A stretch of 64,000 bases of DNA from an uncultured Pseudokineococcus sp. (GTDB taxonomy: Bacteria > Actinomycetota > Actinomycetes > Actinomycetales > Quadrisphaeraceae): assembly GCF_947495735.1 (NCBI RefSeq), contig NZ_CANMAA010000012.1:1-64000 (forward strand). The letters are read 5' to 3'. Every line of letters starts with the position of its first letter. The stretch's first letter is position 1. The notes beneath the pieces were generated by a model that saw only the letters and a list, made by a program, of their open reading frames with translations, was not told the origin of the DNA and searched no databases. Below, piece after piece: positions 1 through 64,000 of this stretch. The position numbers were made by a program, and so were the translations under genes.

Positions 1-25
1 CCGGGTACTTCCTCGGTGCTGCCAT
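1..25 (-). CDS. transposase OrfA start (partial, runs off the window)
   Basis: ATG at 25 on the minus strand follows GGGAGG with a 7-nt gap. The eight visible codons read MAAPRKYP, which matches the beginning of many actinobacterial IS3-type OrfA proteins (MAAPRKYPDELR... from memory). Only eight residues are visible, so the family call rests on this short match and on the way the neighbouring MerR gene is interrupted. Confidence 0.55.
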
Positions 26-77
26 GACTCTCATCCTCCCGTGCGATGAGAGCCTCCATCAGACCCGGTACGAGACA
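1..77 (-). mobile_element. end of an insertion sequence, probably IS3 family (partial)
   Basis: Reading leftwards on the minus strand, MerR coding sense stops at about position 78. The next bases begin TGTCTCG, and IS3-family ends usually start with TG. A good ribosome site (GGGAGG) and a transposase-like start codon follow at once. The rest of the element lies outside the window, so neither the second inverted repeat nor the target duplication can be seen. The exact boundary is an inference. Confidence 0.6.
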
Positions 78-255
78 AGGTGATGCGCTCGAGGTCTCTG
101 GGGGTGTAGCGGCGCTGGCCACCGGTGGTGCGGGCGATGGCGGGCAGGAGGCCGCTGCGCTCGTAGTACCGCAGGGCGTCGGCGGACAGGCCGGTGCTGG
201 CGACGACCTCGGCGATGGGCACGACGTTCTCGCTCGGGTGCTCGACGTCGGCCAC
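31..255 (-). pseudogene. MerR-family regulator truncated by the insertion sequence
   Basis: Residues 12-55 are a clear MerR winged-helix start: helix-turn-helix, then ALRYYERSGLL, then GGQRRYTPRDLERIT. After codon 59 the reading continues into unrelated IS sequence (SRTGSDGG...) and stops at residue 74. Normal MerR proteins run to 110-150 residues with a coiled coil and an effector domain, and both are missing here. The DNA-binding half may still be made, but dimerisation through the coiled coil is lost. The ATG at 255 lies 6 nt after a TAGCGT -10 element, which suggests a leaderless mRNA. Confidence 0.85.
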
Positions 256-261
256 GGCGCG

Positions 262-293
262 ACGCTAAGACCTGGAGCGCACTCCAGGTCAAG
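262..293 (-). promoter_or_regulatory. MerR-type promoter with dyad in an overlong spacer
   Basis: On the minus strand, TTGACC (293-288) and TAGCGT (267-262) are separated by 19 bp, the stretched spacing that MerR activators need. The spacer holds the dyad GACCTGGAGTGC/GCGCTCCAGGTC around 270-291. The promoter points at the MerR gene itself, so autoregulation is likely. It resembles the CTTGACTTGGAGT-type sites of AdhR/YyaN-like MerR proteins (family knowledge). No intact target gene lies downstream because the IS follows. Confidence 0.75.
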
Positions 294-526
294 CAGCAAG
301 GAGCCGGAGCGCGTGCGCCTGACCGCGCCTCGACAGGACGGGCCAGCGATCGTTTGCGGGATGACCGGCAGTCGAGTGTCGCCTACGTCAACGCGGACCG
401 GATCGACCGGCCGGGTGGCACAGTCGGCCGGGCAGTGGTCTCGCGGCGCGGCTGTCGACGGCCGCCGTGACGACCAAGATCAGGACCGGGCGCCCGCGTG
501 AGCTCGGTCTTATAGGAGGGTGACGC

Positions 527-739
527 ATGGCACGGCAGGCGGTTCGGTCGGGAAGGGTGCCTTCGATTATCGGCGTCGTGCTGCTAGCGCTGTCTTCGCT
601 GGATCACTACCTCTACGTCGGCGATGACCTCGAGCTCAACGTCCGCTTCGTCCCCGGACTGATCGGTGCCGTCTTTCTCATCGTGGGCCTGCTGCGGCTC
701 TTCCGTCGCGTTGAGGGAACAAGCGTCCAGTCCGAGTGA
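527..739 (+). CDS. small two-helix membrane protein, function unknown
   Basis: Seventy residues from an ATG preceded by AGGAGGG with a 6-nt gap, one of the best ribosome sites in the window. Two hydrophobic segments (about residues 13-28 and 41-58) flank a short polar loop containing HYLYVGDDLE. The C-terminus is basic, then acidic. It stands alone, with a hairpin terminator 13 bases after its stop. I do not recognise a family. Confidence 0.65.
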   Translation: MARQAVRSGRVPSIIGVVLLALSSLDHYLYVGDDLELNVRFVPGLIGAVFLIVGLLRLFRRVEGTSVQSE

Positions 740-751
740 GTGACTGAAGCG

Positions 752-778
752 AGCCCCAAGGGGCTAGCTGGTCCCAGC
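752..778 (+). terminator. tandem hairpins after the small membrane protein
   Basis: AGCCCC-AA-GGGGCT (752-765) is followed at once by AGCTGG-TC-CCAGCT (765-778). Two short perfect stems back to back after a stop codon suggest a terminator. There is no T run. Confidence 0.5.
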
Positions 779-895
779 TGACGATCGTGATGTGGGACGA
801 CCATGGCTGGCCTCGGGGGAGTAGCGGTCGCGACCGACCGAGGGGCCGAGCTGGCGGGGTTGTAACGCCGGCGGTCGTCTCGGGGAAGTGTGGGC

Positions 896-1471
896 ATGGT
901 GATGCCACGGAACGGCGAAGAACCCGCGGTGCAGGCGGTCGCGACGCAGCCAGAGGACTTCGAGACCTTCTACCGCGAGCACCTGCCCTTCGTGCGCTCC
1001 TACCTCGCCCGCCGAGTGAGCGACCCCTTCGTCATCGCTGACCTCACCGCCGACGTCTTCGTGGCCGTCATCCGATCCGCCGAGTCCTACCGGCGAGAGC
1101 TGGGCCCCCCACGCGCCTGGCTGACCGGGGTCGCCCGCCGGGTCCTGGCCGACCACTGGCGGGCAGGTGCACGCGAGAGCGACACCGTCCGACGACTGCA
1201 GGGGCGCCGGCTCCTGGACGACGACGGCGTCGACCGGATCGTCCAACGCGTCGACGCCGAGGCGGGGGCACGAGCCTTGCTGGCCTCGATCGCCCAGCTG
1301 CCCGACCCGCTGCGCAACGTCGTCGAGCTCGTCGCCGTCGACGGCCTCGCGGTCACCGACGCCGCAGCCGTCCTCGGCATCACCCCCGGCGCCGCGCGCG
1401 TGCGCTACCACCGCGCCCGCCGCGCACTCACCCACGACCTCCCCTCCGACCTCCACGAGGTGACCCTGTGA
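896..1471 (+). CDS. ECF-type RNA polymerase sigma factor
   Basis: Region 2 is visible in FYREHLPFVRSYLARRV...ADLTADVFVAVI...PRAWLTGVARRVLADHWR (residues about 22-90). Region 4 is visible in LPDPLRNVVELVAVDGLAVTDAAAVLGI and ARVRYHRARRAL (about 137-180), the helix-turn-helix that reads the -35 element. Regions 1 and 3 are absent, as in group 4 sigma factors. ATG 896 is chosen because GGGGAAG lies 7 nt upstream; GTG 890 is the alternative. Its stop overlaps the start of the next gene (GTGA), so the two are translationally coupled. I cannot assign the ECF subgroup. Confidence 0.9.
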   Translation: MVMPRNGEEPAVQAVATQPEDFETFYREHLPFVRSYLARRVSDPFVIADLTADVFVAVIRSAESYRRELGPPRAWLTGVARRVLADHWRAGARESDTVRRLQGRRLLDDDGVDRIVQRVDAEAGARALLASIAQLPDPLRNVVELVAVDGLAVTDAAAVLGITPGAARVRYHRARRALTHDLPSDLHEVTL

Positions 1472-2055
1472 ACGCCCAGCCCCCCACCGACCCCGACCTC
1501 GACGCCTTCGAGACGGCCCTCCTGGCCGACCTGAAGTCGGAGGTCCAGCGCAACGCAGACGCACGGCAGCAGCACGTGGTGCCGCCGACCAGTCCCGCGG
1601 CCCACCGCCGGCGGCGCTGGTACCTGCCCAGCGCCGCGGCGGTCGCCGCTGCTGCCGCCGTCGCTGTGACCGTGACGACCAACCTGCCCACGCCGGTCTA
1701 CGCGGTCTCCCAGCGCATCAACGGCGAGGTCACCGTCGAGGTCAACCGACTCGAGGGCGCCGACGGCCTGGAGCAGGCGCTGCTCGAGCACGGCATTACC
1801 GCGGACGTCACCTACCTGCCCGAGGGCAAGGCCTGCGCACCCGGCCGGTACGACGTCGTGGACACCCCTGGCCTGACCCTGGGCGTCAGCGCAGAGCGCT
1901 TCGAGGTGACCATCCCGCCCAACTCCGTCGGCCCAGGCGACACCTTCGTGCTGTCGGCCGCGGTGGTGCCCCTGCCCGACGGCGTGACCGCGGCGGTCAA
2001 CTTCGACGTCGCCCAGGGCCCCATCGCGCCGTGCCGGGTCATCGACGCGGCCTAG
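1468..2055 (+). CDS. single-pass membrane protein, putative anti-sigma partner
   Basis: The N-terminal cytoplasmic part (residues 1-50) is acidic and helical. It is followed by RRRRW and a transmembrane segment rich in alanine and valine (about 53-72), then an extracytoplasmic domain of about 120 residues with two cysteines. This is the usual layout of a membrane-bound partner of an ECF sigma factor, and the GTGA overlap with the sigma gene supports that role. The zinc-binding HxxxCxxC motif of the common ZAS anti-sigma class is absent, so binding to the sigma factor is inference. Confidence 0.65.
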   Translation: MNAQPPTDPDLDAFETALLADLKSEVQRNADARQQHVVPPTSPAAHRRRRWYLPSAAAVAAAAAVAVTVTTNLPTPVYAVSQRINGEVTVEVNRLEGADGLEQALLEHGITADVTYLPEGKACAPGRYDVVDTPGLTLGVSAERFEVTIPPNSVGPGDTFVLSAAVVPLPDGVTAAVNFDVAQGPIAPCRVIDAA

Positions 2056-2121
2056 CGCGGCAGGCGTCACCGGAAGGTGTGTCGGATGACGATCGCCTGC
2101 GGGATGGCCAGGGGTACAGCG

Positions 2122-2379
2122 TCAGGGCCTGCGGCTACGTCCGAGTCGGAGGCCGAGGGATACGCCGGCGAGCACGAGCCCGGCGACGAGAGCGGCAAGA
2201 CCCAGTAGCTGGCGACCTCCGAGGACCACGGGCAGCGCGGGACTGTCGTAGGCCTCGCTGGCGAGTGGCGCGTACGCGAACCAGCCGAAGCTCTGCGGCG
2301 GCGCGGTGGCCACCACGGCGACGCCGAGCACCACCAGGGCACCGGCGATCACGCTGAGCACGCGAGCCGCGCGGCTCAC
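2122..2379 (-). CDS. small membrane protein, function unknown
   Basis: Eighty-five residues with two hydrophobic stretches (about 7-27 and 57-75). They flank a loop with QSFGWFAYAPL and a short proline-bearing turn, and the C-terminus is arginine-rich. GTG 2379 overlaps the stop of the upstream gene by 4 nt (GTGA), which decides the start and makes a two-gene operon. I do not recognise a family. Confidence 0.65.
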   Translation of the reverse strand: MSRAARVLSVIAGALVVLGVAVVATAPPQSFGWFAYAPLASEAYDSPALPVVLGGRQLLGLAALVAGLVLAGVSLGLRLGRSRRP

Positions 2380-2924
2380 GACGGCCACGGCGAGCCCTCG
2401 CGGTCGGGTGCCGCGAACAGCCACGTGTCGACGTCCTCGTCCGTGAACCTGATCTGGGCCAGGACCAGGGCACAGCCCTCGAGCCGCGGAGGCACCGGCA
2501 CCGCGTACCGGGCGGTGACCTCGGCCACCAGGTCCCGGACCATGCCCCGGTCCACGACGGCGATGCTGGGCGTCTCCCGCCCGGCCGGGTCGACCTCGCC
2601 GGCAGCGTCGAAGAGCCGGTCGAGGACTGCTGCCTCGAGATCCGCCACCGGCCAGGCCACGACCCACGGCAGCCGGGCCCTGACCAGAACCGTCTGCTCC
2701 CGCCAGAGCACCCCGCCGGGGGCGACGCCGTCACGGGCGGCCTCCGCCAGCCGCTTGAAGTCCTCCCGGTCGTCGCCCGTGCCGAGGTCGAACTCCTCCG
2801 CGTGCCGCGCCTCGAGGACGCCGTCCCTCGCGAAGAGCTCGGCCGCGTGCTCGGCCTCGGCCGCGGCCCACCTCACGACGTCTTCCAGCACGGCGACAGC
2901 ATCCCGCTCTACGTGACGCGACAC
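2376..2924 (-). CDS. conserved hypothetical protein
   Basis: About 182 residues, acidic, no signal peptide or membrane span. Visible features are a helical N-terminus (ERDAVAVLEDVVRWAAAEAEHAAELF), a middle part with DLEAAVLDRLFDAAGEV, and a C-terminus ending DEDVDTWLFAAPDREGS. The frame is open up to 3044, but the first 40 codons look non-coding, so GTG 2924 is preferred. No clear ribosome site is seen. It is coupled by 4-nt overlap to the small membrane protein downstream. Family unknown. Confidence 0.55.
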   Translation of the reverse strand: MSRHVERDAVAVLEDVVRWAAAEAEHAAELFARDGVLEARHAEEFDLGTGDDREDFKRLAEAARDGVAPGGVLWREQTVLVRARLPWVVAWPVADLEAAVLDRLFDAAGEVDPAGRETPSIAVVDRGMVRDLVAEVTARYAVPVPPRLEGCALVLAQIRFTDEDVDTWLFAAPDREGSPWPS

Positions 2925-3265
2925 CAGGAGTCGACAGCGTTGGCGAACGGCAGTCTGGTTCCGCCCGACGAGTGGCCAGCGGAACGGGCCAGTAGGGGAT
3001 CGACTGCTGGGACGCCCGTTCTCGCGCCACGGACTGGCTGTCACCCACTCGTGCAGCAGTCCCCGTGACTTCGCAAGCTTGAGGTCGTCGACGTACCAGG
3101 ACTGCGCACCGGCTGGCGATTTCCGAGCGGGACGGCGGTGGGGGAGTGGTGGCGTCGACGCGGCGCCCTGCAGCTGCGTCGTCGGGCGGTGGTCACCTGC
3201 GTCGCGTCACGGCGGCCCCTGTCCTGCTCGTTCCTGTCGCCGTGGGCAGGACGCGCGCCACCTCC
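2925..3265. other. gene-free stretch between two leftward genes
   Basis: I see no open frame with convincing coding character on either strand, no RNA gene and no strong hairpin. It holds the upstream region of the hypothetical protein and the 3' flank of the diguanylate cyclase gene. Confidence 0.5.
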
Positions 3266-4228
3266 TCAGCGGCGACGTGCCTGCTTGACCTCGTACATCC
3301 CGGTGTCGGCGACAGCCATCACCTCATCGGGGGCCGAGCCCGGCGGTGCGGTGGTGGTGCCGATGCTGACGTCGATGCGGGCCACGCCCGAGGGCAGCTC
3401 GAACGGGACCCTCACGACCTCGCGCAGTCGTTCGGCCAGCTCGTGGAGCACCGGTCCCGGGCTTTCGCCGGGGCAGAGCACGACGAACTCGTCACCGCCG
3501 ACCCGTGCCACGACGTCTCCGGGGCGCACCGCGCGCCGCAGTCGCTCGGCGACCCGCCCCAGCAGGGCGTCGCCGGCGGCGTGCCCCTGGGCGTCGTTGA
3601 CACCCTTAAACCCGTCGAGGTCGCAGTAGAGCACCCCGCAGCCGGCAGCCGAGGGGTCCAGCAGCGACGTCAGGGCCTCGAACAGGGACCGGCGGTTGAG
3701 CAGCCCGGTCAGGGCGTCGGTGCTGGCGAGCTCGCGCAGCTGCGCTTCGGCCCGTCGCTGCTCGGTGACGTCGACGCCCACGCACGCCATCCGGTCCGGG
3801 TGGCCGTCCTCGTCGAGCAGGACGGTGTTGTGCCAGCGCAGCCGGTGGCGGCCGCCGTGGCGGTCCAGCCAGTCGCCCTCGGCCACGGAGCTGCGGCCGC
3901 TGGCGACGCCCATGGCCACACCGGCCCGGGCGAGCTCGCGGTCTTCGGGCACGACGACGGTCTGCCAGATGGCCTGTCCGACCATCTCCTCCTGGGTGAA
4001 GCCGGTCAGCTCCTCGCAGGCGGCGTTGAAGAGCACGAAGCGACCCTCGACGTCCAGGATGCACATCAGGGCCGCGGTGTTGTGCAGCACCGCCCGCGCC
4101 ATGTCCCGGTGCAGCCGCGAGGGGTCCCCCTGGCCCGCCGTCCCGGGCGTTCGCGCCGAGGTCGACGACCTGGGGCGCGGTGGCACAGGAGTGCGGTGCT
4201 CGATGCTGACCAACGGCTGCCTGTCCAC
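3266..4228 (-). CDS. PAS-GGDEF diguanylate cyclase
   Basis: It converts two GTP to cyclic-di-GMP. A PAS sensor domain spans about residues 44-160 (ALMCILDVEGRFVLFNAACEELTGF, ending VGVDVTEQRRAEAQL). A GGDEF domain follows: STDALTGLLNRR at 169-180 and an intact GGDEF at 244-248. RPGD at 235-238 is an RxxD product-inhibition site placed exactly five residues before GGDEF, so feedback control by c-di-GMP is expected. There is no EAL domain. There is no transmembrane segment, so it is a cytosolic sensor with unknown ligand. GTG 4228 is chosen for GAGGAG five bases upstream. Confidence 0.9.
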   Translation of the reverse strand: MDRQPLVSIEHRTPVPPRPRSSTSARTPGTAGQGDPSRLHRDMARAVLHNTAALMCILDVEGRFVLFNAACEELTGFTQEEMVGQAIWQTVVVPEDRELARAGVAMGVASGRSSVAEGDWLDRHGGRHRLRWHNTVLLDEDGHPDRMACVGVDVTEQRRAEAQLRELASTDALTGLLNRRSLFEALTSLLDPSAAGCGVLYCDLDGFKGVNDAQGHAAGDALLGRVAERLRRAVRPGDVVARVGGDEFVVLCPGESPGPVLHELAERLREVVRVPFELPSGVARIDVSIGTTTAPPGSAPDEVMAVADTGMYEVKQARRR

Positions 4229-4460
4229 GCCCGCTCCTCGACCTCGTCGCACTCGCCCGGCCCGACTCCCCTGGCTCGACTTGCCCGGCCTCATCTGCTG
4301 CCCCCTCAGTCATCGGATGCTTCGGCGGCCGGGTGTACCCGTCGCGGCAGGCGTCGCCCGCTCGGCGGCGCCGGCGCAGCCGCCCGCACGGGGATCGTCA
4401 GCGGGACGCTGACCGGCCAGCGATCGTCTGCGGGATGGTCTTGTCGGGCATGGTGGCGTA

Positions 4461-5132
4461 GTGATGTCGTTGCCGGCTGGAGAACCGCCCGCGGGCCCGT
4501 GGCGTACGGCGCCGCTGGCTGAGCTGCTGGACGTGCTGGAGCAGGTGGCGGGGACGCCGACCGGTCGACCCCGGGTGGTGGCGGTCGACGGTCGCGGCGC
4601 CAGCGGGAAGTCCACGCTCGCCGAGCAACTCCACCGCGCGGTCCCGGCGTCGGCGGTCGTGCACACCGATGACGTGGCCTGGCACCACTCGTTCTTCGAC
4701 TGGACGGACCTGCTGGCTGGCGGGGTGCTGGAGCCCGTGCGGCGGGGAGAGGCGGTGAGTTACCGCCCACCGGGCTGGGTCGCGCGCGAGCGGCCAGGCG
4801 CCGTCGCGGTGCCCGCGGGACTCGACCTGGTCGTCGTCGAGGGAGTCGGGGCCGGCCGGCGCGAGCTGGAGGGTCTGTTGGACGCGGTGGTGTGGGTGCA
4901 GTCCGACTTCGCGGAGGCAGAGCGTCGTGGCATCGCCCGCGACATCGCCGAGGGCGTCAACGGTGATGTCGAGGAGTCGACGGCCTTCTGGTTCGAGTGG
5001 ATGGCCGAGGAGCTCGCCTTCGTCGATCAGCAGCGACCGTGGGAGCGCGCCTGCCTCGTCGTGGCGGGCACAGCACCCGACGTCTCGGAGGGCCACGTCG
5101 TCCTCGCCCCACCTCCGACGCCATCCCAGTAG
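4461..5132 (+). CDS. uridine-kinase-like P-loop kinase
   Basis: A Walker A motif GRGASGKST lies at about residues 45-53 after a beta strand (PRVVAVDG). Next come HTDDVAWHHSFFDW and a Walker B-like strand, LDLVVVEGVGAG. This matches the uridine kinase/phosphoribulokinase-like fold, where the substrate is a small sugar or nucleoside. No motif fixes the substrate. GTG 4461 sits 6 nt after CATGGT, consistent with a leaderless start; ATG 4464 is the alternative. Monocistronic. Confidence 0.75.
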   Translation: MMSLPAGEPPAGPWRTAPLAELLDVLEQVAGTPTGRPRVVAVDGRGASGKSTLAEQLHRAVPASAVVHTDDVAWHHSFFDWTDLLAGGVLEPVRRGEAVSYRPPGWVARERPGAVAVPAGLDLVVVEGVGAGRRELEGLLDAVVWVQSDFAEAERRGIARDIAEGVNGDVEESTAFWFEWMAEELAFVDQQRPWERACLVVAGTAPDVSEGHVVLAPPPTPSQ

Positions 5133-5198
5133 GCGATCGGATGTGGGACTGCCCGCGCTGCTGCGGGCGACGTGGCCCGGGGGTCGAGCGAGCGGCGG

Positions 5199-5684
5199 TC
5201 AGGGGTGGGGGACGGCGTCCTCGTCGACGAGCTGCTCGTGCAGGGTCGTCGTGCGCTCGATGACGTGGAAAGTGACCGAGTGGTTGCTCAGGCGGTACAT
5301 CTCGAGCTGGCGGCGGACCTCGTCGGGGTCGGTGATGGCGGTGCTCACTCGTACCCAGCGCTCGTCGCGGGTCATGACGATGTCCCACTCACGACGGACA
5401 TGATCGGCCAGGTCCAAGGCGTGCGGAGCCTGGCTCGGTGGGCCGCCGGAGGTCTCGTCGCGGCGCCTGGCCTGCGCGCCTGAGCGCGGGGTCGGGGCCA
5501 CCTCGGGTGCTCGAGGAGCCCGTGACGGCGCGGGCTTCCAGAGCGGGGGCTGGCGTGGCGCGGGGGAGGGCACGGGTCCCAGTCTCGCGGGCGAACCCAC
5601 ACCACTGGCGGACCCCGGCGGGTCCGTGCGCGGTGACCCGGTGTCGGAGGCCGACGGCGTGGCTGGGGTTGACTCCCAGCCCAT
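5199..5684 (-). CDS. hypothetical protein with proline-rich N-terminus
   Basis: Residues 1-80 are rich in proline, serine and arginine and look disordered. Residues 85-161 form a compact part (LADHVRREWDIVMTRDERW, RRQLEMYRLSNHSVTFHVIER). No family is recognised. ATG 5684 directly abuts an 18-bp palindrome shared with the divergent gene at 5705, so both are probably controlled together. The Pro-rich half could also be partly untranslated if a later start is used. Confidence 0.55.
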   Translation of the reverse strand: MGWESTPATPSASDTGSPRTDPPGSASGVGSPARLGPVPSPAPRQPPLWKPAPSRAPRAPEVAPTPRSGAQARRRDETSGGPPSQAPHALDLADHVRREWDIVMTRDERWVRVSTAITDPDEVRRQLEMYRLSNHSVTFHVIERTTTLHEQLVDEDAVPHP

Positions 5685-5702
5685 CGTCAAGAATTCTTGA
5701 CG
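5669..5702 (+). promoter_or_regulatory. promoter overlapped by a perfect 18-bp palindrome
   Basis: CGTCAAGAATTCTTGACG (5685-5702) is a perfect palindrome lying exactly between two divergent start codons (ATG 5684 minus, ATG 5705 plus). A plus-strand promoter fits: TTGACT at 5669-5674, a 17-bp spacer, AATTCT at 5692-5697, giving a transcription start at about 5705. The palindrome would then cover the -10 region. The helix-turn-helix protein at 5705 is the obvious candidate to bind it. Confidence 0.6.
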
Positions 5703-5704
5703 GT

Positions 5705-5974
5705 ATGGCGGATGTGGTGGGACTGGCGCGCTCGAGCGCGGCAAGCATCGGTGCGCAGGCGTACGCGGCGATTGGGCCCCGGCTGGAGGCCGGTCAGGGG
5801 CAGTTTGCGCTCGAGGCCGTCGCGGCCGCCCGCGCGGGGCTGGACGTGCTGGAGCGCCAGGCGGTCGCGATGGCCCGCGAGCAGGGCAGCTCCTGGGCCG
5901 ACGTCGGGGCCGTGCTGGGGATCAGCAAGCAGGCCGCCCAGCAGCGCTTCGGCGCGACCCCGGGGGCGGCGTGA
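5705..5974 (+). CDS. small helix-turn-helix protein
   Basis: Eighty-nine residues. The C-terminal third holds a helix-turn-helix, SWADVGAVLGISKQAAQQRF (about residues 63-82), of the sigma-70 region 4 or Xre-like kind. The N-terminal part is a long alanine-rich helix suited to dimerisation. ATG 5705 follows the palindrome by two bases and agrees with the predicted leaderless start. The stop overlaps the DUF3024 gene (GTGA), so they form an operon. Autoregulation through the palindrome is inferred. Confidence 0.7.
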   Translation: MADVVGLARSSAASIGAQAYAAIGPRLEAGQGQFALEAVAAARAGLDVLERQAVAMAREQGSSWADVGAVLGISKQAAQQRFGATPGAA

Positions 5975-6363
5975 GCGACGACCGCGCCGCCTCGGCCGGC
6001 GGGGCGCAGGCCTCGACGCTGCCCGAGCTGGACGTCGCCCGGGTCAAGCGCTGGTGCGCCGCCCGGGTGCCCGAGCGCGTGCGGCACGAGATGCGGGTCG
6101 AGTGCGAGGTCGCCCCGCGGCACCTGACGATCGTGGAGCGACGGGCGCCCTACGACGAGCAGCAGTTCGGGCCGGAGTGGACCAGCTTCCCGATCGCCCG
6201 ACTGCGGTACACCAAGACCCGGGGCGAGTGGTCGCTGTATTGGCGGGACCGGCACATGCGCTTCCACCCCTACGACGAGCGGTTCGCGTTCGCGCCCTCG
6301 CGGGACGTCGAGGCGCTGCTCGCCGAGGTCGACCGCGACCCCACCAGCATCTTCTGGGGCTGA
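5971..6363 (+). CDS. DUF3024 domain protein
   Basis: The 130 residues match the DUF3024 pattern as I know it: LPELDVARVKRWCAARVPERVRHEMRVE, then LTIVERRAPY, then ARLRYTKTRGEWSLYWRDRHMRFHPY. The function of the family is unknown. GTG 5971 overlaps the stop of the helix-turn-helix gene by 4 nt, so the two are probably produced together. A perfect hairpin starts at the base after the stop. Confidence 0.8.
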   Translation: MSDDRAASAGGAQASTLPELDVARVKRWCAARVPERVRHEMRVECEVAPRHLTIVERRAPYDEQQFGPEWTSFPIARLRYTKTRGEWSLYWRDRHMRFHPYDERFAFAPSRDVEALLAEVDRDPTSIFWG

Positions 6364-6380
6364 CCGGACCCGCTGTCCGG
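6364..6380 (+). terminator. hairpin directly after the DUF3024 gene
   Basis: CCGGAC-CCGCT-GTCCGG is a perfect 6-bp stem that begins immediately after the stop codon at 6361-6363 and is followed by a CT-rich stretch. A second small inverted repeat (TCTAGC-CGATAA-GCTAGA, 6392-6409) follows. Confidence 0.5.
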
Positions 6381-6638
6381 CCTCTCTCGTGTCTAGCCGA
6401 TAAGCTAGATTACGACAACAGTCGCACGCAGGTCACTTCCGACCTGGCGCCGAGGCCCTCGCCGGTCTCCGACTGGCGACCGGCAGACGTCTCGTCCGTC
6501 CCGCGTCACCGCAGTTCCAGTGCCTGGCGTGACGCCGCGGAGGGCCACTGCCTGTCGCCTCGCGGCCGCTGCAGCGCCGGAACTCGAGTGCCGTCGGTGC
6601 TGGAGCCGTCGGTGCCGGGGTGCGGGTGCTGGCGCCCG

Positions 6639-7649
6639 TCAGCGCTCGGGCAGGCGCGGGCCGGGGCCGGTGACGTCGTCGAGCAGATCGCCGTCGACCT
6701 CGAGCCGCTCGAGGACCTGCGCGGGGGAGAGCTGGGCGAGGCCGTCGTCCAGCTCGTCCCAGGTGCGTGGCGCCGCCACGCGGGGCTGCTCGCGACCCCG
6801 CAGCGAGTACGGCGTGACCGTCGTCTTGGACCACGTGTTCTGCGACCAGTCCAGCAGGACCTTCCCCTGCCGCCGGGCCTTCGTCATGGTCGCCACGACC
6901 TCGCGGGGCCGGTCGCGAGCCAGCCCCTCGGCGAGGCGTCGCACGTAGTCGCGCACGACGTCGGCGTCCTGCTCCCCGGAGACGGCGGCGTACAGCTGCA
7001 GGCCCTTGCTGCCGCTGGTGACCGGCCGCGGGTCGAGGCCGTCTGCCTCGAGCCGGTCGGCGACGACGTGCGCCAGCGCCGCGCACTCGGCGAGCCCCGT
7101 GCCGGGGCCGGGGTCGAGGTCGATGACCAGGCGGTCGGGGTGGGCGGTCCGCGCCGGGTGCCGGCCGCCGGCGCCCGCGGCGTCCTCCTCGGGCAGCACG
7201 CGCCACTGGGGCGTGTGCAGCTCGATCGCCGAGAGGTTGGCGGCCCACACCAGCCCCGCGACGTCGTCCAGCAGGGGGAAGACGACGACCTCGGGCGGGG
7301 CCTCCCCGTCGCCGTGCTGGTCGGAGGAGCCGCGTCGGTCGGACGAGCCCCGCGGCCGGTCGGACGAGCGGAGCGGCACGCGGGCCGTGCGCACCCACGA
7401 CGGGGCGCCGGCCGGCGCGTTCTTCTCGAAGAAGGACTCGTCGCCCACGCCGTGCGGCCACCGGACCCGGGTCACCGGGCGGTCCCGGAGCTGGCGGAGC
7501 AGGGGCTCGGCGGCGCGCGCGACGTAGTCGAGCACCTCCGCCTTCGTCGTCCCCGTGGCCGGGTACAGCACCTTCTCGAGCGAGGTGAGCCGCAGCCGGC
7601 GCCCTCCGACGTCGACGAGCTGCTCGGTCGCCTCGTGCTTCGGGGTCAC
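6639..7649 (-). CDS. ligD: LigD-type non-homologous end-joining polymerase/primase
   Basis: Primase-family polymerase that fills gaps during end joining, preferring ribonucleotides (family knowledge). Visible signature blocks: LTSLEKVLYP (22-30), RWPHGVGDESFFEKN (63-77), the catalytic DxD in VIDLDPGPG (D177, D179), TSGSKGLQLYA, and the C-terminal RLEVDG. It lacks the ligase and phosphoesterase domains that LigD fusions carry; the ligase is encoded separately, overlapping by 4 nt (GTG 7649). An arginine/serine-rich insert (about 93-118) is unusual. The gene runs opposite to ku. Confidence 0.9.
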   Translation of the reverse strand: MTPKHEATEQLVDVGGRRLRLTSLEKVLYPATGTTKAEVLDYVARAAEPLLRQLRDRPVTRVRWPHGVGDESFFEKNAPAGAPSWVRTARVPLRSSDRPRGSSDRRGSSDQHGDGEAPPEVVVFPLLDDVAGLVWAANLSAIELHTPQWRVLPEEDAAGAGGRHPARTAHPDRLVIDLDPGPGTGLAECAALAHVVADRLEADGLDPRPVTSGSKGLQLYAAVSGEQDADVVRDYVRRLAEGLARDRPREVVATMTKARRQGKVLLDWSQNTWSKTTVTPYSLRGREQPRVAAPRTWDELDDGLAQLSPAQVLERLEVDGDLLDDVTGPGPRLPER

Positions 7650-8671
7650 CGCCGCCACCGCCCCGGTCCGCGCTCCTCGGCGCCCGCCGCGGCCGTCGCG
7701 GCGTCCACGACGTCGGCCTCCGCGTCCTCGCGCAGGCCGACGTACGCGGGATGCCGCAGGCGCCCGCCCGTCGTCGAGCCGAGCGAGCGCACCTCGGCGC
7801 GCAGCGAGGGCTCCACCCAGACGGCGCCGCGGGCGTCGACGGCGGGGACCTCGGTCGCGAAGGGGGAGGACTCGCGCTGCAGGAGGCCCAGCTGCGGCGC
7901 GAGCAGCGCGCCCGCCCGCGGGCCGATGCCGCTCCCGACGCGCCCGAGGTAGACCAGCCGGCCGTCGGCGTCCGGCGCCCCCACGAGCAGGGCTCCGACG
8001 CGGTCGCGCGTGCCCTCCTGCGGCCGCCAGCCGCCGACGACGACGGTGCGCGCCGCGCGGTGCGCCGCCTTCACCCACGCGGGGCTGCGCTCGCCGGGTC
8101 GGTAGCGCGAGTCCCACCGCTTGGCCACGCCCCCCTCGAGCCCCTGCGCGCGGGTGGCCGCGAGCACGTCGGCGCCGTCGTCGAAGACGGGGGAGAGCTG
8201 CAGCGCGGCCCCGCCGACGTCGAGGTCGCCCCAGCTCGCCACGAGGGGCTCCAGCACGGCGCGGCGCTCGCGCAGCGGAGCCTCGAGCAGGCTCTCGCCG
8301 TCGGTGCGGAGGACGTCGAAGACGACGTAGACCACCGGCACCGAGCGCGCGGCGGCCGCGGCGCGGGCGCCGGAGAGCCCGAGCCGGGGCGCGAGGACGC
8401 CGAAGGACGGCCGCCCCTGCGCGTCGAGGGCGACGACCTCGCCGTCCAGGAGCAGGTCGTCCCCGGCGCCGTCCGCCGTCGCAGCGAGGCCCGCGAGGTC
8501 GGGGAAGGCGCCCGTGACGTCGCGCTCGGTGCGGCTGGCGAGGCGCGTGCGACCGCTGCTCAGGTCGGCCAGCAGCCGCATGCCGTCCCACTTGACCTCG
8601 TACGCCCAGGTCCTCCCGTCACCGGGGAGCGACCCGGGCGTGCGCGTGGGGGTGGCGAGCATGGGGCGCAC
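7646..8671 (-). CDS. ATP-dependent DNA ligase, LigD ligase domain
   Basis: Seals breaks with ATP. The adenylated lysine is K27 in EVKWDGMR, followed by SRTERDVTGAFPDL, LDGEVVALD, YVVFDVLR, EGGVAKRWDSRYRPGERSPAWVK and the OB-fold C-terminus. Its 341 residues match a stand-alone ligase domain. GTG 8671 is preferred because CATGAT lies 6 nt upstream (leaderless pattern) and VRPMLA is the usual beginning of this domain; ATG 8662 is the alternative. It is co-transcribed with the polymerase gene and divergent from ku, 79 bp apart. Confidence 0.9.
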   Translation of the reverse strand: MRPMLATPTRTPGSLPGDGRTWAYEVKWDGMRLLADLSSGRTRLASRTERDVTGAFPDLAGLAATADGAGDDLLLDGEVVALDAQGRPSFGVLAPRLGLSGARAAAAARSVPVVYVVFDVLRTDGESLLEAPLRERRAVLEPLVASWGDLDVGGAALQLSPVFDDGADVLAATRAQGLEGGVAKRWDSRYRPGERSPAWVKAAHRAARTVVVGGWRPQEGTRDRVGALLVGAPDADGRLVYLGRVGSGIGPRAGALLAPQLGLLQRESSPFATEVPAVDARGAVWVEPSLRAEVRSLGSTTGGRLRHPAYVGLREDAEADVVDAATAAAGAEERGPGRWRR

Positions 8672-8750
8672 CGGTCGATCATGGCGGCGAAGGCGGACGA
8701 GCGCCGGGCGAGCCGCCCCGGTGCCGGCCCCCGCCGGGGAGGGGGCGGTC

Positions 8751-9974
8751 GTGAGGGCCATCTGGAAGGGCGCCGTGTCCTTCGGGCTCGTCTCGGTGCC
8801 GGTCAAGGTCTACGCCGCCACCGGCACGAACGACGTGAAGTTCCACCAGGTGCACGAGCCCGACGGCGGGCGCATCCGCTACAAGCGCGTCTGCAGCGTC
8901 GACGGCGAGGAGGTGCCCTACCCCGAGATCGCCAAGGGCTACGAGACCGCGGACGGCGAGCAGGTGGTCCTGTCCGACGAGGACCTCTCCGAGCTGCCGC
9001 TCTCCAGCAGCCGCGAGATCGACGTCGTGGAGTTCGTGCCCTCCGAGCAGGTCGACCCCGTGCTGTTCAACAAGGCGTACTACCTCGAGCCCGAGCGGAC
9101 GGCGCTGAAGCCGTACACGCTGCTGCGCGAGGCGCTCGCGGCGACCGACCGCGTGGCCGTGGTGAAGGTCGCTTTGCGGCAGCGGGAGTCGCTGGCCCTG
9201 CTGCGGGTGCGCGACGACGTCATCTGCCTGCAGACGCTGCTGTGGCCCGACGAGGTGCGCGAGGCCTCGTTCGACGTGCTGTCCGCCGACGTCGAGCTGC
9301 GGCCCCAGGAGACGAAGATGGCGGCCTCGCTGGTGGAGTCGCTCGCGGGGGACTTCGACCCCGACGCGTTCACCGACGGCTACGCCGCGGCGGTCACCGA
9401 GATGGTCGAGGCCAAGATCAGCGCCGGCGAGACCCGCCGCCCGCCCGCCGAGGGCGGGGACGAGGGCGGCGACGGCGAGGGCGCCCAGGTCGTCGACCTG
9501 CTCTCGGCGCTGCAGCGCAGCGTCGACCGGGCCCGGCGCGACCGCGGGGAAGAGGTCGAGGAGGCCGAGGCGCCCGCCCCGAAGCGCTCGCGCCGGCGGA
9601 CGGCGTCCGCCGAGGAGCCGGACGACTCCTCCGAGGGCAAGGGCGCCGACGAGGAGCAGCCGGCGCCGCGCCGTCGCCGCTCGACGTCGGGGACCTCGCG
9701 CACGAAGGCGGCCGAGGAGCCCTCGGACGGCGAGGAGGAGGCGCCGCGCGCGACCACCAGGGCGAGGAGCGGGTCGCGCTCGGGAGCCGCGGCCTCGAAG
9801 ACCTCGGCCTCGAAGACCTCCCCGTCGAGGGCGACCTCGTCGCGGAGCGCGTCGTCGAAGACCTCCTCGAGCACGTCCACCTCGACGAGCGGGACCTCGA
9901 CGCGCAGCCGGTCGGAGGACGACGCCGAGGAGGCGCCGAAGCCGGCGCGGCGGACGCGCAAGAAGTCGGCGTAG
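8751..9974 (+). CDS. ku: Ku protein of bacterial end joining
   Basis: Forms a homodimeric ring on DNA ends and recruits LigD. The core (residues 1-255) starts MRAIWKGAVSFGLVSVPVKVY and includes the minimal LigD-binding part ending in KISAGE. Beyond it is a tail of about 130 residues, first acidic, then rich in K, S, T and R with repeated SKTS units. This tail is longer than in short Ku proteins; lysine-rich Ku tails in actinobacteria bind DNA, and this one may too. GTG 8751 follows GGGGAGGGGG. Confidence 0.93.
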   Translation: MRAIWKGAVSFGLVSVPVKVYAATGTNDVKFHQVHEPDGGRIRYKRVCSVDGEEVPYPEIAKGYETADGEQVVLSDEDLSELPLSSSREIDVVEFVPSEQVDPVLFNKAYYLEPERTALKPYTLLREALAATDRVAVVKVALRQRESLALLRVRDDVICLQTLLWPDEVREASFDVLSADVELRPQETKMAASLVESLAGDFDPDAFTDGYAAAVTEMVEAKISAGETRRPPAEGGDEGGDGEGAQVVDLLSALQRSVDRARRDRGEEVEEAEAPAPKRSRRRTASAEEPDDSSEGKGADEEQPAPRRRRSTSGTSRTKAAEEPSDGEEEAPRATTRARSGSRSGAAASKTSASKTSPSRATSSRSASSKTSSSTSTSTSGTSTRSRSEDDAEEAPKPARRTRKKSA

Positions 9975-10025
9975 CCCGGGCCGCAGGGACGGGCGCCGGC
10001 CTCACGTCCGCGCGCGGGCGCTCGC

Positions 10026-10937
10026 TCAGCCCGGGGCCGCTGGCTCGGCCTCGAGCCAGCGGCGGATGGTGGCGGGAGCGCTCGGGGCCACCTCGTGGCC
10101 GACCCCCTCGAGCACCCGCACGTCGAGGTCGGCGGCGGGCGCCAGCGCCGGCAGCTCGGCCAGCGCCGGGAAGCCGGTGAACAGGAACGGCACGAGGTCG
10201 GTGCCCTCGACGGGGACCGCGCGGTCCTGGGCCCCCGCCAGGTGCAGCGCCGTGAACGCCCCGGGGCACCGCGGCACGGCGATCGAGGCGTTGACGACGG
10301 CGATCGCCGCGACGTCCTCGGGGTGCTCGCAGGCCAGGCGGTAGGCGAGCATCCCGCCGTTGGAGTAGCCGACGACGTACGCGCGCGCCGCCCCTCGCGA
10401 GCGCAGGTCGGCCAGCAGGCGCCGCAGGTAGCCGACGTCGTCGACGCCGGAGCGCGCCGCCGACCCGCAGCAGGTGCCGGCGTCCCAGCTCGGCCGGTCG
10501 CCGAGACCGGTCGGCAGCACGACGACCGCGTCCAGCGCCCGGGCCAGCGCCGGCGCGTCGAGCCGGTCGGCGACCTGCGCTGCGCTGCTCGTGTAGCCGT
10601 GCAGCACCAGGACGGCGGTCTCGCCGACGGCGCGGGGCAGGGCCGAGGAGGTCGTGACCTGGCCGCCGGCGCCGGGGCGCAGCACCATGAGCGGGCGCTC
10701 GACGTCGGGCACGGCCGCGACCAGCGGGTCGGGGACGGGGGTCTGCGGCGCACCGGCGGCCGGACCGGCCGCGGCGCCGTCGCGCAGGTCCCCGCCGAGG
10801 GCGCCGGGCAGGGCGAGCAGGCCGGTGGTCGGCAGGGCCACCAGCGACAGCGCCGCCGCGAGGACGCCCGCGGCCCAGCGCGCGCGGATGGCGCGTCGGC
10901 GGGGCCGGGGCTCTCCGGCCTGGTGCTGCTCGGGCAC
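10026..10937 (-). CDS. secreted or membrane-anchored serine hydrolase, LpqC/PHB-depolymerase-like
   Basis: About 303 residues. After a basic start, a hydrophobic segment (about 24-42) serves as signal or anchor. The alpha/beta hydrolase core shows LVLHGYTS, then DAGTCCG, then the nucleophile elbow GYSNGG, and a final GHEV that supplies the histidine. This matches LpqC/FaeC-like esterases and poly-hydroxybutyrate depolymerases. The true substrate is not visible. GTG 10937 has GAGGAT 8 nt upstream. It is convergent with ku, ending 51 bp away. Confidence 0.75.
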   Translation of the reverse strand: MPEQHQAGEPRPRRRAIRARWAAGVLAAALSLVALPTTGLLALPGALGGDLRDGAAAGPAAGAPQTPVPDPLVAAVPDVERPLMVLRPGAGGQVTTSSALPRAVGETAVLVLHGYTSSAAQVADRLDAPALARALDAVVVLPTGLGDRPSWDAGTCCGSAARSGVDDVGYLRRLLADLRSRGAARAYVVGYSNGGMLAYRLACEHPEDVAAIAVVNASIAVPRCPGAFTALHLAGAQDRAVPVEGTDLVPFLFTGFPALAELPALAPAADLDVRVLEGVGHEVAPSAPATIRRWLEAEPAAPG

Positions 10938-11067
10938 CCGAGCATCCTCGGGCAGGACGCTCCGGAAGGGGAGCCCCCGGCGGGCATCGTGACCCGTCCG
11001 TGCCCGCGGACGGACCGGCGGCGGTGGTCGCGGGGCCGCCGCAGGGGCGCTGTGGCACTGTTCCCAC

Positions 11068-12117
11068 GTGGCCATCACCGAGGACGCCGCCCCGCCCGCG
11101 CTGCGGCCCCTGCACGCCCGCACGGTCGCGCTCAGCGACGCGCTGCACCGGCGAGCCGTCCGGAGGGCGCTCGACCAGGGCTGGCAGCCCTCGCTCAGCG
11201 TCTACGCCGGCTACGGCTCGCCTCGCCGCGTGCGCGTCCTGGGCCGGCTGCTGCTCACGGCGCCCGACCACCGGGACCCCACCGGTCGCCCCGAGGTGGT
11301 GCGCGGCTGGCGCAGCTTCCTCACCGTCCCGGTGCGCGACGCGCCGGTGGTCGTCGAGGTGGGGGGTCAGGAGCACGAGGTGCTCACCGACCGCGGGGGC
11401 TACGTCGACGTCACGCTCACCGCGGACCTCGAGCCCGGCTGGCAGGACGTCGTCCTGCGCGCGGAGGGCGCCGAGCCGGCGACGGCGCCCGTGCGCATCA
11501 TCGGCGACGACGTCGAGGTCGGGCTCCTCAGCGACATCGACGACACCGTCATGGTGACGGCGCTCCCGCGCCCGTTCCTCGCCGCGTGGCACACCTTCGT
11601 CCTCGACGAGCACGCGCGGAACCCGGTGCCCGGCATGGCGGTGCTCTACGAGCGCATCACCCGGGCCCACCGCGACGCGCCGGTCCTCTACCTGTCCACC
11701 GGGGCCTGGAACGTGGCGCCGACGCTCACGCGCTTCTTGCACCGGCACCTGTACCCGCGCGGGCCGCTGCTGCTGACCGACTGGGGGCCGACCCCCGACC
11801 GCTGGTTCCGCAGCGGGCGCCTGCACAAGGAGAGGACGCTGCGCCAGCTGGCGCAGGAGTTCCCGCACGTCCGCTGGCTGCTCGTGGGGGACGACGGCCA
11901 GCACGACGAGGCGATCTACGAGGCCTTCGCCCGCGAGCACCCGGAGAACGTGGCCGCCGTCGCCATCAGGCACCTGTCGCCGACGGAGTCGATGCTGGCG
12001 CAGGGCCTCCCGGCGCCGCAGGGGGCTCCGGTGCGGGAGGAGAGCGAGCACGCCTGGGTCTCCGCGCCCGACGGCGCCGGTCTGGCCAAGCTGCTGCGCG
12101 AGGCCGGCCAGCTCTAG
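11068..12117 (+). CDS. App1-family phosphatidate phosphatase-like protein
   Basis: The catalytic DxDxT of a HAD-like phosphatase is intact (DIDDT, residues 156-160). Supporting blocks are YLSTGAWNVAPTL, LTDWGPTPDRWFRSG and HKERTLRQL...WLLVGDDGQHDEAIY. In yeast App1 the same domain dephosphorylates phosphatidate. The bacterial role is unknown, though lipid turnover is plausible. No signal peptide. GTG 11068 lies 6 nt after CACTGT (leaderless pattern). Confidence 0.85.
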   Translation: MAITEDAAPPALRPLHARTVALSDALHRRAVRRALDQGWQPSLSVYAGYGSPRRVRVLGRLLLTAPDHRDPTGRPEVVRGWRSFLTVPVRDAPVVVEVGGQEHEVLTDRGGYVDVTLTADLEPGWQDVVLRAEGAEPATAPVRIIGDDVEVGLLSDIDDTVMVTALPRPFLAAWHTFVLDEHARNPVPGMAVLYERITRAHRDAPVLYLSTGAWNVAPTLTRFLHRHLYPRGPLLLTDWGPTPDRWFRSGRLHKERTLRQLAQEFPHVRWLLVGDDGQHDEAIYEAFAREHPENVAAVAIRHLSPTESMLAQGLPAPQGAPVREESEHAWVSAPDGAGLAKLLREAGQL

Positions 12118-12270
12118 GGCCCAGCCCGGGCGCCAGCTCCCGGACCTCCGGCGCGCGCCAGCCGGATCAGGGAGGGGCAGCCGGGGCGCGCGCGGCTGCC
12201 GGTGGCGGTGGCCGGACGTCCTCGTCAACAGCGCGGCCGCAGGGTCGCGCGGGCGACCCGAGCGCTGGAG

Positions 12271-12441
12271 CTAGGGGCGCTGCTCGGGGGCGGCGGGCAC
12301 CGGGGCCCCCGCGAGCTCGGCGACGGGCGAGGTGCGACGGCGCAGCAGCGGGGTGCGGTCGCTGCACCGCACCTCGAAGGCGGCCATGGCCAGCAGCACC
12401 GGCAGGACGAGGAGGGGGAGCAGCAGGACGAGGTAGGTCAT
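12271..12441 (-). CDS. small single-span membrane protein
   Basis: Fifty-six residues. A strongly hydrophobic N-terminal helix (MTYLVLLLPLLVLPVLLAMA) is followed by a basic cytoplasmic tail with RTPLLRRRTSP. ATG 12441 has CGGAAGC 7 nt upstream. No family recognised. It stands alone, and the 259 bp on its upstream side contain no other gene. Confidence 0.5.
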   Translation of the reverse strand: MTYLVLLLPLLVLPVLLAMAAFEVRCSDRTPLLRRRTSPVAELAGAPVPAAPEQRP

Positions 12442-12700
12442 GAGCGCGCTTCCGTGCGACGTCACGACCGGTGCGTCCACCTCGCGCCAGCCGCCACGGG
12501 TTCGACCCGCGCCTCGAGGGTGGTGCAGGGGCAGCGGTCGCGCACCTGGGACGCGCGCGCGTCGAGACACGGTCGGGTAACGACTCCAGCGGGACGCCGC
12601 TTCGGCTGCGCCCGTCCGGATGACGACTCCGGCGGTGACGCCGCCCCGGCCGCGCCTGTGCGGACGCGCGCGGCCGTCGACTCCGTGCTGTGCTGTGGAC

Positions 12701-12916
12701 ATGGCTGACGCAGACATCTGGGACAGGATCCGCACGGCTCGCGACTTCTCGCTCGAGGCCGAGAAGAAGGAGCGCGAGCGCATCGCCGAGGCGAAGACCT
12801 CCGAGCTCCAGCACGCCGCCTCGGTGCGCCTGGCCACGCGCCAGGCGGTGCGCGAGGCCCTGGACGTCGTCCTCGACGAGGACACCTCGCCCCCCGGCGC
12901 CGAGCGCGAGGCCTGA
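12701..12916 (+). CDS. small charged helical protein, function unknown
   Basis: Seventy-one residues, almost wholly helical and highly charged (EAEKKERERIAEAKTSELQH), ending in an acidic tail. ATG 12701 is chosen as the first start where coding character begins. There is no membrane segment and no recognised domain. It could be a coiled-coil adaptor or simply a small conserved protein. Confidence 0.5.
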   Translation: MADADIWDRIRTARDFSLEAEKKERERIAEAKTSELQHAASVRLATRQAVREALDVVLDEDTSPPGAEREA

Positions 12917-13020
12917 GCGCCGACCGACGGCGTCGCCCCTGACGGGGCGGCGGGCACGAGGGCCCTCGCGGGTACCGGTCTCGACTGGCACCTGCGGGGG
13001 CCCTCGCGCACGCTCAGCCG

Positions 13021-14403
13021 GTGAGCGCAGCCGTCCTGTGGTTCCGGCGCGACCTGCGCCTCGGTGACAACCCGGCGCTGCTGGCCGCCCTGGAGCGCGG
13101 GGGCGACGACGGCGTCGTGCCCCTGTTCGTCCTGGACCCCCGGGTGTGGGAGCCGTCGGGGGACCCCCGGCGCCGCTTCCTCGTCGGGTGCCTGCAGGCG
13201 CTGCGGGAGGCCACCGGCGGAGCCCTGCTGGTGCGCCGGGGGGACCCGCGCGACGTCGTCCCGGCCGTGGTCCGCGAGGCGGGCGCGGGCTCGGTGCACG
13301 TCGCCCGCGACGTCGGGCCCTACGGGCGGCGCCGCGACGCCGCGGTCCGCGAGGCCCTCGCGGCGCTCGCCGGGGACGACGGCGCCGGCGTGCCCCTCGT
13401 CGAGGACGGCACCTCCTACGCCGTCGGGCCGGGCAGGGTCGTCAAGAGCGACGGGACGCCCTTCCAGGTCTTCACCCCGTTCTCCCGCGCCTGGCGCGCC
13501 CACGGAGTGCCCGGGCCCGCCCCGACGCCGGGAGCGGTGCCCTGGGCGCGGCTCGACGGGCCCGACGAGTTGCCGGACGCGCCGCCCGTGGACGCCGACC
13601 TCCTCGAGCCGGGGGAGGACGCCGCCCGGGCCGCCTGGCGCTCGTTCCGCGACGAGCGGCTGGACCACTACGCCGACGAGCGGGACCGGCCGGACCTGGA
13701 CTCCACCAGCCGCATGTCGGCCTACCTGCACCTGGGGTGCGTCCACCCGCGCACGCTCGTCGCGGAGGCCGGGGCGCGCGGTGGCGCGGGCGCCGAGGCG
13801 TACGTGCGGGAGCTGTGCTTCCGGGACTTCTACGCCGACGTCCTGTGGCACCGGCCCGACTCGGCGCGCGAGGCGTACAAGCCCGACCTCGTCGACATGG
13901 AGCACGACGACGGCGACGTGGCCCGGGAGCGGGTGCGCGCGTGGGAGCAGGGGCGCACGGGCTACCCGATCATCGACGCGGCGATGCGCCAGCTGCTCGG
14001 CCAGGGCTGGATGCACAACCGCATGCGGATGCTCGTCGCGTCCTTCTACGTCAAGGACCTGCACCAGCGCTGGCAGCCGGGGGCGCGGTTCTTCCTCCAG
14101 CACCTCGTGGACGGCGACCTGGCGTCCAACAACCACGGGTGGCAGTGGGTGGCCGGGTCGGGCACGGACGCCTCGCCCTACTTCCGGGTGTTCAACCCCG
14201 TGCTGCAGGGCAGGAAGTTCGACCCGCGTGGCGACTACGTCCGGCGGTGGGTGCCCGAGCTGCGGGGTGTCGAGGGCGCCGCCGTGCACGAGCCGTGGGC
14301 CCTGCCGGGCGGGGTGCCCGACGGCTACCCGGAGCGCGTCGTCGACCACGCCGCGGAGCGCCAGGTGGCGCTCGACCGCTACCAGGCGGTGCGGGGCGGC
14401 TGA
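13021..14403 (+). CDS. phr: deoxyribodipyrimidine photolyase
   Basis: Light-driven repair of cyclobutane pyrimidine dimers. The N-terminal antenna-binding domain begins AAVLWFRRDLRLGDNPAL. The C-terminal FAD domain shows TSRMSAYLHLGCVHPRT, ELCFRDFYADVLW, TGYPIIDAAMRQL, WMHNRMRMLVASFYVKDL and the very conserved SNNHGWQW...SGTDASPYFRVFNP. The 460 residues are normal for class I CPD photolyases. GTG 13021 lies 6 nt after CACGCT. Its 3' end overlaps the convergent PRC-barrel gene by 25 bp. Confidence 0.95.
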   Translation: MSAAVLWFRRDLRLGDNPALLAALERGGDDGVVPLFVLDPRVWEPSGDPRRRFLVGCLQALREATGGALLVRRGDPRDVVPAVVREAGAGSVHVARDVGPYGRRRDAAVREALAALAGDDGAGVPLVEDGTSYAVGPGRVVKSDGTPFQVFTPFSRAWRAHGVPGPAPTPGAVPWARLDGPDELPDAPPVDADLLEPGEDAARAAWRSFRDERLDHYADERDRPDLDSTSRMSAYLHLGCVHPRTLVAEAGARGGAGAEAYVRELCFRDFYADVLWHRPDSAREAYKPDLVDMEHDDGDVARERVRAWEQGRTGYPIIDAAMRQLLGQGWMHNRMRMLVASFYVKDLHQRWQPGARFFLQHLVDGDLASNNHGWQWVAGSGTDASPYFRVFNPVLQGRKFDPRGDYVRRWVPELRGVEGAAVHEPWALPGGVPDGYPERVVDHAAERQVALDRYQAVRGG

Positions 14404-14993
14404 CCCGTGCTCCCCGGGGGCCTGCGCCGCTCGGCGCCGAGCTCGGCTCCCCACCAGGCCTCGTCGTCGTCCTCGGCGGGCGGAGGAGGCGCCGGTGGGG
14501 CGGTGGGGCCGCGGGCCGCGGCGGCGGACGCCGCGGCGTAGTGCAGGCGCACGCCCACCTCGAGCTGGGGGTCGGTGGCGCGGTCGGGGTCCAGCCGGGG
14601 AGCGCTGAGGACGACGTCCCGGGAGTGCGGGACCACCACGGTCGTCCCGCGCAGGACGCACCCGTCCACGGGGACCGGCACGTCCGCCGCGCGCAGGAGC
14701 CCGGTCGCGACGACCAGCCACTGCGGGGACCCGTCCGGGCCGGCGAGGACGGCGCTGACGCGGCCGACCCGCTCGCCGTCGACGGAGCGCACGAGGGCCC
14801 TGAAGAGGTCGTCGGCGCTCCTCGCCGCGTAGTCGTCCGGCGGCTCGGGCGACGGCGGTCGCAGGGGCGGGTGCTGCCGCGCGGGCTGGTCGTCCGAGGC
14901 GCGCCGGTCCGGCCCGCGCGCCGACGGCCCCCTCGCGCGGCCCGTGGCGCGCGCTCGTCCCGGCCCGGTCGACGTCCTCCTGCTGCGGCCCAT
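14379..14993 (-). CDS. PRC-barrel domain protein
   Basis: Residues about 50-130 form a PRC-barrel-like beta domain: FRALVRSVDGERVGRVSAVLAG, then PQWLVVATGLL, then DVVLSAPRLDPDRA. Such domains occur in RimM and photosynthetic reaction-centre H subunits and in many soil actinobacterial proteins of unknown role. The N-terminus is arginine-rich, the C-terminus proline-rich then acidic with EAWWGAELG. The start at ATG 14993 is uncertain. It overlaps the photolyase gene tail to tail by 25 bp. Confidence 0.65.
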   Translation of the reverse strand: MGRSRRTSTGPGRARATGRARGPSARGPDRRASDDQPARQHPPLRPPSPEPPDDYAARSADDLFRALVRSVDGERVGRVSAVLAGPDGSPQWLVVATGLLRAADVPVPVDGCVLRGTTVVVPHSRDVVLSAPRLDPDRATDPQLEVGVRLHYAAASAAAARGPTAPPAPPPPAEDDDEAWWGAELGAERRRPPGSTGQPPRTAW

Positions 14994-15072
14994 GCTCCAC
15001 GGTGCCCCAGGGCGGGCGGTCGCACCAGGCCTCCCGGTGAACCGGGGCAGGTCGGACGGGGTGATCTGCGTC

Positions 15073-15114
15073 GCACCCCGCACCCGGCACCCCGCACCCC
15101 GCACCCCGCACCCC
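15073..15114. repeat. 7-bp tandem repeat (GCACCCC)
   Basis: Six units of GCACCCC or a one-base variant run head to tail between two divergent genes. The strand bias (C-rich on plus) is strong. Slippage is the likely origin. Confidence 0.7.
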
Positions 15115-15211
15115 GACCCGCACGGGGCCCGGGCCCGCGGGGCGTCGTGCGCGCCGGGCGCCACGCGCGGTCCGGCGGGCCGGTTCGCGCCCGTCGACCT
15201 AGCGTGCGTCC

Positions 15212-15916
15212 ATGACAGACCTGCAGGGCGCGCGCGTGCTGGTGACCGGGGCGAGCGGCGGGCTGGGCTCCCTCCTCGCCGGCGGGATGGCGGCCCGGGG
15301 CGCGGTCGTCGCGGTCTCCGGTCGCGACGAGCAGCGCCTGCGGGCGCTGGAGGTCGAGGCGGTCGCGCACCTGCCGGCCGACCTGCGGCAGCCGGGGGCG
15401 CCGGACGCCCTCGTCGGGAGCGCCGTCGAGGCGCTCGGGGGCCTCGACGTCCTGGTGCACGCGGCCGGCGTCGTCGCGTTCGGGCCCGCCGCCGAGGTGG
15501 ACGACGACCTGCTCGACGACCTGCTGCTGCTGCACTACCTGGCCCCGGTGCGCTTGCTGCGGGCCGCCGTCCCGCACCTGCGCACCTCGGCGGCCGAGCG
15601 CGGTGGTGCGGCGGCCGTCATGCTCAGCGCCGTCGTCGCCGAGCAGCCGGTGGCGGGCATGGCGGCCTACTCGGCGGCCAAGGCGGCGCTCACGGCGTTC
15701 GACGCGGCCGTCGCGAAGGAGCTGCGCCGCGACCGGGTGCGCGTCCTCGACGTCCGCCCGCCGCACACCGAGACGGGGCTGGCGGGTCGTCCGGTCGCGG
15801 GCGAGGCGCCGCGGATGCCGGAGGGGCTGCCGCCCCAGGACGTGGTCGACCGCATCCTGCGCGCCGTCGTCGACGACGAGCGCGACCTGCCGTCCTCGGC
15901 GTTCCGCGCGGGCTGA
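15212..15916 (+). CDS. short-chain dehydrogenase/reductase
   Basis: Rossmann fold with TGASGGLG (12-19) for NAD(P) binding, HAAG, the catalytic Ser in VMLSAVVAEQ, and YSAAK with the catalytic Tyr and Lys. At 234 residues it is a classical SDR; the substrate is not visible. ATG 15212 follows TAGCGT by 6 nt, so the mRNA is probably leaderless. Monocistronic. Confidence 0.88.
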   Translation: MTDLQGARVLVTGASGGLGSLLAGGMAARGAVVAVSGRDEQRLRALEVEAVAHLPADLRQPGAPDALVGSAVEALGGLDVLVHAAGVVAFGPAAEVDDDLLDDLLLLHYLAPVRLLRAAVPHLRTSAAERGGAAAVMLSAVVAEQPVAGMAAYSAAKAALTAFDAAVAKELRRDRVRVLDVRPPHTETGLAGRPVAGEAPRMPEGLPPQDVVDRILRAVVDDERDLPSSAFRAG

Positions 15917-16066
15917 GGCTCACCCGGGCGGGGGGCGCCGGTCGCCCGCGGTCGTCCCGGCGGTTCGCGTCCCCGGAGCCCCGAGGCCATGATGACGAGC
16001 GCGAGCGGACGGTCGTGGTCGGCAGGCGCCGACCGGACCGGCCGGGACGCCACGAGTGGAGGACGC

Positions 16067-17143
16067 ATGAGCACCGCGAGCGAGACCCGCACGGACGAGG
16101 CGTCGGAGCAGGGCTCCGACCGGCAGAGCACCAAGGGCGCGTACGTCACCGCCGGGCAGGACTTCCAGCGGGACACCGCCTACATCGAGACCCGCATCAC
16201 CGCCGACGGCCGTGACGGCTACCCGGTCGAGCCGGGCCGCTACCGGCTGGTCGCCGCGCGCGCGTGCCCCTGGGCGCAGCGCTCGATCATCGTGCGCCGC
16301 CTGCTCGGGCTCGAGGGCGTCATCTCCCAGGGCATCACGGGGCCGACCCACGACGCGCGCAGCTGGACCTTCGACCTGGACCCGGGGGGCGTCGACCCGG
16401 TGCTCGGCTACGAGCGGCTCCAGCAGGCCTACTTCGCCCGCTTCCCCGACTACCCCAAGGGCATCACCGTGCCCGCGCTGGTCGAGGAGAGCACCGGCCA
16501 GGTGGTCACCAACGACTTCCCGCAGATCACCCACGACCTCTCGAGCGAGTGGCGTGCGCACCACCGCGACGGTGCGCCCGACCTGTGGCCGGCTGCCCTC
16601 CGGGAGGAGATGGAGGAGGTGATGCGGCGGGTCTACACCGAGGTCAACAACGGGGTGTACCGCTGCGGCTTCGCCGGCTCGCAGGAGGCGTACGAGAAGG
16701 CCTACGACCGGCTGTTCACCGCGCTGGACTGGCTGGAGGAGCGGCTCGCCGACCGGCGCTTCCTCATGGGCGACACCATCACCGAGGCCGACGTGCGCCT
16801 CTACACGACGCTGGTCCGCTTCGACGCCGTCTACCACGGCCACTTCAAGTGCAACCGCAGCAAGCTCACCGAGATGCCGGTGCTGTGGGCCTACGCGCGC
16901 GACCTGTTCCAGACGCCGGGCTTCGGCGACACGACGGACTTCGCGCACATCAAGGCGCACTACTACGTGGTGCACGAGGACCTCAACCCGACGCAGATCA
17001 CCCCGAAGGGGCCGGACCTGTCCGGCTGGCTCACCCCGCACGGCCGGGAGTCGCTCGGTGGCAGCCCGTTCGGCGACGGCACGCCGCCCGGGCCGGTCGC
17101 ACCGGGCGAGGAGGTCGACCCCGCGCACACGCCGCTGGGCTGA
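16067..17143 (+). CDS. glutathionyl-hydroquinone-reductase-like (xi-class GST) enzyme
   Basis: The thioredoxin-fold domain carries RACPWAQRSIIVRRLLGLE with the catalytic cysteine C67, then ITVPALVEE and NDFPQI. The all-helical C-terminal domain includes NNGVYRCGFA, FLMGDTITEADVRLYTTLVRFDAVYHGHFKCN. The family reduces glutathionyl-hydroquinones. Actinobacteria use mycothiol, so a mycothiol-linked substrate is likely (inference). ATG 16067 has a GGAGGA site. The C-terminal 40 residues (proline and glycine rich) extend beyond the fold. Confidence 0.88.
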   Translation: MSTASETRTDEASEQGSDRQSTKGAYVTAGQDFQRDTAYIETRITADGRDGYPVEPGRYRLVAARACPWAQRSIIVRRLLGLEGVISQGITGPTHDARSWTFDLDPGGVDPVLGYERLQQAYFARFPDYPKGITVPALVEESTGQVVTNDFPQITHDLSSEWRAHHRDGAPDLWPAALREEMEEVMRRVYTEVNNGVYRCGFAGSQEAYEKAYDRLFTALDWLEERLADRRFLMGDTITEADVRLYTTLVRFDAVYHGHFKCNRSKLTEMPVLWAYARDLFQTPGFGDTTDFAHIKAHYYVVHEDLNPTQITPKGPDLSGWLTPHGRESLGGSPFGDGTPPGPVAPGEEVDPAHTPLG

Positions 17144-17200
17144 CGCGCCGCGTCCGCCGGGGACGTCGTCGACGGCTCGCGCCCCGCGGATGCCGTCAGC

Positions 17201-17305
17201 CGCACTGTGTCGACATGTCGCCTTCTACGGGGGCTCTCTGGCGCACTGTGTCGACATGTCGCCTTCTACGGGGGTCGTTTGGCGCACTGTGTCGACACGG
17301 TGCGC
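17201..17305. repeat. 41-bp direct repeats carrying a TGTCGACA core
   Basis: Units begin at 17201, 17242 and 17283 (exact 41-bp period). The first 34 bases of units 1 and 2 are identical and contain GTGTCGACATGTCG. The third unit is cut short and becomes part of a 24-bp near-perfect inverted repeat at 17282-17305 around GTGTCGACAC. The array lies between the 3' ends of two convergent genes. Confidence 0.85.
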
Positions 17306-17406
17306 TCCAGAGCTGCGATCAGAGGCGTCGTGCCGACAGGTCGTCCTCTGAGGGCGTCCCGAGGGCGGGAGCGGTCGGTCGTCGACGTCCGCGGCGGCGC
17401 CGGGTG

Positions 17407-18645
17407 TCAGACCGGCGCCACGTAGCGGCGGAACTCCTTCGCGCGGACGGCCAGCACGGCGGTGGCCACGAGCACGAGCACCCCGCCGAGGCCGACGGCG
17501 GCGCGCGCGCCGACGAGGTCGCCGGCCACCCCGTGCACCAGGTCCGCCAGCCGTGGCCCGCCGACGACGACGACCGTGAAGACGCCCTGCATCCGACCGC
17601 GCATCTCGTCGGTGGCGGCGGTCTGGAGGATGGCGCCGCGGAAGACCATGCTCGCCAGGTCGGCGGCGCCCGCGACGGCGAGCAGGACCGCCGCCACCCA
17701 CAGCGACGTGGTCAGGCCCACGGCCGCGACGGCGGCGCCCCAGACGGCGATGCTGACGAGGACGAGCACCCCGTGCCGGCGCATGCGCACGACGCGCCCG
17801 GAGAAGAGCCCGCCCAGCAGCGACCCGACGGGGATGGCGGCGTAGAGGACGCCGAGGGCGAGGCCGCCGTCTGCCGGACCGCCGTAGACCTCGCGAGCCA
17901 TCTCCGGGAAGAGGGCCCGCGGCATCCCGAGGACCATGGCCAGCACGTCGGCGAGGAAGGACACGAGCAGCACCTGCTGCAGGCCGATGTACCGGAAGCC
18001 CTCCAGGACGCTGCCGGCCCCGGCCCGCCGTCCAGGCGCCCCGGACACCGGCATCGCGGGCAGCCGGAGCACCAGCACGAGGGCGGCCACCAGGCCGAGG
18101 GTGTCGACGAGGTAGAGGACCGGCAGGCCCAGCAGGGGGATGAGGGACCCCGCGAGCAGGGGGCCGGCGACCGCGCCGACGCCGAACACGGTGGTGGACA
18201 GCGCCATCGCCGCGGGCAGCTGGGCGGTGGGCACCAGGCGGGGCACGGCGGCGCCGCGGGCGGGGGCGTACAGCCCGAAGGCGGCCTGCTGGACCACGAC
18301 GAGGGCGAGGAGGGCGACCAGCGACTCCAGCCCCGAGACGGCGTGCACGGCGAGCGCGGCGGACGAGGCCGCGACGCCGGCGAGGCTGAGGACCATCAGG
18401 CGGCGGCGGTCGACGACGTCGGCGACGCTGCCGCCCCACAGCGAGAAGAGCACGAGGGGCACCAGCCCGGCGGCGGAGGAGATCCCGACCCAGGTGGAGG
18501 ACCCGGTGATGCGGAAGACCTCGAAGGGCACCGCCACCGCGGTCAGCTGGCTGCCGACGGCGGAGACGGCGCTGGAGGTGAGCAGCCGCCGGTACGCCGG
18601 GATGCGCAGCGGGGTGGTGTCGAGGAGGACGCCACGCAGAGCCAC
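17407..18645 (-). CDS. MFS exporter, EntS-like family
   Basis: The 412 residues have about 12 hydrophobic segments. The sequence has the EntS/MFS_3 style: YRRLLTSSAVSAVGSQLTAVAVPFEVF, then the loop motif GGSVADVVDRRRLM between helices 2 and 3, and later GGLFSGRVVRMRRHG. The family exports siderophores or drugs in exchange for protons; the substrate here is unknown. GTG 18645 is 6 nt after TAGGGT on the minus strand, a leaderless pattern. Confidence 0.88.
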   Translation of the reverse strand: MALRGVLLDTTPLRIPAYRRLLTSSAVSAVGSQLTAVAVPFEVFRITGSSTWVGISSAAGLVPLVLFSLWGGSVADVVDRRRLMVLSLAGVAASSAALAVHAVSGLESLVALLALVVVQQAAFGLYAPARGAAVPRLVPTAQLPAAMALSTTVFGVGAVAGPLLAGSLIPLLGLPVLYLVDTLGLVAALVLVLRLPAMPVSGAPGRRAGAGSVLEGFRYIGLQQVLLVSFLADVLAMVLGMPRALFPEMAREVYGGPADGGLALGVLYAAIPVGSLLGGLFSGRVVRMRRHGVLVLVSIAVWGAAVAAVGLTTSLWVAAVLLAVAGAADLASMVFRGAILQTAATDEMRGRMQGVFTVVVVGGPRLADLVHGVAGDLVGARAAVGLGGVLVLVATAVLAVRAKEFRRYVAPV

Positions 18646-18731
18646 GTGCGGACCCTAGGTCGTCGCCCAGGGCACCCGACGACCCGGCTCCTCGATCGGC
18701 CGGTCCGCCCGCGGGCGGACCGCTCGACGAC

Positions 18732-19025
18732 CTACCCCGGCTCGCCCCGCGCCTTGCGCCGGCCGATGACGACGAGGTCCACGACGGCGACGACGGCGAG
18801 GACGCCGAGCGCGACGGCCATCCACGTCGGGGCGTCGACGACGACCGCCCAGGCGGCGAGCCCGGCGCACACCAGGAGGCCGAACACGGCCAGGATCGCG
18901 CGCAGCGTCAGCGCGCTGTGCGTGGGGGCCTCGCCGAAGAGGCCGTAGCGCGGCTCCGGGGGTCTGGGCTGCCCTGAGGTGCTGCGCCGCCCTGAGGTGC
19001 TGGGCTGCTCGGGTCGCTCGCTCAT
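18732..19025 (-). CDS. small membrane protein, DUF6343-like
   Basis: The 97 residues contain SALTLRAILAVFGLL and a second helix ending DLVVIGRRKARGE. This is the two-helix layout with a short turn (VVDAPTW) that I associate with the actinobacterial DUF6343 family, of unknown function. The N-terminus is polar and proline-rich. CAGGCT lies 6 nt before ATG 19025. Confidence 0.6.
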   Translation of the reverse strand: MSERPEQPSTSGRRSTSGQPRPPEPRYGLFGEAPTHSALTLRAILAVFGLLVCAGLAAWAVVVDAPTWMAVALGVLAVVAVVDLVVIGRRKARGEPG

Positions 19026-19104
19026 GCGCCCAGCCTGCGCCGGATGCGGGGCCCCGTCCTGTCGGCGTGGTGCAGCCCGCCGCCGGGGCCCCGCCTCCCG
19101 CCGG

Positions 19105-20127
19105 TCACCAGCGGGAGTGCACGACCTCGCGGAGGTGGGTGTCGTACACGCGCTCGACGGCGGCCAGCTCGTCGGCGGTCAGCGGGTCGAGCTGGGCGGC
19201 CGCGGCGTTGGCGCGCGCCTGCTCGGGGGTGCGGGCGCCGGGGATGGCGCTGGTGACGCCGGGCTGGTCGAGGATCCAGCGCAGCGCGAGAGCGGCGGTG
19301 GGGACGCCGCGCGCGGCGGCGACCTCGCCGACCTCCGCGGCCGCCCGCAGGCCGAGCTCGTAGGGGACGCCGGAGAACGTCTCGCCGACGTCGAAGGCCT
19401 CGCCCTGGCGGTTGTAGCTGCGGTGGTCGGTCTCGGCGAAGACGGTGCTCTCGTCGTACTTCCCGGTGAGCAGGCCGCTGGCGAGCGGCACGCGCGCGAG
19501 GACGCCGACGCCGGCCTCGGCCGCCGCGGGCAGCACGCGGTCCAGCGGCTTGCGGCGGAAGGCGTTGAGGATGATCTGCAGCGACGCGAGGTTCGGGCGC
19601 GCCAGCGCCGTCATCGCCTCGTCGACGGTCTCGACCGAGACGCCGTAGGCCGCGAGCAGCCCCTCCTCGACGAGCGCGTCGAGGGCCTCGAAGACGGCGT
19701 CGTCGGAGTAGACCGGCGTCGGCGGGCAGTGCAGCTGCACGAGGTCCAGGCGCTCGACGCCCAGGTTCCCCAGGCTGCGCTGCACCCAGGCGCGCAGGTT
19801 CTCGGGCGTGTACTGGGCGGCCTCGAAGGGGTCGGCGCGGCGCCCGGCCTTGGTGGCCACGAACGGCCGGTCGCCGGCGGGCAGGTCGGCCAGGAAGCGT
19901 CCGATGATCTTCTCGCTGCGCCCGTCGCCGTAGACGTCGGCGGTGTCGAGGAGCGTGACGCCCTCCTCCAGCGCCGTGCGCAGCACCGCGAGCGCGTCGT
20001 CCTCGCGGACCTCGCCCCAGTCGCCGCCCAGCTGCCACGTGCCGAGGCCGACGACGCCGACGTCCGCTCCCGTGCGCCCGAGGCGCCTGGTCTCCATCGT
20101 CTGCTTCTCCGCCGCGGGGGTGTCCAT
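19105..20127 (-). CDS. aldo/keto reductase
   Basis: TIM-barrel NADPH oxidoreductase. Visible: LGRTGADVGVVGLGTWQLGG, LLDTADVYGDGRSEKIIGR (catalytic Asp and Tyr), VATKAG (Lys) and LDLVQLHCPP (His), with the C-terminal SAIPGARTPEQARANAAA cofactor loop. At 340 residues it is of the YajO/general-stress type. ATG 20127 lies 7 nt after TAGCGT; ATG 20097, nearer the fold, is the alternative start. Substrate unknown. Confidence 0.9.
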   Translation of the reverse strand: MDTPAAEKQTMETRRLGRTGADVGVVGLGTWQLGGDWGEVREDDALAVLRTALEEGVTLLDTADVYGDGRSEKIIGRFLADLPAGDRPFVATKAGRRADPFEAAQYTPENLRAWVQRSLGNLGVERLDLVQLHCPPTPVYSDDAVFEALDALVEEGLLAAYGVSVETVDEAMTALARPNLASLQIILNAFRRKPLDRVLPAAAEAGVGVLARVPLASGLLTGKYDESTVFAETDHRSYNRQGEAFDVGETFSGVPYELGLRAAAEVGEVAAARGVPTAALALRWILDQPGVTSAIPGARTPEQARANAAAAQLDPLTADELAAVERVYDTHLREVVHSRW

Positions 20128-20288
20128 GGCGCGGACGCTAGCGGCGCCCCCCGACGGTCGCCCGGCGGTGCTCGGCAGGTCGGGCTCAGGTCGGGCTCAG
20201 GTCGGGCTCGGGGGGACCGGGGGAGCGCGCCCAGCGGCGACCGGGGAGCAGGCGGCGCCACCCGCCCGGTCGGGGCGGGGGCCGGCGG

Positions 20289-20361
20289 TGCCCCCGAGAG
20301 GATTCGAACCTCCGACACACGGTTTAGGAAACCGATGCTCTATCCCCTGAGCTACGGGGGC
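20289..20361 (-). tRNA. tRNA-Arg (anticodon CCU)
   Basis: The 73 nt fold as a cloverleaf: acceptor GCCCCCG/CGGGGGC, D-arm TAGCTCAGGGGATAGAGCA, anticodon loop TTCCTAA, T-arm GGTTCGAATCC. The discriminator is A, followed by CC but not CCA in the DNA. A TACGCT -10 element lies 12 nt upstream (20379-20374). It reads AGG codons, which are rare at this GC content. Confidence 0.95.
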
Positions 20362-20559
20362 CAGGGTGCGGCGAGCGTACCGCTGCCGCCGCGCGCCGTC
20401 CCCGCCCCGACGGCGCTCCCGGCTCGCCGGAAGCCGGAGCAGCGGCCAGGGTGGAGGGAGAGCGCAGGGCGCGCCGCGGCCGAGGGCCGTCGGGCCGCCC
20501 GTCGGCCCCGGGCCCCGCCCGAGGCCGTGCGCGACGCACACGCGACACGAGGAGGACCG

Positions 20560-21816
20560 ATGGACCTGCAGTGGCTGGCACCGGCGTTCGAGGCCGAGGG
20601 GCCCTTCGCCAGCGTGACGCTCGACGTCTCGCGCACGGACGCGTCCGGCGAGCACGAGGTCGAGCTGCGCTGGCGCGAGCTGCGCCGGCGCCTGGAGGAG
20701 CAGGGCGCGCCCGAGGACGTCCTCGACGTCCTCGCCGAGCGCGCCACCGCCCCGAGCGGCCGCGCGGACGCCGGCGACGGCTCCGGACGCGTGGTCGTGG
20801 CCGGTGCGGGCGGGGTCGTGCTCGACCTCGTGCTGCCGAGCGCGCCGCCCCAGGACGAGGCGTCGTGGGGCCCCGTCCCGCACGTGCTCCCGGCCGTGCG
20901 CGCGGCGGCGGGCGCGACCCGCTACCTGCTCGTGGCCACCGACCACGCGGGCGCCGACCTGACGGTCGCCGTCGGCTCGGGCGTCACGACGGCGAGGCCC
21001 GAGGGCGGCGACGCGGTCGTGGGCTCCTCGGTGAGCGCCGTCGAGGCGTCGGAGACCTCCGGCGCGGACGACGACATCATCCACAAGGTCCCCGTCGGCG
21101 GGACCGGCGAGTACACCCGCGAGCGGCGCGTCGAGGACTCCTGGCAGCGCGACGCCGCCGCCGTCGCCAAGGACGTGGACGACCTCGTCGGCCGGTACAA
21201 GCCGCACGTCGTCGTCCTCACCGGCGACGACAACGCGGTCTCCCTGGTGCGCGAGCGCCTCGGCGGCGCCGCCTCGGGGATCGTCGAGGTCGTGCAGGGC
21301 GGCGGGCGCGCCGACGGCATCCGGACCGAGGACTTCGCGCAGACCCTGGGCGAGGTGCTCGCGACGGTGCAGGAGCGCCGGCTGCGCGAGGTGATGGACA
21401 GCTACGCCCAGGCCCGCGGCAAGGACGCGGACGGCGCCGACGGGATCGACGCCGTCGTGCAGATGCTGCAGCGCGGTCAGGTGCAGGACGTGCTCCTGCG
21501 CGACGACCCGAGCTCGACCTGGACGCTGTGGGTCGGGCCCGACGCCCTGCAGCTCGCAAGCAGCCGGGAGGACCTGCTCGAGATGGGCGTGCAGGAGCCC
21601 GTCGAGGTGCGGGCCGACGCGGCCCTCGTGCGCGCCGCGGTGGGCGGGAGCTCCGGGCTGGTCCTCGTGCCCGGCACCCGCCAGGACGAGACGGACGAGC
21701 TGGAGCTGGCCGACGGCGTCGGCGCCATCCTGCGCTGGTCGGACCAGGGCACCCCGGGCGGCGGCGCTCCCACGATGTCCGGCGACAGCGAGCGCCTGCG
21801 CGACATCGAGGCCTGA
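20560..21816 (+). CDS. BaeRF family 2 (Rv2629-like) protein
   Basis: The 418 residues follow the layout of the Rv2629/BaeRF2 proteins. These are distant relatives of eRF1 and Vms1 thought to act on stalled or hibernating ribosomes. Blocks seen: an N-terminal FASVTLDVSRTD...VELRWRELRRRL, a central DDIIHKVPVGG and RYKPHVVVLTGDDNAV, and a C-terminal VGPDALQLASSREDL. The GGQ-like tip of true release factors is not present, as in this family. ATG 20560 follows GGAGGA. Just downstream of tRNA-Arg on the opposite strand. Confidence 0.78.
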   Translation: MDLQWLAPAFEAEGPFASVTLDVSRTDASGEHEVELRWRELRRRLEEQGAPEDVLDVLAERATAPSGRADAGDGSGRVVVAGAGGVVLDLVLPSAPPQDEASWGPVPHVLPAVRAAAGATRYLLVATDHAGADLTVAVGSGVTTARPEGGDAVVGSSVSAVEASETSGADDDIIHKVPVGGTGEYTRERRVEDSWQRDAAAVAKDVDDLVGRYKPHVVVLTGDDNAVSLVRERLGGAASGIVEVVQGGGRADGIRTEDFAQTLGEVLATVQERRLREVMDSYAQARGKDADGADGIDAVVQMLQRGQVQDVLLRDDPSSTWTLWVGPDALQLASSREDLLEMGVQEPVEVRADAALVRAAVGGSSGLVLVPGTRQDETDELELADGVGAILRWSDQGTPGGGAPTMSGDSERLRDIEA

Positions 21817-22177
21817 CGGCGCGCTGTCGACGGCGCCACGGCCGTCGGCTGCACCGCACGGTGGGGGGCATCCCGGACGTCTCGGGGCGACACGCCGCGC
21901 GGATCGACGGAAGTTGACCCTTGAACTGACCGTCAGCATGCTTGGCCGCGCAGTGCGCACCGCTGGCCCCCCCTGCGCGGTGCGCACTGCCTCCACGTGG
22001 CACCAGCGCCCCGGCGCCCGCTCCCACCGGGTGCCGGGGCGCTCGTGCGTCCGGGGCGTGCGTCGGGGCCGTGCGTCGGGGACCGGAGCGCCGAGGGGTC
22101 GGCGCGTCGCGAGCCCGCGCACCGGGACCGGCGGGCGACCGTCGGGCCCTCGGCCCGTGCTCGGCTAGCGTGCGCGG
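21817..22177. promoter_or_regulatory. 361-bp gene-free region with a large inverted repeat
   Basis: No coding frame with actinobacterial character was found. It holds a possible promoter (TTGACC at 21914, 17 bp, CATGCT), then a perfect 14-bp inverted repeat: 21950-21963 GCAGTGCGCACCGC and 21977-21990 GCGGTGCGCACTGC, 13-base loop. Each arm itself contains the palindrome GTGCGCAC, so it may be a double operator rather than a terminator. Further right, TAGCGT at 22166 is the -10 element of the next gene. Confidence 0.55.
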
Positions 22178-25100
22178 GTGCCCGAGCCGACCCGTGCCTC
22201 CCGGTCCCCGCGGCACCGCTCCCGCCTGGGCGCGCTGCTGCGGCGCGAGCCCGCGCCGGACGCCGGCGCCCCCGCGGTGGAGGTCCCGCCGGCGCCCCCC
22301 GCGGACGAGCAGCCCGCTGCGCCGCCGCCGGAGGAGCCCGCCCTCCCGCCGGTCCCGCGCACCCCGCTCGCCGACGTGCTGCGCGGCTGGGGCGAGGAGC
22401 TCGCGCGCGCGGGCGGGCGCGGGGTGCTCGTCGACGACCGGACGGCGTCGAGCGAGCTCGTGCCGCCGCTCGACGTGGGGGGCGCGCACCCCTCCGGGCT
22501 CGCCGCCTTCTGGGCCGGTCGGCCCACCCGCCTGTCCAGCCTCTTCCGCGAGCGGGGGGCGCACGAGGTCGCGCGCGAGCGGGTCCGCCTGCTGCGCACG
22601 GCGTCGACCGAGGTCACCGCCCAGCACGGCACCCCCACCTGCGCGCTCGCCGTCGGCCTGGTGCGCTGGAGCGGGCCGGCCGTCGAGGGCCCGCCCGGGA
22701 GCGACCCGGTCGCCGACGGCCCGGTCGAGGTCCACGCGCCCGCCCTGCTCCAGCGCCTCGACCTGCGCCCGCGGGGAGCCGGCGCCCTCGACGAGGAGCT
22801 GGACCTGCGCCCCGAGGTGCGGGTGAACCCCGCGCTCGTGCACCTGCTCGCCCGGCGCGGCCACGAGGTCGACGTCGCCGAGGTCCTGGCGCCCTTCGCC
22901 GACGGGCACGGCGACGCCCACCGGCGGGCGCTGCGCGAGCTGGCGGCCCAGCTGGCCGGCGTGCCCGGCCTCCAGCTGGGGGAGCGGACGCTCGTCGGCG
23001 TCTACCCCGAGCTGGCCGGCCCGCTCACCGCCGACGTCGAGGCCCTGCTCGCGGCCGCGGCCGCGCCGTCGGGCTCCGGGGCCGAGGAGAGCCTCGGCGG
23101 GCTCGTGAGCGGGCTGGCCGAGGTCGCCGCCGGCGGCCCGGTCGAGCCCTCCGTCGCCGAGGGCCCCGGCAGCCCCGAGCCGGGGTGGGGCGACGTGGCG
23201 ACCTGGCGCGTGCTCGACCTGGACGAGGACCAGCGCGCCGTGCACGACGCGGTGGCGAGCGGGCGCTCCCTGCGCGTCCTCGCCGAGCCGGGCACCGGTG
23301 CGACGCAGCTGGTCGCCCAGGTCGTCGCCTCCGCCGCGGGCGCCGGACGCCGCTGCCTCGTGCTCGCCCCCTCCCTCGGGGAGGCCGCCGACGTCACCGC
23401 CCGCCTGCACGAGGCGGGCCTCGGCGCACTCGTCGACCCCGCCGACCGCTCGGCGCCGCGCGCGACGGGAGCCGACCCGGCTGCGGCGGCTCCCGACGAG
23501 GCCGCCTCGCCCGCCGACGGACCCGAGGAGGCGGTGGCCCGCCTGCGCGCGGGCGCCCGCGCCCTCGACGTGCCGGCCGGCGAGGGGCTGGACACGGGCG
23601 TCCTGGCCACGACCCAGGCCCTGGTGCGGCTGGCCCGCCTGCCCCACCCGCCGCGCAGCCCCGTCCGGCTGGACGCCGCCGCCGTGTCCGCCGCGTCGGC
23701 CGAGGGCCTGCCCCGCGTGGTCGCCGGGGTCCGCCGGGCGGCCCGCCTCGGCGCGTTCCGGCCCGAGCTCGCGGCGAGCCCCTGGCAGGGGGCGGCGCTC
23801 GGCTCCGCCGACGAGGCGCACGTGGCCCGCCGGCGCGCCGAGGAGCTGGCCGAGGTCCGCCTCCCGCGCCTGGCCGACCACCTGGCCGCGCTCGGGGAGC
23901 GCACGGGCCTGCGCCCGCCGCGGACCGTGGACGAGGTCGGCCGCCGGCTCGGCCTGCTGGTCGACGTCCGCGGGACGCTCGAGGAGTTCACGCCCGGCGT
24001 CTACGAGCGGCCGCTGGGCGAGCTGGTGCGGGCCCTCGGCCAGGACGCCTCCTGGCGCACGCGGCGGACGGCGCAGAAGGTCGTCGCCGAGGTCGTGCGC
24101 CCCGGGGCGCGCCCGGGCGACCTCCGGACCTCGCTGCGCCGGGCCGACGCCGAGCGGCGCGCCTGGTCGGCGGCCGCGCTCGACGGCGGGCGACCGCGCG
24201 TCCCCTCCGGCATCGCGGAGGTCCAGCGCGCGCTCGCGGACGTGGTCGCGGAGCTGGACCGCCTCGAGCCCGTGCTGCGCGGCACCCGCGCCGGCGCCGG
24301 GCTGCGGGGCGCCGACCTGGCGGCGCTCGAGGTCCGGCTGCGCGACCTCGCCGAGGACCCGGACGCGCGCGGCGACCTCCCGCGGCGCGTCGACGTCCTC
24401 GTGCACCTGGCCTCGCTGGGCCTCGGCGAGCTCGTGGCCGACCTGAGGGAGCGAGGGCTGGCGGGGGCGCCCGTCGACGAGGAGGGCGCCGGTCGCGAGG
24501 CGGAGCTCGTCGTGCGCGCGTCCGCCCTGGCCGAGGCGCGCCGCCGCGGCGTCCTCGACGACCTGCTGCCCGGCCGCGCCGCCGCCGCGCGGGCCCAGCT
24601 CGTCGCCGGCGTGGCCGCGCAGCGGCGCAGGGCGGCCGCGGACCTCGTGGCCGCGCAGCCGGAGCCGCTGGTCCGGTGCGCGAGCCTGCTCGCGCTGCCC
24701 TCCCGCCTCGGGGCCCTGGGCGAGGGCGCTCGCGCGGACCTCGTCGTCGTCCTCGACGCCTCCGCGGCGGGAGTGCCGGAGGCCGCCCTGGCCCTCGCCC
24801 GCGGGGCGCAGGTCCTGGTGCTCGGCGACCCGGCCGGCCCTCCGCCGTCCTCCGCCGTGGTGGGCGCGCCGGCGCCCGAGCACCCGGGGACGGCGGCGCC
24901 CGCGAGCCTGTGGGCCTCCACCGCCGGCCTGCTCGACGAGCGCGCCCTGCGGGGCCTGCACCGGCTGCCGCGACAGCTCGTGCCCGTGCTCGCCGCCGCG
25001 CGGGCGGAGGCGCTCGACCCCTCGGACGGGTCGGGCCAGCCGGCGTCCCCCACGGCTCCCGAGGGCTCGACCGACCCCGCGGGCGGCTCCCTGCGGGCCG

Positions 25101-26266
25101 TCCCGGCACCCCCCGGCTCGTGGCCGGTGGTCCTGCGCCGCTCCGGCGGTCGCGGCCGGGCGTCCGAGGACGGCGTCGTCCACTCCCTCGACGTCGAGGT
25201 CGAGGCCGTCGTCGAGACCGCACTGGGGCACCTGCGGGAGGACCCGCAGCGGTCGCTGGCCGTCGTCGCGGTGACGCGCGGGCACGCGCGACGCGTCGCG
25301 GACGCGCTGCGGGCCGCCGTCGCCGCCGACCCCGAGCTCGCCGCCGTGCTCGCCCGGACCCCGCGCGCGGGCGAGCCGCTGGTCGTCACCGACGTCGGTC
25401 GCGCGCAGGGCGTCGTGCGCGACGTCGTCGTGCTGGCCACCGCCTTCGCGCCCACCGAGCGCGGCCGCGTCCCGAGCTCCTTCGGCCCCCTGGACGCCGC
25501 CGGGGGTGCGGCGGCTCTGGCGGACGCCGCGGCCGGCGCCCGTCGCCGCCTCGTCGTCGTGACGTCCCTGGAGGCCGAGGGGCTCGACCCCGACCGCCTG
25601 CGCACCCCCGGGGCCCGCGCCCTGCGCAGCCTGCTGGTCGCCGCCGAGGCCGCGGACGCGCGCGGCCCCTCCGAGGGCGGGCCGGTGACCGGTGACGTCG
25701 ACGCGTCCCCGCCCGACGTCGCGCCGGAGGACCTGCTGCCGCCGGGCGACGACGCGGCCCGCGCGCTGGGCGCCCACGCGCTGGCGTCCGCGCTGGTCGC
25801 CCAGCCCCCGGCCGAGGCCGCGGAGGACGGGGCCAGCGGGGACGGGGCCAGCGGGGACGGGGCCACCCGGGACGAGGTCGTCGAGGACGGGGTCGTCGAG
25901 CCGGCCGACGACGACCCGCTCGTCGACGCCCTGGTGCAGCGGCTGCGCGCGGCAGGGGCGCAGGTGCGGCGTGGCAGCGAGCCGGGCGACCCCGACCTGT
26001 CCGTGCGCCTCGCGGACGGCCGCTCCGTGGCCGTGCTGCCCGACGTCCGCCCGCCGGGGCCGGAGGTCGGCACCTCGGCCGCGGACCCCGTCCTGCGCGC
26101 GCAGGAGGCGGCGGCCCTGCGCCGCCAGGGCTGGGCGGTGGCCCACGTGCCGTCCCTCGGCCTGCTCGTCGACCCGGCCGGGGAGGCGGCGCGCGTGATC
26201 GCCGCGGCGCGCAGGCCCTGGAGCCCCGTCGAGCAGCCCGCGCCGACGACGGAGGACGGGGCGTGA
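22178..26266 (+). CDS. helicase-nuclease-like protein with eroded catalytic motifs (DUF4011-type)
   Basis: The 1362 residues align by eye with the DUF4011/SF1 helicase/endonuclease-like family, but every catalytic motif is changed. Walker A reads AEPGTGATQ (369-377), with Ala where the lysine should be. Motif II reads VVVLDAS (856-862) instead of VDEAS. Motif III is GDPAGPPP without Gln. Motif V is QGVVRD (1077-1082) instead of QGDERD. Motif VI is AAAGARRR (1117-1124) instead of TRAR. The C-terminal nuclease-like part has LPD where an active Glu/Asp pair is expected. The frame is open and long, so the protein is probably kept as a non-enzymatic scaffold. GTG 22178 lies 6 nt after TAGCGT. It is coupled to the next gene by GTGA. 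Confidence 0.7.
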   Translation: MPEPTRASRSPRHRSRLGALLRREPAPDAGAPAVEVPPAPPADEQPAAPPPEEPALPPVPRTPLADVLRGWGEELARAGGRGVLVDDRTASSELVPPLDVGGAHPSGLAAFWAGRPTRLSSLFRERGAHEVARERVRLLRTASTEVTAQHGTPTCALAVGLVRWSGPAVEGPPGSDPVADGPVEVHAPALLQRLDLRPRGAGALDEELDLRPEVRVNPALVHLLARRGHEVDVAEVLAPFADGHGDAHRRALRELAAQLAGVPGLQLGERTLVGVYPELAGPLTADVEALLAAAAAPSGSGAEESLGGLVSGLAEVAAGGPVEPSVAEGPGSPEPGWGDVATWRVLDLDEDQRAVHDAVASGRSLRVLAEPGTGATQLVAQVVASAAGAGRRCLVLAPSLGEAADVTARLHEAGLGALVDPADRSAPRATGADPAAAAPDEAASPADGPEEAVARLRAGARALDVPAGEGLDTGVLATTQALVRLARLPHPPRSPVRLDAAAVSAASAEGLPRVVAGVRRAARLGAFRPELAASPWQGAALGSADEAHVARRRAEELAEVRLPRLADHLAALGERTGLRPPRTVDEVGRRLGLLVDVRGTLEEFTPGVYERPLGELVRALGQDASWRTRRTAQKVVAEVVRPGARPGDLRTSLRRADAERRAWSAAALDGGRPRVPSGIAEVQRALADVVAELDRLEPVLRGTRAGAGLRGADLAALEVRLRDLAEDPDARGDLPRRVDVLVHLASLGLGELVADLRERGLAGAPVDEEGAGREAELVVRASALAEARRRGVLDDLLPGRAAAARAQLVAGVAAQRRRAAADLVAAQPEPLVRCASLLALPSRLGALGEGARADLVVVLDASAAGVPEAALALARGAQVLVLGDPAGPPPSSAVVGAPAPEHPGTAAPASLWASTAGLLDERALRGLHRLPRQLVPVLAAARAEALDPSDGSGQPASPTAPEGSTDPAGGSLRAVPAPPGSWPVVLRRSGGRGRASEDGVVHSLDVEVEAVVETALGHLREDPQRSLAVVAVTRGHARRVADALRAAVAADPELAAVLARTPRAGEPLVVTDVGRAQGVVRDVVVLATAFAPTERGRVPSSFGPLDAAGGAAALADAAAGARRRLVVVTSLEAEGLDPDRLRTPGARALRSLLVAAEAADARGPSEGGPVTGDVDASPPDVAPEDLLPPGDDAARALGAHALASALVAQPPAEAAEDGASGDGASGDGATRDEVVEDGVVEPADDDPLVDALVQRLRAAGAQVRRGSEPGDPDLSVRLADGRSVAVLPDVRPPGPEVGTSAADPVLRAQEAAALRRQGWAVAHVPSLGLLVDPAGEAARVIAAARRPWSPVEQPAPTTEDGA

Positions 26267-26481
26267 GCGGGCAGCCGCCGCCCCCGCCGTCCGGGGCGAG
26301 CCCCGGCGACGAGGGTCCCGAGGCGGCAGCGGCCCCGGCGGGGACCGCCCGGCGGCGCCCGCAGCGCGACGACCCCGTGCTGCCCGACCGCGCCGCCGAG
26401 GACCGCCCCGAGGCCTGGGGCGAGCGCGCGGACGAGGACGACGACGAGCGCTACCTCCGGGACCGCCCCCCGCACTGGTGA
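26263..26481 (+). CDS. small acidic protein ending in RPPHW
   Basis: The 72 residues are proline-rich and disordered at the start. They then carry a conserved-looking end: LPDRAAEDRPEAWGERADEDDDERYLRDRPPHW. GTG 26263 overlaps the stop of the pseudo-helicase gene by 4 nt, so both are made together, and a physical partnership is plausible. I know similar short actinobacterial proteins ending in PPHW but no function. Confidence 0.7.
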   Translation: MSGQPPPPPSGASPGDEGPEAAAAPAGTARRRPQRDDPVLPDRAAEDRPEAWGERADEDDDERYLRDRPPHW

Positions 26482-26529
26482 CCCGTGCGGGGACGCCTGG
26501 GGCGAGGCGCCCGGCGCGATGATGCCGAG

Positions 26530-26904
26530 GTGACCGCCTCCTTCGGTGCCGTCGTCCTGAGCACACCGGACCCGCGAGAGCTCGCCGCCTTCTACGGCGA
26601 GCTGCTCGGCTGGACCACCGTCAGCTCCGAGCCGGACTGGGTCCGGCTGCGCGACCCCGAGCGGGAGCGACCCGGCCTGAGCTTCCAGCGCGAGCCCGGG
26701 GACGCGCCTCCCACCTGGCCCGCCCGCCAGGGCGGGGTGGCGATGCAGGCCCACCTCGACGTCCTCGTGGACGACCTGGACGCCGAGGCGGAGCGAGCCG
26801 TCGCCCTGGGGGCGAGCGTCGAGGAGCACCAGCCGGCCCCGGGCGTGCGGGTCCTGAGGGACCCGCACGGCCACGTCTTCTGCCTCTTCCTGCCCGGCTC
26901 GTGA
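26530..26904 (+). CDS. VOC-superfamily (glyoxalase-like) protein
   Basis: Two beta-alpha-beta-beta-beta halves: VVLSTPDPRELAAFYGELLGW and later AHLDVLVDDLDAEAERAVALGA...VRVLRDPHGHVFCLF. Residues equivalent to metal ligands are only partly present, as in the Glyoxalase_6 group. At 124 residues it is a single-copy VOC module. GTG 26530 is preferred because the residues before it are off-pattern and GATGAT lies 6 nt upstream. Substrate unknown. Confidence 0.78.
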   Translation: MTASFGAVVLSTPDPRELAAFYGELLGWTTVSSEPDWVRLRDPERERPGLSFQREPGDAPPTWPARQGGVAMQAHLDVLVDDLDAEAERAVALGASVEEHQPAPGVRVLRDPHGHVFCLFLPGS

Positions 26905-26953
26905 CGGCGGGCGGCGCCGCCGCGCCGACCGGAGCGCCGCCGCCTCAGCCCCT

Positions 26954-26991
26954 AGCAAGTACTTGCCCGGCGGGCAAGTACTTGCTCTACT
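26954..26991 (+). promoter_or_regulatory. promoter inside a twin palindromic operator
   Basis: Two identical 12-bp palindromes GCAAGTACTTGC lie at 26955-26966 and 26974-26985, 19 bp apart centre to centre. Together they form one near-perfect larger dyad (26954-26986). TTGCCC (26963) and TCTACT (26986-26991) with a 17-bp spacer fit a sigma-A promoter lying within the boxes. The spacing of nearly two helix turns suits two regulator dimers side by side. Confidence 0.75.
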
Positions 26992-27018
26992 GGTGCCTCC
27001 GCTCGACGAGGAGGACCC

Positions 27019-27468
27019 GTGGACACCGACCATCCCCCGATCACCGCGCAGCAGGCGCGCGACCAGCTCGACTCCACTCGGACCCGGTCGCTGGGCGCGC
27101 CCGGTGACCGCAGGGCCCACGCGATCGGTGCGGCGGCCGTCGGGCTCACGACGGGCCTGCACATGGCGACCAGGAACCTGGTCGGCGAGAGCCTCTACGC
27201 GGTCCTGTCGGCGGTCAGCATCGGCGTGGTCATCGCCGTGGTCCTCCGGGTCGAGAGGGTCTCGCGCACGGTGCCGCGCGGGGCTCGCCGGTGGTTCTGG
27301 ACCGGGCTGGCGACCTCCTTCGCGGTGGCCCTGGGCTTCGTGACGCCCTGGCTCAACCTCCAGGCCCAGGACGGGCCGAGCACCTGGCCGACGGTGGTCT
27401 CGGGCGCCGTCGTGGTCGCCGTGCCGAGCCTGCTCGCGGCCGCCGCGATCGCCCGCTCGCGACCGTGA
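27019..27468 (+). CDS. membrane protein controlled by the downstream regulator
   Basis: The 149 residues have an amphipathic N-terminal part (ITAQQARDQLDSTRTRSLG) followed by four hydrophobic segments (about 34-52, 57-75, 91-107 and 122-144). GTG 27019 has GGAGGA 5 nt upstream. It overlaps the winged-helix regulator by 4 nt. Membrane protein plus small winged-helix regulator is a frequent actinobacterial pair; the function of the membrane protein is not known. Confidence 0.75.
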   Translation: MDTDHPPITAQQARDQLDSTRTRSLGAPGDRRAHAIGAAAVGLTTGLHMATRNLVGESLYAVLSAVSIGVVIAVVLRVERVSRTVPRGARRWFWTGLATSFAVALGFVTPWLNLQAQDGPSTWPTVVSGAVVVAVPSLLAAAAIARSRP

Positions 27469-27782
27469 GCACCACCCAGGGCCACCACGCCCGCCACCGC
27501 CTCGACGAGGCCATCCACGCCCCGGTGCGCCTGAGCCTGGTCGCCGCGCTGGCTCAGGTGGACGAGGCCGAGTTCGCCCACGTGCGCGACACCATCGAGG
27601 TCACCGACTCGACGCTGTCCAAGCAGGCGGCGCAGCTGGAGGTCGTCGGGTACGTGAGGATCCGCAAGGGGCACGTCGGCAAGCGACCGCGGACCTGGCT
27701 GTCCCTGACGCCCACCGGGCGGGAGGCCCTCGCCCGCCACCTCGACGCCCTGCGCCTCATCGCCGAGGGCCCGTCGTCCTGA
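27465..27782 (+). CDS. winged-helix transcriptional regulator (HTH_34-like)
   Basis: The 105 residues form one winged helix: HRLDEAIHAPVRLSLVAALAQ, recognition helix TDSTLSKQAAQLEVVGYV and wing VRIRKGHVGKRPRTWLSLTPTGREAL. There is no extra sensor domain, so it may sense its ligand through a small pocket, or act with the membrane protein. It likely binds the twin GCAAGTACTTGC boxes upstream and controls its own operon (inference from context). GTG 27465 overlaps the upstream stop. Confidence 0.85.
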   Translation: MSTTQGHHARHRLDEAIHAPVRLSLVAALAQVDEAEFAHVRDTIEVTDSTLSKQAAQLEVVGYVRIRKGHVGKRPRTWLSLTPTGREALARHLDALRLIAEGPSS

Positions 27783-27895
27783 GGGGAGCGGCTCCTGGCG
27801 CAGCGGGGCCGGCCGGCGCGACCGGCGTGGTGCTGCCGTGGGCCCCGTTCGACGTCCCGGTGCGGTGCCCTGCGTCGGTGCGCATCGCCGAGGTC

Positions 27896-28268
27896 GTGAC
27901 GGCGCGACGCGCCGCTGCCGCGGCGGTCGTCGCGCTGGGCGCTGCGGTGGCCACCGGCTGCGGCGGGGGCGTGGAGGAGGGCGCCAGCACCGGCGGGCCG
28001 TGGATGACGATGAGCGTCGCGGTCTGCGTCGCCGAGGACGCCGACGTGCCCCGGTCGGCGGCCGTCGAGGTGCGGCAGGACGGCGACGTCGTGGGGGCCG
28101 CCGGCGACTCGGCCGGCCGTCCGACGTGGTTCGAGGTCTCGACGAGGAGCGGCGTCGTCCAGGTCGTCGCCGACGGGGAGGTGCTCGAGGAGCGGACGGG
28201 GCGAGCCCGGGGACCGGCTCGTGATCGCCCTCGGCGACTGCACCCCGCCGCCGCCTGAGTCTGCCTGA
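27896..28268 (+). pseudogene. putative lipoprotein with a one-base frameshift near the end
   Basis: GTG 27896 begins TARRAAAAAVVALGAAVATGCGGG, a lipoprotein signal with the lipid-bearing Cys at about residue 21. A short extracellular domain with VAVCVAED and VRQDGDVVGAAGDSAGRPTWFEV follows. At the GGGG run at 28198-28201 the natural frame is lost. If one G is removed the protein continues TGEPGDRLVIALGDCTPPPPESA to the stop at 28266, and its Cys could pair with the one in VCVAED. As sequenced the frame instead ends at 28258 with an arginine-rich tail. Real mutation or sequencing error cannot be told apart. Confidence 0.6.
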
Positions 28269-28362
28269 CGAGGCCCTGGCACGGCGCCCCGTCGGCGGGC
28301 GACGCTCTCCGTCGGTCGTCCCCGTCCGGTCGTCGACGTCGTGCGCCTGCCATCCTCCGGTG

Positions 28363-28893
28363 GTGGTCACACCCGCGACACCCCTCCCCGAGGACGTCGT
28401 CGGCGAGCCGCTCAGGGCCCAGCTCGAGGCCTTCGTGGACCAGCACCGGATGGTGCTCACCTCGTGCCTCCACGGGCTGGACGAGGAGCAGGCGCGTCGG
28501 CGGCTGGTGCCGTCGGCGACCACCCTGCTCGGGCTCGTCAAGCACGCCACCTTCGTGGAGCGGGTGTGGTTCGACGAGGCCGTCACGTGCCGCTCGCGCG
28601 AGGAGATCGGCCTCGAGGCGGGACCGGAGGAGTCGTTCGTCCTGCACCCGGGGGACACCGTCGCGAGCGTCCAGGAGGCCCACCTGCTGGCGTGCGCGGC
28701 GTCGCGGCGCGCCACGGCGTCCCTGGACCTGGACGACCTGGTGCACGGCAACCGCCGCGGTCCGCTGCCGCTGCGCTGGGTCTACCTCCACGTCCTGCGG
28801 GAGCTGGCGCAGCACTGCGGGCACGCCGACGTCCTGCGCGAGCAGCTGCTCGCCACCTCGAGCACCACCGCACCACCCGTCGAGGACAGGTAG
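28363..28893 (+). CDS. DinB/DUF664-family protein
   Basis: A four-helix bundle of the DinB type: PLRAQLEAFVDQHRMVLTSCLHGLDEEQARRRLVPSATTLLGLVKHATFVERVWF, and near the end RWVYLHVLRELAQHCGHADVLREQL. Histidines in VKHATF and HCGHAD can form the metal site. Many relatives are mycothiol-dependent transferases. GTG 28363 is preferred over 28360 because CATCCT lies 6 nt before it. Confidence 0.8.
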   Translation: MVTPATPLPEDVVGEPLRAQLEAFVDQHRMVLTSCLHGLDEEQARRRLVPSATTLLGLVKHATFVERVWFDEAVTCRSREEIGLEAGPEESFVLHPGDTVASVQEAHLLACAASRRATASLDLDDLVHGNRRGPLPLRWVYLHVLRELAQHCGHADVLREQLLATSSTTAPPVEDR

Positions 28894-28899
28894 GCAGAC

Positions 28900-29820
28900 G
28901 TGCCCTCGGTCGAGCGGCCCCCACCACCCCCGCTGGCGTGCGGCAGGCGGCACTCCCTCGGGGTGCTCGCCGACGGGACGGTGGCCGCGGCGGGGGACGA
29001 CGGCGCCGGTGAGTGCGCCGTCCAGGGCTGGCGCGACGTCGAAGCCGTGGCGGCTGGGACCGTGCACGCGGCGCGGAACACGGGCAGGTCGCACTCGTTG
29101 GGCCTGCGCTCGGACGGGACGGTGCTGGCGACCGGGTGGGACGCCGACGGGCAGTGCCGGGTGGAGCGGTGGCGCGACGTCGTGGCCGTGGCCGCGGGGT
29201 GGCGCCGCTCGCTCGGCCTGCTCGCCGACGGGCGGGTCCTGGCCGCCGGTCGGACGGCGGAGTCCGCGGGCGACGTCGCGTCGTGGCGGGAGGTCGTCGC
29301 GGTCTCCGCCGGCGACTGGCACACCGTCGGCGTCCGCGCGGACGGGACGGCGGTCGCCACCGGCGTCGACCGCTTCGGCCAGTGCGCCGTGCGGGACTGG
29401 CGCGGTCTGGTCGACGTCGCGGCCGGGTACCTGCACACCGTCGGCCTGCGCGGTGACGGGACGGTCGTCTCGACCGGTCGCGGCGACGTCGGCGCCTGCG
29501 ACGTGAGCGGCTGGGAGGACGTCGTCGCGGTCGCGGCGGGCAGCCACCACACCGTCGCGCTGACCGCCGGGGGCGGCGTGCGAGCGACGGGCGCCGACGG
29601 CCACGGCCAGTGCGACGTCGACGGCTGGCGGGACGTCGTGCACGTCGCGGCCGGTGCCCTGCACACGCTCGGGCTGCGCGCCGACGGCACGGTCCTCGCG
29701 GCTGGTGACGGCTCCGACGGCCAGCGCGCCGTCGACGGGTGGCGCTGCCGGCGTCGACGACCGCGGAGCGGCGGGCCTGCGCCACCAGGTGCCGGCGGCC
29801 CGGCTCCCGCCCGCTGCTGA
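28900..29820 (+). CDS. RCC1-like repeat protein
   Basis: Six to seven repeats of about 40 residues with the shape GWRDVVAVAAGxxHTxGLRADGTVLATGxDxxGQC. This is the RCC1/BNR-type beta-propeller pattern, and it begins near residue 14. No signal peptide or catalytic domain is visible, so it is a cytosolic binding propeller. In the last repeat the sequence changes abruptly to arginine- and proline-rich residues (after GWRC, residue 283), perhaps a frameshift or a worn end. It lies 7 nt after the DinB stop. Partner unknown. Confidence 0.8.
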   Translation: MPSVERPPPPPLACGRRHSLGVLADGTVAAAGDDGAGECAVQGWRDVEAVAAGTVHAARNTGRSHSLGLRSDGTVLATGWDADGQCRVERWRDVVAVAAGWRRSLGLLADGRVLAAGRTAESAGDVASWREVVAVSAGDWHTVGVRADGTAVATGVDRFGQCAVRDWRGLVDVAAGYLHTVGLRGDGTVVSTGRGDVGACDVSGWEDVVAVAAGSHHTVALTAGGGVRATGADGHGQCDVDGWRDVVHVAAGALHTLGLRADGTVLAAGDGSDGQRAVDGWRCRRRRPRSGGPAPPGAGGPAPARC

Positions 29821-29838
29821 GGCCCCGGCCGGGCCTCA
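29818..29838. terminator. hairpin that contains both convergent stop codons
   Basis: TGAGGCCC-CGGCC-GGGCCTCA is an 8-bp perfect stem. Its first three bases are the stop of the RCC1-like gene and its last three are the complement of the mscL stop (TGA on the minus strand). It can act as a terminator in both directions. Confidence 0.65.
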
Positions 29839-30282
29839 GGCGCGGTCGGCCGGGTCCGCCCCGTCGCCGGTCTGCTGCGCGGCCCGCTGCTCGCGGAGGA
29901 GGTCGCGGATCTCCTGCAGCAGCAGCACGTCCTCGCTCGGCGACGCGACGTCGGCCTCCTGGCCCTCCTTGCGCAGCGCGAGGAGCCGGTTCATCGGCAG
30001 GACGACCAGGAAGTACAGGACCGCCGAGACGATGAGGAAGTTGAGGACGGCGGCGACCGTGGTGCCGAAGACGACGGTCGTGGTGCCGCTGTCCGTGGCG
30101 GTGGGGATGTCCACGCCGAGGGTGCCCACCTCCTCCGCGTCGAACAGCGCGGCGAGGAGGTTGCCGAAGACGTCGGTGCTGAGGGCGCTGACGATGGCGG
30201 TGAACGCCGACCCGATGACCACCGCGATGGCCAGGTCGATGACGTTGCCGCGCAGGATGAAGTCCTTGAAGCCGCTCAGCAC
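29836..30282 (-). CDS. mscL: large-conductance mechanosensitive channel
   Basis: Releases solutes on osmotic downshock. The N-terminus FKDFILRGNVIDLAIAVVIGSAFTAIVSAL is the MscL signature and first membrane helix (about 5-37). A periplasmic loop of about 35 residues and a second helix (AAVLNFLIVSAVLYFLVVLPMN, 77-98) follow, then a charged C-terminal bundle with EDVLLLQEIRDLLREQ. At 148 residues it is normal. GTG 30282 follows GAGGAG. Confidence 0.96.
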   Translation of the reverse strand: MLSGFKDFILRGNVIDLAIAVVIGSAFTAIVSALSTDVFGNLLAALFDAEEVGTLGVDIPTATDSGTTTVVFGTTVAAVLNFLIVSAVLYFLVVLPMNRLLALRKEGQEADVASPSEDVLLLQEIRDLLREQRAAQQTGDGADPADRA

Positions 30283-30392
30283 GGGTGCTCCTCGACGGTG
30301 GTCGCGCGGCGCGGGCGCGCGTGTCCTGCCCGCCCGGCGCCGGCCCGCGGGAGGCGGGCGGCTGGACCCTAGGGCCAGGCTCCCGCGGCCGG

Positions 30393-31139
30393 TCAGGGCA
30401 GCAGGGCCAGGGAGACCCCGGCCCCGCCCGTGACGGCGGCCGCGACCGAGCGGGCCTCCTCGCGCGTCACCGCGAGCACGACCACGCCGTCCCCGGGGAG
30501 CGCGCCCCCGAGCGGGCCGACCCCGCCGCCCGTCGCGGCGCCGGGCACGTCGAGGACCACGGCCCGCGGCGCCAGGACGTCGGCGCCGGGCGCGCTGCCC
30601 GCGGCCGCCAGCAGGGGGTCGGCGGGGGCGGCCAGGACGAGGACCGCGTCGCCGGGGGCGACGAGCCCGGCGGAGGCCGCGGGCAGCGGCACGCCCACCG
30701 CGACGGCGCCCGCCGGTGCCCCCACCAGCAGCCCGCTGCCGCCGAGCCGGGCGTCCGTCACGAGCTCGCCCGCGCGCACGGCGGCGACGAGTCGGCGCCC
30801 CACGGCGGCGTCCGGGGCTCCCAGCGCACCGTCGGGCACCACGTCCGGGGGCACGGCGAGGGGGACCAGGTCGTCGGTGCGCACCACGTGCCCGGCGGGC
30901 AGGTCGGCGGCGACGGCCACGACCTGCGCGCCGCGGTCGGGAGGTGCCGGGCGGAGCGCCTCGACGGCGGTGCCCGCGGCGGCCGCGACCAGCAGCGCGG
31001 CGAGCAGCCGGCGGGGCAGCCGCCGCTCGAGCCGGCGCACCGGGGTGAGGAGCCGGCGCCGGTCGAGGGCGCCCGTCCGCCGGCCGCGCGCGGGGGCGCG
31101 GGACGCGGGGGCGGCTGACCAGTGCTCGGGCTCGACCAC
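30393..31139 (-). CDS. SAF-domain membrane protein (CpaB/RcpC-like)
   Basis: The 248 residues have an arginine-rich cytoplasmic start, one membrane helix (LLAALLVAAAAGTAVEAL, about 44-61) and then an SAF domain beginning VVAVAADLPAGHVVRTDDL. This is the layout of the Flp pilus CpaB/RcpC family and of similar actinobacterial proteins lying near fmdB. No other pilus genes are in the window. GTG 31139 is 7 nt after TAGCGT. Confidence 0.82.
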   Translation of the reverse strand: MVEPEHWSAAPASRAPARGRRTGALDRRRLLTPVRRLERRLPRRLLAALLVAAAAGTAVEALRPAPPDRGAQVVAVAADLPAGHVVRTDDLVPLAVPPDVVPDGALGAPDAAVGRRLVAAVRAGELVTDARLGGSGLLVGAPAGAVAVGVPLPAASAGLVAPGDAVLVLAAPADPLLAAAGSAPGADVLAPRAVVLDVPGAATGGGVGPLGGALPGDGVVVLAVTREEARSVAAAVTGGAGVSLALLP

Positions 31140-31265
31140 GCCGGGGACGCTAGTGACGCCGCCGCTGCGGTGCGCCGGGCTCGGACCCCGCCTGTGGACG
31201 ACGACGCCCGGGGGCTCCCGGTGCCGGGGGCTGCCGGCGCGCCCCGGCGCCCGGGAGGGGCGGGG

Positions 31266-31703
31266 TCAGGCGGCGGAGCCGCTGGAGGAGCCGGACGTCC
31301 CCGACGCCTTCCCCCCCGACGAGCCCGTCCCGGAGCCGGAGCCGGAGCCCGACCCGGACCCCGACGTCGCGGACGTGCTCGAGGACGACGAGCTCGAGGA
31401 CTTCTCGCCCGAGCCGCTGCCCGAGCCCGCGCCGGACGAGCCGCCGGAGGACGAGCCGCCGGAGGACGAGCCGCCGGAGGACGAGCTCTCGCCCGACGAG
31501 CCGGAGCCGCTGCTCCCGCCCGTGCCGGTGCGGGAGTCGTTGCGGTAGAAGCCCGACCCCTTGAAGACGATGCCGACCGTGCTGAAGACCTTGCGGAGGC
31601 GGCCCGAGCACGTGGGGCACTCGGTGAGGCTGGGGTCGCTGAACGACTGCTGCACCTCCAGGGGGGTGTCGCACTCGGTGCAGCGGTAGGCGTAGACGGG
31701 CAC
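31266..31703 (-). CDS. FmdB-family zinc-ribbon protein with a long serine/glycine tail
   Basis: The N-terminal zinc ribbon uses C8, C11, C29 and C32 (YRCTECD...ECPTCSG), followed by LRKVFSTVGIVFKGSGFYRND, the usual FmdB ending. From about residue 57 on, 88 residues consist almost only of Ser and Gly with short EKSSSS and SSGG repeats, much longer than in typical FmdB proteins. Function of the family is unclear (regulatory ribbon). GTG 31703 has a GGAGG site. Confidence 0.9.
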   Translation of the reverse strand: MPVYAYRCTECDTPLEVQQSFSDPSLTECPTCSGRLRKVFSTVGIVFKGSGFYRNDSRTGTGGSSGSGSSGESSSSGGSSSGGSSSGGSSGAGSGSGSGEKSSSSSSSSTSATSGSGSGSGSGSGTGSSGGKASGTSGSSSGSAA

Positions 31704-31909
31704 GGGGCCTCCACGGGGACGCGCCGACGGGCGGCGGGGGAGCGGAGCACGAGCGGGGCGGGGACCGCCGGCGGCTGGCACTCGGCCGCCGCGAGTGCCA
31801 AGGCTACCCCCGCCGCGGAGCCCCCTGCGCGCGCCGCCGGTCGGCGCGGGCCGCTCCGCGCGGCCCTGCGCTCCCGGGGTGCGGGGGCGGCGGCGGCTAC
31901 CCTCGCCCG

Positions 31910-34654
31910 GTGCCACGCCCCCGCTCCGCCGGCGTCGTCGCCCTCGCCGTCGTGCTGGTCACGGCGCTGGTGGCCGTGACGGCGGCCGTCGTCCTCCTGC
32001 GCCGCCCCCTGCCCGACGTCTCCGGCGAGGTGGCGGTCCCCGGGCTCGGCGCGGACGTGCGCGTGCTGCGCGACGAGCGCGGCGTGCCCCAGGTCTACGC
32101 CGAGGACGCCGACGACCTCTTCTTCGCCCAGGGCTACGTGCACGCCCAGGACCGCTTCTTCCAGATGGACCTGCGCCGGCACGTGACGGCGGGGCGGCTG
32201 GCCGAGCTGGTCGGCGACGCGCCGGGCGCCGTGGAGGCCGACGCCGTGGTCCGGACGCTGGGCTGGCGGCGCGTCGCCGAGGCCGAGCTGCCCCTGCTCG
32301 CGCCCGAGACCCGCGCCTACCTGGAGGCGTACGCCGCCGGCGTCAACGCGCACACCGCCGGCCGCTCGCCGAGCGAGCTGTCGGCCGCCTACACCGCGCT
32401 CGGCACGCAGGTGGACCTCGCGCCCGTGGAGGAGTGGACCCCGGTCGACTCCCTCGCCTGGCTGAAGGCGATGGCGTGGTCCCTGCGCGCCAACTACGGC
32501 GACGAGCTCGGCCGCGCCGCCGCCTACGGCGCGGTGGGGGACGTCGACCTCGTGGAGCAGCTCTACCCCGCGCCGTCCGCAGCCGTCTCCGAGCCCGTCA
32601 TCACCGCGCCGGGCGCCCCCGAGCCCGTGGCGGGGACGTCCGGGGAGGCCGCGCCGGTCCCGGGACCGGCACCCGCGGAGGGCCCGGCGGCCGAGGCGCC
32701 GGGCGCCGCGCCCGAGGCCCCCGCGACCGCCCCCGCTCCCGAGGGCGACGCCGCTGCCGCGGCCGATCTCGGCGACGCGCTCGACGCGGTCCTGGCCGAC
32801 CCCTCCGACCCGGTGGGCACCGCCGGCCGCGCGATGGCCGCCGTGCCCGACCTGCTCGGCGTCGGCGAGGGCGCCCCCGGCGGCGTCGGGTCGAACGCGT
32901 GGGCCGTCTCGGGCGAGCACACCGCGACGGGCGCCCCGCTGCTGGCCGACGACCCCCACCTGGTCGCGAGCTTCCCGAGCACCTGGTCCCAGGTCGGCCT
33001 GCACTGCACGACGGTCGACGAGTCCTGCCCGTTCGAGGTGTCCGGCTACTCCTTCGCCGGCATGCCGGGCGTGGTCATCGGCCACAACGCCGACATCGCC
33101 TGGGGCTTCACCAACCTGGGCGCCGACGTGACCGACCTGTTCCTGGAGCAGATCCGCGGCGACTCCGCGGTCCGCGCCGGCGAGGAGGTGCCGCTGACCA
33201 CGCGCACCGAGACGATCCGCGTCGCGGGCGGCGACCCCGTGGCCATCACGGTGCGCAGCACCGAGCACGGGCCGATCCTGTCCGACTTCGTCCCGGAGCT
33301 GGCCGCCGCCGGGCGCGGCGCCCCCGTGCCGCAGGACGCGCCGAGCGCGGGCCTCGGCGGGTACGCCGTCGCGCTGTCCTGGACGGCGCTGACCCCGGGA
33401 CGCACCATGGACGCCGTCTTCGCCCTGGACGCGGCCTCGGGATGGGAGGAGTTCCGCGAGGCGGCGTCGCTGTTCGCCGTGCCGGGCCAGAACCTCGTCT
33501 ACGCGGACACCGCGGGCCAGGTGGGCTACCAGTCCTCCGGCGTCGTCCCCGTGCGCCAGCCCGGTCCGGGCCTCGGGCAGGGCGACGGCACCTGGCCCCG
33601 GCTCGGGTGGGACCCCGCCTACGACTGGGCCGGCGAGGTGCCCTTCGAGGACATGCCCTCCCAGCTGGCTCCCGAGGACGGTCTCGTGGTCTCCGCCAAC
33701 CAGGCGGTCACGGACGCCGGCTCCCCGTTCCTCACCGCGGACTTCGACCAGGGCCACCGCGCCGCGCGGATCCGCTCCGTCCTGGAGGAGCAGGTGGCGC
33801 AGGGGCGCCGGATCACGGTCGAGGACGCGCTCGCCCTGCAGGACGACGAGCACGACCCCTTCGCCGAGGTCCTCGTGCCGCACCTGCTCGCCGCCCCGCT
33901 GCCGGAGGCCCAGGGGACCGACCCCGACCGGCGGGCCTTCACCCGCGAGGCGGTGGCGCTGCTGCGCGGGTGGGACGGCACGACGACGGCCGACTCCGCC
34001 CCGGCGGCCTACTACAACGCCGTGTGGTCGAACCTGCTGCGCCTGACCTTCGCCGACCAGCTGCCCGAGGTGGCCCAGCCCCGCGGCGGCAGCCGCTGGT
34101 TCTCGGTGGTGGAGCAGCTCCTGGACGAGCCGGACAGCCCCTGGTGGGACGACGCGACGACGACCACCGTCGTCGAGACCCGTGACCAGGTGCTGGGCCG
34201 CGCCCTCCTGGACGCGCGCCTGGAGCTCACCGCGAGCCTCGGCGCCGACCCGCAGGACTGGGAGTGGGGTCGCCTGCACCGCCTCACGCTGCGCCAGGAG
34301 GTCCTGGGCGGTCCCTCGACCCCCGCGCCGGTGCGCGCGCTGTGGACGGCCGGCCCGGTGGAGCTCGGCGGCGGCACCTCCCTCGTCGACGCGGCCTCGT
34401 GGGACGCGCGGGAGGGCTACGAGGTCGCGACGGTGCCGTCGATGCGGATGGTCGTCGACCTGGGCGACCTGGACGCCTCGCGCTGGGTGGACCTCGCGGG
34501 AGTCAGCGAGCACCCCTGGAGCGGGCACATGACCGACCAGCTCGGCACCTGGGCCGACGGCGGCGCCTTCCCGTGGCCCTTCACCCCCGGCGCCGTCGAG
34601 GACGCCGCGCGGGACGAGCTCGTGCTCGTGCCGCGCGCGGCCTCCGAGGACTGA
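31910..34654 (+). CDS. penicillin acylase family protein (Ntn hydrolase)
   Basis: An autoprocessing N-terminal-nucleophile hydrolase. A hydrophobic anchor (about 9-31) precedes the alpha chain (GVPQVYAEDADDLFFAQGYVHAQDRFFQMDL). A long Ala/Pro-rich linker (about 220-320) ends in GGVGSNAWAV, where Ser328 should become the new N-terminus of the beta chain. ADDPHL, WGFTNLGADVTD and the C-terminal HPWSGHMTDQ match the family. Substrates are amides such as penicillins or N-acyl-homoserine lactones; which one is unknown. GTG 31910 lies 6 nt after TACCCT. Confidence 0.9.
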   Translation: MPRPRSAGVVALAVVLVTALVAVTAAVVLLRRPLPDVSGEVAVPGLGADVRVLRDERGVPQVYAEDADDLFFAQGYVHAQDRFFQMDLRRHVTAGRLAELVGDAPGAVEADAVVRTLGWRRVAEAELPLLAPETRAYLEAYAAGVNAHTAGRSPSELSAAYTALGTQVDLAPVEEWTPVDSLAWLKAMAWSLRANYGDELGRAAAYGAVGDVDLVEQLYPAPSAAVSEPVITAPGAPEPVAGTSGEAAPVPGPAPAEGPAAEAPGAAPEAPATAPAPEGDAAAAADLGDALDAVLADPSDPVGTAGRAMAAVPDLLGVGEGAPGGVGSNAWAVSGEHTATGAPLLADDPHLVASFPSTWSQVGLHCTTVDESCPFEVSGYSFAGMPGVVIGHNADIAWGFTNLGADVTDLFLEQIRGDSAVRAGEEVPLTTRTETIRVAGGDPVAITVRSTEHGPILSDFVPELAAAGRGAPVPQDAPSAGLGGYAVALSWTALTPGRTMDAVFALDAASGWEEFREAASLFAVPGQNLVYADTAGQVGYQSSGVVPVRQPGPGLGQGDGTWPRLGWDPAYDWAGEVPFEDMPSQLAPEDGLVVSANQAVTDAGSPFLTADFDQGHRAARIRSVLEEQVAQGRRITVEDALALQDDEHDPFAEVLVPHLLAAPLPEAQGTDPDRRAFTREAVALLRGWDGTTTADSAPAAYYNAVWSNLLRLTFADQLPEVAQPRGGSRWFSVVEQLLDEPDSPWWDDATTTTVVETRDQVLGRALLDARLELTASLGADPQDWEWGRLHRLTLRQEVLGGPSTPAPVRALWTAGPVELGGGTSLVDAASWDAREGYEVATVPSMRMVVDLGDLDASRWVDLAGVSEHPWSGHMTDQLGTWADGGAFPWPFTPGAVEDAARDELVLVPRAASED

Positions 34655-34670
34655 GGGGCCGGACGGCGCC

Positions 34671-35333
34671 TCAGTCGTCCACGCGCATCCAGCGGCTGGG
34701 GGTGGCGACGTGGCTGACGCCCACGTCGTGCTCCTCGGCCGGGACCGGCTCCACGCCGGCGTCGAGCACCTCGTCGTCGTGCAGGAGCGCCACGACGGGC
34801 GGCAGCCAGCCGCGCCGGGCGCGCAGGTCGCCGAGCGCGCGGTCGTAGTAGCCCCCGCCCCGCCCCAGCCGGCGGCCGGCGGTGTCCACCGCGAGCGCGG
34901 GCACGAGGACGACGTCGACGGCGCCGAGGGCCTGCGGCCCGAGGTCGGACCCCGCGCTCAGGAGCACGGCGCCGTCGCCGGCGGGTCCGCCCGCCCCCGG
35001 CGCGGGAGGTGCGAGGCGGGCCGGCCCCCACCCCAGCCGGGTCCCGCCCCCGTCGGAGCCGTCGTGGGTGTGGGGCAGGAGCACCGTGGTGCCGCGCGAG
35101 GCGAGCGCGCGCACGAGCGCCGGCGTCCCGGGCTCGGTGCCGCGGGAGGCGTAGCAGGCGACCGTCCCGCCCTCGGCGGGGAGCAGCCCCGTCGCCAGCA
35201 CGACGTCGCGCAGCCGGGCCGCGAGGTCCAGCCGCTCGGCCGGGTCCCGCTCGCGGCGGCGCGCGAGCACCGCCCGTCGCAGGCCCGCCTTGGTCCCCTC
35301 GGCGCCGACGGCGCCCCGGCTCGTCCCGTCCAC
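34671..35333 (-). CDS. 5-formyltetrahydrofolate cyclo-ligase
   Basis: Converts 5-formyl-THF to 5,10-methenyl-THF with ATP. The phosphate-loop signature GRRLGRGGGYYDRAL and LVPALAVDTAG, with N-terminal TKAGLRRAVLARRRERDP, are clear. The 220 residues are slightly longer than average. GTG 35333 lies 6 nt after CACACT, and the longer upstream frame has no coding character. Divergent from galU, as in other actinobacteria. Confidence 0.9.
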   Translation of the reverse strand: MDGTSRGAVGAEGTKAGLRRAVLARRRERDPAERLDLAARLRDVVLATGLLPAEGGTVACYASRGTEPGTPALVRALASRGTTVLLPHTHDGSDGGGTRLGWGPARLAPPAPGAGGPAGDGAVLLSAGSDLGPQALGAVDVVLVPALAVDTAGRRLGRGGGYYDRALGDLRARRGWLPPVVALLHDDEVLDAGVEPVPAEEHDVGVSHVATPSRWMRVDD

Positions 35334-35411
35334 GCCCCGAGTGTGCGGGCGCGCCGGCCCGGACGACCAGCCCGAGCGGCCGCTCCGGCGCCGGGACGAC
35401 GCCGAGGACGA

Positions 35412-35450
35412 GGGGTCCGGACGAGGGGTCCGGACGAGGGGTCCGGACGA
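35412..35450. repeat. 13-bp tandem repeat (GGGGTCCGGACGA)
   Basis: Three exact copies start at 35412, 35425 and 35438. A fourth is cut off at 35451. Each contains the palindrome TCCGGA. They lie between the divergent cyclo-ligase and galU starts. Confidence 0.8.
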
Positions 35451-35508
35451 GGGGCGCGGCACCGCCTGCGCGCGCCCCGGCCGGACCCCCGCCGCTAGCC
35501 TGCCCGGC

Positions 35509-36432
35509 ATGAGCATCCACAAGGCCGTCATCCCCGCGGCGGGCCAGGGCACCCGCTTCCTCCCGGCGACGAAGGCGTCGCCGAAGGAGATGCTGCCCGT
35601 CGTCGACGTGCCGGCCATCGAGTACGTCGTGCGCGAGGCCGTGGCCGCCGGCCTGGAGGACGTGCTCATGATCACCGGACGCGGCAAGCGGGCGCTGGAG
35701 GACCACTTCGACCGCAACGTCGAGCTCGAGGCGGGTCTGGAGGCCAAGGGCGACGACGGCAAGCTCGCCAAGGTCCGCGACTCCACCGAGCTGGCCCAGG
35801 TGCACTACGTCCGCCAGGGCGACCCCAAGGGCCTCGGGCACGCCGTCCTGATGGCGAAGGCGCACGTGGGCGACGAGGCCTTCGCGGTGCTGCTGGGGGA
35901 CGACCTCATCGACCCCCGCGACCCCCTGCTCACCACCATGACGGCGGTGCAGGAGCGCCTCGGCGGCAGCGTCGTCGCCCTCATGGAGGTGCCGGAGGAC
36001 CAGGTCTACCTCTACGGCTGCGCCAGCCTCGACGCGGAGGCCTCCGACGCCCTCGAGGAGGACGTCGTCCGGATCACCGGGATGGTGGAGAAGCCGGCCG
36101 TCGAGGACGCGCCGTCCAACCTCGCCATCATCGGCCGGTACGTGCTGCACCCCCGCGTCTTCGAGGTGCTCGAGCGCACGGCTCCCGGCAAGGGCGGCGA
36201 GATCCAGCTCACCGACGCCCTCGAGACCCTCGCCGGCATGCCGGCCGAGGAGGGGGGCGGCGTCCACGGCGTCGTCTTCCGCGGCCGCCGCTACGACACC
36301 GGCGACAAGCTCGACTACATCAAGGCCGTCGTCCGGCTCGCGTGCGAGCGCGAGGACCTGGGCCCGGACCTGCGGGAGTGGCTGCGCACCAGCGTGGACG
36401 AGCTGACGGCCGACCCGGCGCAGGGCTCCTGA
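35509..36432 (+). CDS. galU: UTP-glucose-1-phosphate uridylyltransferase
   Basis: Makes UDP-glucose from UTP and glucose-1-phosphate. The signature AVIPAAGQGTRFLPATKASPKEMLPV is at residues 5-30, with KRALEDHFD, YVRQGDPKGLGHAV and GGEIQLTDAL. The 307 residues are typical. TAGCCT ends 7 nt before ATG 35509, giving a leaderless start. First gene of the galU-moeA-moaC-mog-rimJ-like-glpR-like block. Confidence 0.97.
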   Translation: MSIHKAVIPAAGQGTRFLPATKASPKEMLPVVDVPAIEYVVREAVAAGLEDVLMITGRGKRALEDHFDRNVELEAGLEAKGDDGKLAKVRDSTELAQVHYVRQGDPKGLGHAVLMAKAHVGDEAFAVLLGDDLIDPRDPLLTTMTAVQERLGGSVVALMEVPEDQVYLYGCASLDAEASDALEEDVVRITGMVEKPAVEDAPSNLAIIGRYVLHPRVFEVLERTAPGKGGEIQLTDALETLAGMPAEEGGGVHGVVFRGRRYDTGDKLDYIKAVVRLACEREDLGPDLREWLRTSVDELTADPAQGS

Positions 36433-36502
36433 GCCGCGTGCTCGCCCGCTCCGGGGGCCGGCGCGGCGCACCGTCCCGCGGTCGCCGGGGCCGGGGCCGG
36501 TC

Positions 36503-37849
36503 GTGAGGTCGCTCGAGGAGCACCTGGCCGTCGTGCTCGAGGGCGCGGGCCCGCTGCCGCCGCAGCGGCTGCCGCTGCTGGAGGCGGCCGACCTGGTCCT
36601 GGCCGAGGACGTCGTGGCCGCAGCCCCGCTGCCCCGCTTCGACGGCTCGTCGATGGACGGCTACGCCGTCCTGGCCGCCGACGTCGCCGGCGCGCAGGAG
36701 GGAGCGCCGGTCCGCCTCGAGGTCGACGGCGACGTCCCCGCCGGTGCGCCGGGCGCTCCCGCGCTGCGCCGCGGGGCTGCCGTCCGCGTGATGACCGGTG
36801 CGCCGGTGCCGATCGGCGTCGACCCGGCCACGACCGCCGACGTCGCCGTCGTCCAGGTGGAGTGGACCGACGCCGCCCAGACCGGCCCCCCGCCGGCCCG
36901 CGTGGCCGTGCGCCGCCCCGTGGCGGCCGGGCGCAACATCCGCCGCGCGGGCGAGGACGTCGAGGCCGGCGAGCGGGTGCTGCGCGCGGGGGAGCGGCTG
37001 TCGCCGCGGCACCTCGGCCTGCTCGCGTCCCTGGGACGGGCCGACGCGCTCGTGCACCCGCGCCCGCGCGTCCTGGTGCTCTCGACCGGCAGCGAGGTCG
37101 TCGAGCCGGGGGAGCCGCTGGCGCCCGGGCAGATCCACGACTCGAACTCCACGACGCTCGTGGCCGCCTGCCGCGAGGCGGGCGCGCTCGCGCGCCGCGT
37201 GCGCGCCGTGGAGGACGACCCGGAGCGGCTGCTCGCCGTCCTGCGCCCCGAGCTGGCCACCGCCGACCTGGTGCTCACCACCGGTGGGGTCAGCGCCGGC
37301 GCCTACGAGGTCGTCAAGGAGGCCCTCTCGCGCGACGGCGCGGTGGACTTCGTCCGCGTCGCCATGCAGCCCGGGGGCCCGCAGGGCTCGGGGTGGCTGC
37401 AGGACGACGCCGGTCGCGCCGTCCGCGTGCTGACGCTGCCGGGCAACCCGGTGAGCGCCTACGTCTCCTTCGAGGCCTTCGTGCGCCCCCTGCTGCGGCG
37501 GGTCCTCGGCGAGCAGGAGCTGCACCGCCCCCTCGTCGAGGCCGTCGTCGACCGGGGGTGGCCCTCCGTGCCCGGCAAGCGGCAGCTGTACCGCGTGCGG
37601 CTGGAGCGCGACGCCGACGGCACCGCCCACGTCGGCGCCATCGGCGGCCCGGGCAGCCACCTCGTCGCCGACCTCGTCACGGCCACCGCGCTGGCCGTGG
37701 TGCCGGAGGAGGTGACGGACGTCGAGCCCGGTGCGAGGCTGGCGTGCATGCTGCTCGAGCGCGGCGGACCGCCGTCCGCACCCCTGCCCGCCACCCCCGC
37801 CGTCGACCCGGCCGCCCGGCCCGCCGCCGACGGGAGCGGGACGGCGTGA
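36503..37849 (+). CDS. moeA: MoeA/Glp: molybdopterin molybdotransferase or gephyrin-like division protein
   Basis: The full MoeA fold is present: RFDGSSMDGYAVLAADV, DVPAGAPGAP, VRVMTGAPVP, then the MPT-binding LSTGSEVVEPGEPL and TTGGVSAGAYEVVKEAL, and LPGNPVSAYVSFEAFVRP. It inserts molybdate into adenylated molybdopterin. In Corynebacterium the homologue Glp at this same locus binds FtsZ and the membrane protein GlpR; the GlpR-like gene here follows three genes later. Whether this copy is enzyme, division protein or both cannot be seen. Coupled to moaC by GTGA. Confidence 0.93.
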   Translation: MRSLEEHLAVVLEGAGPLPPQRLPLLEAADLVLAEDVVAAAPLPRFDGSSMDGYAVLAADVAGAQEGAPVRLEVDGDVPAGAPGAPALRRGAAVRVMTGAPVPIGVDPATTADVAVVQVEWTDAAQTGPPPARVAVRRPVAAGRNIRRAGEDVEAGERVLRAGERLSPRHLGLLASLGRADALVHPRPRVLVLSTGSEVVEPGEPLAPGQIHDSNSTTLVAACREAGALARRVRAVEDDPERLLAVLRPELATADLVLTTGGVSAGAYEVVKEALSRDGAVDFVRVAMQPGGPQGSGWLQDDAGRAVRVLTLPGNPVSAYVSFEAFVRPLLRRVLGEQELHRPLVEAVVDRGWPSVPGKRQLYRVRLERDADGTAHVGAIGGPGSHLVADLVTATALAVVPEEVTDVEPGARLACMLLERGGPPSAPLPATPAVDPAARPAADGSGTA

Positions 37850-38316
37850 GCAGGCTGACGCACCTCGACGAGCGCGGCCAGGCGCACATGGTCGACGTCT
37901 CCGGCAAGGACGTCACGGTGCGCACCGCCAGCGCGGCCGGCGTCGTCCGCTGCTCGGCGGCGGTCGTGGACGCGCTGCGCGGGGACGGCGTGCCCAAGGG
38001 CGACGCGCTGGCGGTGGCCCGCCTCGCCGGCATCCAGGCGGCCAAGCGCACGCCCGAGCTCGTGCCGCTGGCGCACCCCGTCGCGGTCCACGCCGTGGAG
38101 GTGGACGCGGTCGTCGTCGACGGCGGCGTCGAGCTGAGCGCCACCGTCCGCACCGCCGACCGCACCGGGGTGGAGATGGAGGCGCTGACGTGCGTCGCCG
38201 TCGCCGGGCTCGCGCTCGTCGACATGGTCAAGGCGCTGGACCGCGAGGCCGTCATCACCGACGTCCGCGTCACCGCCAAGACCGGCGGCCGCTCGGGGAG
38301 CTGGACCCGTGGCTGA
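37846..38316 (+). CDS. moaC: cyclic pyranopterin monophosphate synthase
   Basis: Second step of molybdenum cofactor synthesis. HLDERGQAHMVDVSGKDVTVRTA at the start, KGDALAVARLAGIQAAKRTPELVPLAHP in the middle, and GVEMEALTCVAVAGLALVDMVKALD, which carries the active-site residues. At 156 residues it is full length. GTG 37846 overlaps the moeA stop by 4 nt, and the 3' end overlaps the next gene by 8 nt. Confidence 0.96.
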   Translation: MSRLTHLDERGQAHMVDVSGKDVTVRTASAAGVVRCSAAVVDALRGDGVPKGDALAVARLAGIQAAKRTPELVPLAHPVAVHAVEVDAVVVDGGVELSATVRTADRTGVEMEALTCVAVAGLALVDMVKALDREAVITDVRVTAKTGGRSGSWTRG

Positions 38317-38854
38317 GGACCCCGCGCCGGGTCCCGGCGGCGTCGCCGCCACGGGGCCGCGGACCGGCGCCGTGGTGGTGGCCTCCACCCGGGCCGCGCG
38401 CGGCACCTACGAGGATGAGACGGGGCCGCTGCTCGCCGAGGGGCTGCGCGCCCTGGGCCTGCAGGTCGGCGAGCCGGTCGTCGTCGAGGACGGCGAGGCC
38501 GTGGGCCGGGCGCTGCGCGCCGCGCTGGGGGCGGGCGCCGCCGTGGTGCTGAGCACGGGGGGCACCGGGCTGACCCCGCGCGACCTCACGCCCGAGCAGA
38601 CCGCCCCGCTGCTGGACCGGCAGCTGCCGGGCCTCGCCGAGGCGCTGCGCGCCCGGGGCCGCGAGAAGGGCGTGCCGACGGCGTCGCTCTCCCGCGGCCT
38701 GGCCGGCACCTGCGGCACCGCGCTCGTCGTCAACCTGCCCGGCTCCCCGGGGGCCTGCCGCGACGCCCTCGAGGTCCTGGCCGACGTCCTGCCGCACGCC
38801 CTCGACCAGATGGCCGGCGGAGACCACCCGCGCCCGCCCGCGGAGCCGCGGTGA
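38309..38854 (+). CDS. mog: MogA/MoaB-family molybdopterin adenylyltransferase
   Basis: Adenylates molybdopterin before molybdate insertion. Visible: VVVASTRAARGTYEDETGPLLAEGL, the substrate-binding VVLSTGGTGLTPRDLTPEQT, and VVNLPGSPGACRDALEVLADVLPHALDQM. At 181 residues it is of the MogA/MoaB type. GTG 38309 lies inside the end of moaC. The family does not distinguish MogA from MoaB by sequence that I can read. Confidence 0.92.
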   Translation: MAEDPAPGPGGVAATGPRTGAVVVASTRAARGTYEDETGPLLAEGLRALGLQVGEPVVVEDGEAVGRALRAALGAGAAVVLSTGGTGLTPRDLTPEQTAPLLDRQLPGLAEALRARGREKGVPTASLSRGLAGTCGTALVVNLPGSPGACRDALEVLADVLPHALDQMAGGDHPRPPAEPR

Positions 38855-39459
38855 ACGGCTGGCCGGTCGAGCTCCGCTCGGGCGACGTCGTCCTGAGGCC
38901 GCTGCGCCGCGGCGACCGCACCGTGTGGGCCCGCCTGCGCGACAGCAACGCCGAGTGGCTCGCGCCCTGGGAGGCGACCCCGCCGGCGGGCTCGCTGCCC
39001 CCGCCGTCCTTCCCCGCGATGGTCCGGGAGCTGCGCCAGCAGGCCCGCCTGGGCCAGGCCATGCCCTTCGTCGTCGAGCACCGGGGGCGGATGGTCGGCC
39101 AGCTGACCGTCGCCGGGCTCGCGTGGGGGTCGCTGCGCTCGGGGACCATCGGCTACTGGGTCGACCGCCGCGTCGCGGGCCGCGGCATCACCCCGACCGC
39201 GGTGGCGATGGCGACCGACCACTGCTTCCGCTCCGTCGGGCTGCACCGCGTCGAGATCAACATCCGCCCGGAGAACGCCGCGAGCCTGCGCGTGGTCGAG
39301 AAGCTCGGCTTCCGCGACGAGGGCCTGCGCCGGGCCTACCTGCACATCGACGGCGCCTGGCGCGACCACCGCACGTTCGCCCTCACGGCCGAGGAGGTGT
39401 GCGGCGGCCTCCTCGCGCGGTGGCTCGACGCGCGCGGCGAGAGCCCCGCGCCCGCCTGA
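38851..39459 (+). CDS. GNAT acetyltransferase, RimJ-like
   Basis: Acetyl-CoA-dependent N-acetyltransferase. VVLRPLRRGDRTVWARLR at the start, IGYWVDRRVAGRGITPTAVAMATDHCF (the CoA-binding loop RGITPTA), and HRVEINIRPENAASLRVVEKLGFRDEGLRRAYLHIDGAWRDH. RimJ acetylates ribosomal protein S5; the target here is only inferred. GTG 38851 overlaps the mog stop. It is the usual neighbour of moeA in actinobacteria. Confidence 0.9.
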   Translation: MNGWPVELRSGDVVLRPLRRGDRTVWARLRDSNAEWLAPWEATPPAGSLPPPSFPAMVRELRQQARLGQAMPFVVEHRGRMVGQLTVAGLAWGSLRSGTIGYWVDRRVAGRGITPTAVAMATDHCFRSVGLHRVEINIRPENAASLRVVEKLGFRDEGLRRAYLHIDGAWRDHRTFALTAEEVCGGLLARWLDARGESPAPA

Positions 39460-39551
39460 ACCCGGCGCGGGCCGGGCCGGTGGGGGCCGCCGCGGGGTGG
39501 GCGCGGCGCGCCTCCCGGGGCCGGTGACGGCGGACGCCTAGCCTCCGGCTC

Positions 39552-40886
39552 GTGGACGGGGGAGCGATGACGGCGCTGCTCGTCCTCGCCGTCCTCCTGG
39601 TCGGCGTCCCGTCGATGGCGCGCCGGCGCGCCGAGCTCGCGGCCTGGCAGGCCGCCGGGCGCGGGGAGGCCCCGAGCGCGTCCGACGACGCGGCCCCCGC
39701 GCGGGGTGCGGGGGACCCCGGAGCCCGGGGCGTCGCCGACCGCAGGAGCGCCGAGGGGCGGGCCCGTGGGCTCGCTCCCGCGCCGAGAGCCGGTGGGGCG
39801 CTGACGTCCTCGGCGGACCGGGGCGAGCCCGTCGAGGACGCCCTGGCGCTGCGCCCGGTGGGCACGGGGCTGCGGCGCGCCGCTCCCGGTCCGCGGGTCC
39901 TCGTCCGGCGCTCGTCGGTGCCGCGGCCCCGCTGCGCCCCGGGCTCCAGCTCGCGCCCGGTGCTCGCCGGCCGTCCCCCCGGCGGCAGCGGCACGAACGC
40001 GCCGGGTGCCCTCGGGACGACGCCGCGGCCCGTCGGGGGCGAGGCCCCGGTCGTCTCGGTCGTCCAGGGCGTCGCGGTCGTCCCGGGGGTCGCGGTCGTC
40101 CCGGGGGTCCGGGTGGTCGGCGGTGCCCCGGTGGCGGGTGGCGCCCCGGGCGTGGACGAGCCCGTCGCCGCGGCCGGCGGGGTCGTCGTCCGCGGGGACG
40201 CCGTGCCCGCCGTGCCCGCCGGAGCGCCTGCACCGGGTGCGGCTGCGCCCCCGGCGGGCGGCGGGGGTGCGCGGCCGGACGCGCGCGGGCCCGCGCGCCG
40301 GGACGCGGCGCGCGCCGGTCGGCGCAGCGCGCTCCACCTCGCGCAGCTGTCCGTGCTGGCGCTGGCCGCCGTCGTCGTGGCCGTGCTCGCGGTGCTCGGG
40401 CTCGTCCCGCCGGCCGCGACCGCCGTCCTGCCCGGCGCGCTCGTCCTGGACCTGGCTCTGCTGCGCCGCCGGGCGGTCCGCCGCAGGGCCTCCCGCCGCG
40501 CACCCGGCACCGCGCGGCCGGTCGGCCGCGTCCTCGCGGCAGCTGCCGCGGAGACCCCGGGGGCTGCCGCGCCGGCGGAGCCCGCGCCCCGGCGCGGCGA
40601 CCAGCCCTTCCGGCTCGAGGACCACGAGGACCACGGGGACCAGGCGGCCCCCCGCGCGGCGGACGGCGTCGTCCGGGGTCCGCTGGTGCCTCTCGCCGAC
40701 CTGCGGGCCGCGGCCGCCGCCGACGCCGCGGACGGGCTGCGGGGTCCTTCCGGGGCGAGCGCACCCGAGCCCTCGACCGCCGGTGCGGACGCCGGGAGCG
40801 CCGCGCCCGGCAGCACCGCCCCGAGCGGCACCGACCCGAGCAGCACCGCCCCGCCGGCGGGACCGCGGCGCCGCCGCACCGCCTGA
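39552..40886 (+). CDS. GlpR/SepX-like membrane protein
   Basis: The layout matches actinobacterial GlpR/SepX. A membrane helix at the extreme N-terminus (MTALLVLAVLLVGVP) is followed by a basic patch, a long disordered Ala/Pro/Gly stretch (about 25-250), two further helices (about 257-300) with LRRRRAVRRRASRR, then an acidic tail. The gene position after moeA and a rimJ-like gene is that of GlpR (Corynebacterium) and SepX (Streptomyces), which help place FtsZ. Sequence identity is low and the call rests on layout and place. GTG 39552 is 7 nt after TAGCCT. Confidence 0.65.
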   Translation: MDGGAMTALLVLAVLLVGVPSMARRRAELAAWQAAGRGEAPSASDDAAPARGAGDPGARGVADRRSAEGRARGLAPAPRAGGALTSSADRGEPVEDALALRPVGTGLRRAAPGPRVLVRRSSVPRPRCAPGSSSRPVLAGRPPGGSGTNAPGALGTTPRPVGGEAPVVSVVQGVAVVPGVAVVPGVRVVGGAPVAGGAPGVDEPVAAAGGVVVRGDAVPAVPAGAPAPGAAAPPAGGGGARPDARGPARRDAARAGRRSALHLAQLSVLALAAVVVAVLAVLGLVPPAATAVLPGALVLDLALLRRRAVRRRASRRAPGTARPVGRVLAAAAAETPGAAAPAEPAPRRGDQPFRLEDHEDHGDQAAPRAADGVVRGPLVPLADLRAAAAADAADGLRGPSGASAPEPSTAGADAGSAAPGSTAPSGTDPSSTAPPAGPRRRRTA

Positions 40887-40975
40887 GCGGTCCCCGGGGA
40901 CCGCGGCGCCGCACGCGCTGCGACACGGCCGGTGCGGCCCACCCCGGGGGCGCTGGTAGGGTTTCCGACGTTCCA

Positions 40976-41048
40976 GGGGCTGTGGCGCAGCTGGTAGCGC
41001 ACCTCGTTCGCAACGAGGGGGTCAGGGGTTCGAGTCCCCTCAGCTCCA
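40976..41048 (+). tRNA. tRNA-Ala (anticodon CGC)
   Basis: The 73 nt fold as a cloverleaf: acceptor GGGGCTG/CAGCTCC (one G-U pair), D-arm GCGCAGCTGGTAGCGC, anticodon loop TTCGCAA, T-arm GGGGTTCGAGTCCCC, discriminator A. CC follows but CCA is not encoded. TAGGGT at 40957 is a likely -10 element. It reads GCG, a frequent codon here. Confidence 0.96.
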
Positions 41049-41134
41049 CCTCAGACGGTCGTCCCCGCGGGGACAGACCCCGAGGTCTGCGCCCACGTCG
41101 TGCAGATCCGGCGCTCGGCCACCAGGGTGGTGGC

Positions 41135-41932
41135 ATGACGACACAGGCGACGTCCTTGCCCGGACCCACCGCGTCCCTGCCCGGCGGCGGCTCGATGCCG
41201 CTGCTCGGGCTCGGGACCTGGCAGTCCGACGGCGACGACTGCTACCGGTCGGTCCTGTCGGCCCTCGAGGTCGGCTACCGGCACATCGACACGGCCACCG
41301 GCTACGGCAACGAGGACCAGGTCGGCCGCGCCCTGGCCGACTCCGGGGTCCCGCGCGACGAGGTCTTCGTGACGACCAAGATGCCGCCGGACGAGGCCGG
41401 CCGCGCCCGCGAGGTCCTCTCCCGCTCCCTGGAGCTGCTCGGGCTGGACTTCGTCGACCTCTGGCTCATCCACTGGCCCCCCGGCGGCGAGGCCAGCCCG
41501 CAGACGTGGGAGCACTTCCTGGCCGCCCGCTCCGACCGCCAGGCCCGCGACGTCGGCGTCAGCAACTACAGCACCGCGCAGCTGGACGAGCTGATCCGCT
41601 CCTCCGGGGAGGCGCCGGCGGTCGACCAGGTGCCGTGGGCGCCGGCGCTGCACGACCAGCAGTTCCTCGACGAGTGCCGCGAGCGCGGCGTCGTCGTCGA
41701 GGGCTACAGCCCCTTCAAGAAGACGGACATGAGCGACCCGGTCCTGACCGAGATCGCCGAGGGCCACGGCGTCACCCCGCAGCAGGTCGTCCTGCGCTGG
41801 CACCTCGACCGCGGCGTCGTCGTGATCCCGAAGTCCGTCACGCCCGAGCGCATCGCGGCCAACGCCGACGTCTTCGGGTTCTCCCTCTCCGAGGACGAGG
41901 TCCGGCGCGTCGACGGGCTCGCCGCCGGCTGA
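41135..41932 (+). CDS. aldo/keto reductase (2,5-diketo-D-gluconate reductase-like)
   Basis: Blocks typical of the AKR5 type: MPLLGLGTWQSDGDDCYRSVLSALEVGYRHIDTATGYGNEDQVGRAL (Asp and Tyr of the catalytic tetrad), TTKMPP (Lys), DLWLIHWPP (His), and the NADPH loop IPKSVTPERIAANADVFGF. At 265 residues it is normal. CAGGGT lies 6 nt before ATG 41135. A 14-bp stem terminator follows. Confidence 0.92.
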   Translation: MTTQATSLPGPTASLPGGGSMPLLGLGTWQSDGDDCYRSVLSALEVGYRHIDTATGYGNEDQVGRALADSGVPRDEVFVTTKMPPDEAGRAREVLSRSLELLGLDFVDLWLIHWPPGGEASPQTWEHFLAARSDRQARDVGVSNYSTAQLDELIRSSGEAPAVDQVPWAPALHDQQFLDECRERGVVVEGYSPFKKTDMSDPVLTEIAEGHGVTPQQVVLRWHLDRGVVVIPKSVTPERIAANADVFGFSLSEDEVRRVDGLAAG

Positions 41933-41970
41933 CGCCCGCCCTCCTCGCCGCGCCCCCAGGGCGCCGCCGC

Positions 41971-42002
41971 GCCCCCGGTCCTCCTCGCGGAGGACCGGGG
42001 GC
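41971..42002 (+). terminator. strong hairpin after the aldo/keto reductase
   Basis: GCCCCCGGTCCTCC-TCGC-GGAGGACCGGGGGC: a perfect 14-bp stem with a TCGC tetraloop 38 bases after the stop. No T run follows, as is common in actinobacteria. Confidence 0.75.
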
Positions 42003-42128
42003 GCGCGTGCGCGCGGTCCGAGGTCGCGCGGAGCCTTGACGCGGGGGCGGGCGAGGCGATGGGCTCGCGGGAGAGGGGTGCGCGCTCCGCGGCCGGCCCG
42101 GTCGCCGCGGCCCCCGCCGGAGGCCGCC

Positions 42129-42530
42129 GTGCCCATGATCTTCGTCAACCTCCCCGTGGACGACGTGCAGCGCTCCGCGGACTTCTTCTCCCGGCTCGGG
42201 CTCGACGTGGACGACCTGCCGGGCGACGACCGCAGCGCCAGCGTCGTGGTCGGGCGGGACGCCGCGGTGCTCCTGCTGGAGCGCGGCCGCTTCGCCCAGC
42301 TCGGCCCGGGTCCGGTCGCCGCGGCCGGGGACCCCCGGGAGGTGGTCCTGTGCCTGTCGGCGTCCTCCCGCGAGGAGGTGGACGACATCGCCGCGCGCGC
42401 GGAGACCGAGGGCGGGGCGTGCCGCACGCCCGCGCAGGACGACGGCTCGGTCTACCGGCGGACCTTCCTGGACCCCGACGGGCACGCGTGGGGCGTGCTG
42501 TGGATGGACCCCGCCGCCCCCGCGGCCTGA
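42129..42530 (+). CDS. VOC-superfamily protein
   Basis: The 133 residues are a glyoxalase/bleomycin-resistance fold: MIFVNLPVDDVQRSADFFSRLGLDVDDL, VVVGRDAAVLLLERGRF and RTFLDPDGHAWGVLWMDP. Such proteins can bind metals and act as lactoylglutathione-lyase-like or antibiotic-binding proteins. GTG 42129 has GGAGG with a 6-nt gap. It stands alone between two terminator/promoter regions. Confidence 0.8.
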   Translation: MPMIFVNLPVDDVQRSADFFSRLGLDVDDLPGDDRSASVVVGRDAAVLLLERGRFAQLGPGPVAAAGDPREVVLCLSASSREEVDDIAARAETEGGACRTPAQDDGSVYRRTFLDPDGHAWGVLWMDPAAPAA

Positions 42531-42586
42531 CGGCGCCTCCCCGGTGCCGGGCGGCGGTCCCGGTGCAGGCCCGAGGGGACGCAGGC

Positions 42587-42605
42587 GGAGGTTAGGCTCC
42601 CCTGC
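42587..42605 (+). promoter_or_regulatory. probable IdeR/DtxR iron box overlapping a leaderless promoter
   Basis: The 19 bases GGAGGTTAGGCTCCCCTGC match the IdeR/DtxR consensus TTAGGTTAGGCTAACCTAA at 13 positions, with the central AGGTTAGGCT intact. They contain the -10 element TAGGCT (42593-42598), and the ATG of the iron-type permease follows at 42606, so a bound repressor would block transcription start. The transport genes downstream agree with iron control. Confidence 0.7.
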
Positions 42606-43676
42606 ATGAGCGCGTCGGCCGGGACGTCGGGGCCTCCCCGGCTCCGCGCGTCGCCGCCCGCGCCGGCTCGCCGCCGCACGGGCGCGCTCGTGGTCGCCGT
42701 GGTCCTCGCCGTCGCCGCCGTGGGCGCCGCCGCCCTCCTGAGCCTGGCGCTCGGGTCGCGCAGCGTCCCGCTCGGCACGGTCGTCGAGGCCCTCGCGGCG
42801 CCGGACCGCACGAGCACCGACCACCTGGTGGTCCTCGACCTGCGCCTCCCGCGCACGGTCGTGGGGCTGGTGGTCGGCGTCGCCCTCGGCCTCGCCGGCG
42901 CGGTGATGCAGGGCCTGACGCGGAACCCGCTGGCCGACCCGGGGCTCCTCGGCGTGAACGCCGGCGCCGCCACGGCCGTCGTCCTCGCCATCAGCGTCCT
43001 CGGCGTCACGAGCCCGCTCGGCTACGTCTGGTTCGCCCTGCTCGGGGCGGCGGCGGCGTCCGTGGTCGTCTACGGCGTTGCGGCCACCGGGCGCGAGGGG
43101 GCGACGCCGGTCAAGCTCACCCTCGCGGGCGCGGCGGTCAGCGCGATGCTGCTGTCGGTGCTGACGGCCGTCCTCGTGGTGGACACCGCGACCTTCGACC
43201 AGTTCCGCTTCTGGCAGGTCGGCTCGCTGTCGGGGCGCGACCTGTCCGTCGTCGCGGCGGTGCTCCCCCTCCTCGTGGTCGGCGTGCTGCTGGCGCTGGC
43301 GCTCGGGCCCCTGCTGGACGCCCTGTCGCTGGGGGAGGACGTGGCGCGCGGCCTCGGCCAGCGCACCCGGCTCGTCCGGCTGCTGGGCGCGCTCGCCGTC
43401 GTGCTGCTGTGCGGCACGGCGACGGCGCTGGCCGGCCCCATCGCCTTCGTGGGCCTCGCCGTCCCGCACCTGGTGCGGGCGCTGACGGGCCCCGCGCACC
43501 GGTGGCTCCTGCCGCTGTCGGCGCTCGTGGCGCCGGTCCTGCTCCTGCTCGCCGACGTCCTCGGGCGGGTGCTGGCACGTCCGGGGGAGCTGCAGGTCGG
43601 CATCGTCACGGCGTTCCTGGGAGCCCCCGTCCTCGTCGCCGTCGTGCGGCGCCGGCGCGGGGCGGTGGAGCTGTGA
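42606..43676 (+). CDS. iron-siderophore ABC permease, FecCD family
   Basis: About nine or ten hydrophobic segments with the family pattern LRLPRTVVGLVVGVALGLAGAVMQGLTRNPLADPGLLGVNAGA, then FRFWQVGSLSGRDLS and PIAFVGLAVPHLVRALTGPAHRWLLPLSAL. At 356 residues it is typical. It starts leaderless from the iron box. Its stop overlaps GTG 43673 of the second permease. The pair would form the membrane channel. Confidence 0.95.
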   Translation: MSASAGTSGPPRLRASPPAPARRRTGALVVAVVLAVAAVGAAALLSLALGSRSVPLGTVVEALAAPDRTSTDHLVVLDLRLPRTVVGLVVGVALGLAGAVMQGLTRNPLADPGLLGVNAGAATAVVLAISVLGVTSPLGYVWFALLGAAAASVVVYGVAATGREGATPVKLTLAGAAVSAMLLSVLTAVLVVDTATFDQFRFWQVGSLSGRDLSVVAAVLPLLVVGVLLALALGPLLDALSLGEDVARGLGQRTRLVRLLGALAVVLLCGTATALAGPIAFVGLAVPHLVRALTGPAHRWLLPLSALVAPVLLLLADVLGRVLARPGELQVGIVTAFLGAPVLVAVVRRRRGAVEL

Positions 43677-44785
43677 CCGCGACCACGGGTCGCCGGCCGG
43701 CCGGCCCGCTGCCGCACCGCGAGCTGGGCGCTCCCGACCCCGCCGCCGACCGCGTGGGCGCGGCGCGCGAGGCGGTCCGCCGCTCGCGCCGCGAGGCCCG
43801 CCGTCGGAGCGCCGGTGTCCGGGGCGTGCTCGCCGCGCTGGTGCTCGGGCTCCTGCTGGTCGCCCTGTCCGTCGGCGACTTCCCGCTCTCGCCCGTCGAG
43901 GTCCTCGGGGCGCTGGTGGGCCGGGGGGAGGGCGGCGCCGAGCTCGTCGTCCTGCAGCTGCGGCTGCCGCGGGCCCTGGCCGCCGTCGTCGCGGGGGCCT
44001 GCTTCGGGGTCTCCGGGGCCGTGCTCCAGGCGCTCCTGCGCAACCCGCTGGCGAGCCCGGACATCATCGGCATCTCCGCCGGTGCCGGTGCCGCGGCCGT
44101 CGTGGCCATCCTCGGCCTGGGCCTGTCGGGGCTCGCCGTCTCCGCCGCCGCGGCGCTGGGGGCGCTCGCCACGGCCCTCGCCGTCGCCGCCCTGGCCACG
44201 CGCGGGTCGCTGAGCGGCTACCGCTTCGTCCTCGTCGGGATCGGCGCGGCCGCCCTGCTCAACGCCGTCACCAGCTTCGCCCTCACCCGCGCCCAGGCCA
44301 CCGACGCGGCCCAGGCCCTGGTGTGGATCACCGGCAGCCTCAACGGCACCGACTGGGACGCCGTCGGCCCGCTGCTGCTGGGCGCCGGGGTGCTCCTGCC
44401 GGTCTCCCTCGTCGCCAGCCGCGCGCTGTCCGGCCTCGGCGTGGGCGACGACGCCGCGGCGGGCCTGGGGCTGCGCGTCGGCCGCGCGCGGCTGCTCCTG
44501 GTCGTCGTCGCGGTCGGGCTGGCGGCGGTGGCCACGGCCGCCGCGGGCCCGGTGGCGTTCGTGGCGCTCGTGGCGGCGCCCATCGCCCGGCGGCTGCTGC
44601 CGGGCCGCAGCGCGCTGGGGGCCTCGGCGCTCGTGGGCGCGCTGGTGCTGAGCGCGTCGGACCTGGTCGCCCAGCACGCGCCGCTGCTGCCGCAGCTGCC
44701 GGTGGGCGTCGTCACGGGCGTGGTCGGCGCCCCGTACCTGCTGTGGCTGCTCGTGCGCGCCGGGCGCGACGGGACGGCGGGCTGA
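43673..44785 (+). CDS. iron-siderophore ABC permease, second FecCD subunit
   Basis: [48 protein letters not shown] is the FecCD core, followed by [12 protein letters not shown] and [20 protein letters not shown]. An extra basic N-terminal tail of about 45 residues precedes the first helix. The two different subunits are expected to heterodimerise. GTG 43673 overlaps the first permease stop; the ATPase begins 1 nt after this stop. Confidence 0.95.
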
Positions 44786-44786
44786 C

Positions 44787-45611
44787 ATGACCGCCGAGCG
44801 CTCCCTCGTCGTCTCCGGCCTCTCCCTGTCCTACGACGACCGCGAGGTCGTCCGCGACCTGTCGCTCACGGTGCCGCCGGGGCAGGTGACCGTCGTCGTC
44901 GGCGCCAACGCGTGCGGCAAGTCGACGCTGCTGCGCGGCATCGCCCGCCTGCTCGCCCCGACGTCCGGCGCCGTCCTGCTCGACGGGCGCGCGGTCCACC
45001 GGATGCCCACCAGGGAGGTGGCCGAGGTGATGGGGATCCTGCCGCAGAACCCGTCGGCGCCCGGCGGCATCACCGTCGCCGACCTGGTCGGCCGCGGCCG
45101 CTACCCGCACCAGGGGTGGCTGCGCCGGTGGACCCCCGACGACGAGGACGCGGTCGCGCGGGCCCTCGCGTGGACGGGCACCGAGGAGCTGGCCGACCGC
45201 CCGGTGGACGAGCTCTCCGGCGGGCAGCGCCAGCGGGTGTGGATCGCGATGGCGCTGGCGCAGGAGACCGAGGTGCTGCTGCTCGACGAGCCGACGACGT
45301 TCCTCGACCTGGCCCACCAGGTGGAGGTCCTCGACCTGCTGACGGACCTCAACCACCGCGGCACCACCGTCGTGCTGGTGCTGCACGACCTCAACCTCGC
45401 GTGCCGCTACGCCGACCACGTCGTCGCGATGCGGGACGGCGCGGTGGTCGCCGAGGGGCGCCCGGCCGACGTCATCACCCCCGAGACCGTGCGCGCCGTC
45501 TACGGCCTGGAGTGCCAGGTGGTGCCCGACCCGGTGTGCGGGACGCCGATGGTCGTGCCGCTCGGCCGCCACCACTGCGGCACCGCCCGGCGGGGGCCCT
45601 CCGCGACCTGA
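44787..45611 (+). CDS. iron-siderophore ABC ATPase, FecE/FepC-like
   Basis: Walker [10 protein letters not shown] (about 39-47), signature LSGGQRQR and Walker [13 protein letters not shown], the form usual for FepC/FecE ATPases, with [18 protein letters not shown]. The C-terminus ends with three cysteines/histidines in the last 40 residues (DPVCGTP and RHHCG). No substrate-binding protein gene is adjacent, so it must come from elsewhere. The third gene of the iron operon. Confidence 0.95.
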
Positions 45612-45636
45612 GGGGGTCGCCGCCCGGACCGCCCCT

Positions 45637-45672
45637 GCCGGGCGTGCGGGCCGCGCCCGCGGGACGCCCGGC
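45637..45672. terminator. bidirectional hairpin between the iron operon and pmt
   Basis: GCCGGGCGT (45637-45645) pairs with ACGCCCGGC (45664-45672); inside, GCGGGC pairs with GCCCGC. It lies between two stop codons, immediately next to the pmt stop. Confidence 0.65.
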
Positions 45673-47295
45673 TCAGATCCAGCTCGAGAGCCACATCCGC
45701 CAGCGCCACTGGTCGGTGGGGATGACCTGCGCCGTCCAGACCGGCCAGAAGAAGGCCGCCGCGAGCACGGCCGCGACCACCACGGCCCCGGCGACGGCGG
45801 CGCCCCAGCGGCGCCGTCCGGCCGGCGCCGAGGGCGGCCCGAGCACCATCCCGAGCAGCATCGTCAGCGCCAGGACGACGTAGGGCGCGAAGGCGACCGA
45901 GTAGAAGGTGTAGACGGTCCGCTCCGGGTAGAGGAACCACGGCAGGTACAGGCCGGCGAGGGGCGCGAGGACGGCGCCCGCGCGCCAGTCGCGGCGCAGC
46001 GCCCAGACGCCGAGGAGGACCACCACGGCGAGGGCGCCGCCCCACCAGACCACGGGGTTGCCGAGCGCCGTGATGGCGCGCGAGCACGCGCTCACGGCGC
46101 ACCCGTCGACGCCGAGGGTCGGGTCCTCGTAGAAGAACGACGTCGGGCGGCCCTGCACGAGCCAGGACTCGGGGCTCGCCTCGTAGGGGTGGGGGGTGCT
46201 CAGGCCGACGTGGAAGCCGTACACGTCCTGGTGGTAGCGCCACAGGGAGGCGAGGCCGTCGGGCAGCCAGGGGAGGAAGTCGGGGCGCTCGGCGGCGTAC
46301 TGGCGCAGGTGCGCCCCGGTGCTGGCGAACCACCCCGCCCACGTGGCCAGGTAGGTCCCGAGCGCCACGAGGAGCATCCCGAAGGCCGCCGGCACGCCGT
46401 CCTGCAGCACGCCGCCGGCGAACCAGTGCCGCACGCCCGCGGCGCGCCGGGCGCCGGCGTCCCAGAGGACGCTCAGGAGCCCGAGGGCGGCGAAGGCGTA
46501 GAGCCCCGACCACTTCGTCCCGACGGCGAGCCCGAGGCAGACCGCGGCCACCAGCCGCCAGTGCCGCACCAGGAGCCACGGGCCCAGGCCGCCCAGGCGC
46601 GCCCCGCCCGGCCCCCGGGCCGCGACCACCCGGGCGAGACGGGCGCGGCTGGCGTCGCGGTCCAGCAGCAGCGCGCCGAAGGCCGCGAGCACCCAGAACA
46701 TGACGAAGACGTCGAGCAGGCCGGTGCGCGAGTGCACGAGGTGCTGGCCGTCGACCGCCAGGAGCAGCCCCGCCACGACGCCGAGGAGCGTGGAGGAGAA
46801 GAGCCGTCGCGCGATGCGCGCGAGCAGCAGGACCGACAGGGTGCCCGCGACCGCCGCCCCGAGCCGCCACCCGGCGGAGCTGTCCTGGCCGAGCACCAGC
46901 TGCCCCAGCGCCAGCACCCACTTGCCCACCGGCGGGTGGACGGGGAAGTCGGCCTCCTCCAGCGGGGACGGCGTCCCGGCGGCGAAGGCCTCGTCCGCGC
47001 CCTCGGGCCAGCTCAGCTCGTAGCCGGCGACCAGGAAGGAGTACGCCTGCTTGACGTAGTAGGTCTCGTCGAAGACGAGCCGGCGCGGTTCTCCCAGGTC
47101 CACCAGCCGCAGCACCGCGGCGAGCGCGGTCACCAGGAGCGGGCCGACCCAGCCCCGCAGGACGTCGGTCGGCGTGCGCCCGACGAGCCGCGCGCGCAGC
47201 GAGGCGACGTCCTCGTGCGCGCCCGTCCCGCGCGGCGGGCCGTCGGCGCCCGGGGCGGGGGAGCCCGCGGGTCGGGCGGCCGACGTGGTGCTCAC
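45673..47295 (-). CDS. pmt: protein O-mannosyltransferase (GT39)
   Basis: Transfers mannose from polyprenyl-phosphate-mannose to secreted proteins. The catalytic loop RRLVFDETYYVKQAYSF carries the DE pair, followed by HPPVGKWVLALGQ, and about ten membrane helices. GTG 47295 (start MSTTSAARPAG) is chosen because TAGCAT lies 7 nt upstream; the ATG at 47304 lies inside that -10 element. It is divergent from rsmI, as Rv1002c is from Rv1003 in M. tuberculosis. Confidence 0.93.
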   Translation of the reverse strand: MSTTSAARPAGSPAPGADGPPRGTGAHEDVASLRARLVGRTPTDVLRGWVGPLLVTALAAVLRLVDLGEPRRLVFDETYYVKQAYSFLVAGYELSWPEGADEAFAAGTPSPLEEADFPVHPPVGKWVLALGQLVLGQDSSAGWRLGAAVAGTLSVLLLARIARRLFSSTLLGVVAGLLLAVDGQHLVHSRTGLLDVFVMFWVLAAFGALLLDRDASRARLARVVAARGPGGARLGGLGPWLLVRHWRLVAAVCLGLAVGTKWSGLYAFAALGLLSVLWDAGARRAAGVRHWFAGGVLQDGVPAAFGMLLVALGTYLATWAGWFASTGAHLRQYAAERPDFLPWLPDGLASLWRYHQDVYGFHVGLSTPHPYEASPESWLVQGRPTSFFYEDPTLGVDGCAVSACSRAITALGNPVVWWGGALAVVVLLGVWALRRDWRAGAVLAPLAGLYLPWFLYPERTVYTFYSVAFAPYVVLALTMLLGMVLGPPSAPAGRRRWGAAVAGAVVVAAVLAAAFFWPVWTAQVIPTDQWRWRMWLSSWI

Positions 47296-47420
47296 GCGCC
47301 GCATGCTAGGCGGGGCCCCGGTCCGCGCGGCGCCGCTCCCGGCGCGCGTCGCCCCCGGGCCCTCGCGCGGCCCGGTGCGCGGTCCGGCGGCGCTGCGGCG
47401 GCCCCTGCGAGACTGCCGCG

Positions 47421-48449
47421 GTGAGGGACAGCGACGACCACGGCCCCGTCGACGAGAGCCCCGTCGACGAGAGCCCCGCCGACGACGGCCTCGTCGGCGA
47501 CGGCCTCGTCGGCGAGGACCCCGACGAGGGCGGTCCCGTCGACGACGCCCTCGAGGAGGACGGCCGCGAGGAGGACGAGGGGCTGACCCCGCCGCTCGCG
47601 CCCGTCGCCCCGCGCCCCGGGGGGCGCCTGCTGCTGGCGGCCACCCCCATCGGCGACGCGCGGGACGCGCCGCCCCGCCTGGCGCACCTGCTCGCCACCG
47701 CGGACCTCGTGGCGGCGGAGGACACCCGGCGCCTGCGCCGGCTGCTGCGCGCCCTCGACGTCGAGCCGCGCGGGCGCGTGGTGTCCTGCCACGAGCACAA
47801 CGAGGCCGCCCGCGCCGACGAGGTCGTCGCCGTCGTGCGCGCCGGGGGCACCGCGGTGCTCGTCAGCGACGCCGGCATGCCGTCCGTCTCCGACCCCGGC
47901 TTCCGCCTGGTCCAGGCGATGGTCGCGGCGGACCTGCCCGTCAGCGCCGTGCCCGGCCCCTCGGCGGTGCTCGCGGCGCTGGCCGTCTCCGGGCTGCCCA
48001 CCGACCGCTTCTCCTTCGAGGGGTTCCTGCCCCGCCGCGACGGCGAGCGCCGGCGGGTGCTCGGGGACCTGGTGGACGAGCGCCGCACGATGGTCTTCTT
48101 CGAGTCGCCCCACCGCCTCGGCGCCTCGCTCGCGGTGATGGCGGAGGTGCTCGGCGGCGACCGGCGCGCGGCCGTCTGCCGCGAGCTGACGAAGACCTAC
48201 GAGGAGGTCGTGCGCGACGACCTCGACGGGCTGGTCGCCTGGTCGGACCGGACGGTGCTGGGGGAGGTCACGCTCGTCGTCGCCGGCGCGCGGCCGCGGC
48301 GACCGGGGCCCGACGAGCTGCTCGCGCTCGTCCTGGCGCGCACCGAGGGCGGGGAGCGGCTCAAGGACGCCGCCCGGGCCGTGGCCGCCGAGCACGGCGC
48401 GACGAGCCGGGACCTCTACGACGCCGCGGTGGCCGCCCGCAAGGGCTGA
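47421..48449 (+). CDS. rsmI: 16S rRNA (cytidine-1402-2'-O)-methyltransferase
   Basis: LLLAATPIGDARDAPPRLAHLL, AAEDTRRLRRLL, LVSDAGMPSVSDPGFRLVQ, VPGPSAVLAALAVSGLPTDRFSFEGFLPRR and FFESPHRL are the RsmI blocks. An acidic, low-complexity N-terminal extension of about 65 residues with DESPVDESPADD repeats precedes it and is not part of the enzyme. GTG 47421 lies 6 nt after GAGACT. Confidence 0.94.
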   Translation: MRDSDDHGPVDESPVDESPADDGLVGDGLVGEDPDEGGPVDDALEEDGREEDEGLTPPLAPVAPRPGGRLLLAATPIGDARDAPPRLAHLLATADLVAAEDTRRLRRLLRALDVEPRGRVVSCHEHNEAARADEVVAVVRAGGTAVLVSDAGMPSVSDPGFRLVQAMVAADLPVSAVPGPSAVLAALAVSGLPTDRFSFEGFLPRRDGERRRVLGDLVDERRTMVFFESPHRLGASLAVMAEVLGGDRRAAVCRELTKTYEEVVRDDLDGLVAWSDRTVLGEVTLVVAGARPRRPGPDELLALVLARTEGGERLKDAARAVAAEHGATSRDLYDAAVAARKG

Positions 48450-48676
48450 GGCGGGCCCGGCCCCGGCCCGCCGGAGCGGGAGCGCCGCGCGCGAGGCGAC
48501 CTGCAGAGGTCCTGGTGGCGGAGCGCCGGCCCAGGTCGGGGGAGCGGCCCGCGGCCCTCGGGGCCCTTCTGCAGGTCGCCCCGCACGACCGCCCGGCACG
48601 GGCGTCCGCCGGGGCCCGCCTGTCCGCGGGGCGAGCCGTCCCGCGGCGGCGGAGGGCGCAGGTCTACCCTCCCGCC

Positions 48677-49867
48677 ATGGAGTTCCGTCGCATCCCGGGC
48701 CTGCCGCCGTACGTCTTCACGATCATCGACTCGCTGAAGATCGAGGCCCGGCGAGCCGGGCGCGACGTGGTCGACCTGGGGTTCGGCAACCCGGACATCC
48801 CCTCGCCCGAGCTGACGGTCGAGAAGCTCGCCGAGGCGGCGCGCAACACGCGCAACCACCGCTACTCCTCCTCGCGCGGGCTGCCCAAGCTCCGCCAGGC
48901 GGTGACCGACCTGTACCAGCGGCGCTTCGGCGTCACGCTCGACCCGGACGCCGAGGTCATCAGCACCATCGGCGCCAAGGAGGGGTTCAGCCACCTCATG
49001 TGGGTGCTGCTGCAGGCCGGCGACGCGGCGCTGGTGCCCTCGCCGAGCTACCCCATCCACATCTGGGGTCCCTACTTCGCGGGGGCGGACACCCGGCAGG
49101 TGTCGCTCAACGGCCCCGACGGCCCCAGCGGTGCGGCGTACGTCGACAACGTCATGGAGGCGTGGGAGATGGGGTGGCCCAAGCCCCGCGTCGTCGTGCT
49201 CTCCTTCCCGCACAACCCGACGACGGCCACCATCGAGCTGCCGGACCTGCAGCGCCTCGTCGACTGGGCGCGCGAGCGCGACGTCGTCCTGGTGCACGAC
49301 TTCGCCTACGCCGAGACGGCCTTCGACGGGTGGATGCCGCCCTCGATCCTGCAGTGCGAGGGCGCGACCGAGTGCGCGGTCGAGCTGTACTCGATGACGA
49401 AGTCCTTCTCCATGGCGGGCTGGCGCGTGGCCTTCCTCGTCGGCAACCGCGAGGTCGTCGGGGCCCTCGCCAAGCTCAAGAGCTACCTCGACTACGGCAC
49501 CTTCCAGCCCATCCAGATCGCGGCGACGGTGACCCTCAACGAGGCGCAGGACTACCCGCTCGAGGTCAACGCCGTCTACGAGTCGCGCCGCGACGCCCTC
49601 GTCGAGGGCCTCAACCGGGCGGGATGGCCGCTGCCGGCGCCCCGCGGGACGATGTTCGCCTGGGCGCGGATCCCCGAGCCGTACGCCGAGATGAAGTCCA
49701 TCGAGTTCGCCAAGCACGTCATCACCGAGTGCGACGTCGCCGTCTCGCCCGGGGTCGGCTTCGGGCCGGAGGGCGACGACTACGTGCGCTTCGCCCTCAT
49801 CGAGAACGAGCAGCGCATCGGGCAGGCCGCGCGCCAGCTGCGCAAGGGGCTCGTGAAGCTGGGCTGA
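48677..49867 (+). CDS. PLP-dependent aminotransferase, AlaC-like
   Basis: Class I aminotransferase. The N-terminus RRIPGLPPYVFTIIDSLKIEARRAGRDVVDLGFGNPDIP resembles AlaC, the glutamate-pyruvate aminotransferase. The pyridoxal-binding lysine is K242 in SMTKSFSMAGWRV, with SFPHNPTT and DFAYAE before it. At 396 residues it is full length. ATG 48677 lies 6 nt after TACCCT. A 20-bp tandem repeat starts at its last codons. Alanine, aspartate or related keto acids are possible substrates. Confidence 0.9.
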   Translation: MEFRRIPGLPPYVFTIIDSLKIEARRAGRDVVDLGFGNPDIPSPELTVEKLAEAARNTRNHRYSSSRGLPKLRQAVTDLYQRRFGVTLDPDAEVISTIGAKEGFSHLMWVLLQAGDAALVPSPSYPIHIWGPYFAGADTRQVSLNGPDGPSGAAYVDNVMEAWEMGWPKPRVVVLSFPHNPTTATIELPDLQRLVDWARERDVVLVHDFAYAETAFDGWMPPSILQCEGATECAVELYSMTKSFSMAGWRVAFLVGNREVVGALAKLKSYLDYGTFQPIQIAATVTLNEAQDYPLEVNAVYESRRDALVEGLNRAGWPLPAPRGTMFAWARIPEPYAEMKSIEFAKHVITECDVAVSPGVGFGPEGDDYVRFALIENEQRIGQAARQLRKGLVKLG

Positions 49868-49932
49868 CGCCCCCCGCACGGCCCTGACGCCCCCCGCACG
49901 GCCCTGACGCCCCCCGCACGGCCCTGACGCCG
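49864..49932. repeat. 20-bp tandem repeat overlapping the aminotransferase stop
   Basis: CTGACGCCCCCCGCACGGCC is repeated at 49864, 49884 and 49904, and a fourth begins at 49924. The first unit contains the TGA of the aminotransferase, so each later unit also carries a TGA. The 200 bp to the next gene contain nothing else recognisable. Confidence 0.85.
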
Positions 49933-50132
49933 CACCGCTCCCGCGCACCGGGTCCCGACCACGGGGCCCGGTGTCGCGGTGCCCGGGGTTCGAGCTGCCC
50001 GGAGGACGAGCCGGGCACGAGCGACACACGCGACGTCACGCGAAGTTCATGACGGGTCTACCCGAACGGGCGAACGTTGCCTAAGGTTCCCGCGGTGCGG
50101 GAACCCCGCGCGACATCGCTCAAGGGAGACAG

Positions 50133-52526
50133 ATGCGCAAGCTGACATGCGGGCTCGTGGGCCTGGCGCTCGGCGGCAGCCTGATGGCCACGGGCGCGGC
50201 CCCGGCCCTGGCGGCCCCGGCGGAGGGCGTCCCGCCGCTCGGCCCGGGCACGGCGGAGCCGACGGCGGCTCCGGTGGACGACCTGCCCAACCTGCTCGAG
50301 GACAAGCGCCGCGCCCTGCGCGAGACGGCGATCACCGGTGTGCTCGACGGCGAGCTGCAGACGCAGGAGATCAACGGCAGCACCGTCGTCAAGGTCGGCG
50401 ACGAGGCCGCGGCCGCCGCCGCGGGGACGACCACGGCCCGGCGCGCCGCCGAGCCCGGCGAGCGCGCCCAGAGCCAGTACGTCGAGCTGGCCCGGGAGAG
50501 CACCGACAAGATCTTCGTGATCCTCGCGGAGTTCGGCGACGAGCGGCACCCGGACTTCCCCGACGTCGACAGCGACCCGGAGACCGAGGGGCCGCTGCGC
50601 TTCGACGGCCCGCGGCACAACGAGATCCCCGAGCCCGACCGCCGCGTGGACAACTCCACGATCTGGCAGCCGGACTTCGACCGGGAGCACTACGAGGGCA
50701 TCTACTTCGCCGAGGGCGAGGACGTCGAGTCGCTCAAGACGTACTACGAGACCCAGTCCTCGGGCCGCTACAGCGTCGAGGGCCAGGTCTCGGACTGGGT
50801 CCGCGTCCAGTACAACCAGGGCCGCTACGGCCGGGACAGCCGGTACACCTGGAACCTCGTCCAGGACGCCGTGAACCAGTGGGTGGCCGACCGCCGGGCC
50901 GCCGGCGCCACCGACGAGGAGATCCGGGCCGGGCTGGCCGAGTACGACCAGCAGGACCGCTACGACTTCGACGGCGACGGCGACTTCAACGAGCCCGACG
51001 GCTACATCGACCACTTCCAGATCGTCCACGCCGGCGGCGGCGAGGAGGACGGCGACCCGACCTACGGCGAGGACGCCATCTGGTCGCACCGCTGGTACGC
51101 CTTCGGCACCGACCAGGGGCGCACGGGCCCCGAGACCAACAAGCTCGGTGGCGCGCAGATCGGCGACACCGGCCTGTGGGTGGGCGACTACACGATCCAG
51201 CCGGAGAACGGCGGCTACTCCGTCTTCGCGCACGAGTACGGCCACGACCTGGGCCTGCCCGACGACTACGACACCAGCGGTGGCGGGTCCAACAACGTCG
51301 AGTACTGGTCGCTCATGGGCCAGAGCCGGCTGTCGGCCGAGGGCGAGCCGATCGGCACCCGCGCCGGCGACCTCGGCGCGTGGGAGAAGCTGCAGCTCGG
51401 GTGGCTGGACTACGAGACCGTCGTCGCCGGCCAGAAGCGCTCCCTGGTCCTCGGGCCGCAGGAGTACAACACGAAGGACGCCCAGGCGGTCGTCATGGTG
51501 CTCCCGGACAAGGAGGTCTCGACCGAGCTCGGCGCCCCCGCGACCGGGGAGCGGCAGTGGTGGTCCGGCGAGGCCGACAACCTGTCGAGCACCATGACCG
51601 CGGCGGCGGACCTGACCGGCGCCACCTCGGCGGCGCTGTCGATGCAGGCCCGCTGGGACGTCGAGGAGGGCTACGACTACCTCTACGTCCAGGCCTCCAC
51701 CGACGACGGGGCCACCTGGACCTCGCTGGCCGGCACCGCCGACGGCGAGGCCTTCGGCACCGACGCCTCCGGCGCCCCGGCGATCGACGGGGTCCAGGAG
51801 GACTGGGTCGACGTGCAGGTGCCGCTGGACGCCTACGCGGGCCAGCAGGTCGAGCTGCGGCTGCTCTACCGCACCGACGGCGGCACGACCGGGGCGGGCT
51901 TCTTCGCCGACGACGTCACCCTGACCGTCGACGGCCAGGACGTGCTCGTCGACGGCGCCGAGACGCCGGACGGCTCGGTCTTCGAGCTCGACGGCTTCTC
52001 GTCGGTGGCCTCGACCTCGACCTCGGAGTTCGACAACTACTACATCGCCGGCCACCGCAGCTACGTGTCCTTCGACCGCTACCTGGAGACCGGGCCGTAC
52101 AACTTCGGCTGGGCCTCCACGCGCCCCGACTGGGTCGAGCACTTCCCGTACCAGGAGGGTCTGCTCGTCACCTACTGGGACACCTCGCAGGCGAACAACA
52201 ACGTCAGCCAGCACCCCGGTGAGGGCCGCAACCTCATCGTCGACGCCCACCCGCGGCCCATGTACGACCTGCAGGGTGATCCCTGGAGGACGCGCATCCA
52301 GTCCTACGACGCGCCCTTCTCCACCCGGAAGGCCGACTCGTTCACGCTCCACGTGGACGGCCAGCCGAGCTACGTCCGCGGCCAGGCGGCCGCCCGGGTC
52401 TTCGACGACACCGACCAGTTCTTCTTCGACGAGCTCCCCGGCGGCGGCGTGAAGCTGCCCGCGGTCGGCGTGAAGATGCGCGTCCTCGCCGAGGACGGGA
52501 CGACCATGCGGGTCCGGATCAGCTGA
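50133..52526 (+). CDS. secreted M6 metalloprotease, immune inhibitor A-like
   Basis: The signal peptide MRKLTCGLVGLALGGSLMA...ALAAP (about 1-29) directs export. The zinc site is HEYGHDLGLPDD (H367, H371, G374, D377), the metzincin-like form of family M6. Upstream are FVILAEFGDERHPDF and IYFAEGEDVESLKTYYETQSSG, the usual InhA start. The C-terminal half has a MAM/jelly-roll-like domain (YLYVQASTDDGATWTSL, GAGFFADDVTL). No cell-wall anchor. ATG 50133 follows AGGGAGACAG. Confidence 0.93.
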   Translation: MRKLTCGLVGLALGGSLMATGAAPALAAPAEGVPPLGPGTAEPTAAPVDDLPNLLEDKRRALRETAITGVLDGELQTQEINGSTVVKVGDEAAAAAAGTTTARRAAEPGERAQSQYVELARESTDKIFVILAEFGDERHPDFPDVDSDPETEGPLRFDGPRHNEIPEPDRRVDNSTIWQPDFDREHYEGIYFAEGEDVESLKTYYETQSSGRYSVEGQVSDWVRVQYNQGRYGRDSRYTWNLVQDAVNQWVADRRAAGATDEEIRAGLAEYDQQDRYDFDGDGDFNEPDGYIDHFQIVHAGGGEEDGDPTYGEDAIWSHRWYAFGTDQGRTGPETNKLGGAQIGDTGLWVGDYTIQPENGGYSVFAHEYGHDLGLPDDYDTSGGGSNNVEYWSLMGQSRLSAEGEPIGTRAGDLGAWEKLQLGWLDYETVVAGQKRSLVLGPQEYNTKDAQAVVMVLPDKEVSTELGAPATGERQWWSGEADNLSSTMTAAADLTGATSAALSMQARWDVEEGYDYLYVQASTDDGATWTSLAGTADGEAFGTDASGAPAIDGVQEDWVDVQVPLDAYAGQQVELRLLYRTDGGTTGAGFFADDVTLTVDGQDVLVDGAETPDGSVFELDGFSSVASTSTSEFDNYYIAGHRSYVSFDRYLETGPYNFGWASTRPDWVEHFPYQEGLLVTYWDTSQANNNVSQHPGEGRNLIVDAHPRPMYDLQGDPWRTRIQSYDAPFSTRKADSFTLHVDGQPSYVRGQAAARVFDDTDQFFFDELPGGGVKLPAVGVKMRVLAEDGTTMRVRIS

Positions 52527-52556
52527 CCTGCTGCACCCGCTCCACCAGCACGGACC

Positions 52557-52590
52557 GGAGGGCCCGGCGGCACCCGCCGCCGGGCCCTCC
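52557..52590. terminator. 14-bp stem between the M6 protease and esterase genes
   Basis: GGAGGGCCCGGCGG pairs perfectly with CCGCCGGGCCCTCC across a 6-base loop. It lies between two convergent genes and can terminate both. Confidence 0.75.
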
Positions 52591-52616
52591 GGCGTGCCGG
52601 GCGCGAGCGGTCGACC

Positions 52617-53483
52617 TCAGCCGCGGGCCTCGACGCGGGTGCAGAAGCGCTCGACCGCGGCGGTGAAGACCGCTGTCTGCTCGGAGTGGACCCAGTGGCC
52701 GGCGTCCTTGACGCGCAGCAGCTGGGTCGCGGGGAAGAGCGCGTCCATGCGCGGGCGGTCCTCGTCCAGGACGTACGTCGACCTCGCCCCGGCGACCCAC
52801 AGCACCGGGCCGGGGTACACGGCGCCCTCGGGCGGGTCGGGGAAGCCCCGCAGCACCTCCAGGCCGTCGGCCAGCACGGGCAGGTTCAGGGCCCAGCGCC
52901 AGCGGGCGCCGTCCTCGCCGGGGGAGGGCACCCGCAGCAGGCTCTGCAGCAGGAAGCCCCGCACCGCGTCGCTCGGGACGGCCTCGCGCAGGGCGTCGTG
53001 CGCCTCCTCGCGGCTGCCGAGCGCGTGCAGGTCGACCGCTCGCATCGCCTCGATGTAGGCGGCGAAGGGCGAGGCCTCCTCGTCCGGGTCGTCCGTGCGC
53101 CCGCCGGTCAGCGGGTACTCCACGGGGGCGATGTCCACGACGACGAGCGCCCGCAGCAGCTCGGGGCGGCGCAGGGCCAGCTGCATGGCGACCTTGCCGC
53201 CCATCGAGTGCCCCACGAGCACCACCGGCTCGCCGAGCAGCTCGAGCTCGTCCGCCAGCTGCTCGGCCATCGCGAGGTAGTCCACCCGCTCGGTGCGGGG
53301 GGAGGCGCCGTGGTCGGGCAGGTCCAGCGTCGTCACCCGGCGCGGCCCGGCGGCCAGCGACCGCGCGATCGTGCTCCAGTTGCGGCCCTGGCCGAAGAGT
53401 CCGTGGACGAAGACGACGCGCGGCCCCTCCTCGCCGACGGTCTGGCTCGCGAGGCGCTCGGGGGTCCTGGTGGGCTCGGCCAT
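52617..53483 (-). CDS. alpha/beta hydrolase, YbfF-like esterase
   Basis: HG motif VVFVHGLFGQGRNWSTIA, nucleophile GHSMGG, and catalytic His in DAGHWVHSEQTAVF. The cap region has the DIAPVEYP segment seen in YbfF. At 288 residues with no signal peptide it is a cytosolic acyl-esterase. ATG 53483 is the start; upstream frame is not coding. Monocistronic. Confidence 0.88.
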   Translation of the reverse strand: MAEPTRTPERLASQTVGEEGPRVVFVHGLFGQGRNWSTIARSLAAGPRRVTTLDLPDHGASPRTERVDYLAMAEQLADELELLGEPVVLVGHSMGGKVAMQLALRRPELLRALVVVDIAPVEYPLTGGRTDDPDEEASPFAAYIEAMRAVDLHALGSREEAHDALREAVPSDAVRGFLLQSLLRVPSPGEDGARWRWALNLPVLADGLEVLRGFPDPPEGAVYPGPVLWVAGARSTYVLDEDRPRMDALFPATQLLRVKDAGHWVHSEQTAVFTAAVERFCTRVEARG

Positions 53484-53581
53484 GCCGTCGATCCCACCAG
53501 ACCGGCCGGGGCGCCGCCGACGGGCGCCCCTCCCTCTCCCCCCGGGGGAACCGCGGCGGCTCCCGCGCGCGTCGGAGCAGC

Positions 53582-54124
53582 ATGAGCCCCGCTCGCCGCA
53601 CCGCTGCGCTCGCCGTCTCCGCGCTCCTGGTGCTGCCGGCGTGCGGCCAGGGGGGCGCAGCGACAGGCTCCGACGACGACCTCGCGGCGCCCTCCGCCGC
53701 GGCCACGACCAGCGGCGGGAGCGCGATGACCACCAGCACGCCGGGGCCGGACTCCGCGCCCGCCCCGCCCACCTCGTCCGCACCGCCCGTCGAGGAGCCC
53801 ACCCCGTCGGCGCCCGCGACCGGCGGGGCCTCGCCGCGGCCGAGCGGGGGCAGCCTGCCGCTGCTGCCCCGCCCGACGTCGCCCCCCACGGCGCCGACGG
53901 ACGTGCCCCAGCCGGTGGTCCTCGTCGGGGAGGTGGTCGAGCCGTCGGCGCCGGGCTGCGTCGAGATGACCACCGGCGGGCAGGTCGTCGCGCTCCGGCT
54001 CCCCGAGGGCGTGTCCGTCGCCGTCGGTGACCGCGTGCGCGTCACCGGCACCCCGCGCCCGGTCGAGCGCGGGACGCCCTGCGCCGGCACCCCCGTCGTC
54101 GTCACCGACGTCGCGCCCGCCTGA
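53582..54124 (+). CDS. putative lipoprotein
   Basis: A lipobox LPACGQ follows a hydrophobic signal (residues 1-20). Then comes a 90-residue Ser/Thr/Pro/Ala linker. The C-terminal domain (about 110-178, [33 protein letters not shown]...[16 protein letters not shown]) looks like a small OB-type beta barrel with two cysteines. Function unknown. Just upstream of metG. Confidence 0.75.
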
Positions 54125-54216
54125 CGCCCCGCCGGCCTGACGCCCCGCCCGGCGCCCCGCCCGGGCCCGGGTGGACGCCGACCGGTGCGGCCCGGCGTCC
54201 TCACTACGCTGGCGCC

Positions 54217-56017
54217 ATGAACCACGTCCTCGCTGCGGTGGCCTGGCCCTACGCCAACGGTCCCCGCCACCTCGGTCACGTCGCCGGCTTCGGCGTCCCC
54301 TCCGACGTGTTCGCGCGGCAGCAGCGCATGGCGGGCCACGACGTGCTCATGGTCTCGGGCACCGACGAGCACGGGACGCCGATCCTCGTGCAGGCCGAGC
54401 GCGAGGGCGTGACCCCCCAGGCGCTCGCCGACCGGTACAACCGGGTCATCGCCGAGGACCTGCAGGCGCTCGGCCTGTCCTACGACCTCTTCACGCGCAC
54501 CACGACGCGCAACCACCACGCGGTGGTCCAGGAGATGTTCCGCACCGTCCACCGCAACGGCTACCTCGTCGAGAAGACGACGATGGGCGCCGTCTCGCCG
54601 TCCACGGGGCGCACGCTGCCCGACCGCTACATCGAGGGCACGTGCCCGATCTGCGGCTTCGACGGCGCCCGCGGGGACCAGTGCGACAACTGCGGCAACC
54701 AGCTCGACCCGGTCGACCTGAAGAACCCGGTGAGCCGCATCAACGGCGAGACGCCGAGCTTCGTCGAGAGCGAGCACTTCTTCCTCGACCTGCCGGCCCT
54801 CGCCGAGGCCGTCGGCGCCTGGCTGGAGACCAAGACCGGCTCGCCGTCCTGGCGCCCCAACGTGCTCGGCTTCAGCCGGAACCTGCTGGAGGAGATCCGC
54901 CCTCGCGCCATCACGCGCGACATCGACTGGGGCATCCCCGTGCCGCTGCCGGGCTGGCAGGAGAACCCCACCAAGCGGCTGTACGTGTGGTTCGACGCCG
55001 TCATCGGCTACCTGTCCGCCAGCGTCGAGTGGGCCCGGCGCACCGGCGACCCCGAGGCCTGGCGCCCGTACTGGTCCGAGGGCGCGCGCAGCGCGTACTT
55101 CATGGGCAAGGACAACATCGTCTTCCACTCCCTCATCTGGCCGGCCGAGCTCGCCGGCTACGCGGGGCGCGGCTCCCGGGGCGGCGAGCCGGGCGCCTTC
55201 GGCGACCTGTCCCTGCCCTCGGAGGTCGTGGCCAGCGAGTTCCTCACCATGGAGGGGCGCCAGTTCTCCTCGAGCCGGGGCGTCGTCATCTCGGTGCGGG
55301 ACGTGCTCTCGCGCTACCAGCCCGACGCGCTGCGGTACTTCCTCTCCGCGGCCGGCCCGGAGAACGCCGACACCGACTTCACCTGGCGGGAGTTCAAGCG
55401 GCGCACCAACGACGAGCTGGTCGCCGGGTGGGGCAACCTCGTCAACCGCACCGCCAGCCTCATCGCCAAGAACGTCGGCAGCATCCCCGAGGCGGGGGAG
55501 CTGCAGCCCGCCGACCGCGAGCTGCTCGCCACGACGTCCGGCGCCTTCGGCGTGGTGGGCGACCTGGTGGCGACGCACCGGCAGAAGCAGGGCCTGGCCG
55601 AGGCGATGCGCGCGGTCGGCGAGGTCAACCGCTACCTGTCCGAGACGGCGCCGTGGGCGCTGCGCACCAGCGACCCCGAGCGCATGCGCACCGTGCTCCA
55701 CGTGGCGGCCCAGGGCATCTCGGACTGCCGGACGCTGCTGGCGCCCTACCTGCCGCACAGCGCGCAGGCCGTGCACGAGGTGATGGGCGGCACGGGGCTC
55801 GTCTCGCCGATGCCGCAGCTGCGGGAGGTGGAGGACCTCGACGGCGGGGCCGGGTACCCGGTGCTGCAGACCGAGCGCCCCGGCGCGGACGCCCCGGCCT
55901 GGGGCTCGGTGCCGGTGGTGCCGGGCACGCCCGTCGCCAAGCCGACCCCGGTCTTCACCAAGCTCGACGACGACGTCGTCGAGGCGGAGCTGGACCGGCT
56001 GCGGGAGGAGCAGGCGG

Positions 56018-56025
<8 letters not shown>
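54217..56025 (+). CDS. metG: methionyl-tRNA synthetase
   Basis: Class I synthetase: the HIGH-type motif [13 protein letters not shown] (12-24), a zinc knuckle [18 protein letters not shown], and FEWHDAVIG-like [14 protein letters not shown]. The KMSKS equivalent is GRQFSSSRG with Gln in place of the first Lys; I have seen this form in actinobacterial enzymes. At 602 residues no C-terminal tRNA-binding domain is attached. TACGCT lies 6 nt before ATG 54217. The 3' end overlaps tatD by 8 bp. Confidence 0.96.
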
Positions 56026-58637
<2,612 letters not shown>

Positions 58638-58665
58638 GCCGCCGGGTGGGCGCCCTCCCGGCGCG

Positions 58666-59655
58666 GTGCCCCCGGGGTGCCCGCTGAGCGAGTCGGACGC
58701 GGTCGGAGGGGCCCAGGAGGAGGCGCAGCAGCGCTCGCTCCTGGGCCCCTCCGACGTGCGCGCCCTCGCGACGCGGCTGGGCGTGCGCCCCACCAAGACC
58801 CTCGGGCAGAACTTCGTCACCGACGCCGGCACCGTCCAGCGGATCGTGCGCCGGGCCGGCGTCGGTCCGGAGGACGTCGTCCTCGAGGTGGGGCCGGGCC
58901 TCGGCTCGCTCACCCTCGCCCTGCTGGAGCGCTGCGCCGGGGTCGTCGCCGTCGAGCTCGACCCGGTGCTGGCCGCCGAGCTGCCCCGCACGGTGGCGGC
59001 TCGCCGCGGGGAGGGTGACGCCGCGCCGCCGCGGCTGGCCGTCCTCGGGGCGGACGCCCTGCGGGTGAGCCCCGAGGAGGTGCTGGGCGCCGGTGCGGGT
59101 GAGCCCACGGCGCTGGTGGCCAACCTGCCCTACAACGTGGCCGTCCCCGTGCTCCTCGTGCTGCTCGAGCGGCTGCCCGGGCTGCGGAGCGCGCTGGTGA
59201 TGGTGCAGTCGGAGGTCGCCGAGCGGCTGGCGGCCGAGCCCGGCAGCCGCGCCTACGGCGTCCCGTCGGTCAAGGCCGCCTGGTACGGCGACGTCGCCCG
59301 CGCGGGCTCGGTGGGGCGCACGGTCTTCTGGCCCGCGCCCAACGTCGACTCCGGGCTCGTCGCCCTCGTGCGGCGCGACCCGCCGGCCAGCCGCGCGGGT
59401 CGCGAGGCCGTGTTCGCCGTCGTCGACGCCGCCTTCGCCCAGCGGCGCAAGACGCTGCGGGCGGCGCTGGCCGGCTGGGCGGGGAGCCCGGCGCGCGCCG
59501 AGGAGGCCCTGCGGGCCGCCGGCGTCGACCCCTCCCTGCGCGGGGAGCGCCTCGACGTCGCCGGCTTCGTGGCCGTGGCCGACGCGGGGCTCGACGTGCT
59601 CGGGCTGGCGGCGCCGGGCCCCCGCGGCGCGGCGTCCGCCCCGCGCCGCGCCTGA
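58666..59655 (+). CDS. rsmA: 16S rRNA dimethyladenosine transferase
   Basis: Methylates A1518 and A1519. [42 protein letters not shown] (SAM loop), [12 protein letters not shown] (catalytic NLPY) and [14 protein letters not shown] are all present. About 329 residues. GTG 58666 is the likely start, 29 bp after the rpf stop, but the precise start is uncertain because CTG 58684 is close. Between rpf and ispE, as in mycobacteria. Confidence 0.93.
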
Positions 59656-59666
59656 CCCCGGACGAG

Positions 59667-59770
59667 TCGTCGCCGGTTCGCCCTCGGGGCGGGTCTGGGA
59701 GGACGGTCGTCGCCGGTTCGCCCTCGGGTGGGGGTCTCGGAGGGCGAGTCGTCGCCCGTTCGCCTGGTCG
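59667..59770. repeat. imperfect 40-bp repeats with TCGTCGCCGGTTCGCCC core
   Basis: The core occurs at 59667 and 59707 (exact over 22 bp) and in changed form at 59749 (TCGTCGCCCGTTCGCC). Spacing is 40 and 42 bp. They fill the gap between rsmA and ispE. Confidence 0.75.
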
Positions 59771-59834
59771 CCGGACCCGCCGCCGTCGACCTCGACCGCG
59801 GGTGCGTCCTGCGGGTGTCGCCTAGGGTCGCGGC

Positions 59835-60800
59835 ATGGGGAGCGGTGGCCTGCGCGTCGTCGGTCCTGGCACGCCCGTGGTCGCGCGGGCCCACGCCAAG
59901 ATCAACCTGGCGCTGCGCGTGGGGGGCCTGCGGCCCGACCGCTCGCACGAGCTCGTCACGGTCTTCGAGACCGTCTCCCTGCCCGAGGACGTCCGCGCCT
60001 CCCCGTCGCGAGGGCTGGAGTGCGCGGTCCAGGGCGAGGGCGCCGAGCACGTGCCCGTCGACGAGACGAACCTGGCGGTCCGGGCGGCGCTGCTGCTGGC
60101 CGAGCGGGCCGGGGTGCCGCCCCGGGTGCGCCTGGACATCACCAAGACCGTGCCCGTCGCCGGCGGCATGGCCGGGGGCAGCGCCGACGCCGCGGCGGCG
60201 CTCGTCGCCTGCGACGCGCTGTGGGGCACCGGGCTGGCGCGCGAGGACCTGCTGGCGCTCGGCGGCGAGCTGGGGGCCGACGTCCCCTTCGCGATCCTCG
60301 GCGGCACCGCCGTGGGGACCGGTCGCGGAGAGCAGGTCGTGCCCGCCCTCGCGCGCGGCGAGCGGTCGTGGGTGCTCGCCCTGTCCGCCACGGGGCTGTC
60401 GACGCCCGCCGTCTACGGGGAGCTCGACCGGCAGCGGGGAGCCGAGGGCCGGGCGGCGGCCGACGCCGCGCTCGACGTCGACGAGGCCTCCGTCCACGAG
60501 CTGCTCCAGGCGCTGCGCGCGGGCGAGACCGCCGCTGTCGGCGCCGCTCTCGTCAACGACCTGCAGGCGCCGGCGCTCGCGCTGGCCCCGCACCTGGCGC
60601 AGACGCTCCGGGTGGGCCTCAAGGCCGGCGCGACCGCCGCGCTGGTCTCCGGCTCCGGGCCCACGACGGCCTTCCTCGTCGACGGGCGCGAGCAGGGCCT
60701 GGCGGTGGCCGTCGCGCTCGCGGCCTCCGGGGCCGCGGCCGACGTCCGGCGCGTGAGCGGCCCCGTGCACGGCGCGCGCGTCGTCGACGTGGGCCGCTGA
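59835..60800 (+). CDS. ispE: 4-diphosphocytidyl-2-C-methyl-D-erythritol kinase
   Basis: GHMP kinase of the MEP isoprenoid pathway. ARAHAKINLALRVGGLRPDRSHELVTVFETV at the start, PVAGGMAGGSADAAAALVACDALW as the ATP loop, and SGSGPTTAFLV near the end. At 321 residues full length. ATG 59835 lies 6 nt after TAGGGT. Confidence 0.96.
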   Translation: MGSGGLRVVGPGTPVVARAHAKINLALRVGGLRPDRSHELVTVFETVSLPEDVRASPSRGLECAVQGEGAEHVPVDETNLAVRAALLLAERAGVPPRVRLDITKTVPVAGGMAGGSADAAAALVACDALWGTGLAREDLLALGGELGADVPFAILGGTAVGTGRGEQVVPALARGERSWVLALSATGLSTPAVYGELDRQRGAEGRAAADAALDVDEASVHELLQALRAGETAAVGAALVNDLQAPALALAPHLAQTLRVGLKAGATAALVSGSGPTTAFLVDGREQGLAVAVALAASGAAADVRRVSGPVHGARVVDVGR

Positions 60801-61011
60801 CGCCCCCGCGCTGAGCCGGCGACGGCCCTCGTGGGGCCCTCCCGCGCGGGGCGGGCGCCTCCTCCACCTCCTGAGCCCCGCCGAGGACGAGTCGCCCCGC
60901 TCCACCCGGTGAGGGCCGGCGACGTGCAGACGGCGTCCGCTCCGCGTCCCCGGGCGGGTCGCGCACGGGTCGGCGGCGGGAGCACCGCCGGACGTGCGGC
61001 AGGCTGGGTGC

Positions 61012-62841
<1,830 letters not shown>

Positions 62842-62885
62842 GCCGCCTCAGCGCCGCCTCAGCGCCGCCTCAGCGCCGCCTCAGC
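62842..62885. repeat. 11-bp tandem repeat GCCGCCTCAGC between convergent genes
   Basis: Four exact copies begin at 62842, 62853, 62864 and 62875, directly after the ABC-F stop. The TCA at 62881-62883, in the last copy, is the stop of the gene on the minus strand. Confidence 0.85.
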
Positions 62886-63633
62886 GCCGGCGCCGCCAGG
62901 GCGCGGGGCGCCCCTCGAGGAACCACTGCAGCTTCCGGGTGGCCCACGGCAGCGCCAGGTAGGTCATCACCGGCGTCATGAGCGTGGTGACGAGCGCCAC
63001 CCGCACCAGCAGGGGGACGTGCCCGGCGAGCGCCGCGCCGAGGGTGGCGTTGACCAGCAGCGACAGGGGCAGGAACACCGAGAAGATCACGATCATCTGC
63101 CGCCACCGGGCCGGGGCTCCCGCCGGCGCCGGGCCGACGACGCTGCCGTGCGCGGCGTCGAACCAGCCCTCGATGCCGGTGCGCCGCTCGGTCTGCGCCT
63201 CGCGCACCGTGCCCGGCGCCCCGGACAGCCACCACCGGCGCTGCGCGGACTCCTCCCACCCGCTGAGGGAGGCCTCGTCGGCGAAGCGGTAGAGCATGTG
63301 CCACTCGCGGGACTCCGCGCCGCCGCGGACCCACCCCGCGCCGAGGAAGCCCGGGAACGACTCCGCCAGACGGGCTCCCGCGCCGGCCCACGTCATCATC
63401 TCCAGGCGCTGGCCCGGGTCGGCGATCCGCGTCGTCGCGACGGTCACGGGAGCGGGTGCCGCGCCGTCGGGTGCCGCGACGCCGTCGCGCGTCCCCGTCG
63501 AGCGGGACGCCGCGCTGGTGGTCGGGGGCTCTGCGCCGGGCGGGGACGCCTCACCGGTCGGGGACGTCGGGCCGATGGGTGTCTCCGCGTCGGTCGGGGA
63601 CGTCGGGCCGGAGGCGCTCGGGCGTGCGGGCAC
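62881..63633 (-). CDS. antibiotic-biosynthesis-monooxygenase-like domain fused to a membrane part
   Basis: A Pro/Ser/Thr-rich N-terminus (about 1-60) is followed by an ABM/dimeric-barrel domain (VATTRIADPGQRLEMMTWAG...FPGFLGAGWVRGG...EWHMLYRFADEASLSGW, about 64-150). Two membrane helices and a basic end (RKLQWFLEGRPAPW) complete it. The same architecture occurs in proteins annotated as antibiotic biosynthesis monooxygenase in actinobacteria. GTG 63633 is preferred because GACACT lies 6 nt upstream; GTG 63681 is the alternative. Confidence 0.8.
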   Translation of the reverse strand: MPARPSASGPTSPTDAETPIGPTSPTGEASPPGAEPPTTSAASRSTGTRDGVAAPDGAAPAPVTVATTRIADPGQRLEMMTWAGAGARLAESFPGFLGAGWVRGGAESREWHMLYRFADEASLSGWEESAQRRWWLSGAPGTVREAQTERRTGIEGWFDAAHGSVVGPAPAGAPARWRQMIVIFSVFLPLSLLVNATLGAALAGHVPLLVRVALVTTLMTPVMTYLALPWATRKLQWFLEGRPAPWRRRR

Positions 63634-63694
63634 GCCGCCAGTGTCCACGATGTGGGCGCTCGTCGGGGCCGCCGTCGGCACCCGGGGGCGCCGC

Positions 63695-64000
63695 TCACAG
63701 CTCCGGCGGAGGAGCCCCTCGTCCCGCGGCGGGCGCGTCGAACCCGCTCGAGAGGGAGCGCAGGACGTCGGCGAGGCGGGCCTGCTCCTGCTCGCCCAGG
63801 CCGGCGAGCAGGCGCCGCTCGCGGGAGAGGAGGTCGGCCATCGCGGCGTCCACGCGCGAGGCGCCCGCCGTCGTCAGGCGCACCAGCACGCCGCGTCGGT
63901 CGGCCGGGTCCGGGTGGCGCTCGACGAGGCCCGCGGCGACGAGGCGGTCGACGCGGTTGGTCATGGTGCCGCTGGTCACGAGGGTCGACGTCACGAGCTG
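63695..64000 (-). CDS. MarR-family regulator (partial, runs off the window)
   Basis: Only the C-terminal part is inside. TSGTMTNRVDRLVAAGLVERHPDPADRRGVLVRLTTAG is the MarR recognition helix and wing, followed by the dimerisation helices (RERRLLAGLGEQEQARLADVLRSL). The N-terminal helices lie beyond 64000. It ends 62 bp before the start of the monooxygenase-like gene, which points the same way, so an operon is possible. Confidence 0.92.
   Translation of the reverse strand, partial: QLVTSTLVTSGTMTNRVDRLVAAGLVERHPDPADRRGVLVRLTTAGASRVDAAMADLLSRERRLLAGLGEQEQARLADVLRSLSSGFDAPAAGRGAPPPEL

Follow-up and report, generated by a model that had tools for sequence, protein, structure and literature searches.

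A candidate pseudohelicase-pseudonuclease of Actinomycetota with a constant small neighbour

The 64,000-nucleotide stretch of contig NZ_CANMAA010000012.1 from an uncultured Pseudokineococcus sp. (here called the window) carries a long gene whose product is quite likely a pseudohelicase-pseudonuclease, a non-enzymatic platform with a small partner protein, comparable to AddB and RecC. By its profile matches, the large protein is a distant relative of the DUF4011 - SF1 helicase - MTES_1575 nuclease proteins, among them the anti-phage proteins ProA and Hhe, and it is probably a binding platform rather than an enzyme. It combines a predicted helicase fold, the loss of catalytic residues and maintained selection, and in this sense is a pseudohelicase; judging by the sequence, it would lack ATPase and unwinding activity. 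The features of the locus are collected in Table 1.

The region has a G+C content of 82%, and the ORF listing contains long frames in the other phases as well. That the frame is truly coding follows from the match of relatives to the same frame and from a dN/dS of 0.32 against the nearest relative (L002); a spurious high-GC ORF was rejected because the frame is conserved across 80 loci, the best 80 of 107 relatives. The stop-free run of 1362 codons described in the first-pass annotation is thereby confirmed.

Table 1. Features of the candidate pseudohelicase locus (positions in the window)
Feature	Positions	Strand	Description and basis
Putative pseudohelicase/pseudonuclease gene	22178..26266	+	GTG start, 1362 aa; related loci, dN/dS, ProA/Hhe profile matches
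DUF4011-like N-terminal region	22361..23017	+	Carries AHPSGLA..AGRPT; approximate boundary, residues about 62-280; Pfam DUF4011 in 12/28 family members but absent from the window protein
Degenerate Walker A	23285..23305	+	Residues 370-376, EPGTGAT; Lys position is Ala375; comparator alignment and, independently, family profile against UPF1
Degenerate motif II / Walker B	24752..24763	+	Residues 859-862, LDAS replacing DEAS; comparator alignment
Degenerate motif III	24824..24847	+	Residues 883-890, GDPAGPPP; comparator alignment
Motif V remnant	25406..25423	+	Residues 1077-1082, QGVVRD; comparator alignment
Motif VI remnant	25532..25543	+	Residues 1119-1122, AGAR; comparators TRAR or TRAK; comparator alignment
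MTES_1575-like C-terminal region	25901..26212	+	IExDG Glu replaced by Leu1287; matches in 25/28 family members but none in the window protein; model pLDDT 76; weak Foldseek matches
Small acidic putative partner gene	26263..26481	+	72 aa, ends RPPHW; start overlaps the pseudohelicase stop as GTGA; constant neighbour
Conserved C-terminal peptide of the putative partner	26440..26478	+	DDERYLRDRPPHW; comparison of relatives' small proteins
mscL	29836..30282	-	Usual downstream neighbour in other genomes; in the window about 3.4 kb from the pair

The sample consisted of the best 80 of 107 confirmed relatives, all from Actinomycetota and all with one N-terminal signature; AHPSGLA..AGRPT is almost invariant across the family. 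A single-protein query against genome contigs gave 591 pattern matches and no relative, and the search that succeeded used a two-sequence alignment with patterns at residues 99-116. Considering that these patterns lie away from the catalytic motifs, the sample was not selected for dead motifs. One locus with a frame change inside the gene (L035) was left out of the motif counts and another that is likewise split (L069) out of the alignment, and L004 runs off its contig end inside the gene, leaving its nuclease unscored. The family spans about 18 genera, counting one whose record is probably mislabelled.

Five distant comparators with intact motifs (GPPGTGKS and FDEASQ in 5/5) served as the reference for the window protein. 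Walker A changes from PPGTGKS to EPGTGAT, with Ala in place of the Lys just as the first-pass annotation had stated, and its reading of motif II as VLDAS for VDEAS was correct in substance (FDEAS in the comparators; in register, D to L and E to D). The degeneracy it had noted in motifs III, V and VI was also seen: GDxKQLPP becomes GDPAGPPP, losing the Gln and retaining GD; QGDERD becomes QGVVRD, losing GDE and retaining RD; and TRAR becomes AGAR, with the final Arg retained. In addition, motif IV changes from QQ to HA. The nuclease-like end is degenerate, as had been proposed, with IECDG of the comparators replaced by VLPDV and the Glu gone.

The same losses are fixed in the scored relatives, none of which has the intact motifs. 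Both the Walker A Lys and the Walker B Glu are missing from every one of the 80 scored rows, the Lys position being occupied by V, A, D, T, S, Q, I or E. The Walker B Asp is gone in 14 of the 80 rows, the window included: in 12 (the window, L002, eight Brevibacterium and two Arthrobacter) its loss is combined with Glu to Asp, and in 2 both residues are lost. It is kept in 66 rows, where the Glu has become Ala, Gly, Ser, Asp or Arg; two of the 80 rows read D-D. Of the 80 rows, 76 have lost the motif III Gln, as has the window protein, and the other four read ADLAQ. The claim that all catalytic motifs are lost was nonetheless slightly too strong, since all 80 rows keep the motif III Asp, the motif V Arg (R-D in 73 rows, R-E in 7) and the final Arg of motif VI. 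Moreover, the first P-loop glycine is retained in 78/80, and G-T-G or G-S-G precedes the lost Lys in the window row and in the Brevibacterium and Arthrobacter rows listed. The five comparators agree completely in 138 core columns, of which 21 family members retain 41% on average; K375, E860 and Q887 are among the columns retained in at most 10% of these members, and G372, G883, D884, R1081 and D1082 among those retained in at least 80%. Five of 79 sequences, each from Brevibacterium, retain the nuclease Glu, and the Brevibacterium rows also keep TRAR of motif VI. The nuclease may still function in Brevibacterium with both features, even though the YH that follows IExDG in the comparators is YA in L003 and L014.

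Profile searches support the descent from a DUF4011 helicase that had been suggested. The top profile matches of the window protein are ProA (NF058533; 112.9 bits, 8.7e-33; curated cut-off of 1500 bits not reached), Hhe (NF042953; 75.8 bits, 1.4e-21; curated cut-off of 2000 bits not reached) and PDC-S37, and both the ProA and the Hhe profile match in 28/28 family members, with values as low as 1.7e-111. Pfam DUF4011 (PF13195, gathering score 22.2) does not match the window protein and matches 12/28 family members at E 0.1; when relatives were scanned singly, L003 (36.8 bits) and L050 (28.8 bits) passed and L005 and L022 gave no match. MTES_1575 REase (PF18741) likewise has no match in the window protein, matches 25/28 members at E 0.1, and has its gathering score passed by three of four relatives scanned singly. 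The window C-terminal model gives weak Foldseek matches to REase-fold nucleases, the best being VRR_NUC and Hjc (E 7.3e-3). A PDB sequence search with the window protein alone as query found no match, and the family profile matches UPF1 at 1.2e-5 and also SMUBP-2/Nam7. The model of the helicase fold (pLDDT 83, pTM 0.64) aligns with Dna2 (Z 21.7, 502 residues, rmsd 4.8), Upf1 (Z 20.9) and IGHMBP2 (Z 20.6); Foldseek TMq over the whole model is low, 0.16-0.33 among the matches listed, the shared part being the core only. A tandem RecA helicase core of the Upf1/Dna2-like SF1 fold is thus predicted to be kept. Upf1, Dna2, IGHMBP2 and Senataxin, with which the model has this core fold in common (Z 17-22), are active ATPases.

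Could the gene simply be the decaying remnant, in this genome only, of a former helicase-nuclease? The motifs are degenerate, the window/L002 pair has the highest dN/dS of all 30 pairs computed (0.32, above five neighbouring genes at 0.13-0.28 and below a sixth at 0.42), and two of 80 loci, L035 and L069, carry a frame change. (In the same comparison, ORF '15920', with a dN/dS of 2.5, was discounted as probably a wrong frame.) However, the other 78 loci have no frame change over the available sequence (L004 being cut by a contig end), the same losses recur in all 80 scored rows, and dN/dS is at most 0.32 in 30/30 pairs, with a median of 0.17 for the whole gene and 0.11 for the helicase core (29 pairs with dS<1) and a range of 0-0.29 for the nuclease part (29 computable pairs). 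Purifying selection across the family refutes decay, which we regard as highly improbable; the earlier view that the long intact frame is not simply decaying holds, and neutral evolution was not seen. Another reading is an unconventional NTPase or helicase that works without the canonical Lys and Glu, and unusual P-loop NTPases exist. The retained P-loop glycines and motif III, V and VI residues, together with the two D-D rows and the four rows that keep a motif III Gln, are consistent with such an enzyme. Against it stand the invariable loss of Lys and Glu, the near-complete loss of the Gln, and the branch-specific lesions of Walker B, which fit relaxed catalytic constraint better than a common new chemistry, so that this explanation seems quite unlikely.

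An inactive relative of ProA, Hhe or PDC-S37 could instead sense or decoy phage factors, and the top profile matches point that way. The scores are far under the cut-offs (for ProA, 112.9 against 1500 bits, while two of the five comparators, L082 and L083, reached 2079.5 and 1782.5 when scanned); an ordinary anti-phage ProA was rejected on this score and on its failing motifs. Moreover, mscL lies downstream of the pair in 64/70 loci, at a median distance of 0.46 kb, an arrangement pointing to a chromosomal unit that is inherited vertically, and the gene tree broadly follows taxonomy (a quick tree, long-branched and flagged with a warning on this, read for broad agreement with organism families only). 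The Actinomyces oris stretch, the one locus scanned for this, has no annotated defence gene, and 49 signature-pattern matches in viral contigs included none encoding a relative. A core gene bordering a defence hotspot may itself be of the DUF4011 type, as in Pseudomonas aeruginosa (PMC10250203). An anti-phage role is unlikely, and it is just as unlikely that the small gene downstream is a passenger unrelated to the pseudohelicase. The passenger reading draws on the facts that the association is one of gene order, that the N-terminal part of the small protein is variable, and that its gene starts 3 to over 600 bases past the stop in at least 25 of 60 copies. Yet in 73/73 loci with enough downstream sequence the large gene is followed by one for a small protein that carries PPH(W/Y...) at its C-terminus or close to it, the start of this gene lies at -1, -4 or -8 relative to the stop end in 28/60 copies (a mechanical reading), and the pattern of the peptide, which in relatives is of the (N/D)D.RL.RD.PPHW type, does not recur elsewhere in 1.54 Mb of loci plus the window. 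The small acidic protein ending RPPHW that the first-pass annotation had described thus has a counterpart in all of these loci, and from gene order we infer that the small protein is a physical partner of the pseudohelicase.

The small proteins are about 65-200 aa long. Pfam gave no match for that of the window and a single sub-threshold match among eight relatives, and tblastn of one relative against plasmids found none. The SAF and VOC genes of the window, used as queries, matched in no related locus; a further query in this neighbour comparison, baeRF_20600, was discounted as a wrong frame. The A. oris relative, the one whose annotation was checked, is labelled 'DNA helicase', which is misleading.

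How might such a pair work? The pseudohelicase would not translocate; its old helicase groove and nuclease pocket would hold nucleic acid and/or proteins, forming a stable platform like the inactivated subunits AddB and RecC or Deinococcus PriA. The partner, small and probably disordered, would dock through its PPHW end and either close the empty pocket or tether a third factor, and the role would be housekeeping (genome or RNA maintenance) rather than that of a mobile defence system. Nucleic-acid binding and the biological role of the pair are what we infer here, and binding in the groove is not assured, since the change of motif IV from QQ to HA and the loss of GDE from motif V alter further features of active helicases. 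We would give an even chance to the fuller proposal of a two-protein housekeeping system of several actinobacterial orders, in which a doubly dead Upf1/Dna2-type helicase-nuclease, arisen independently of AddB/RecC, serves as a nucleic-acid-reading scaffold that a small disordered protein controls or tethers via its C-terminal PPHW docking peptide.

The closest known proteins are ProA and Hhe, of the DUF4011 - SF1 helicase - MTES_1575 nuclease kind; the window family has the order of domains seen in comparator L082 but lacks the P-loop Lys, the DE box and, save in 5/79, the nuclease Glu, and is fixed near mscL with the small PPHW gene attached. RecC has a dead nuclease-like domain. In AddB and RecC, an SF1 helicase fold without motifs serves as a nucleic-acid reader (PMC4824097); these subunits resemble UvrD-type SF1 helicases and are complexed with an active helicase, whereas the fold of the window family is nearest to that of Upf1/Dna2 and its fixed neighbour is a small protein. 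The A. oris stretch has no second helicase annotated. Deinococcus radiodurans PriA is a bacterial helicase whose motifs have degenerated in one lineage and which is still conserved (PMC4504706), but it is a replication-restart protein of another helicase family and retains DNA binding and interaction with DnaB. Yeast Utp25 has a helicase fold with vestigial motifs, and a cofactor or scaffold role was proposed (PMC9539457); unlike the window family, it is of DEAD-box type and acts in eukaryotic ribosome assembly. Given these known pseudohelicases and inactivated helicase subunits, the suggestion of a new kind of two-protein system overstated the novelty, although its premise of a constant small neighbour stands (73/73 testable loci). 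Searches of the open PMC literature listed no description of the family, and the DUF4011 papers there do not deal with it by their titles and opening abstract lines; a preprint or subscription paper is possible.

Few pseudohelicases are on record: by the account in PMC9539457, Utp25 is only the second to be proposed, after Deinococcus PriA, with the AddB/RecC domains as another precedent (PMC4824097). The present family would add a pseudoenzyme with a constant small neighbour in which both activities were lost in stages that are still traceable, because the nuclease Glu persists in five Brevibacterium rows and is gone from nearly all others. It would thus offer a testable case of a motor turning into a scaffold.

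DNA of the pseudohelicase region in the window is about 82% G+C and its other frames also hold long ORFs, so the length of the frame is in itself no proof of a gene. On sequence comparison, it is conservation rather than length that proves the reading frame, because this is the frame matched by the related family and its dN/dS is 0.32 against the nearest relative, L002 from an uncultured Pseudokineococcus (75% identity to the window protein over the core). Judging by L002, the window is probably of kineosporiaceous origin (Kineosporiaceae).

Coordinates of the pseudohelicase and its small partner in the window
Feature	Position	Strand	Remarks
Pseudohelicase frame	22178-26266	+	1362 codons, GTG start
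Small partner frame	26263-26481	+	72 codons, its GTG overlapping the pseudohelicase stop

Relatives were sought with an alignment of the window and Actinomyces oris proteins; 107 were confirmed, and the best 80 of these, all Actinomycetota, were kept (Micrococcales 40, Actinomycetales 29, Allobogoriellales 9, Kineosporiales 1 and one labelled Streptosporangiales). The pseudohelicase of the last, L015, in a record titled Sphaerisporangium cinnabarinum ATCC 31213, is nearly identical to that of Cellulosimicrobium funkei L018 (dN 0.011, dS 0.11), and the record probably bears a wrong label or contains contaminating sequence, so this single entry should not count. The protein alignment held 81 sequences (window, A. 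oris L001 and 79 loci), L069 being omitted as split, and motifs were scored in 80 rows, omitting L035. Each of these two omitted loci has a frame change inside the pseudohelicase gene, either a sequencing error or real.

The first-pass annotation had read the protein as a DUF4011-type helicase with a nuclease-like end, and the profile matches of the family, together with structural matches, make this assignment correct, its DUF4011 and nuclease parts resting on relatives rather than on the window protein alone. By itself, the window protein gives only sub-threshold Pfam matches, to AAA_30 (E 0.007) and AAA_19. It matches the anti-phage profiles ProA (8.7e-33) and Hhe (1.4e-21) in NCBIfam, far under the curated full-length cut-offs of both models, and PDC-S37 (4.5e-32) and Hhe (2.1e-16) in PADLOC. 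Within A2, the family alignment of 28 members, ProA and Hhe were each matched by all 28, MTES_1575 by 25 and DUF4011 by 12 (E 0.1 for the latter two). Four relatives scanned singly exceeded gathering scores: L003 for MTES_1575, DUF4011 and AAA_12, L050 for DUF4011, and L005 and L022 for MTES_1575. Among PDB entries, the A2 profile matched UPF1 (1.2e-5), SMUBP-2 and Nam7, and the consensus position aligned to the P-loop lysine of UPF1 is not a lysine. An AlphaFold model of residues 62-1168, using 35 sequences (pLDDT 83, pTM 0.64), matched Senataxin, Aquarius-containing entries and Upf1 in Foldseek, at E down to 8.9e-10 with low whole-chain TM-scores, and Dna2 (Z 21.7, 502 residues), Upf1 and IGHMBP2 in VIA-align. 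The C-terminal model (pLDDT 76) bears a weak likeness to REase-fold nucleases, best to VRR_NUC (E 7.3e-3) and then to Hjc, with no match at E <= 0.001.

Catalytic losses are fixed in the sampled sequences. The Walker A lysine position is occupied by V in 49 of the 80 rows, A in 15, D in 5, T in 4, S in 3, Q in 2, and I and E in one each, and by K or R in none. The Walker B Asp/Glu pair reads D-A in 47 rows, D-G in 13, A-D in 8, L-D in 4, D-S in 3, D-D in 2, and L-A, D-R and H-G in one each, with D-E in 0/80; such varied residues indicate that the lesions differ between branches. Full TRAR of motif VI is found in 11 of the 80 rows and its last Arg in all 80, as are R-(D/E) of motif V and the Asp of motif III; the motif III Gln is at its canonical place in 4. 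All five comparators, distant relatives on named plasmid records (Thioclava, Acinetobacter, Halalkalicoccus, Salinibacter, Hymenobacter), have GPPGTGKS, FDEASQ, GDxKQ(L/M)PP and TRA(R/K) intact, and the two scanned, L082 and L083, exceed the ProA cut-off. Of 138 core columns invariant in these five, a mean of 41% is retained in 21 family members, K375, E860 and Q887 being among those retained in at most 10% and several fold residues among those retained in at least 80%.

At the nuclease end, ECDG is present in 4 of 5 comparators; in the family the glutamate position holds E in 5 of 79 rows, all Brevibacterium, and D in 2 (L004 lies outside this count). These five (L003, L006, L014, L039, L049) keep the Glu as VESDG or VETDG and have motif VI TRAR without the P-loop Lys. 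They are possibly dead helicases with a live nuclease, judging by these motifs, but in the two copies compared, L003 and L014, YA stands where the comparators have YH after the nuclease motif.

That the pseudohelicase is simply a decaying gene is ruled out by dN/dS of at most 0.32 and by a frame intact in 78 of 80 loci, which have no frame change over the available sequence. Values were computed by Nei-Gojobori for 30 relative pairs picked for closeness, 29 of them with dS < 1. Over these 29 the whole-gene median is 0.17 (maximum 0.32, the window/L002 pair) and the helicase-core median 0.11 (maximum 0.29); the nuclease part gives 0-0.29 in 29 computable pairs. Seven neighbouring ORFs compared between the window and L002 give 0.13-0.28 in five cases, 0.42 in one and 2.5 in one of doubtful frame.

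In 67 of 80 loci, and in L069, the pseudohelicase is followed on the + strand by an ORF carrying PPH(W/Y/S/A) close to its C-terminus. The partner is also present, with a longer tail, in Brevibacterium L003, L014, L038, L044 and L049 (PPHH in two of the five). Seven loci (L004, L005, L007, L021, L047, L050, L070) are too short for scoring, with less than 400 bases of contig downstream. All 73 loci that allow the test thus carry the partner, as do the window and A. oris. Sixty copies span 67-196 aa by longest reading; counted from the end of the pseudohelicase stop, 28 start at -1, -4 or -8 and the others mostly 3 to about 100 bases past it, with two at 434 and 636. Pfam gave no match for the window partner or 7 of 8 relatives, and one sub-threshold match for the eighth. 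N-terminal parts vary between families, leaving the C-terminal peptide as the shared part; the loci and the window together (1.54 Mb) hold its pattern nowhere else, and we infer that the peptide is typical of a short docking motif.

The gene mscL lies downstream in 64 of the 70 loci having at least 5 kb downstream (median distance ~0.46 kb), and neighbours in these 70 include 5-FCL (57), Glp (37), GNAT (34) and SAF (32); homologues of mscL, 5-FCL, Glp and GNAT are also in the window. In L002 mscL directly follows the pair, while in the window 3.4 kb separates them; there, 26485-29820 (~3.3 kb) holds, by eye, VOC-like, hypothetical and RCC1-repeat-like ORFs. The pseudohelicase tree (54 rows, quick search) groups broadly by organism family, and 49 stretches of viral contigs with the family signature encode no relative. 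The mscL context and the tree are those expected of an old chromosomal gene passed on by vertical descent. The pseudohelicase, mscL, 5-FCL and glp, a group of neighbours found on the chromosome in other genomes, lie in A. oris on L001 (NZ_CP116225.1), a 415 kb 'plasmid' that may instead be a chromid or a fragment of the chromosome.

Catalysis-linked residues are lost in this family, the fold is predicted, selection is kept and a small neighbour is constant; the pseudohelicase would be a non-translocating platform. ATPase residues would have disappeared either ahead of the divergence of the sampled family or repeatedly, and nuclease residues later, five Brevibacterium rows still having the Glu. 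There are three precedents: inactivated SF1 domains of AddB/RecC read DNA at the former ssDNA track (PMC4824097), D. radiodurans PriA is without ATPase and unwinding yet binds DNA and DnaB (PMC4504706), and Utp25 is a further pseudohelicase (PMC9539457). Unlike AddB/RecC, the family has its closest predicted fold in another helicase branch. No description of the family was found in the open PMC literature. Pseudohelicases are already known as a kind.
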